Origin: a virus
IMG/VR virus record: IMGVR_UViG_3300009506_000206
Coordinates: 1-21,376 of that record
Direction: 5' to 3' (one strand)
Length of the DNA stretch: 21,376 nucleotides
Both the position numbers and the translations under genes were made by a program. Of this stretch, positions 1 to 21,376 are shown one piece after another (the first letter of the stretch is position 1; each line of letters starts with the position of its first letter). A model generated the notes under the pieces. The model saw only the letters and a program-made list of their open reading frames with translations. It searched no databases and was not told the DNA's origin.

Positions 1-2
1 GC

Positions 3-518
3 AACGGTGAATATTCCACTGTGATTGGCCTGCGGGGTTCTCATGATCAGTCGCTGGCTGCCGGTATCGTCGCCGGTTCCGGGGTATTTGTCTGTGATAA
101 TCTGTGCTTCAGTGGCGAAGTGAAGATCGGCACCAAACAAACCACCAATATCCTTGATCGGCTGCCGGAACTGGTTTTCGATTCTATGGGCAGGGTAGGG
201 AATCTGATTGATATGCAGCATGAACGCTTTGATGCATACAAACAGAAGCAACTGCCAAAGCGTGCCGGGGATGCTGCCATTATCGAACTGGTGCGCCGGG
301 GGGCAATTACTCCCAGTCAGACAGGCCGTGTAATCGAACAGTGGGATACCCCCAAGCACGAAGAACACGCCCAGTACGGTGACAGCATCTGGAAGCTGCA
401 CAACGCTGTAACAGAAGTCTACAAGCCCAACAACGACCACACCAACATGGGCACCTTGCCTGAACGCTCACAGGCTCTGACAGCCTTCTGTGACGAGGTA
501 GCAGGCATCAACTGGTAA
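3..518 (+). CDS. DUF932-type phage/plasmid protein, C-terminal part (5' end outside window)
   Basis: The open frame runs in from the left edge (first full codon at 3, reading NGEYSTVIGLRGSHDQSLAAG) and stops at 516-518. The segment with SHDQSLAAG, then GVFVCDNLCFSGE, is what I recognise from the DUF932 family (TIGR03299, 'phage/plasmid-like protein'), found in many phages and integrative elements, with no established biochemical role. About 171 residues are visible; the family is usually around twice that, so the N-terminal half is missing. The GTG at 21 is an internal codon, not the start. It is followed by a hairpin and T-run that probably ends its transcript, and by a fresh promoter for the next gene. 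The family call rests on remembered motif similarity only. Confidence 0.8.
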   Translation, partial: NGEYSTVIGLRGSHDQSLAAGIVAGSGVFVCDNLCFSGEVKIGTKQTTNILDRLPELVFDSMGRVGNLIDMQHERFDAYKQKQLPKRAGDAAIIELVRRGAITPSQTGRVIEQWDTPKHEEHAQYGDSIWKLHNAVTEVYKPNNDHTNMGTLPERSQALTAFCDEVAGINW

Positions 519-528
519 GACAGGGCAC

Positions 529-555
529 GGGGGCAGGGATGCCCCCAAGCTTTTT
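529..555 (+). terminator. Probable rho-independent terminator after the DUF932-type gene
   Basis: A 7-bp perfect stem (GGGGGCA at 529-535, TGCCCCC at 540-546) with loop GGGA starts 10 bases after the stop codon. It is followed by AAGC and five T's (551-555). The three-base offset before the T-run makes it a slightly imperfect terminator. The same G/C hairpin design recurs after the next two genes without T-runs. Confidence 0.6.
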
Positions 556-557
556 CT

Positions 558-604
558 GAATATTCGGATATTCTAATATAGAAAATAATTGAAAAAATAT
601 TCAA
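558..604. repeat. Two short inverted repeats upstream of the promoter, possible operators
   Basis: GAATAT (558-563) and ATATTC (568-573) form a perfect dyad around TCGG. TTGAA (589-593) and TTCAA (600-604) form a second dyad around AAAATA. Both lie just upstream of the -35 element at 612. AT-rich DNA makes short dyads common, so an operator role is inference. Confidence 0.35.
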
Positions 605-611
605 AAAAGGC

Positions 612-639
612 TTGCATCTGTAACACTTTGTGCTATAGT
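612..639 (+). promoter_or_regulatory. Sigma-70-like promoter for the small-gene operon
   Basis: TTGCAT (612-617) and TATAGT (634-639) are separated by 16 bases, close to the TTGACA/TATAAT consensus. Predicted transcription starts about 45 bases ahead of the ATG at 685. The preceding gene ends in a probable terminator, so a new promoter is expected here. Confidence 0.65.
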
Positions 640-657
640 TAGAGACAGTTAAAGACA
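638..657 (+). repeat. Tandem 10-bp direct repeat overlapping the -10 and start region
   Basis: GTTAGAGACA (638-647) is followed immediately by GTTAAAGACA (648-657), a single mismatch. A 10-bp period places both copies on the same DNA face over the predicted transcription start, as expected for a regulator site. No regulator gene is visible in the window. Confidence 0.45.
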
Positions 658-684
658 AAACAAACCAACTGCGAGGCAATTAAA

Positions 685-912
685 ATGAAATTTGAAACCG
701 GCAAAACCTACGGCACCCCTTCTATCTGCAACAGCGATTGCATCTTCAGCTTCACTGTTATGGAGCGCACCGCAAAGATGCTGACAATTGTCGATAGTAT
801 TTACGGTGAAAAGCGTGTGCGGATTACCCTGCGGGATGGCGTCGAAACTTGCCGCCCTCACGGTAATTACAGCATGGCACCAACTGTTGCAGCATCTGAA
901 GAAATCAACTAA
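685..912 (+). CDS. Small phage protein of a family often beside DUF932 genes
   Basis: This 75-residue protein has GKTYGTPSICNSDC near the N-terminus, a central FTVMERTAKMLTIVD stretch, then RDGVETCRPHGNYSMAP. The arrangement (T-R-T-A-K core, then DGVE and G-x-YSMAP) resembles a small conserved protein I recall next to DUF932 genes in proteobacterial phages and mobile elements; it has no known function. The predicted fold is mainly beta, with no membrane segment. The start is supported by GAGG at 673-676, eight bases before ATG, in the leader motif shared with the next two genes. It is the first gene after the promoter at 612-639. Confidence 0.75.
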   Translation: MKFETGKTYGTPSICNSDCIFSFTVMERTAKMLTIVDSIYGEKRVRITLRDGVETCRPHGNYSMAPTVAASEEIN

Positions 913-920
913 AAATAACC

Positions 921-957
921 GGGGGCGCAAGCCCCCACCAATTGCGAGGCATAAAAA
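921..957 (+). other. Intergenic hairpin with GNRA loop plus shared RBS leader
   Basis: GGGGGC (921-926), loop GCAA and GCCCCC (931-936) form a 6-bp G/C stem closed by a GNRA-type tetraloop nine bases after the upstream stop. No T-run follows, so it is unlikely to terminate transcription. Immediately downstream is CAATTGCGAGGC (939-950), whose GAGG is spaced eight bases from the ATG at 958. An almost identical leader precedes the 685 gene (CAACTGCGAGGC). Confidence 0.6.
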
Positions 958-1251
958 ATGAACAAGCATGAATACAATCAGAACATGGTAGATTTTTTAA
1001 GCCGGGTGCACAGCAACTGCATGCAAACACTTTTGGATCATAACAGTGGCTGCAACACTCATTACCCACAACACAATGAACTGCGTGAACTGGTAGGCCG
1101 TGAATGCATGTTTGCTGCTCTTGATTTTCAAGCAGAATTAGCACATGCTTTGCGCTTCAATCATGTGCTTGATCGGGCAGCACGTTGCGAATTGTTAAAG
1201 CGTAAAATACAAGATGGCTTTGAATTTCTTTACCAAGCAAAAATTAATTGA
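958..1251 (+). CDS. Small phage protein of unknown function (97 aa)
   Basis: I do not recognise a family. The 97-residue protein is predicted mostly helical, rich in His, Asn and charged residues, with four cysteines (including CMQTLLDHNSGC and RCELL) and no signal peptide or membrane segment. The ATG at 958 has a good GAGG at eight-base spacing. It lies in the co-directional block of small genes after the promoter at 612-639, between two copies of the hairpin/leader cassette. Real-gene support comes from the ribosome site, the cassette context and the lack of any competing frame. Confidence 0.65.
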   Translation: MNKHEYNQNMVDFLSRVHSNCMQTLLDHNSGCNTHYPQHNELRELVGRECMFAALDFQAELAHALRFNHVLDRAARCELLKRKIQDGFEFLYQAKIN

Positions 1252-1253
1252 CC

Positions 1254-1303
1254 GGGGGTGAAAGCCCCCAAGCCCCCTTAACCGGGGGGCAACAACTGTG
1301 AGG
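1254..1303 (+). other. Second and third intergenic hairpins plus shared RBS leader
   Basis: GGGGGT (1254-1259), loop GAAA, GCCCCC (1264-1269) repeats the G/C stem with a GNRA loop and one G-U closing pair. It is followed at once by GCCCCC (1272-1277) and GGGGGC (1285-1290), which can form another stem or pair with the first hairpin instead. The leader CAACTGTGAGGC (1293-1304) follows. The competing G and C runs allow alternative folds in front of the next start codon. Confidence 0.55.
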
Positions 1304-1315
1304 CAAAAAAAAGAA

Positions 1316-1633
1316 ATGAATATAAAAAAATTAAATGATATGTTCATGAAGAATCTTGAATCTTTCAACGCTGAAATCAGTGGTGAATATCTAATGATTC
1401 AGAATTCCACTATACAGGGTGAAGCCCTTGGCATTCGATATAAAGGCATTCCAATTGCTGTGATTCAATATGATCCCATGGCAGGCATGCACCGGGCATG
1501 GATTATTAATGGCGAACGCTCTGGTGAAAATGCCCAGTTCCGTAAACGTACTGCCGCGCAGTTTTGGGTAAAAGGTATGCTCTATGATACGTGGGCACAC
1601 ACACTGAAAACCATGCAGCAATTTCCTGATTAA
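1316..1633 (+). CDS. Small phage protein of unknown function (105 aa)
   Basis: The protein starts MNIKKLNDMF and has a helical N-terminus followed by a beta-rich middle (YLMIQ, LGIRYKGIPIAVIQYD). It ends with a helical AQFWVKGMLYDTW segment. No known family is recognised, and there is no membrane segment. I chose ATG 1316 over GTG 1298 because the GTG lies inside the shared TGTGAGGC ribosome-binding leader (GAGG 1300-1303). The 12-base spacing to ATG is on the long side. It is followed 12 bases later by the Lys-rich gene. Confidence 0.65.
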   Translation: MNIKKLNDMFMKNLESFNAEISGEYLMIQNSTIQGEALGIRYKGIPIAVIQYDPMAGMHRAWIINGERSGENAQFRKRTAAQFWVKGMLYDTWAHTLKTMQQFPD

Positions 1634-1645
1634 TGGTGGTGATAT

Positions 1646-2143
1646 ATGGCTAAGCATGAAGCGAAGAAAGTGGCCAAGAAGAAAGTGGCCAAGAAGAAAG
1701 TGGCCAAGAAGAAAGTGGCCAAGAAGAAAGTGGCCAAGAAGAAAGTGGCCAAGAAGAAAGAGTTTAAGCAATCCAAAGGTACACAAGCCAAAATGCGGCG
1801 ATTGCGTGAGCAATTGGATTTGATTGATACGCTGGAATCCCAACTGTCAAAATGCAAAAATAAACGGGATGAATTAAAAAACGAACTGTTGCCAATCTTA
1901 CAAGCTAATGGGCTGGAATCAATGGGCAATGGTAATCTAACACTCTATATAGAAAAACAAGATACTTATACCATTGTAGATGGCAACTGGCATGACTGTG
2001 AAAAATATGTAAAGAAACATGATGCTTTTGATCTATTACATCGGCGCATCAGTGTTACCGCATGCCGGGAACGCTTCGGCATGAAACCACCAAAATTTTT
2101 GAAGTATAAACAGATTACTAAGCTACAGCACAAAAGGAAATGA
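1646..2143 (+). CDS. Lys-rich-repeat protein with coiled coil, unknown function
   Basis: The 165-residue protein has three parts. Residues 1-45 are an extremely basic tail of KKKVA pentapeptides, resembling histone H1-like and AlgP-like tails that bind DNA or RNA. Residues about 50-85 are a predicted coiled coil ([17 protein letters not shown]). The C-terminal part contains [16 protein letters not shown] and RFGMKPPKF, a pattern I associate with small uncharacterised phage proteins of early regions. The sequence GGTGGTGA precedes the ATG. It is the last gene of the rightward block. Nucleic-acid binding is inferred from charge only. It could instead be a nuclease inhibitor-like protein, but I see no decisive motif. 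Confidence 0.75.
1661..1760 (+). repeat. 15-bp tandem repeat encoding KKKVA
   Basis: The unit AAGAAGAAAGTGGCC is present in five identical copies (1676-1750). A first degenerate unit (1661-1675, beginning GCG) precedes them and a partial unit (1751-1760) follows. Because 15 is a multiple of three, changes in copy number keep the reading frame. The absence of any synonymous change between the five copies indicates recent expansion. Confidence 0.97.
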
Positions 2144-2147
2144 TTGT

Positions 2148-2224
2148 AATTTTAGATCATATCTGCTAAATTAAAATTCTCACAGGTATGATCCATCCAA
2201 ACTTGTTTGCCTCGCAGCAACAAG
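2148..2224 (+). other. Structured 3' untranslated region of the rightward operon
   Basis: Three inverted repeats lie between the last + gene and the terminator. They are AATTTTA (2148-2154) with TAAAATT (2172-2178), GATCATA (2155-2161) with TATGATC (2187-2193), and CTTGTT (2202-2207) with AACAAG (2219-2224). The first two interleave, so they would be alternative hairpins. The third contains, on the opposite strand, TGCGAGGCAAA, the core of the leader used by the small + genes. Confidence 0.35.
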
Positions 2225-2246
2225 CCTTAGTAAGCACTGAGGGTTC

Positions 2247-2274
2247 AGCCCCGGCACCTGCCGGGGCTTTTTTT
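2247..2274 (+). terminator. Rho-independent terminator of the rightward operon
   Basis: AGCCCCGGC (2247-2255), loop ACCT and GCCGGGGCT (2260-2268) form a perfect 9-bp G/C-rich stem followed by seven T's (2268-2274). No A-run precedes the stem on the + strand, so it should stop only rightward transcription and not the converging late operon. Confidence 0.93.
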
Positions 2275-2304
2275 ATTCTCAAGAAATTTCTTAAAAATAA
2301 AGAA

Positions 2305-2332
2305 TTGTCACAGCATTGTTAAATACTAATAT
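2305..2332 (+). promoter_or_regulatory. Weak promoter-like sequence between convergent operons
   Basis: TTGTCA (2305-2310) is 16 bases from TAATAT (2327-2332). The -35 match is good and the -10 match is modest. A transcript would run rightward, antisense to the spanin genes, and carry GGCAGGTGCCGGG (2391-2403), the reverse complement of the terminator hairpin core. No protein gene with a sound start lies in 2275-2435. AT-rich DNA yields such matches by chance, so confidence is low. Confidence 0.25.
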
Positions 2333-2435
2333 GCTAATGAACGATTCTAAGCCTTTCTGAGCCGAGCAAAAGAGATGTAAAGGAATGTGTGGCAGGTGCC
2401 GGGAAAGTGGATATCTGTGCACATGGCTAGGCCAA

Positions 2436-2717
2436 TTATTCTGTATTCGGGGCGCAAGCCTCACGAATCACCCGCATGCGGCCTGTGCATTCCTTCAAAG
2501 CCGCACCACGGGCTTCTGATTCTTCCAAACCATCACGATATGTAGGGCCATTAGCAATGGGATAGGCACAATCCGCGGCCAACAGGGTGTCAATCTGGCA
2601 AGTTGTCACGGGCGGTACGTTCCCGGCGCACCCGGTCAAGGACAACAGCAGGCATATCATGATCAAGGCATTGATCCTGTGCCCGTCGAATAGCGTTAAT
2701 CGTTGCGGCTGTGGCAT
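2436..2717 (-). CDS. Rz1-like outer membrane lipoprotein (o-spanin)
   Basis: The 93-residue protein has a short basic N-terminus, a hydrophobic stretch (INALIMICLLLSL) and a lipobox LTGC with the lipid-bearing cysteine at position 30. A Pro-containing AGNVPP follows, so it should be cleaved, acylated and sorted to the outer membrane. It begins out of frame inside the Rz-like gene and runs 154 bases past its end, the classical overlapping Rz/Rz1 arrangement. O-spanins pair with i-spanins to fuse inner and outer membranes in the last lysis step of phages of Gram-negative hosts. It is the final gene of the leftward late operon. The mature part has four further cysteines, unusual for Rz1. Confidence 0.85.
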   Translation of the reverse strand: MPQPQRLTLFDGHRINALIMICLLLSLTGCAGNVPPVTTCQIDTLLAADCAYPIANGPTYRDGLEESEARGAALKECTGRMRVIREACAPNTE

Positions 2718-2922
2718 GCTTCACCTTTTTCATTTGGGCTAGATGGACATTGATTAAATCATTTTTCTTTTTATCAAACAGTTTACGTGCGTTTTCCGCT
2801 GCAATAGCATCTTCACCTTTGGCAGCGTCATATCCGGCCTGATATTGATGTTGGCTATACCAATAAGCAAAAGCCAATAGGGCCAGTATAATGATAGTGC
2901 CAAGGATAGCTTTAATCGGCAC
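2590..2922 (-). CDS. Rz-like inner membrane spanin (i-spanin)
   Basis: The 110-residue protein has one N-terminal membrane segment (residues about 5-22, ILGTIIILALLAFAYWY) followed by a charged periplasmic domain of predicted coiled coil (AAENARKLFDKKKND, then KKVKHATAATINAIRRA). This is the standard i-spanin topology. The start is GTG at 2922, chosen because GGAGG lies six bases upstream, an excellent ribosome site. Two bases separate it from the upstream stop. Its 3' half overlaps the lipoprotein gene in another frame, which strongly supports the pairing. Sequence identity to lambda Rz is not obvious, as is normal for spanins. Confidence 0.85.
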   Translation of the reverse strand: MPIKAILGTIIILALLAFAYWYSQHQYQAGYDAAKGEDAIAAENARKLFDKKKNDLINVHLAQMKKVKHATAATINAIRRAQDQCLDHDMPAVVLDRVRRERTARDNLPD

Positions 2923-2924
2923 GC

Positions 2925-3152
2925 TTAGCCTCCCTGTGGCCCGTTAGCATCATCATACGTAGCTGATCCAATATAAACCACGATAATGCCAGTAATGAAA
3001 CTATAGAATGGCATAGCCAACTGCATCAATTTGATTTCTTCCAAACATAGTAATGGGAAAGCCAGCCCGGCGATAAATGAAGCAATAGCCATGCGGCGGC
3101 GCACGCGCCAGCGTCTACGCTTTCTTATTTCCTCACCACTATCTTGACTCAT
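2925..3152 (-). CDS. Two-TM lysis-cassette membrane protein, candidate holin
   Basis: The 75-residue protein has a very basic cytosolic-looking segment (RKRRRWRVRRR), then two hydrophobic segments (IASFIAGLAFPLLCL and the stretch around PFYSFITGIIVVYIG), and a short polar tail. Small size, two membrane spans, basic patch and position directly before the spanins fit a holin. I chose ATG 3152 over the upstream TTG at 3179 because AAGGA is six bases before it. It overlaps the end of the preceding gene. The basic patch is N-terminal here, whereas many holins have it C-terminal, so the assignment is by context. Confidence 0.65.
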   Translation of the reverse strand: MSQDSGEEIRKRRRWRVRRRMAIASFIAGLAFPLLCLEEIKLMQLAMPFYSFITGIIVVYIGSATYDDANGPQGG

Positions 3153-3321
3153 GACAATCCTTATAATAATAATTAGCAATATTGGTTACTTGCTGGCGGG
3201 TATGCTCTACCTGTTTACTATTTTCAAACGCTTTATACCATCCTGATAAAGTAGACAATAGCACGAATATTGCCGTGGCTAACTTTACTTTATCAATAGT
3301 AGTATCAAGCATGGGGGGCAT
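3139..3321 (-). CDS. Small single-TM lysis-region membrane protein
   Basis: The 60-residue protein has one hydrophobic segment (VKLATAIFVLLSTLSGW) after a short polar N-terminus, then a charged tail. The start could be ATG 3321 or ATG 3312; neither has a clear ribosome site, and both overlap the end of the upstream gene, suggesting translational coupling. It could be a holin, antiholin or accessory membrane protein. No family is recognised. Confidence 0.55.
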   Translation of the reverse strand: MPPMLDTTIDKVKLATAIFVLLSTLSGWYKAFENSKQVEHTRQQVTNIANYYYKDCHESR

Positions 3322-3655
3322 TCATCATCATAATAATGATCAGCCCTACAACAATTTGTAAGGCACTGACTGTTAGGAATCCGGCACGCACTTCTTTTTT
3401 TGATACATACTTGGCTTCCGTTTCTTCCCGCAACTGTTTCTGACATTCTGCCAAGCGTTGCGGGAAGGCATTTACATCTTGGTCAACTTGTCGAATTTCC
3501 TTAAACAACGCATCAAATCGTTTGGTATCCTCCGTATCATGACTAGTCATGAATTTAGATAAAGCATCAACAGCCGCCCTAGTTTCAATAGACTGTTTCA
3601 TACTTTCTAATTCTGCAAGGGTCATTGTTATTGTATTGTTTTGCTCTTGGCTCAT
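3305..3655 (-). CDS. Coiled-coil protein with C-terminal TM (XhlA-like topology)
   Basis: From ATG 3655 the protein is 116 residues. It has a long charged helical region (ALFKEIRQVDQDV, then RLAECQKQLREETEAK) and ends in a hydrophobic segment (VSALQIVVGLIIIMMM) followed only by NAPHA. A soluble coiled coil with a C-terminal membrane anchor resembles the topology of Bacillus XhlA-type hemolysin/holin helpers; sequence homology is not claimed. The start at 3655 overlaps the amidase stop as ATGA, so it is preferred over ATG 3685, which lies inside the amidase gene. It probably works with the adjacent endolysin and small membrane proteins in lysis. Confidence 0.6.
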   Translation of the reverse strand: MSQEQNNTITMTLAELESMKQSIETRAAVDALSKFMTSHDTEDTKRFDALFKEIRQVDQDVNAFPQRLAECQKQLREETEAKYVSKKEVRAGFLTVSALQIVVGLIIIMMMNAPHA

Positions 3656-4134
3656 GATTGGATGGCTTCCTTGTAGGCCTCCCATGGGAACATGGCACCG
3701 GGATCGATCTTTCTTAATGGATCAACATCGCTGTGCCTTTCAATAGCGTGGATATTGTGCCTGCGCACCCACTCTTTACCTTGTGCAACGCCTGCAAAAT
3801 ATGCAGCATCCGTTAAATAGTTCTCATGTTCAATTGCATCCGCAAAAGATGCGTAATCATGAATGCGTGGCACCAAGAATTCAATGCCCAAAGTATTCGT
3901 ATTATGGCCCTTGGCATGCCATGCCCCCTGATCATCACGGCGACAACGAATAATAACGCCACTGGGAGTAACTAAGGCATGGGCTGATAATCCAATTATT
4001 TTCAAAAACTCAACGGCATGTAATTTTTTACCGTTATGGATCACATATTCCGCCATTGCATGCACAATAATACTGGTCGGGGTTTGTAATGGAGCACCCC
4101 CGTATAATGGTTCATTAATGATTTGCTCAATCAT
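3652..4134 (-). CDS. Endolysin: N-acetylmuramoyl-L-alanine amidase (Amidase_2, AmpD-like)
   Basis: This 160-residue enzyme would cut the amide bond between N-acetylmuramic acid and L-alanine in peptidoglycan during lysis. AmpD-type residues are visible. They are His25 in SIIVHAMAE, Glu85 in LGIEF, His134 in IERHSDVDP, and Lys142 and Asp144 in RKIDPG. The 10-residue step from His134 to Asp144 matches E. coli AmpD (His154, Asp164). The motif SAHALVTPSGVI and AWHAKGHN are also typical of Amidase_2. There is no signal peptide, so a holin is needed for access to the wall. It is a single catalytic domain without a separate wall-binding domain, usual for phages of Gram-negative hosts. Confidence 0.9.
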   Translation of the reverse strand: MIEQIINEPLYGGAPLQTPTSIIVHAMAEYVIHNGKKLHAVEFLKIIGLSAHALVTPSGVIIRCRRDDQGAWHAKGHNTNTLGIEFLVPRIHDYASFADAIEHENYLTDAAYFAGVAQGKEWVRRHNIHAIERHSDVDPLRKIDPGAMFPWEAYKEAIQS

Positions 4135-4144
4135 AATATTTACA

Positions 4145-4627
4145 TCATGGCCAAGCTGGATCGGTTGTTACGTCATAAGCTTCGATCTCTGCCTGCGTAG
4201 TCAATGCCTCAATATCTGCCTTGGCCTGTTTCCCGGCAGTGTATATATCAATCGCCTTTTGCAGATCGGCTGTTGGCTGTTGTCTCGCCGCAGGATCGAT
4301 AGATTTCCAGAGTTCACCGATCGGGGCGATCGCGTTGTAGTCCTCGATGCCCGGAAATATGGCATTGATTCGCGCCAGCCCTTCAGCTTTGAGCTGAATA
4401 ATTTTGTCTGTCTTTGCTGCATCGGCATACTGTTGCGCTAGCAAGGCTTGATCGAGACTTATCACCCCGCCTATATAAGTAAAGGCCAATAATCCATAAT
4501 CGATCATAGCCTCGGCCTGAGCGTCAGTTATTTCGATCGCTTCTGGCGGGACTTGTATATCTATCGAGTTCAGATTATAAATCTGGGTTACTATATTGTT
4601 CTGATCAATTGTGATTTTATAGGCCAT
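4145..4627 (-). CDS. Tail-fibre-associated protein, possible assembly chaperone
   Basis: From ATG 4627 the protein has 160 residues. The N-terminus looks like a small beta domain (YKITIDQNNIVTQIYN). A helical C-terminal half follows (ARINAIFPGIEDYN, then TADLQKAIDIYTAGKQAKADI) and the protein ends PAWP. Small tail-fibre accessory or assembly proteins (DUF4376-like) often have this helical C-terminus and lie right after the fibre genes, as here. ATG 4627 is preferred over TTG 4648, which lies inside the upstream gene. The function is inferred from position and composition only. Confidence 0.6.
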   Translation of the reverse strand: MAYKITIDQNNIVTQIYNLNSIDIQVPPEAIEITDAQAEAMIDYGLLAFTYIGGVISLDQALLAQQYADAAKTDKIIQLKAEGLARINAIFPGIEDYNAIAPIGELWKSIDPAARQQPTADLQKAIDIYTAGKQAKADIEALTTQAEIEAYDVTTDPAWP

Positions 4628-4629
4628 AA

Positions 4630-5127
4630 TCAAAACACCCTTTTCCAATAATACGTCGTTGCGCCACCGGCCGCATCATTTATCCGTAAGTTTGATCCAT
4701 CAGAAACGAAAGGCCCCATTGCTAACAGCGATGTACTAAAATCAACTACCGTTGTCCATGTACCGTTAACGTTTGCCTCTATTTTTCTGCTCCCTGACAA
4801 GCCACCGACCTTAATATATAAATAAATACCTTCAGGGAGCGTATAAGTTGTGTCGATGCTCTGATTAGATTCGGTCGAGGATGTTATCCAATTAACGTTA
4901 TCTGCGTCTATACAATCTGCATCAAGTTCGGCATTGCCAATCGCCGCCGCCACGATTTGCGCGGTGTCCACGCTGTCCGTATCCATTGCCGCTAATTGGA
5001 TTTTAGGCGCACCAGCGGCACCTTCAGTAATGGCAATCGGATTATCTCGCAGCAATGTAAATAATGCTGCGGTACCGGGCGAATCGGCATCAATATCAGT
5101 ATCAGCTATAGCAGTATATGTTGTCAT
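4630..5127 (-). CDS. Tail fibre/structural protein with RDNPIAI-EGA-GAP N-terminus
   Basis: The 165-residue protein starts with a segment containing DTDIDADSPGT and then RDNPIAITEGAAGAPKIQL. I recognise this N-terminal module from many phage virion proteins, where it tends to precede receptor-contacting or fibre domains. The C-terminal half is beta-rich (IYLYIKVGGLSGSRK, WTTVVDFSTSLL, ATTYYWKRVF), consistent with a small beta-sandwich tip. It lies between the tail tip gene block and the lysis cassette, where side fibres are common. The exact role, receptor binding or decoration, is inference. Confidence 0.65.
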   Translation of the reverse strand: MTTYTAIADTDIDADSPGTAALFTLLRDNPIAITEGAAGAPKIQLAAMDTDSVDTAQIVAAAIGNAELDADCIDADNVNWITSSTESNQSIDTTYTLPEGIYLYIKVGGLSGSRKIEANVNGTWTTVVDFSTSLLAMGPFVSDGSNLRINDAAGGATTYYWKRVF

Positions 5128-5133
5128 ACTTCA

Positions 5134-5445
5134 CTATTCCTTGAATGATGTTAAACTGCGAGGTACACCGAATGTGCAAAACACAGCAAAATCTTTATCA
5201 AAGACACCATTTACACCACGTTGCCACCACCCACCAAAAAATGTGCATGCTGGGCAAGCCTGTGCTTTTACCAAAATCCCCCGATTCAATGGGCAGGTAT
5301 TAACTAGCATATTTGGAGGAACATTTACAACCGGTACCAATCGTGGCAAGCTTATTACGCCATCAGGCGTATCTACATTTTCTCGCTGATGGTTAATTGC
5401 CACGTTTGTACCTAATGGGCTATTCTCAACTTTTGTTCCAGACAT
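5134..5445 (-). CDS. Unrecognised small tail-region protein with paired cysteines
   Basis: From ATG 5445 the protein has 103 residues and is Pro-, Val- and Cys-rich, with CPLN and then ACPACTFFGGWWQRG. The CxxC and nearby cysteines could bind metal or form disulphides. There is no membrane segment. AGGTGG five bases ahead supports ATG 5445 over GTG 5454, which abuts the upstream stop. I do not recognise any family. By position (between the tail-tip protein and a fibre-like protein) it is probably a virion component. Confidence 0.55.
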   Translation of the reverse strand: MSGTKVENSPLGTNVAINHQRENVDTPDGVISLPRLVPVVNVPPNMLVNTCPLNRGILVKAQACPACTFFGGWWQRGVNGVFDKDFAVFCTFGVPRSLTSFKE

Positions 5446-5454
5446 AATCGCCAC

Positions 5455-8394
5455 CTACTGTATTAATGACGGTCTATCGCCATTGCTCATTTTTTCAGTT
5501 GTTGTATCACAGATAAAACCATAATAATCCTGATCTGCTTCTGTTGCCAATAAATAATTGGGTGTGCTATTAGGTGCGATTACCCAATATTTCGCATAAG
5601 GGATTAACACGCCTTGTAAAAATGTGCGCGATTTCAATATATCGTTACGTGCAGCTACCACATTAAAAGTTTTAACCTTATTCGCGCCATATAAATCTTG
5701 ATTGATACGAGAATTTAAACCAATATTATCTGTTATACTCACATCATTAGATAAATCTAGCTCGCCTTCTATTAATTCTGGGTTATTCCGATATCTAGTT
5801 AATTTGCGGCTAGATACTTCCAAAGCAATTGATGCACTATTGACAAAGCGGGCATAGATTTTTTCTGGCCTTGCTTCACCATATTCATTATTGCTCTCTG
5901 CATTAACATCTACCTGTATTCGGGCAGAATTATAGTTTTCTGGGCTGCCTAACTCAAATGGATTTTTCACACCATAGAAATACCAGATAGCAGAGATACG
6001 ATCCTTTGATTCCGGTTTTATTTTTAATGTTCCTTCAATAAAATCAGCATCTGTAAATTCTGTATAGCTAGAAGTAGAACGCACAGATTGTAAAACTACA
6101 GTCTGTGCTTTATCATCCCATGCCAACAACAAACCACATTCTGTGACTAGTTGATTTAAAATCTTATCAACACCTTCCGGGGCAACCAGCACAGCCGAAA
6201 AATCATAGGTGCTAAGATAGTCATTCATTTCTGTTGTCCAAGCGCCAGCATAATCAATATATTGCGAATCAATACCAGCATAGTTCGTCAACAAATCATA
6301 AATAATATCAACCACATTGATAGCAGACCAAACCTTACACTGTTGCACATCGGCATCTGCATTATGGGAAGCGGCCACGGTACCTTCTTGGGCACGGGTT
6401 AAAGTTAAGGTATCCCCAGAACGGGTAAAATCAACAACTTCATCATCAATAGCAAGAGAACCACTTGCTGCGTATTCCTGATCGCCAATGCCAGTAGGCG
6501 TTAAGGTAGCACTCGTTGCACCAGATGTAATTGCAGATAATAAGCGACCCGTAGTTTTTATCGGACATATAGCCCGATCATAGGAAGTCTTTTTTAGTAA
6601 ATCTTTTGATAACAGTCTAACATTATCATTAGCATCCGGTTGGCCTATTTCTTCAACCACAAAACCATGTGCTTGAAAATCATCCTCACTGAATCCAGAA
6701 GATGACAGAAACCCATCATAAAAAGTTATATCACGAGACTGGTAATAAGGATTGCGTGCCAACAATTTACCAAAATAGGTGCCTTGTGATTCAGGATCAT
6801 AGCTGCGATATTTCCAATAGGGATCAGTCATACGATCATGATCAGGAAAATCTGTCAAAGTTAGTTCCAATGAGTCCCGCTGCCCCAAACTTTTACCCGG
6901 TTTTGTTTTGCCGGGTGTAAATTTATAATCCTTAATGCATGGTATAAAATCTTCACCCTTTGGTAGATTGGCTGTCTTAGTACACCACCGATGAATTTTT
7001 GGTGCGCCTTTTACCCATGTAGCGGAATTAGAAATTGTCATATCATTTCCGCCAATTGTTCCATAATCAGTGATAGTTGTTCCTGATCCATCATTTATAG
7101 GGTAATCCATTACAGCATCACCCAACGAATATGGGGTTCCCTCTTTATAGGATCGCCACGCATCTATCGAATCTATAACGCGATCATACATTCGGCAATG
7201 ATACATAGTAATATCCGCGAGATATGACGATGCACCAGCAATAAAATATACAGCTGTTCCGTAAGTTTTTAGTGCTTTTGATATTGTAGCGATGCTGGCA
7301 GCCTGAACACCATTGACATAAAGTTTTGCTTGATTATTTATCTCATCGACAGTTAATAGGCATTCGTATTCTTTTCCAATTTCTGCATGCACGCCAGAAT
7401 AAACAACAAGCGCAGTGTTGTCGTAGTACCATATAAATCCGAGTATCTCGGTTGTAGTTCTGCTAATATATATACCAGTGTGATACCCGGATCTTCCGAA
7501 TAGAAAACCATCGTAGATAGTAGCTGGATCTGGCAAGGCATTTACTTTAAACTTACACCAGTAGCTATGATCATTGCCATCATCTGTTAATGTTTGCGCA
7601 GACGCATTAGGTGCGACATAAGCATTTTGAGATAATGATTTTTCAAATTTAACGCCGCTATTATTGAAATTCGCTATACTTTGACAGCTTGCATAAGTAT
7701 TAAAACAGGGCTTTTCTGATGTTTGCGCTATAGCAGCACTGGTTGTTTTTGTATAAGGAACATGCCTGTCTCCCGCCCATGAGTGCGCACCCCATATCAG
7801 AATCCCATCGGTGCCATTAGCCGCCCAACTATATGCCCACGATTCAGAATAAACATCTATATAAAAAGTATTGCTTGTCTGTGTATTTTCACCTTGGCCG
7901 ATAACAGATAGACGATACCAACCATTTGACAGCTTATCTACTTTTATCGAATCAGGGTATCCAAATGAGTCATAAATAACACCTGTGTCTAGCTCAAATT
8001 TTATTTGTGCATGGTGTATATCAGTTGAATTATAAGTAAATATGTGAACATTATTATATCCATCCGCCTTCAAATAAATTGCGTTACAGTTATTATCATC
8101 TGCCGCTGTTGTTACGATCTGAAAAATACGATGGCCAGAACTGGATGTATTCGGTATCAATTTATCTGCCGTCATTGTTCCATCCGGCGCTACTGCTGCA
8201 TTTGCAGTTATACTAGAATCAACTTTTATCCATGCTGCGTTATTGAACTGCTCACTATAAGTTAAACGATTCCCCGCGCCAGCACCACAACCAGATTGCG
8301 GATCACCCCAACGCGCACCACATTTATCCAACTTTATATCGGCCCATGCGAATGGCTCACGATTGATCTTTGCACGTTCAATGGCAAGTGTCAT
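5455..8394 (-). CDS. Large tail-tip/baseplate hub protein with two inserted glycan-binding-like modules
   Basis: The 979-residue protein appears mosaic. Residues 1-41 hold the start of a conserved tail protein (WADIKLDKCGARWGDPQSGC). Residues about 42-225 are an insert beginning NRLTYSEQFNNAAWIKV, a module I recognise as a carbohydrate-binding-like domain common in phage fibres. The core resumes at EKPCFNTYASCQS (228-238). Residues about 248-465 look like a LamG/concanavalin-type sandwich (DGNDHSYWCKFKV, AKLYVNGVQAA, PINDGSGTTITDYG). From about 469 the core continues (PCIKDYKFTP, SLGQRDSLELTLTDFPDHD, YDPESQGTYFGKLLARNPYY) into hub-like C-terminal domains with LLAWDDKAQTVVLQS. It starts with a 4-base ATGA overlap with the distal tail gene. 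No peptidase motif was seen. Host-surface binding is inferred. Confidence 0.8.
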   Translation of the reverse strand: MTLAIERAKINREPFAWADIKLDKCGARWGDPQSGCGAGAGNRLTYSEQFNNAAWIKVDSSITANAAVAPDGTMTADKLIPNTSSSGHRIFQIVTTAADDNNCNAIYLKADGYNNVHIFTYNSTDIHHAQIKFELDTGVIYDSFGYPDSIKVDKLSNGWYRLSVIGQGENTQTSNTFYIDVYSESWAYSWAANGTDGILIWGAHSWAGDRHVPYTKTTSAAIAQTSEKPCFNTYASCQSIANFNNSGVKFEKSLSQNAYVAPNASAQTLTDDGNDHSYWCKFKVNALPDPATIYDGFLFGRSGYHTGIYISRTTTEILGFIWYYDNTALVVYSGVHAEIGKEYECLLTVDEINNQAKLYVNGVQAASIATISKALKTYGTAVYFIAGASSYLADITMYHCRMYDRVIDSIDAWRSYKEGTPYSLGDAVMDYPINDGSGTTITDYGTIGGNDMTISNSATWVKGAPKIHRWCTKTANLPKGEDFIPCIKDYKFTPGKTKPGKSLGQRDSLELTLTDFPDHDRMTDPYWKYRSYDPESQGTYFGKLLARNPYYQSRDITFYDGFLSSSGFSEDDFQAHGFVVEEIGQPDANDNVRLLSKDLLKKTSYDRAICPIKTTGRLLSAITSGATSATLTPTGIGDQEYAASGSLAIDDEVVDFTRSGDTLTLTRAQEGTVAASHNADADVQQCKVWSAINVVDIIYDLLTNYAGIDSQYIDYAGAWTTEMNDYLSTYDFSAVLVAPEGVDKILNQLVTECGLLLAWDDKAQTVVLQSVRSTSSYTEFTDADFIEGTLKIKPESKDRISAIWYFYGVKNPFELGSPENYNSARIQVDVNAESNNEYGEARPEKIYARFVNSASIALEVSSRKLTRYRNNPELIEGELDLSNDVSITDNIGLNSRINQDLYGANKVKTFNVVAARNDILKSRTFLQGVLIPYAKYWVIAPNSTPNYLLATEADQDYYGFICDTTTEKMSNGDRPSLIQ

Positions 8395-9185
8395 GATATG
8401 ACCCCTTCAACCTGCAATGTAGCTTGATAGTATGGCAGATTATGTGTTGCTTTAGGAGAATCCATACCATTTGGTTTAGACCATAATACTAATGCATCGC
8501 TATCATACACACCGGGATTCCAGTTAAAGAAAAATGGTTTAGTTTCTACAGCCTCAAGGAAGGTGCGAAAGTTACCCCGCATTTCCGTAGTGTTCATAAA
8601 TTCAAATTTTAATTCGCCTTCCACACCTTGTTTAATTAAGGATCGCCCAAGGAAGTTACCAGCTTGCGCAATATTGTTAATAATCTTATTTTGTCGATTG
8701 TCGTAAATATTTTGCCAACCAATGCGCAAGCCATGGGGCATGGTATATTTATTTCCAAGGAATAGCATACCAATTAACGCTTGATATGTTCCAAGTCCTG
8801 ACTCATAAGCTACGAGCCGCCAGTAGCGGTAACTTGCGCCAGAAACAGGAACAAATATCACGTCATCAGAATCAATTGGCACATTTTGAATTAGAACATT
8901 GCTTGATACAAAATTATCAGTGCTGCCACGAATCGCAACCACTGCATTAGCCCCTAGCGTTGAATAAACATTATGGAAAGCCATACCAAAGCAATCAGGT
9001 GTCATAGCGCTACCCATATCCAATGTCACTGTTTGGTATGCATTCGGCGTAGCAAGTTTCCACCATGTGTTAGACCGCCAATCGTAGGCATTCTCAACTT
9101 CATAGCCAGTTGCAGCCGCGACCTGTGGAGTAACACTGACAGCACTATCAAACCAGTTATTATATCCAATTATCGGGGTAGCCAT
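8391..9185 (-). CDS. Distal tail-like protein with discoidin/F5-8C-like N-terminal domain
   Basis: The 264-residue protein has an N-terminal domain (about 20-145) that looks like a galactose-binding or discoidin-type jelly roll. It reads from VENAYDWRSNTWWKL, through VTLDMGSAMTPDCFGMAFHN and VVAIRGSTDNF, to YRYWRLVAYES. The C-terminal part (about 150-264) contains GELKFEFMNTTEMRGNF, KPFFFNWNPGVYDSDALVLW and a closing beta strand typical of distal tail proteins that ring the tail tip. It sits between the tape measure and tail-tip genes, the usual place. The start ATG overlaps the tape measure stop by one base (TAATG). It probably connects the tail tube to the tip and may bind sugars on the host surface. 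Confidence 0.75.
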   Translation of the reverse strand: MATPIIGYNNWFDSAVSVTPQVAAATGYEVENAYDWRSNTWWKLATPNAYQTVTLDMGSAMTPDCFGMAFHNVYSTLGANAVVAIRGSTDNFVSSNVLIQNVPIDSDDVIFVPVSGASYRYWRLVAYESGLGTYQALIGMLFLGNKYTMPHGLRIGWQNIYDNRQNKIINNIAQAGNFLGRSLIKQGVEGELKFEFMNTTEMRGNFRTFLEAVETKPFFFNWNPGVYDSDALVLWSKPNGMDSPKATHNLPYYQATLQVEGVIS

Positions 9186-10867
9186 TATCCCACCGTGATT
9201 CCTTCAATAGATGCACCATCACGAATCAAATCGCTAATGCCTTCCATTACTTTAGTTAGCGTATTACGGCTAATAAAATCTGTTTCGCTGTCAATGGAAA
9301 GGTGAACTGTTGTGCCAGTTTTTGCCCCGGCAGTCGCAATAGATTCAATTCCTGTTATGGGATTGGCTGCTGTAGATACAGATGGATTAGCACCACCTCC
9401 AGTACTGCTGCCGCCACCACCACCGCCACCAAATGAGATACCAGTTACTTCAGCAAGTTTTTTAGCTTCAAAAGCCCCAGCAGCCGCGCCAAACGCAGCG
9501 CCTAGCACTGGCCCACCTATGCCAGCACCAATCTTATATGCACCAGATACAGCAGCAGGTATATTGGCAGCAGTTTCAGCAATACTTTGAAGTTTTGAAA
9601 TGCCAAATTGTTCCTTGGCCCCTTTCAATGCTTCTTTGCCTAAATTCTTTTGTTTCTTTTTCTCAATACCAACTGTTGCATTGGCAGCAGCATCCCCGGC
9701 TTTCTTGGCTTTAACAAAAGATTTTGAAACCCTGTCTGCCTGTTTTTCAGCCTCATCTGCCCACATTTGTAAACCTGTACTTGGCAACTCAGCTTCAGTT
9801 AATGCAGATAACTCTGCATATGTATCATTGAATACAGATGATGTTGCATCTGCAATATTTTTAAACGTATCATTAACTTTAACGGAAACACCCGGTATTG
9901 CATCAGCCAATTCAACTAAAGTTTCATAAACTTTATAAACACCATTTACAATACCAGCTACAACGCCTTGAAATACAGCATTGATCGTTTTCCAACCTAC
10001 TTTCACATAATACATAGCATCAAGCAAATAACCAATAACTTTTATAGCAATATTAATTCCACTGGAAACAGCATCAGCAAACCCACCTGAATCAACGGCG
10101 GCACCATAAAAATCATCTGCAATTTTCTTAATATATGGGGATAGCCCCACAGCAATACGATTGCCCAAACCTTCAACCGCTTTTTTTGCCCTTGTAATTG
10201 AGTCGTTTGCCTGTTCGACTTTATTCGTATCCACTCTATTTAATGCGGCACCAACAGCAATCAACTCATCTTTCATCTTGGCAAACTGCTTACTATTCAT
10301 ACTAGTTAGATTCAACATAGTAGCAGCACGAGCGCCATAAATATCTGTTGCAACAGCAAGTCTTTCAGTTTTATTACCAACTAATGCCAAAGCATCATTA
10401 ATTTTATTAAACTGTTGTTCAGGGGATAATTGCTGCAATTCCTTGGTATTGATTCCAAGAGCATCATAAGCGCGTGTATAGGTAGATAGCCCAGCATTAG
10501 CATCACGGATACTGCGTGCCATTTTTACCATGGCTTTATCGAATGTTTTTGTTTCTACACCAGCAAGATTGGCAGCCGTATGCATAGCAGTGAGAGATTC
10601 CGTAGCAATGCCTGTAGCATCAGACATTTTGCCAACTGCATCAATAGCTTTAAAAGATTGAACCGTAATGTAGCCAAGTGCAGCAGGCCCAGCAACAAAT
10701 GCCATAGCTTTGCCCGCACTAAACATGGATTTTTCAACACGGGCCATAGAACGGCGCATACGACGTGCAGACCGTTGAACCCGTGCAGATGTTTTATTTA
10801 AATTTTTATTAAATTCAGCAGTATTAAGCCCAAGGGATACAAACAAACTGCCTAATTTTGAAGCCAT
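9185..10867 (-). CDS. Tail tape measure protein
   Basis: The 560-residue protein is the third largest in the window and sits right after the tail assembly chaperone, as tape measures do. The N-terminus (LGSLFVSLGLNTAEFNKNL) and following basic helical region (RVQRSARRMRRSM) are typical, as is the GKMSDATGIATESLTAMHTAA segment of the TP901-type tape measure family. The middle has hydrophobic helices (INIAIKVIGYLLDAM; AVFQGVVAGIVNGVY), and the C-terminus has a Gly/Ser-rich linker near residues 475-495. At about 0.15 nm per residue, the length predicts a tail near 84 nm, shorter than lambda. The purine-rich AGGGGG ahead of ATG 10867 is a good ribosome site. Confidence 0.92.
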   Translation of the reverse strand: MASKLGSLFVSLGLNTAEFNKNLNKTSARVQRSARRMRRSMARVEKSMFSAGKAMAFVAGPAALGYITVQSFKAIDAVGKMSDATGIATESLTAMHTAANLAGVETKTFDKAMVKMARSIRDANAGLSTYTRAYDALGINTKELQQLSPEQQFNKINDALALVGNKTERLAVATDIYGARAATMLNLTSMNSKQFAKMKDELIAVGAALNRVDTNKVEQANDSITRAKKAVEGLGNRIAVGLSPYIKKIADDFYGAAVDSGGFADAVSSGINIAIKVIGYLLDAMYYVKVGWKTINAVFQGVVAGIVNGVYKVYETLVELADAIPGVSVKVNDTFKNIADATSSVFNDTYAELSALTEAELPSTGLQMWADEAEKQADRVSKSFVKAKKAGDAAANATVGIEKKKQKNLGKEALKGAKEQFGISKLQSIAETAANIPAAVSGAYKIGAGIGGPVLGAAFGAAAGAFEAKKLAEVTGISFGGGGGGGSSTGGGANPSVSTAANPITGIESIATAGAKTGTTVHLSIDSETDFISRNTLTKVMEGISDLIRDGASIEGITVG

Positions 10868-10876
10868 GCTCGCCCC

Positions 10877-11388
10877 CTATCGTTTTTCACGTCCTGCTTT
10901 AATTTTAAAATATATATTCCACGCCTTATATTCGGATACCGACATTTTATTAATTTCAGCTAACGTCTTACCTAGTATTTCGGCTAACTGAAATCTAAAA
11001 TAAATATCAGCATCCGCTATAAGTTTTTTTCAATTTCACTATCATCGATTTCATCACCAGCCATTTCTACAACAATGCGCTCAATGACACTTGGATCAAC
11101 TTCTTTCATGAAATATATTTTATGAGCATTAGCAAAAAGTCTGTTGCCATTTTCGTCCCGCGCACGCTCAATCAGAGTTTGTGCAAGTGATTCCAATGAA
11201 CTTTGTGCAACATACTTAAAAATCCGATTTTGTTGTTCCAAATTCATCGGCTTATAGTATATTTTCAAAGGTTCCTGTGGATTATCACCCCATTCCGGCA
11301 CTACAACAAAACTCAAATCTTCTGAATCAAGCTGTTGTTTAAAATGTGCACGGGCACGCTCAATCACTGCATTACCTTTAGCACTCAT
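10877..11388 (-). CDS. Tail assembly chaperone, -1 frameshift product (gpGT-like)
   Basis: Reading the first 122 codons from ATG 11388 and slipping back one base at A AAA AAC (11029-11023) gives 48 more residues before TAG at 10879-10877, for about 170 residues in all. The extension begins LIADADIYFRFQLAEILGK, continues with LAEINKMSVSEYKAWNIYF and ends GREKR. The RFQLAEILGKTL / INKMSVSEYKAW pattern is characteristic of the gpT-like part of tail chaperones. The T-like segment has no start codon or ribosome site of its own, so fusion is the natural reading. In lambda the gpG:gpGT ratio is essential for tail assembly, with gpGT recruiting tail tube protein and tape measure. The frameshift itself is inferred from sequence. 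Confidence 0.85.
11017..11388 (-). CDS. Tail assembly chaperone, zero-frame product (gpG-like)
   Basis: The 123-residue zero-frame product starts MSAKGNAVIERARAHF, is mixed alpha/beta, and ends with an acidic tail (GDEIDDSEIEKNL). Its position between tail tube and tape measure genes, and the frameshift extension, identify it as the short chaperone that coats the tape measure and is absent from the virion. The start ATG lies one base after the tail tube stop, suggesting coupling. The stop TAG comes one codon after the slippery heptamer, so most ribosomes should terminate here. Confidence 0.85.
   Translation of the reverse strand: MSAKGNAVIERARAHFKQQLDSEDLSFVVVPEWGDNPQEPLKIYYKPMNLEQQNRIFKYVAQSSLESLAQTLIERARDENGNRLFANAHKIYFMKEVDPSVIERIVVEMAGDEIDDSEIEKNL
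11023..11029 (-). promoter_or_regulatory. Programmed -1 ribosomal frameshift site, A AAA AAC
   Basis: On the minus strand the zero-frame codons GAA AAA AAC TTA TAG contain the heptamer A AAA AAC in the required X XXY YYZ register. It is one of the most efficient bacterial slippery sequences. The -1 frame stays open for 48 codons and encodes a gpT-like sequence. I did not identify a clear stimulatory hairpin directly downstream; the following DNA is AT-rich. Confidence 0.85.
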
Positions 11389-11389
11389 A

Positions 11390-11782
11390 TTATACTACCG
11401 CCGCTTGTGTTAATGTGCCCGTACCTTGGAAAGTAAAAGAGACAGTAACAGTTGAGCCAATCGCATTACTCAATGAAATACCAGTAATGATACCGGTGCC
11501 AGAGAAATGCTGATCACCAGTAGTTTCGCCTTCAGGATATAAATCCAATGAAACACTTGCACCAATAGTCAATGCTTGTTGGCCAGTTGAATCAGTGCCA
11601 TCGTAATGACCTTCAATAGAGCCATTCCAGCTAGACTTATCAGCGATAAAGGTTTTTGCGGTATCGGTCAATTCAGTATCTTCAACCGTATCCGCGGACT
11701 GTTCCAACGTGAACCCAGTTACTTCAAGAATGGTGTTGGCACCAACCTTTACTACGCCTTGACTTCCTATAGTAGTAGCCAT
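11390..11782 (-). CDS. Major tail tube protein
   Basis: The 130-residue protein is almost wholly beta (VVKVGANTILEVTGFTL, SWNGSIEGHYDGTDSTGQ, SVSLDLYPEGETTGD, STVTVSFTFQGTGTL), matching the compact tail tube proteins of TP901-1/GTA-like siphophages. These stack as hexamer rings to form the DNA conduit. A very strong ribosome site (AAGGGGGTGA) precedes its ATG, fitting a protein needed in many copies. It lies between the tail terminator block and the chaperone, the expected order. There is no added Ig-like C-terminal domain. Confidence 0.85.
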   Translation of the reverse strand: MATTIGSQGVVKVGANTILEVTGFTLEQSADTVEDTELTDTAKTFIADKSSWNGSIEGHYDGTDSTGQQALTIGASVSLDLYPEGETTGDQHFSGTGIITGISLSNAIGSTVTVSFTFQGTGTLTQAAVV

Positions 11783-11793
11783 TTTTCACCCCC

Positions 11794-11940
11794 TTACTTT
11801 TTGGGCTTGGTTGATTTTTGAGAAGTAGTAGCTGGCTTTTCTACTTCTTCCCATCCTGCTCTTTTCATGTTCTCAATCTGACTTGGATGACATTCTACAA
11901 TTGTCTTGCCAAGTTTCAATGTTACAGTATTTTTTGACAT
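11794..11940 (-). CDS. 48-aa basic protein between tail terminator and tail tube genes
   Basis: A short open frame with ATG at 11940 and TAA at 11796-11794 encodes 48 residues, starting MSKNTVTLKLGKTIVEC and ending in a Lys/Ser/Thr-rich tail (TTSQKSTKPKK). GGGAG upstream and the tight packing (6 bases from the upstream stop, 11 before the tail tube ATG) support it. Its layout, a short beta hairpin plus a basic tail, resembles the 64-residue product at 14314-14508. No function is assigned. Confidence 0.65.
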   Translation of the reverse strand: MSKNTVTLKLGKTIVECHPSQIENMKRAGWEEVEKPATTSQKSTKPKK

Positions 11941-11946
11941 CCCATA

Positions 11947-12348
11947 TTACTCCCGGTACCAGATTTCAAAATCCATTGATACTTGAAACAGTTTAGATAC
12001 GCTATCATATAAATCAACTTCATTTTGTATATAAACATCTTCAATCGTAATGCCTGAATTTGTACCTTTAAAACGTTGCATAACACCACGAATTTGCAAA
12101 GCTGTATTTACTACTTCATCCCGCGAATTTGACCATGCAGATATTTGAAAAATGGCATGGGCTAAATTTGTATCATCAGCCAAAGCTGAAACACGAACTG
12201 TACTACTACGCTCATATGTAATAAACGGATTTATTACATTCTGTGGGCCAATAATCGGATAAACACGGCCATTACTTAATCTAGCCAATTCGTCAGCTTC
12301 TGATAATAATCCATAAATAGCTAAATCAACTGTATCGGGTGCTGTCAC
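11947..12348 (-). CDS. Tail terminator/completion protein (DUF3168 family)
   Basis: The 133-residue protein contains GRVYPIIGPQNVINPFITYER, the recognisable DUF3168 core, then AHAIFQISAWSNSRDEV and a final beta strand KLFQVSMDFEIWYRE. Members such as SPP1 gp17-like and lambda gpU-like proteins cap the tail tube and provide the surface that joins the head. The start is GTG at 12348, overlapping the upstream stop as GTGA; the GAGAAG ahead supports it. Its place just before the tail tube gene is standard. Confidence 0.85.
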   Translation of the reverse strand: MTAPDTVDLAIYGLLSEADELARLSNGRVYPIIGPQNVINPFITYERSSTVRVSALADDTNLAHAIFQISAWSNSRDEVVNTALQIRGVMQRFKGTNSGITIEDVYIQNEVDLYDSVSKLFQVSMDFEIWYRE

Positions 12349-12803
12349 AATCTATTTACTTCTCTCTCAATACCACGCATCAATGCTTTACCGATTGCTT
12401 TTAATTGCTCATCTTGTGTTGAATTAAAAGCAGGTGACATAAATCGTTTGGGGCGTGTACCGGATACAATAAGTCCATACTGTTTACCACGATCTAAATC
12501 AGACCCTTTACCAACCGCATGCCTACGAGTGCCAAATTCAATAAAATGTGCACGCCATGATGCCTTGCCAGATACTGTTGCAATAGCTTCTGCACCATTT
12601 TCAGTCGGTTTAAAAGTACGTACACGAATAGATTTTTTCAAATCCCCATGATCAACTTCCACATTTCGCTTAGCAGCCTTTACAACTACCCGAGCACCAG
12701 CTGCGATACTGGTACGCAGTACCCGTTTTTGCATTTTATCAGGCAATTTTTTTAAAGCCCGATCTAATTCATTAAATCCATCCGTATGAATAGTCATTTT
12801 CAT
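12345..12803 (-). CDS. HK97 gp10-like head-tail joining protein
   Basis: The 152-residue protein carries the family hallmarks: GFNELDRALKKLPDKMQKR, then AGARVVVKAAKRNVEVDHGDLKKSIRVR, and the signature AHFIEFGTRRHAVGKG. HK97 gp10-type proteins act at the head-tail junction, most likely in tail completion. The ATG at 12803 directly follows the upstream TAA. A second in-frame ATG two codons later (12797) is an alternative start and sits at a more usual distance from the upstream GGTGG. Confidence 0.9.
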   Translation of the reverse strand: MKMTIHTDGFNELDRALKKLPDKMQKRVLRTSIAAGARVVVKAAKRNVEVDHGDLKKSIRVRTFKPTENGAEAIATVSGKASWRAHFIEFGTRRHAVGKGSDLDRGKQYGLIVSGTRPKRFMSPAFNSTQDEQLKAIGKALMRGIEREVNRL

Positions 12804-13367
12804 TTAAGCAACACCACCATTCATACTTAAATACATTTGCTGCACAGTAATATCATTAGCGCCATCTTCATCAGTTATCCATACCTCAACATAGTCATTC
12901 GTATCAAGATGAATATCAGCACCACAGGCAATAGCAATTTGATCAGCCCCGGATGCAATCTTTTGTGTAATTTTACTTTTTGCCTGAATACTGCCATTAG
13001 CTAAACTGGCATCATAAACATAAATCCCAATTGTAAGTAGTCTATTACTTTGTGTGGCAGTTAATGATAATGAGCAATGCAAATGCACATGCACAGGCAC
13101 GGCACCTGTATAGCGAATACGATTATTAACAGAGTTTGCATCAGTATCAATGGGATCATCATGAAAGGTAGTAGTGCCTTCAACTTTTACAAAAGTGCCG
13201 GCAACACTGATAGTAGTAGCAGCAGCGGCAGAAATATAACAATCCCCATGAGCATCTTCAAAAGATTTAATCAAATCTCGCATATCCTGCGCACTAATAC
13301 CTTCTGTTTGCCCATCTTGAAACAGATTAGCTAATAAATCTGCCAGTGATCGTCTAGTGTCAGCCAT
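12804..13367 (-). CDS. C1q/TNF-like jelly-roll virion protein, possible head or neck fibre
   Basis: The 187-residue protein begins RRSLADLLANLFQDGQTEGISAQDMRDLIKSF, an N-terminal module I know from many phage fibre and virion proteins (L-A-D-LL ... G-IS-QD-RD). The rest (about 45-187) is beta-rich: HLHCSLSLTATQSNRLL, TIGIYVYDASL, IAIACGADIHL, NDYVEVWITDEDG and VQQMYLSMNG. That order of strands is typical of trimeric C1q/TNF-type jelly rolls, which often bind surface ligands. It overlaps both neighbours tightly (TAATG upstream, adjacent TAA/ATG downstream) and lies inside the head completion genes rather than with the tail fibres. A head or neck fibre is the best guess. Confidence 0.7.
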   Translation of the reverse strand: MADTRRSLADLLANLFQDGQTEGISAQDMRDLIKSFEDAHGDCYISAAAATTISVAGTFVKVEGTTTFHDDPIDTDANSVNNRIRYTGAVPVHVHLHCSLSLTATQSNRLLTIGIYVYDASLANGSIQAKSKITQKIASGADQIAIACGADIHLDTNDYVEVWITDEDGANDITVQQMYLSMNGGVA

Positions 13368-13738
13368 TATGCAAACTCCGTAGTAAACTCACTTGAAAAT
13401 GCATGTTCAGATATAGCTACATTAAAAGTTTCAACACAACCAAGCAGCATCTGTTTATCCATTTCATCAACATTTAATACATAGCGTATATCAAAAACCC
13501 GGCTACCATATTCTATCCGCATTTTCGATACTATATCGGGATAATATCGAATAGCAATAACAAGCGATAATTCTTCTACAATTTGTTGTGAGCTAAAATA
13601 CTCCCTGCCAAACTTAGGATTAATTTCTGCCCAAAGTGCTTTAAATGTAGACCATGATTCCTGCAAGGCACCGCTGGCACTTTGAGTTTCGGTAACCCGT
13701 TTAATGTAAATCCTATTTCGTAGCTTACCCGCACGCAT
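13367..13738 (-). CDS. Head closure protein (phage head-tail adaptor family)
   Basis: From ATG 13738 the protein has 123 residues and the adaptor pattern GKLRNRIYIKRVTE, then SASGALQESWSTFKALWAEINPKFGREYF, and a final RYVLNVDEMDKQMLLGCVE. Members such as SPP1 gp16-like proteins close the portal-connector channel and form the tail docking surface. I chose ATG 13738, which overlaps the upstream stop as TAATG, rather than GTG 13744 inside the upstream gene. Confidence 0.88.
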   Translation of the reverse strand: MRAGKLRNRIYIKRVTETQSASGALQESWSTFKALWAEINPKFGREYFSSQQIVEELSLVIAIRYYPDIVSKMRIEYGSRVFDIRYVLNVDEMDKQMLLGCVETFNVAISEHAFSSEFTTEFA

Positions 13739-14310
13739 TACCACCGCACCAATCTGTAAGGGGCAAGCAATGCCTCATAGCCCATGGGCAAATGAGTTAT
13801 CTTCAATGGGGTAGATGCTTCCCGGTTTTCATACAAATGCCCAATCAATAGAAACATAGCCGATCGAATTGCAGCGGGCACATTGGTTGACGCATCGCCA
13901 TAGCCTGTAATGAATTCAATTTTTACAGCATTTTGAATTAAGCGAGTAATAGGCCAAATTTGCGAGTAAGCCCGAAAAATAGTTGCTGGCTTACGATTCA
14001 CATCCAGATCATAAATAGAGGTTGCAACAGTCTGCTCAGTACCATTCCCATCAATATATGTGATAGCAGTTACTGATTGCACCGGGTTTTTCAACAATTC
14101 AATAGTGCAAGGAAAACCAAAATCATGATATTGATACCATGTTTGGGAAATCAAACATTTTTGCAAATAAGTTTCAGTATGCTCACGGGCAGCCGTAATC
14201 AAGGCACTGATTAACGTATCATCATTGCTTATATCAACACGTAAATGATTTTTAGCCTCAGTTAAGCTAATCGGTTCAACTGATGGTGCTGTTTTTAATT
14301 CAAGCCCCAT
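13738..14310 (-). CDS. Head-tail connector protein (phiE125 gp8 / HK97 gp6-like)
   Basis: The 190-residue protein opens LELKTAPSVEPISLTEAKNHLRVD, then DDTLISALITAAREHTETYLQKCLI, the clear signature of gp6-like connectors (phiE125 gp8 family, TIGR02215). The middle has KNPVQSVTAITYIDGNGTEQ, and the C-terminus VPAAIRSAMFLLIGHLYENRE. These proteins form a ring under the portal. It is separated by only three bases from the small upstream gene and shares a TAATG junction with the head closure gene. Confidence 0.92.
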   Translation of the reverse strand: MGLELKTAPSVEPISLTEAKNHLRVDISNDDTLISALITAAREHTETYLQKCLISQTWYQYHDFGFPCTIELLKNPVQSVTAITYIDGNGTEQTVATSIYDLDVNRKPATIFRAYSQIWPITRLIQNAVKIEFITGYGDASTNVPAAIRSAMFLLIGHLYENREASTPLKITHLPMGYEALLAPYRLVRW

Positions 14311-14313
14311 GAT

Positions 14314-14508
14314 TTATGCCTTTGCACTTTTCTTCTTTGACGCTGCCTTGGGGGCGGTGCCTTTGACAACCTCAGCAACACCCCGACGCAACCAACGATC
14401 ACGGGATGCTTCATTATCAACCGTGATGATTTCACCTGCTTTAATTACAGTACCAGTTTCATCCTTAATACTGTAATCTTTTAAAAATCTTAAATTATAG
14501 GTTGTCAT
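14314..14508 (-). CDS. Small basic protein following the capsid block (64 aa)
   Basis: The 64-residue protein starts MTTYNLRFLKDYSIKDE, contains KAGEIITVDNEASRDRWLRRGVAEVV, a small beta/helix module seen in short phage head-region proteins, and ends in a basic AAPK/KKK-type tail (KAASKKKSAKA). It is the first gene after the internal terminator at 14526-14561, so its expression depends on read-through or processing. The function is unknown. A head-assembly or DNA-contact role is possible from the basic tail but not shown. Confidence 0.7.
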   Translation of the reverse strand: MTTYNLRFLKDYSIKDETGTVIKAGEIITVDNEASRDRWLRRGVAEVVKGTAPKAASKKKSAKA

Positions 14509-14525
14509 TGCCTATACCTCTTTAT

Positions 14526-14561
14526 AAAAACAGGGGGTGACAAGATAGCCACCCCCTGTTT
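14526..14561 (-). terminator. Rho-independent terminator inside the late operon
   Basis: Read leftward, a perfect 12-bp stem (14561-14550 with 14539-14528, core CAGGGGGTG/CACCCCCTG) with a 10-base loop is followed by an unbroken T-run (14530-14526, partly in the stem). It lies 23 bases after the stop of the decoration-like gene and 18 bases before the next start. On the + strand the arm is followed by only TTTA, so it mainly acts on the late operon. It would lower expression downstream of the capsid genes. Confidence 0.88.
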
Positions 14562-14583
14562 ACTTCAAGTGGCTTGCGATAAT

Positions 14584-15042
14584 TTAGACAGTTACAATTT
14601 CAGCAACTGATGATGCATCACTATCGCTTGCAACACCTGTGCGAGCATTCATACCAAACAGCACTGCACCAGCATCACTGGTTGCAATGCCAATGGTCAT
14701 GCTGACCCGGACATACTCAAAACCATTTTGAATATCCAGATCATCCGCACGGAAGTTAATAACAGCCTGTTTGTCGGAATCATCCGTACCAGCTTGAGTA
14801 AGCTGAGTAATATCAGAACCCGTCAAATCCTTGGCACCGGTACCACCGCTATCAGATGCCTGCTCAATTTTAGCATCCAGTGTGGCACTGGCACCCAAGG
14901 TACCTGCCTGAATAATTGCCATCAGTTGCTGAAAGTCTGATGCTTTAACCCATCCGGTAGTTACCGTGGATGCAGCATAAGCATCAGGATCAATCACGCC
15001 AACAACAGCAGCAATTTCACTACCAATCGCATTCAAGTTCAT
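14584..15042 (-). CDS. Probable capsid decoration/stabilisation protein
   Basis: The 152-residue protein lies directly after the major capsid gene, starts MNLNAIGSEIAAVVGVID, and is beta-rich with small residues. It shows TGWVKASDFQQLMAIIQAGTL, ATLDAKIEQASDSGGTGAKDL, then FEYVRVSMTIGIATSDAGAV. I recall this pattern in small structural proteins next to HK97-fold capsid genes. AGAGGA eight bases upstream of the ATG is a strong ribosome site, and the gene ends just before a terminator. It therefore shares the highest-output segment with the capsid gene, as expected for a decoration protein. The decoration role is inferred. Confidence 0.65.
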   Translation of the reverse strand: MNLNAIGSEIAAVVGVIDPDAYAASTVTTGWVKASDFQQLMAIIQAGTLGASATLDAKIEQASDSGGTGAKDLTGSDITQLTQAGTDDSDKQAVINFRADDLDIQNGFEYVRVSMTIGIATSDAGAVLFGMNARTGVASDSDASSVAEIVTV

Positions 15043-15072
15043 GTGAATATCCTCTTGTTAAACCGCTGTTGA

Positions 15073-16353
15073 TTAAGCCCGTTCAGCCAATGATACCATG
15101 CCGCTGCGAGTAGCAGTACTATTCGGCGGGGTAATAGCAGCAGACAGAACCGGCTGACCATCAACACGGAAAATAGCACGAAATGCCATAGCATCAGAAT
15201 CGAAGTAAAGATGCATACTGGTTGCAGTTTCAATGCCACCGGCTTTGGTCAAGGTACGATACTTGGAGAAATCAACAAAGTTGATATCATTTGCATTACC
15301 AACAGTCTGACAAGTATCAGACATGATGATCGGGCGACCAAGCAAAGAACCCCCCGGAGTCCCCTTGAAGGAACCATTATCAATCCAAATCGGCTGGTTA
15401 CCAATAGACATAAGTGGCAATTGCGGGAATACATCAGGATTGATGACCCAGACAGATCGACCCGGATTCAGCGCACGTGCAAACATTTTCACCACATTGT
15501 TTGCATTGACAGTATCGGCAGTTTGCGAAGTTTCTTTTGCAACTGAAACTTCAGAGTTATGACCGACCAGACCCAGCGGCTTGCCAGCGCCATCACCGTT
15601 CATGATCGCATCATTGGTTTTATACCGGATGCTTTCAGCAGTTTTCTTGGCAAGATAAGATGACAGGCCCGTGGTATCAGCCATCAATTCTTCAGTTACC
15701 GGTACCAGTGCAAAGAGTTTTTTCAGCCGCATGGTATTCGGCTTGATCTTTGGTTTGGTTTGGTTAGCCTGTGATGCTTCGCTTTCCCAGTATGCGCGAA
15801 TACCATCCGTGCCCCATGGGGTAGTTTCATCACTGGGGAAAGTCATGCTATTACCACCGACATTCATATTATCAGTCAGCGGCAAAAAGGCATTTTCTTC
15901 CAGTGACAGGCCCCAAATTTCACGAGAATATTCAGGCGGCACAAGGAAACCACCATCAGCACCCACACTTTCATTACCATAGGTAGTAGGTGCGGCAGCA
16001 CCGATAAGCAAACGCTGATCAACGCCATTCCCAACACCGGCACCGATAACGGCCATGGCAAAATCACCATAGGAGTCAAAGCCACGGCGATCATCATACG
16101 CGCGACGATCTTCGCCACCAGTAATAATGGCATCATCAGCTACTTCCAGTGCAACACTGGTATCAGCTTCAAAAGCCACCAATTCTTTTTCGCGGTCGAT
16201 CTGTGCCGTCAATGACTGGACACCGGCAATCATTGCATCGTACTTGGCTTGATCAGCTTCACTGAAATCACCCTCAGCATTATCAAGCATGGCACGTGCA
16301 TCTGCTACCGCCTTCTTTCGATCTTCCAGCAGTTTTGCAAGTTTCTTATTCAT
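15073..16353 (-). CDS. HK97-fold major capsid protein
   Basis: From ATG 16353 the protein has 426 residues. Residues 1 to about 115 are a helical, charged scaffold-like delta domain (KKLAKLLEDRKKAVADARAML). The mature capsid fold follows, announced by SVGADGGFLVPPEYSREIW (129-147), with MRLKKLFALVPVTEELMADT, a hallmark of the HK97 capsid family. GAGGGA before ATG 16353 supports this start over TTG 16371. The adjacent S49 protease probably removes the delta domain after assembly. A likely cut lies between about 85 and 130. I did not confirm the crosslinking residues of HK97 itself. Confidence 0.95.
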   Translation of the reverse strand: MNKKLAKLLEDRKKAVADARAMLDNAEGDFSEADQAKYDAMIAGVQSLTAQIDREKELVAFEADTSVALEVADDAIITGGEDRRAYDDRRGFDSYGDFAMAVIGAGVGNGVDQRLLIGAAAPTTYGNESVGADGGFLVPPEYSREIWGLSLEENAFLPLTDNMNVGGNSMTFPSDETTPWGTDGIRAYWESEASQANQTKPKIKPNTMRLKKLFALVPVTEELMADTTGLSSYLAKKTAESIRYKTNDAIMNGDGAGKPLGLVGHNSEVSVAKETSQTADTVNANNVVKMFARALNPGRSVWVINPDVFPQLPLMSIGNQPIWIDNGSFKGTPGGSLLGRPIIMSDTCQTVGNANDINFVDFSKYRTLTKAGGIETATSMHLYFDSDAMAFRAIFRVDGQPVLSAAITPPNSTATRSGMVSLAERA

Positions 16354-16454
16354 CGTAAATCCCTCATTCAAGGTTTTTAATCACTTTTATTGCCATGCAA
16401 TCAACTGATCACAATCCTATTCAACGGAACAGGTACCGGCTTGGCAAGCCAGAT

Positions 16455-17360
16455 TCATTCATACAAAGCTAAAAGATTCGCATTGCTTTGTTTACTACGC
16501 TGACCACGTTTGGTAGCCAAGCGTGAAATCACACTATCAATCGTTTCCACACCATCAGCCATACCCTGTGCAACTGCTTCCTTTGCACCCAGCACGCGGC
16601 CTTGACCAAATCCACTACGCACAGCTTCCGGGGTAGCATTACGATTTTTAGCAACCGCTTTAACGAAGGCATTATAATATTCATCAACACGGCTTTGAAT
16701 AAAATCTTGTGCATCCTTTGATAAAGGCTCAAATGGGTTTGCTTCAACCTTATATTTCCCGGCACTGATTAACGTGGTTTTTACACCCAGCATTTCAGCC
16801 TGTTGGGAAACATCAACATGTGCGGTGAGTACACCAATACTACCAGCTTCTCCGCCCGGCGTAATATAGAATTCTTCAGCAGCAGAAGCTATCCAATAAG
16901 CAGCAGATGCAGCAAGACTATTTGCCACCGCCACAACTTTTTTCTGATTAGATGCTGATCGGATAACATCTGCCAGTTCCTGAATACCATAGACACTGCC
17001 ACCGGGGGAATCAATATTGAGCACAATGGCACCAATGGAAGGATCAGCAGCAGCCTGCTGAATTTCCTTGGCAATCTTATCAGCAGACATACCACCACTA
17101 ATTTCTTCCAGCATGCTAACACGTTGACTAATTACCCCCATAATAGGAATAACGGCCACCGCACCCGGCTGAGAGGCATAATCCCCGGCAGCCGCTTCAT
17201 AGCGTGCCTGTGTGGCACCGATGCGTTGCTGTATTTCTTCGGTAGTGAAGTGCATACCTTGTGCAGCGTAGCCTAGCACCTCTGACATAATCGCCAATTT
17301 TTCCGGCATGATTGCCCATGGCGTATTGTTGAATTCATTTATCACATGTGAATATTTCAT
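16455..17360 (-). CDS. Capsid maturation protease, S49 (SppA/ClpP-like) family
   Basis: From ATG 17360 the protein has 301 residues. It shows AVIPIMGVIS, then IVLNIDSPGGSV (oxyanion region), ANSLAASAAYWIASA with catalytic Ser152, and SAGKYKVEANPFEPLS with Lys204. The 52-residue step between them equals that of B. subtilis SppA (Ser147, Lys199). S49 proteases beside capsid genes act as prohead proteases, cutting the capsid delta domain. Another conserved piece is FGQGRVLGAKEAVAQGMADG. There is no signal peptide, unlike cellular SppA. GGAG seven bases before ATG 17360 supports the start over TTG 17378 inside the portal gene. Confidence 0.93.
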   Translation of the reverse strand: MKYSHVINEFNNTPWAIMPEKLAIMSEVLGYAAQGMHFTTEEIQQRIGATQARYEAAAGDYASQPGAVAVIPIMGVISQRVSMLEEISGGMSADKIAKEIQQAAADPSIGAIVLNIDSPGGSVYGIQELADVIRSASNQKKVVAVANSLAASAAYWIASAAEEFYITPGGEAGSIGVLTAHVDVSQQAEMLGVKTTLISAGKYKVEANPFEPLSKDAQDFIQSRVDEYYNAFVKAVAKNRNATPEAVRSGFGQGRVLGAKEAVAQGMADGVETIDSVISRLATKRGQRSKQSNANLLALYE

Positions 17361-17364
17361 AACA

Positions 17365-18954
17365 TTACTCCATAGCAATCATTTCAGTCGCTTTTGATTG
17401 TTCCCAGTTATTCAGCAAATCCATTACTGCTGCAACACCTGCAATTTCAGATGCTACAGCATGTTTTATAGCAAAGCGGCTATTCTCAAGATAATTTTGG
17501 GCATTTTTTTCAGAACATGCAAGCGCGGCAATGACTAAATCAACATGCTTATCATCATATAAGCTATCAATAGCATTCAACATAGTAGCCTTGGCATCTT
17601 CCACCGACATGCTGATAGCTTGCCTGTATGCTTTGCGCAAGCATAGCAATTCTTTATTCACAACCCTTTGTGCTGCATTCATCATAACTGCACGCATTCT
17701 GCCATCTTCATTAGGAAGTGTAGCAGCTTCTCCCTCTTGATTCTCTAATGGATCAACTTTTTCTTCCCCGGCACCTTCACCTTCTGTGGTATCGGCTGTC
17801 ATGTTCATTTGTTGTAGTGGTTTATCCAAACCGGGCAATGGATTTAAGTCTTCCCATGCGCGTACCTCATTACGAGTAAACCAACCATTAACAACGCCTT
17901 CCTTATAAAAAGCAGAGCGTGCTTGTGAATCACCGCGTAATAAACCCAATACCTGAAATTTAGCAAATATGCCTTCATCTTCCAGCAACATATCACGGGC
18001 TATGGCCTGTTCCCATCGAACTAACCACGGCATCATTGTATCCGTAACAAACTCTAAAGATTGTTGCTCAATATTACTAAAAGTTGCTTTATCCAGAATA
18101 CCAACTTTATGTGGGGGCACACGAAAGATGCGACACAAATCTTCATCGGAATATTTGCGAGACTCAATAAACTGGGAATCCTTATTTGTTAAACCTATTT
18201 CATGATACTTCATACCATTTTCAAGCACACCAACCCGATGCTGATTGGCACCGCCATGCATAGCTTCCCAGTCATTACGAAATTTGCGTTTAGCTTCTAA
18301 ATCTTCAAACGCCCCTTCATATTCCAGCCAGCCGCCCGGCTGTGCATTATTCTTAAAAAATCGCCCGGCAAAATTTTGTAAGGCCAAACCATTCCCAACA
18401 GCGTCCATTTCCATTTCAATTGGATTCATACCTGTATAGCCATTACTGCCCATCCCTTTAAGATGAAACATGGCGCCAGCATTGATAAACCTCTTGTGAC
18501 CAAGGAAAGGATCATCATAGGCATAGCGTAAAGTGCGCTCATTTACCAATTCAGGTTTAACGCGATCAGGATGCAGGGGAATTAATTCACTAACATAACC
18601 GCTTTTAAAAAATATTTCTGCATAGGCATTACCACGCATGGTGGCATGGCCCTGCATCATTTCCCGAAACTCAATGGCTGTCTGCCAGCGATTAGGACGA
18701 AGATGCAACAAGTTATACATCGGATGTTTAAAAGCCAAATCCCGGCCACCATCTTGCCGGGATTTATAAAGATGTAATGGGAGTTGCCCAACTGTTTCGG
18801 CTATAACTTTATTACAAGCAAAGATAACAGTTAGTTGCTGTGCTAATTCGGGGGAAACTTGTACGCCTGATGCAGAAAGCATACCAATTGGCTTATACCA
18901 AAAATCATCAATTTCAGAACGCCCGACTGCGCCGGTTTCTTGCATCAGGAACAT
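17365..18954 (-). CDS. Portal protein, HK97 family, with long C-terminal extension
   Basis: The 529-residue protein forms the dodecameric DNA gate at the capsid vertex. Signatures include NKVIAETVGQLPLHLYKSR, HPMYNLLHLRPNRWQTAIEF and GVLENGMKYHEIGLTNKDSQF. The best is DKATFSNIEQQSLEFVTDTM followed by MPWLVRWEQAIARDMLL. The core ends near residue 385. A further segment of about 145 residues is acidic at first (EGEGAGEEKVDPLEN) and then helical; it is absent from many family members of around 400 residues. The ATG directly follows the TAA of the small membrane gene. Confidence 0.95.
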   Translation of the reverse strand: MFLMQETGAVGRSEIDDFWYKPIGMLSASGVQVSPELAQQLTVIFACNKVIAETVGQLPLHLYKSRQDGGRDLAFKHPMYNLLHLRPNRWQTAIEFREMMQGHATMRGNAYAEIFFKSGYVSELIPLHPDRVKPELVNERTLRYAYDDPFLGHKRFINAGAMFHLKGMGSNGYTGMNPIEMEMDAVGNGLALQNFAGRFFKNNAQPGGWLEYEGAFEDLEAKRKFRNDWEAMHGGANQHRVGVLENGMKYHEIGLTNKDSQFIESRKYSDEDLCRIFRVPPHKVGILDKATFSNIEQQSLEFVTDTMMPWLVRWEQAIARDMLLEDEGIFAKFQVLGLLRGDSQARSAFYKEGVVNGWFTRNEVRAWEDLNPLPGLDKPLQQMNMTADTTEGEGAGEEKVDPLENQEGEAATLPNEDGRMRAVMMNAAQRVVNKELLCLRKAYRQAISMSVEDAKATMLNAIDSLYDDKHVDLVIAALACSEKNAQNYLENSRFAIKHAVASEIAGVAAVMDLLNNWEQSKATEMIAME

Positions 18955-19128
18955 TTATTGGTTTCCCCGAATTATACGCGAAGCATACAAATTCAATAGT
19001 ATTAATACACTACCAGCCGCTATAAGTCCATATTCTAGCCGAATTATTCCAAATCCAACACCAAAAAGGGCAACTCCAACCAAATTTGTTATATTGTATA
19101 CCCAAGCAAATGATATTTTTAAGCGCAT
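18955..19128 (-). CDS. 57-aa membrane protein between large terminase and portal
   Basis: ATG at 19128 lies one base after the large terminase stop, and TAA (18957-18955) directly abuts the portal ATG, so the fit is exact. The product, MRLKISFAWVYNITNLVGV..., has two hydrophobic segments (about 11-28 and 33-49) and a basic C-terminus (SRIIRGNQ). A short membrane protein in this slot is seen in other HK97-like phages (for example DUF1056-type genes). Its function is unknown; membrane anchoring of portal assembly is a speculation. Confidence 0.75.
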   Translation of the reverse strand: MRLKISFAWVYNITNLVGVALFGVGFGIIRLEYGLIAAGSVLILLNLYASRIIRGNQ

Positions 19129-19129
19129 G

Positions 19130-20818
19130 TTAAACCCCTAACAGGTTGTAATCCTTGCCAATTGTTGGCCGTTTTGTTTCTTGCGCGGCTAAGATTCTAC
19201 CGATAGCCATTAAAATTGCAACGATTCCATCTATTTTTTCTTGACTGTTCTTTTTATCTGGTTTCAAATTATGGGCTTCGTCTTCTTTTGCTACCAAATT
19301 GCTTGCCATCCATTGCAATATTGGATCATTTCCATGGTTCAATTCATGGGAAAGCACCAATCTTTCAAGTTCTTTCATAGGTGCTGTCATGGAAGCAAAG
19401 CCTTGCCCAAATGGTACCATATTGGCACCATCATCCATCAAATCATTCACAAGTTGTGAACTGTTCCAACGGTCAAAGGCAATTTCTTGAATGCGGAACT
19501 GTTTTGATAGTTCCTTAATATCACGCTTGATGTAATTATAGTCTGTAATATTACCGGGCGTAAGCGTAAGCAATCCCATTTCTGCCCACAATGCATACGG
19601 TACATGAGCTTTTTCTGTACGCTCTTTTACGGCATCTTCTGGCAAATAGTAGCGCACCATGAATTGTGTTTTGTCGCCGGGATATTTGGGCGGGAACACC
19701 AAGCCCAAAGCCGCAATATCAGATACCGTTGCAAGGTCAAGCCCCGCATAACATTCACGGCCTTTCAATTTGTTATAGTAAACCTCACCACCACATTCTT
19801 TCCATTCTTCCATATTCATCCAAAGTGTTTCGGCATTTGTCCAAATATTCAAATGCTTGCACTTAAAATTATTCATGGCAGTAGGCATTTCTTTTGCCTT
19901 CTTTGCCTTGCGTCTTAAATCTTCAAGGCTTACAGATATGCCAAGGTTAGGATTGGCCTTAGCCCATACGCTCTCATCGTCCCATTCATCACCTTCATCA
20001 ATGGTGAAGATGATGGCAAAAAAAGTATCATCATCAACCGTGCCTTCAAGTACCTTGATAGCATAGGATCGCAACTCATAACCAATACCCAGCTTATTAA
20101 ATCCTGCTGTAGTAATTGTCCACATTAACGGTTGTTCCCGTGACCCTGTTGCAGTTTCCAACACATCCCACATTTCACGGGTTTTATGCGCATGGATTTC
20201 ATCAACAAGACCATAGTGAACATTGAAACCATCAGCAGTATCGGAATCCCTGCCCAACGGTTCAAACTTACTGGATGTTGCCAGCACATGAAGATTGTTT
20301 CTAAACACACCAACATGCTTACGCAGTGCAGGTGACTTCTTAACCATACGTGCCGCTTCTTCATGCATGATCTTGGCTTGGTCACGCTTGGTAGCCGCAC
20401 TGTATATCTCTGCGCCTTCTTCGTTGTCTTTCAACAAGCCAAATAGCCCCGTGCCAGCCAGCTTGGTTGTCTTTCCATTCTTGCGTGCTACTTCTTCATA
20501 GACTGTACGGAACCGGCGCAACCCTGTCTCTTTGTTTGTCCAGCCATATACAGAAGCCTGAATAAACATCTGCCAGCCGCTTAACTCAATGACTTCCCCT
20601 GCCCATCGGCCTTTTGAATGCCTGCAAAAATGAAAGAAGTTTATTGCACGCAGTGCCTTGGCTTCATCAAAGTAGTATGGATATTTTTTGGTCTTTGCTT
20701 TCTTTAAATCATTCAAGTGCCGTTGCACAGCAAGCTTTTCCAACTTGCCAGCAACACGCTTCCCTGATAATACATCACGGCAATAACTGGCAACATCATT
20801 CAAATTTTTATGAATCAT
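19130..20818 (-). CDS. Terminase large subunit (Terminase_1/HK97 gp2-like)
   Basis: The 562-residue packaging motor has both domains. In the ATPase domain, VARKNGKTT (110-118) is the Walker A-like loop and LVDEIHAH (204-211) the Walker B with Asp206 and catalytic Glu207. The nuclease domain has three acidic positions: Asp361 in CYAGLDLATVSD, Asp449 in EIAFDRWNSSQ and Asp530 in EKIDGIVA. These belong to the RNase H-like fold that cuts concatemeric DNA. The pattern SSKFEPLGRDSDTADGFNVHYG is typical of the family. The start ATG overlaps the small terminase stop by four bases (ATGA). The protein appears intact. Confidence 0.96.
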   Translation of the reverse strand: MIHKNLNDVASYCRDVLSGKRVAGKLEKLAVQRHLNDLKKAKTKKYPYYFDEAKALRAINFFHFCRHSKGRWAGEVIELSGWQMFIQASVYGWTNKETGLRRFRTVYEEVARKNGKTTKLAGTGLFGLLKDNEEGAEIYSAATKRDQAKIMHEEAARMVKKSPALRKHVGVFRNNLHVLATSSKFEPLGRDSDTADGFNVHYGLVDEIHAHKTREMWDVLETATGSREQPLMWTITTAGFNKLGIGYELRSYAIKVLEGTVDDDTFFAIIFTIDEGDEWDDESVWAKANPNLGISVSLEDLRRKAKKAKEMPTAMNNFKCKHLNIWTNAETLWMNMEEWKECGGEVYYNKLKGRECYAGLDLATVSDIAALGLVFPPKYPGDKTQFMVRYYLPEDAVKERTEKAHVPYALWAEMGLLTLTPGNITDYNYIKRDIKELSKQFRIQEIAFDRWNSSQLVNDLMDDGANMVPFGQGFASMTAPMKELERLVLSHELNHGNDPILQWMASNLVAKEDEAHNLKPDKKNSQEKIDGIVAILMAIGRILAAQETKRPTIGKDYNLLGV

Positions 20819-21294
20819 AAATCATCAAATCCATCATCATCCTCACCCGGCGGCTTTTCGATTTTTACCCTTGTCCGGCTACTTGGTGTCATGCCAAATT
20901 CAGTCATAATTTTAAACATATTAGCCTCACATTCCTTGGCAATCTTATGATATGGGGATACTACTAGGGCACCGGAAGTGGGATGTAATTCAACCATGCC
21001 GCTGCGCGTGGCAATTTCTTTTGTGGCAATTTCCCAACGAGCAAAATTTTCACAATACATGCGTACTGCATCGGTATCAGCCATAGTAAACACTTTCATA
21101 TTTACCAATATTTTTATTACACGTGGCCATGCTTTCCGCGCTTCTTTAGTCATGCCAGCAGGCGGCTTTGCATTTGCTTTTAATTTAGGTGGTTTCGGCT
21201 CATCTGTTGGCAATTTTCTTTTACCCGGATTACCCCCCACAACTTTCAAAGCTGTGGGTTTTGGTTTCCTACCTGATCTACTAGTTCCTGCCAT
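20815..21294 (-). CDS. Terminase small subunit (P27 family)
   Basis: From ATG 21294 the protein has 159 residues. MAGTSRSGRKPKPTALKVVGG and GNPGKRKLP are typical P27-family N-termini. KAWPRVIKILVNMKVFTMAD and YCENFARWEIATKEI form the middle helices, and MTPSSRTRVKI the end. It recognises phage DNA and hands it to the large subunit. I chose ATG 21294 because AGGTGA lies six bases upstream. The GTG at 21303 is inside that ribosome site and within the previous gene. The C-terminal tail is acidic (GEDDDGFDDL). Confidence 0.92.
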   Translation of the reverse strand: MAGTSRSGRKPKPTALKVVGGNPGKRKLPTDEPKPPKLKANAKPPAGMTKEARKAWPRVIKILVNMKVFTMADTDAVRMYCENFARWEIATKEIATRSGMVELHPTSGALVVSPYHKIAKECEANMFKIMTEFGMTPSSRTRVKIEKPPGEDDDGFDDL

Positions 21295-21295
21295 T

Positions 21296-21376
21296 TTAAT
21301 CACCTGTATCGCTATGTGTTACATCTAATTCTTTTAAATTTTCAAATCCCATATTTTGCGGTTGTGCGAGCAAAAC
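21296..21376 (-). CDS. 3' end of an upstream late gene, unidentified
   Basis: On the minus strand the right edge of the window enters an open frame that ends VLLAQPQNMGFENLKELDVT... with stop TAA at 21298-21296, one base before the small terminase ATG. The 26 visible residues are enough to show a coding frame coupled to the terminase gene but not to name it. In related phages this slot often holds an HNH endonuclease; nothing in the visible part confirms that. Confidence 0.6.
   Translation of the reverse strand, partial: VLLAQPQNMGFENLKELDVTHSDTGD

Follow-up and report, generated by a model that had tools for sequence, protein, structure and literature searches.

A metagenomic virus contig, analysed over its whole 21,376-base virus record (the window), very probably carries a G/GT tail-chaperone cassette of an HK97/lambda-type siphophage, in which a -1 frameshift at A_AAA_AAC, aided by a downstream RNA stem, would produce a long form of the tail assembly chaperone. 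Sequence analysis and comparison established the anatomy of the locus, the family identity of its product, the conservation of the heptamer and of the -1 tail, a predicted stem, and covariation of such stems in relatives. The initial annotation had proposed a lambda-G/GT-like -1 frameshift giving a long chaperone and had suggested that the heptamer alone might set the ratio of the products. The comparison strongly supported the former proposal, and the stem and the covariation of its counterparts in related phages argued against the latter.

The minus strand of the window encodes a head and tail module of HK97 type, with genes in the order Terminase_4 (TerS), TerL, portal, S49 peptidase (protease), and HK97 capsid, followed by gp6-like connector, head completion protein, HK97-gp10, tail terminator, tail tube, the chaperone gene, and tape measure. 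The chaperone gene has the lambda-type placement between the major tail protein gene (phrog_1407) and the tape measure gene (phrog_9483) (Table 1). The 3' end of its 0-frame ORF reads GAA AAA AAC TTA TAG. In the -1 frame, a TGA lies immediately 5' of the heptamer; the frame is thereafter open for 48 codons (LIADADIYFRFQLAEILGKTLAEINKMSVSEYKAWNIYFKIKAGREKR), and the gap between the end of this tail and the tape measure gene is 9 bases. The predicted frameshift fusion has 170 aa. The initial annotation had described the heptamer as being in the correct frame one codon before the stop, the -1 frame as open for 48 codons without a start of its own, and positions 10868-11016 as empty unless the frameshift is assumed. 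All three descriptions held: the heptamer was seen at minus strand 11029-11023, the earliest ATG/GTG/TTG in the tail was codon 27 (MSVSEY), and the ORF check found nothing else on the coding strand in that interval. Elsewhere in the window, the plus strand carries a partial gene at the edge (3-518), weakly similar to DUF932 and opposite in direction to the structural operon, and a perfect 15-base tandem repeat of 6.5 copies (GAAGAAAGTGGCCAA; 1663-1760) that codes for a KVAKK repeat within ORF 1646-2143.

Table 1. Features of the tail-chaperone locus of the window, and relatives without a canonical heptamer
Feature	Position or locus	Strand	Remarks
Major tail (tube) protein gene	11390..11782	-	Directly upstream; phrog_1407 major tail protein, E 1.3e-13
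0-frame ORF, short tail assembly chaperone (gpG-like), 123 aa	11017..11388	-	Stop TAG 11019-11017; phrog_344, phrog_16513; fold nearest 2OB9
Slippery heptamer A_AAA_AAC	11023..11029	-	In frame, X_XXY_YYZ register, one codon before stop
-1 extension, 48 codons (LIADAD...GREKR)	10877..11022	-	Stop TAG 10879-10877; first tail codon CTT re-uses base 11023
5' arm of long stem, CGGAUGCUGAUAUUU	11002..11016	-	Predicted; begins 6 nt after heptamer
3' arm of long stem, AAAUGUCGGUAUCCG	10933..10947	-	Predicted; 15 bp with 5' arm, G-U allowed
5' arm of inner stem, GAUUUCAGUUAGC	10983..10995	-	Within long stem; minimum-energy structure only
3' arm of inner stem, GUUAGCUGAAAUU	10952..10964	-	Inner stem of 13 bp; predicted
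Tape measure protein gene	9185..10867	-	Directly downstream; phrog_9483 tail length tape measure protein, E 7.7e-74
Relatives without canonical heptamer (n = 13)	L080, L083, L349-L354, L356, L357, L359, L361, L362		End in ...GAA AAG TAA or ...CAA AAG TAA

Profile searches placed the predicted products among tail assembly chaperones. The 160-position profile phrog_16513 (tail assembly chaperone) matched residues 6-161 of the fusion, thereby spanning the junction, with an E value of 1.7e-9, and matched the 0-frame part alone more weakly (E 1.2e-5); phrog_344, also annotated as tail assembly chaperone, matched the 0-frame protein as well, the two profiles reaching about 1e-5. The -1 tail alone matched a tail protein profile (phrog_337, E 3e-6), and a Pfam search of the chaperone and the tail returned nothing above threshold; the term gpT-like, which the initial annotation had applied to the tail, is thus fair, albeit weak by sequence for the tail alone. 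Structural prediction of the 0-frame protein by AlphaFold2 (pLDDT 84), followed by a Foldseek search, gave the HK97 tail chaperone (PDB ID: 2OB9) as the top solved structure (probability 1.00, E 7e-3, TM-score about 0.5), and the viral structure matches included phage tail assembly chaperones. Place, profile, and fold, each of them moderate evidence alone, support the lambda-type identity of the locus and the identification of the 0-frame product as a putative gpG-like tail assembly chaperone.

The -1 extension behaved as coding sequence across relatives. At least 34 open -1 codons were present in all 370 relatives. Four groups were examined further: each of their sequences had stops in both other frames, and variable sites of the tail were most frequent at third positions of the -1 codons; the Roseobacter type, for example, showed variabilities of 0.156, 0.101, and 0.380 at the three positions. 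The tails had the common pattern LA..LGKT..E......E...W.AY. The position of a potential start was not conserved, and the representative of one cluster of 58 members (L105) had no ATG/GTG/TTG anywhere in the -1 tail frame. Judged from these sequences, the extension is conserved as protein and lacks a start of its own, as in lambda-type cassettes.

Next, we compared the slippery site among homologous loci. With the window's chaperone alone as query, the search over viral contigs returned one relative (L002); the tape measure protein as query over viral contigs found none, and scanning genome contigs with a two-sequence alignment gave 70 pattern hits, none of which was a relative. The bare heptamer word is unremarkable in the window (four occurrences, about seven expected), and the unusual feature is its position at the end of the ORF, not its mere presence. 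Of 251 homologous loci drawn from IMG/VR and phage records, 249 had a canonical X_XXY_YYZ heptamer separated from the stop by 0-1 codons, and it was present in 22 of the 23 clusters that these loci formed at 70% identity; among other ORFs of the same loci, the control, it was found at this position in 1 of 128. Two further sets of relatives showed it in 40/40 and 68/80, one locus of the latter set being truncated by the contig end. Combined, 357 of 370 relatives had a canonical heptamer at the ORF end: A_AAA_AAC, the commonest, in 237, A_AAA_AAG in 93, A_AAA_AAT in 17, G_GGA_AAC, another slippery heptamer in the same position, in 9, and A_AAA_AAA in 1. Since loci may overlap between searches, the 87 non-redundant tails, 84 with a heptamer, provide the safer number. 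The heptamer was also kept against codon bias: in L143 and in the phi3LM21 region, whose GC content is 62%, AAA makes up 32-33% of the codons for Lys.

The 13 exceptions have GAA AAG or CAA AAG before the stop (Table 1), which contains the tetramer A_AAG, a type of motif that shifts in Escherichia coli (PMC4066793). These sequences suggest a shift to a tetramer slip site with retention of the -1 tail. The initial annotation had named conservation of the heptamer in relatives as a check, and its destruction by synonymous changes in close relatives as evidence against frameshifting; the heptamer proved to be kept, and such loss was not the case.

We then examined RNA structure downstream of the heptamer. 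The stem proper (10933-11016) was predicted to fold at -31.9 kcal/mol, with a z-score of -7.4. A 60-nt context showed little structure (z -1.1), a 100-nt context folded at -34.9 kcal/mol (z -6.9), and a 102-nt context counted from the last heptamer base reached z -9.3, the lowest of 1,065 segments of the minus strand; against dinucleotide shuffles, z-scores of the stem region ranged from -6.9 to -9.3. The raw folding energy is unexceptional, being equalled or bettered in 13 of 2,128 segments, and only the composition-corrected z-score stands out. When codons were resampled with the amino acids preserved, none of 300 variants folded as well (z -4.5); the best single helix of the window alone was less striking under this resampling (p = 0.009). 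The stem region was not unusually paired in a 48-nt context, and the structural signal therefore depends on the distant arm. Scanning the window against Rfam gave no match. A stable predicted structure is thus present a few nucleotides after the heptamer, the arrangement of a downstream RNA stimulator, and the earlier statement that no strong downstream hairpin exists was wrong. The second strongest folding signal (z -7.9) lies at about 14616-14515 of the minus strand, between ORF 14584-15042 and ORF 14314-14508; a terminator-like site was sought at this junction and none was found.

Stems of the same design were formed by phage DSL-LC06 and its 40 metagenomic relatives, which comprise 34 distinct sequences. 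Their 5' arm begins 5-7 nt downstream of the heptamer, and the 3' arm follows about 60 nt later, in the part coding for SVLE or similar. In a gap-free alignment of this group, which is the largest set and whose register is shifted by 2 nt relative to that of the window, the named helix was paired in 91.6% of cells, against 28-41% after sliding one arm by 1-3 columns. Cells with double changes numbered 28, compared with 12 in shuffles, and 0 of 500 shuffles reached 28. RNAalifold predicted the same helix from this alignment. In several pairs, an amino-acid change in one arm was matched by a silent change opposite, as in ACT to GTT (T to V) against AGT to AGC (S). A second group, that of L044, whose register is that of the window when a one-codon insertion is allowed for, showed compensatory changes of its own (A-U to G-C, G-C to A-U, and A-U to U-A). 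Because shuffling of the 3' letters leaves relatedness in place, this evidence rests mainly on the slid-register comparison and on the second group. All of it is drawn from related phages, the searches having yielded no close relative of the window.

The exact register of the window was found only in L014; L042 and L347 had the DSL-LC06 register, and L002 had a comparable 16-bp stem whose partner lies nearer. The covariance model built from the DSL-LC06 group hit window positions 10921-11023 at 45.6 bits, compared with 25.7 bits for a sequence-only model. The long stem was absent when Roseobacter-type and Pelagibacter-type relatives were folded and compared, and it is therefore not universal. 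In Moraxella phage Mcat10 (L012, 1500-1640), a short hairpin of another kind, GCCGAC-AAAA-GTCGGC, begins about 5 nt downstream of A_AAA_AAC, and the -1 tail is longer, at 109 aa.

Upstream stimulators varied as well. We defined a Shine-Dalgarno (SD)-like sequence as GAGG/GGAG/AGGA/GGNGG/AGGKG about 6-17 nt before the slip motif. None was found at this distance in the window; 53 of 87 non-redundant relatives had one at a stimulating distance, including 14 of 15 of the Roseobacter type, and GAGG/AGGA occurred upstream in Roseobacter types and in many DSL-LC06 relatives. The simplest reading of these sequences is that the heptamer and the -1 product are conserved, and that the stimulator would vary among a stem, an SD-like sequence, both, or neither. 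A broader reading, about as likely as not, is that a large, mostly unannotated and mainly metagenomic family of tail chaperones uses a covarying long-range stem, which begins 5-7 nt past the slip site and has some 50-70 nt of -1 coding sequence between its arms. This stem would have been repeatedly swapped with or joined by an SD-like sequence, with the heptamer and the -1 product retained throughout; the repeated exchange is suggested by lineages that have an SD-like sequence instead of or beside the stem.

Based on these data, most ribosomes would stop at the UAG at 11019 and release the 123-aa short chaperone. In a minority, the Lys-tRNA on AAA in the P site and the Asn-tRNA on AAC in the A site would move back by one base onto AAA AAA, and the slipped ribosomes would read 48 more codons, giving a 170-aa chaperone with a C-terminal T-like domain. 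The stem beginning 6 nt downstream probably holds the ribosome over the slippery site and so raises the slip rate, in which case the ratio of short to long product would be set by the heptamer and the stem together. By analogy with lambda, the G part may coat the tape measure protein and the T part may recruit tail-tube subunits. The occurrence of slippage, its rate, the stimulatory effect of the stem, and these protein roles are inferred. A_AAA_AAC is much less shift-prone than A_AAA_AAG in E. coli (PMC5009743), and the frameshift rate may accordingly be low; a strong structure added to a low-efficiency heptamer could reasonably keep the ratio low and fixed.

The stimulatory role of the predicted stem, taken alone, is likely, though less certain than the cassette itself. 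The competing explanation, that the heptamer alone sets the ratio and the stem is a by-product of the coding sequence with no role, is improbable. In its favour, many heptamers shift in E. coli without stimulators, the proven insertion-sequence cluster with A_AAA_AAC has no established stimulator (PMC4066793), and relatives of the Roseobacter and Pelagibacter types do without the long stem. Set against this are the excess stability of the fold with the protein held fixed and its rank as the lowest z-score on the strand, the covariation in two related groups, including amino-acid changes matched by silent ones, and the conserved spacer of 5-7 nt between heptamer and stem. The strong 15-bp stem downstream and the compensatory changes in related sequences indicate that the heptamer probably does not act alone.

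Other explanations dispense with ribosomal frameshifting. If RNA polymerase slipped on the A7 run, a mixed mRNA pool would yield the long product, and the runs of seven consecutive A in the window and nine in HTVC202P would suit such transcriptional slippage. This is nevertheless very unlikely, since homologues have G_GGA_AAC, with no run above 3, or only A6 (phi3LM21 and L143), so that a homopolymer run is not present in all members; moreover, the tandem X_XXY_YYZ register in the 0 frame, which a polymerase would not need, is conserved. Still less probable is a separate small gene in the -1 frame with its own start or re-initiation. A small ORF is annotated there in some phages (phi3LM21_p41, and Microcystis and Moraxella records), but no start precedes codon 27 in the window, no start is conserved among relatives, and the representative of one large cluster has none at all; in addition, a separate gene would leave the conserved heptamer unexplained, and the profile spans the junction. 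Homopolymer runs in a metagenomic contig are prone to error, and a sequencing or assembly indel that split one 170-aa gene, or a decayed locus, could in principle imitate the arrangement with no frameshifting at all. We consider this scarcely credible: the same arrangement recurs in 370 phage records and contigs, some of them complete genomes of isolates, and in 357 the frame changes at a slippery site, which excludes an assembly error. Ribosomal frameshifting at the heptamer, probably assisted by the stem, thus remained our preferred reading.

This locus adds a well-supported G/GT cassette and shows that nearly all members of a broad phage family have this arrangement, which annotation usually misses. 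The heptamer, the upstream SD-like sequence, and the downstream stem vary naturally in this family at one conserved gene, and how phages tune the chaperone ratio thereby becomes directly testable. A long chaperone made by frameshifting is already known from lambda G/GT and many counterparts, and A_AAA_AAC is known from HCTV-2 (PMC5009743); the part that is possibly new is the covarying long-range stem, together with SD-like sequences in other lineages. The literature searched, largely openly available papers, gave no account of such a covarying stem at the slip sites of tail chaperones, which is weak evidence of novelty.

Among known systems, phage lambda G/GT (gpG/gpGT) is similar in having a short 0-frame chaperone and a -1 long form beside the tape measure gene, with the slip site close to the end of the first ORF (PMC5009743). 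It differs in its heptamer, G_GGA_AAG, compared with A_AAA_AAC in the window, for which a long stem is predicted and no Pfam match was obtained. The slippery sequence is thus different from that of lambda, as the initial annotation had stated, but not unusual, being the commonest in the family and reported for the same gene pair, g-t, of haloarchaeal virus HCTV-2 (PMC5009743), a virus of an archaeon. The HK97 tail assembly chaperone (2OB9) is the best solved-structure match of the predicted protein, and the neighbouring genes are HK97-type; however, its identity to the window protein is only about 20%, with a TM-score of about 0.5.

Homologous chaperones, 25-35% identical to that of the window, occur in the Pelagibacter phages HTVC202P and HTVC026P, in DSL-LC06, in Sinorhizobium phage phi3LM21, and in the Roseobacter phages CRP-811, CRP-406, CRP-823, and CRP-831. 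In each, the ORF ends with A_AAA_AAC and a homologous -1 tail follows. DSL-LC06 has the long stem, which the Roseobacter and Pelagibacter types lack. The records of HTVC202P, HTVC026P, HTVC112P, DSL-LC06, and the Roseobacter CRP phages do not join the -1 extension to the chaperone as a frameshift product; that of HTVC112P places an ORF on the opposite strand in the gap, and in phi3LM21 a piece of the -1 tail is annotated as a separate gene (phi3LM21_p41; L006 2893-3003).

The signals of dnaX and of IS911 and the IS3 family share an A-rich heptamer, to which an SD-like sequence upstream and a structure downstream may be added (PMC4066793; PMC5009743), but belong to different genes, and the 15-bp stem of the window has 54 nt between its arms and falls within the -1 coding region. 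UUUUUUC is reported for SPP1 (PMC6316719). The tail-gene signal predicted for corynephage phi16 likewise combines an SD-like GAGG, a slippery sequence, and a downstream RNA structure, but its slippery sequence is GGGGGAA, its structure is an H-type pseudoknot, and it was predicted from one genome (PMC5506516).
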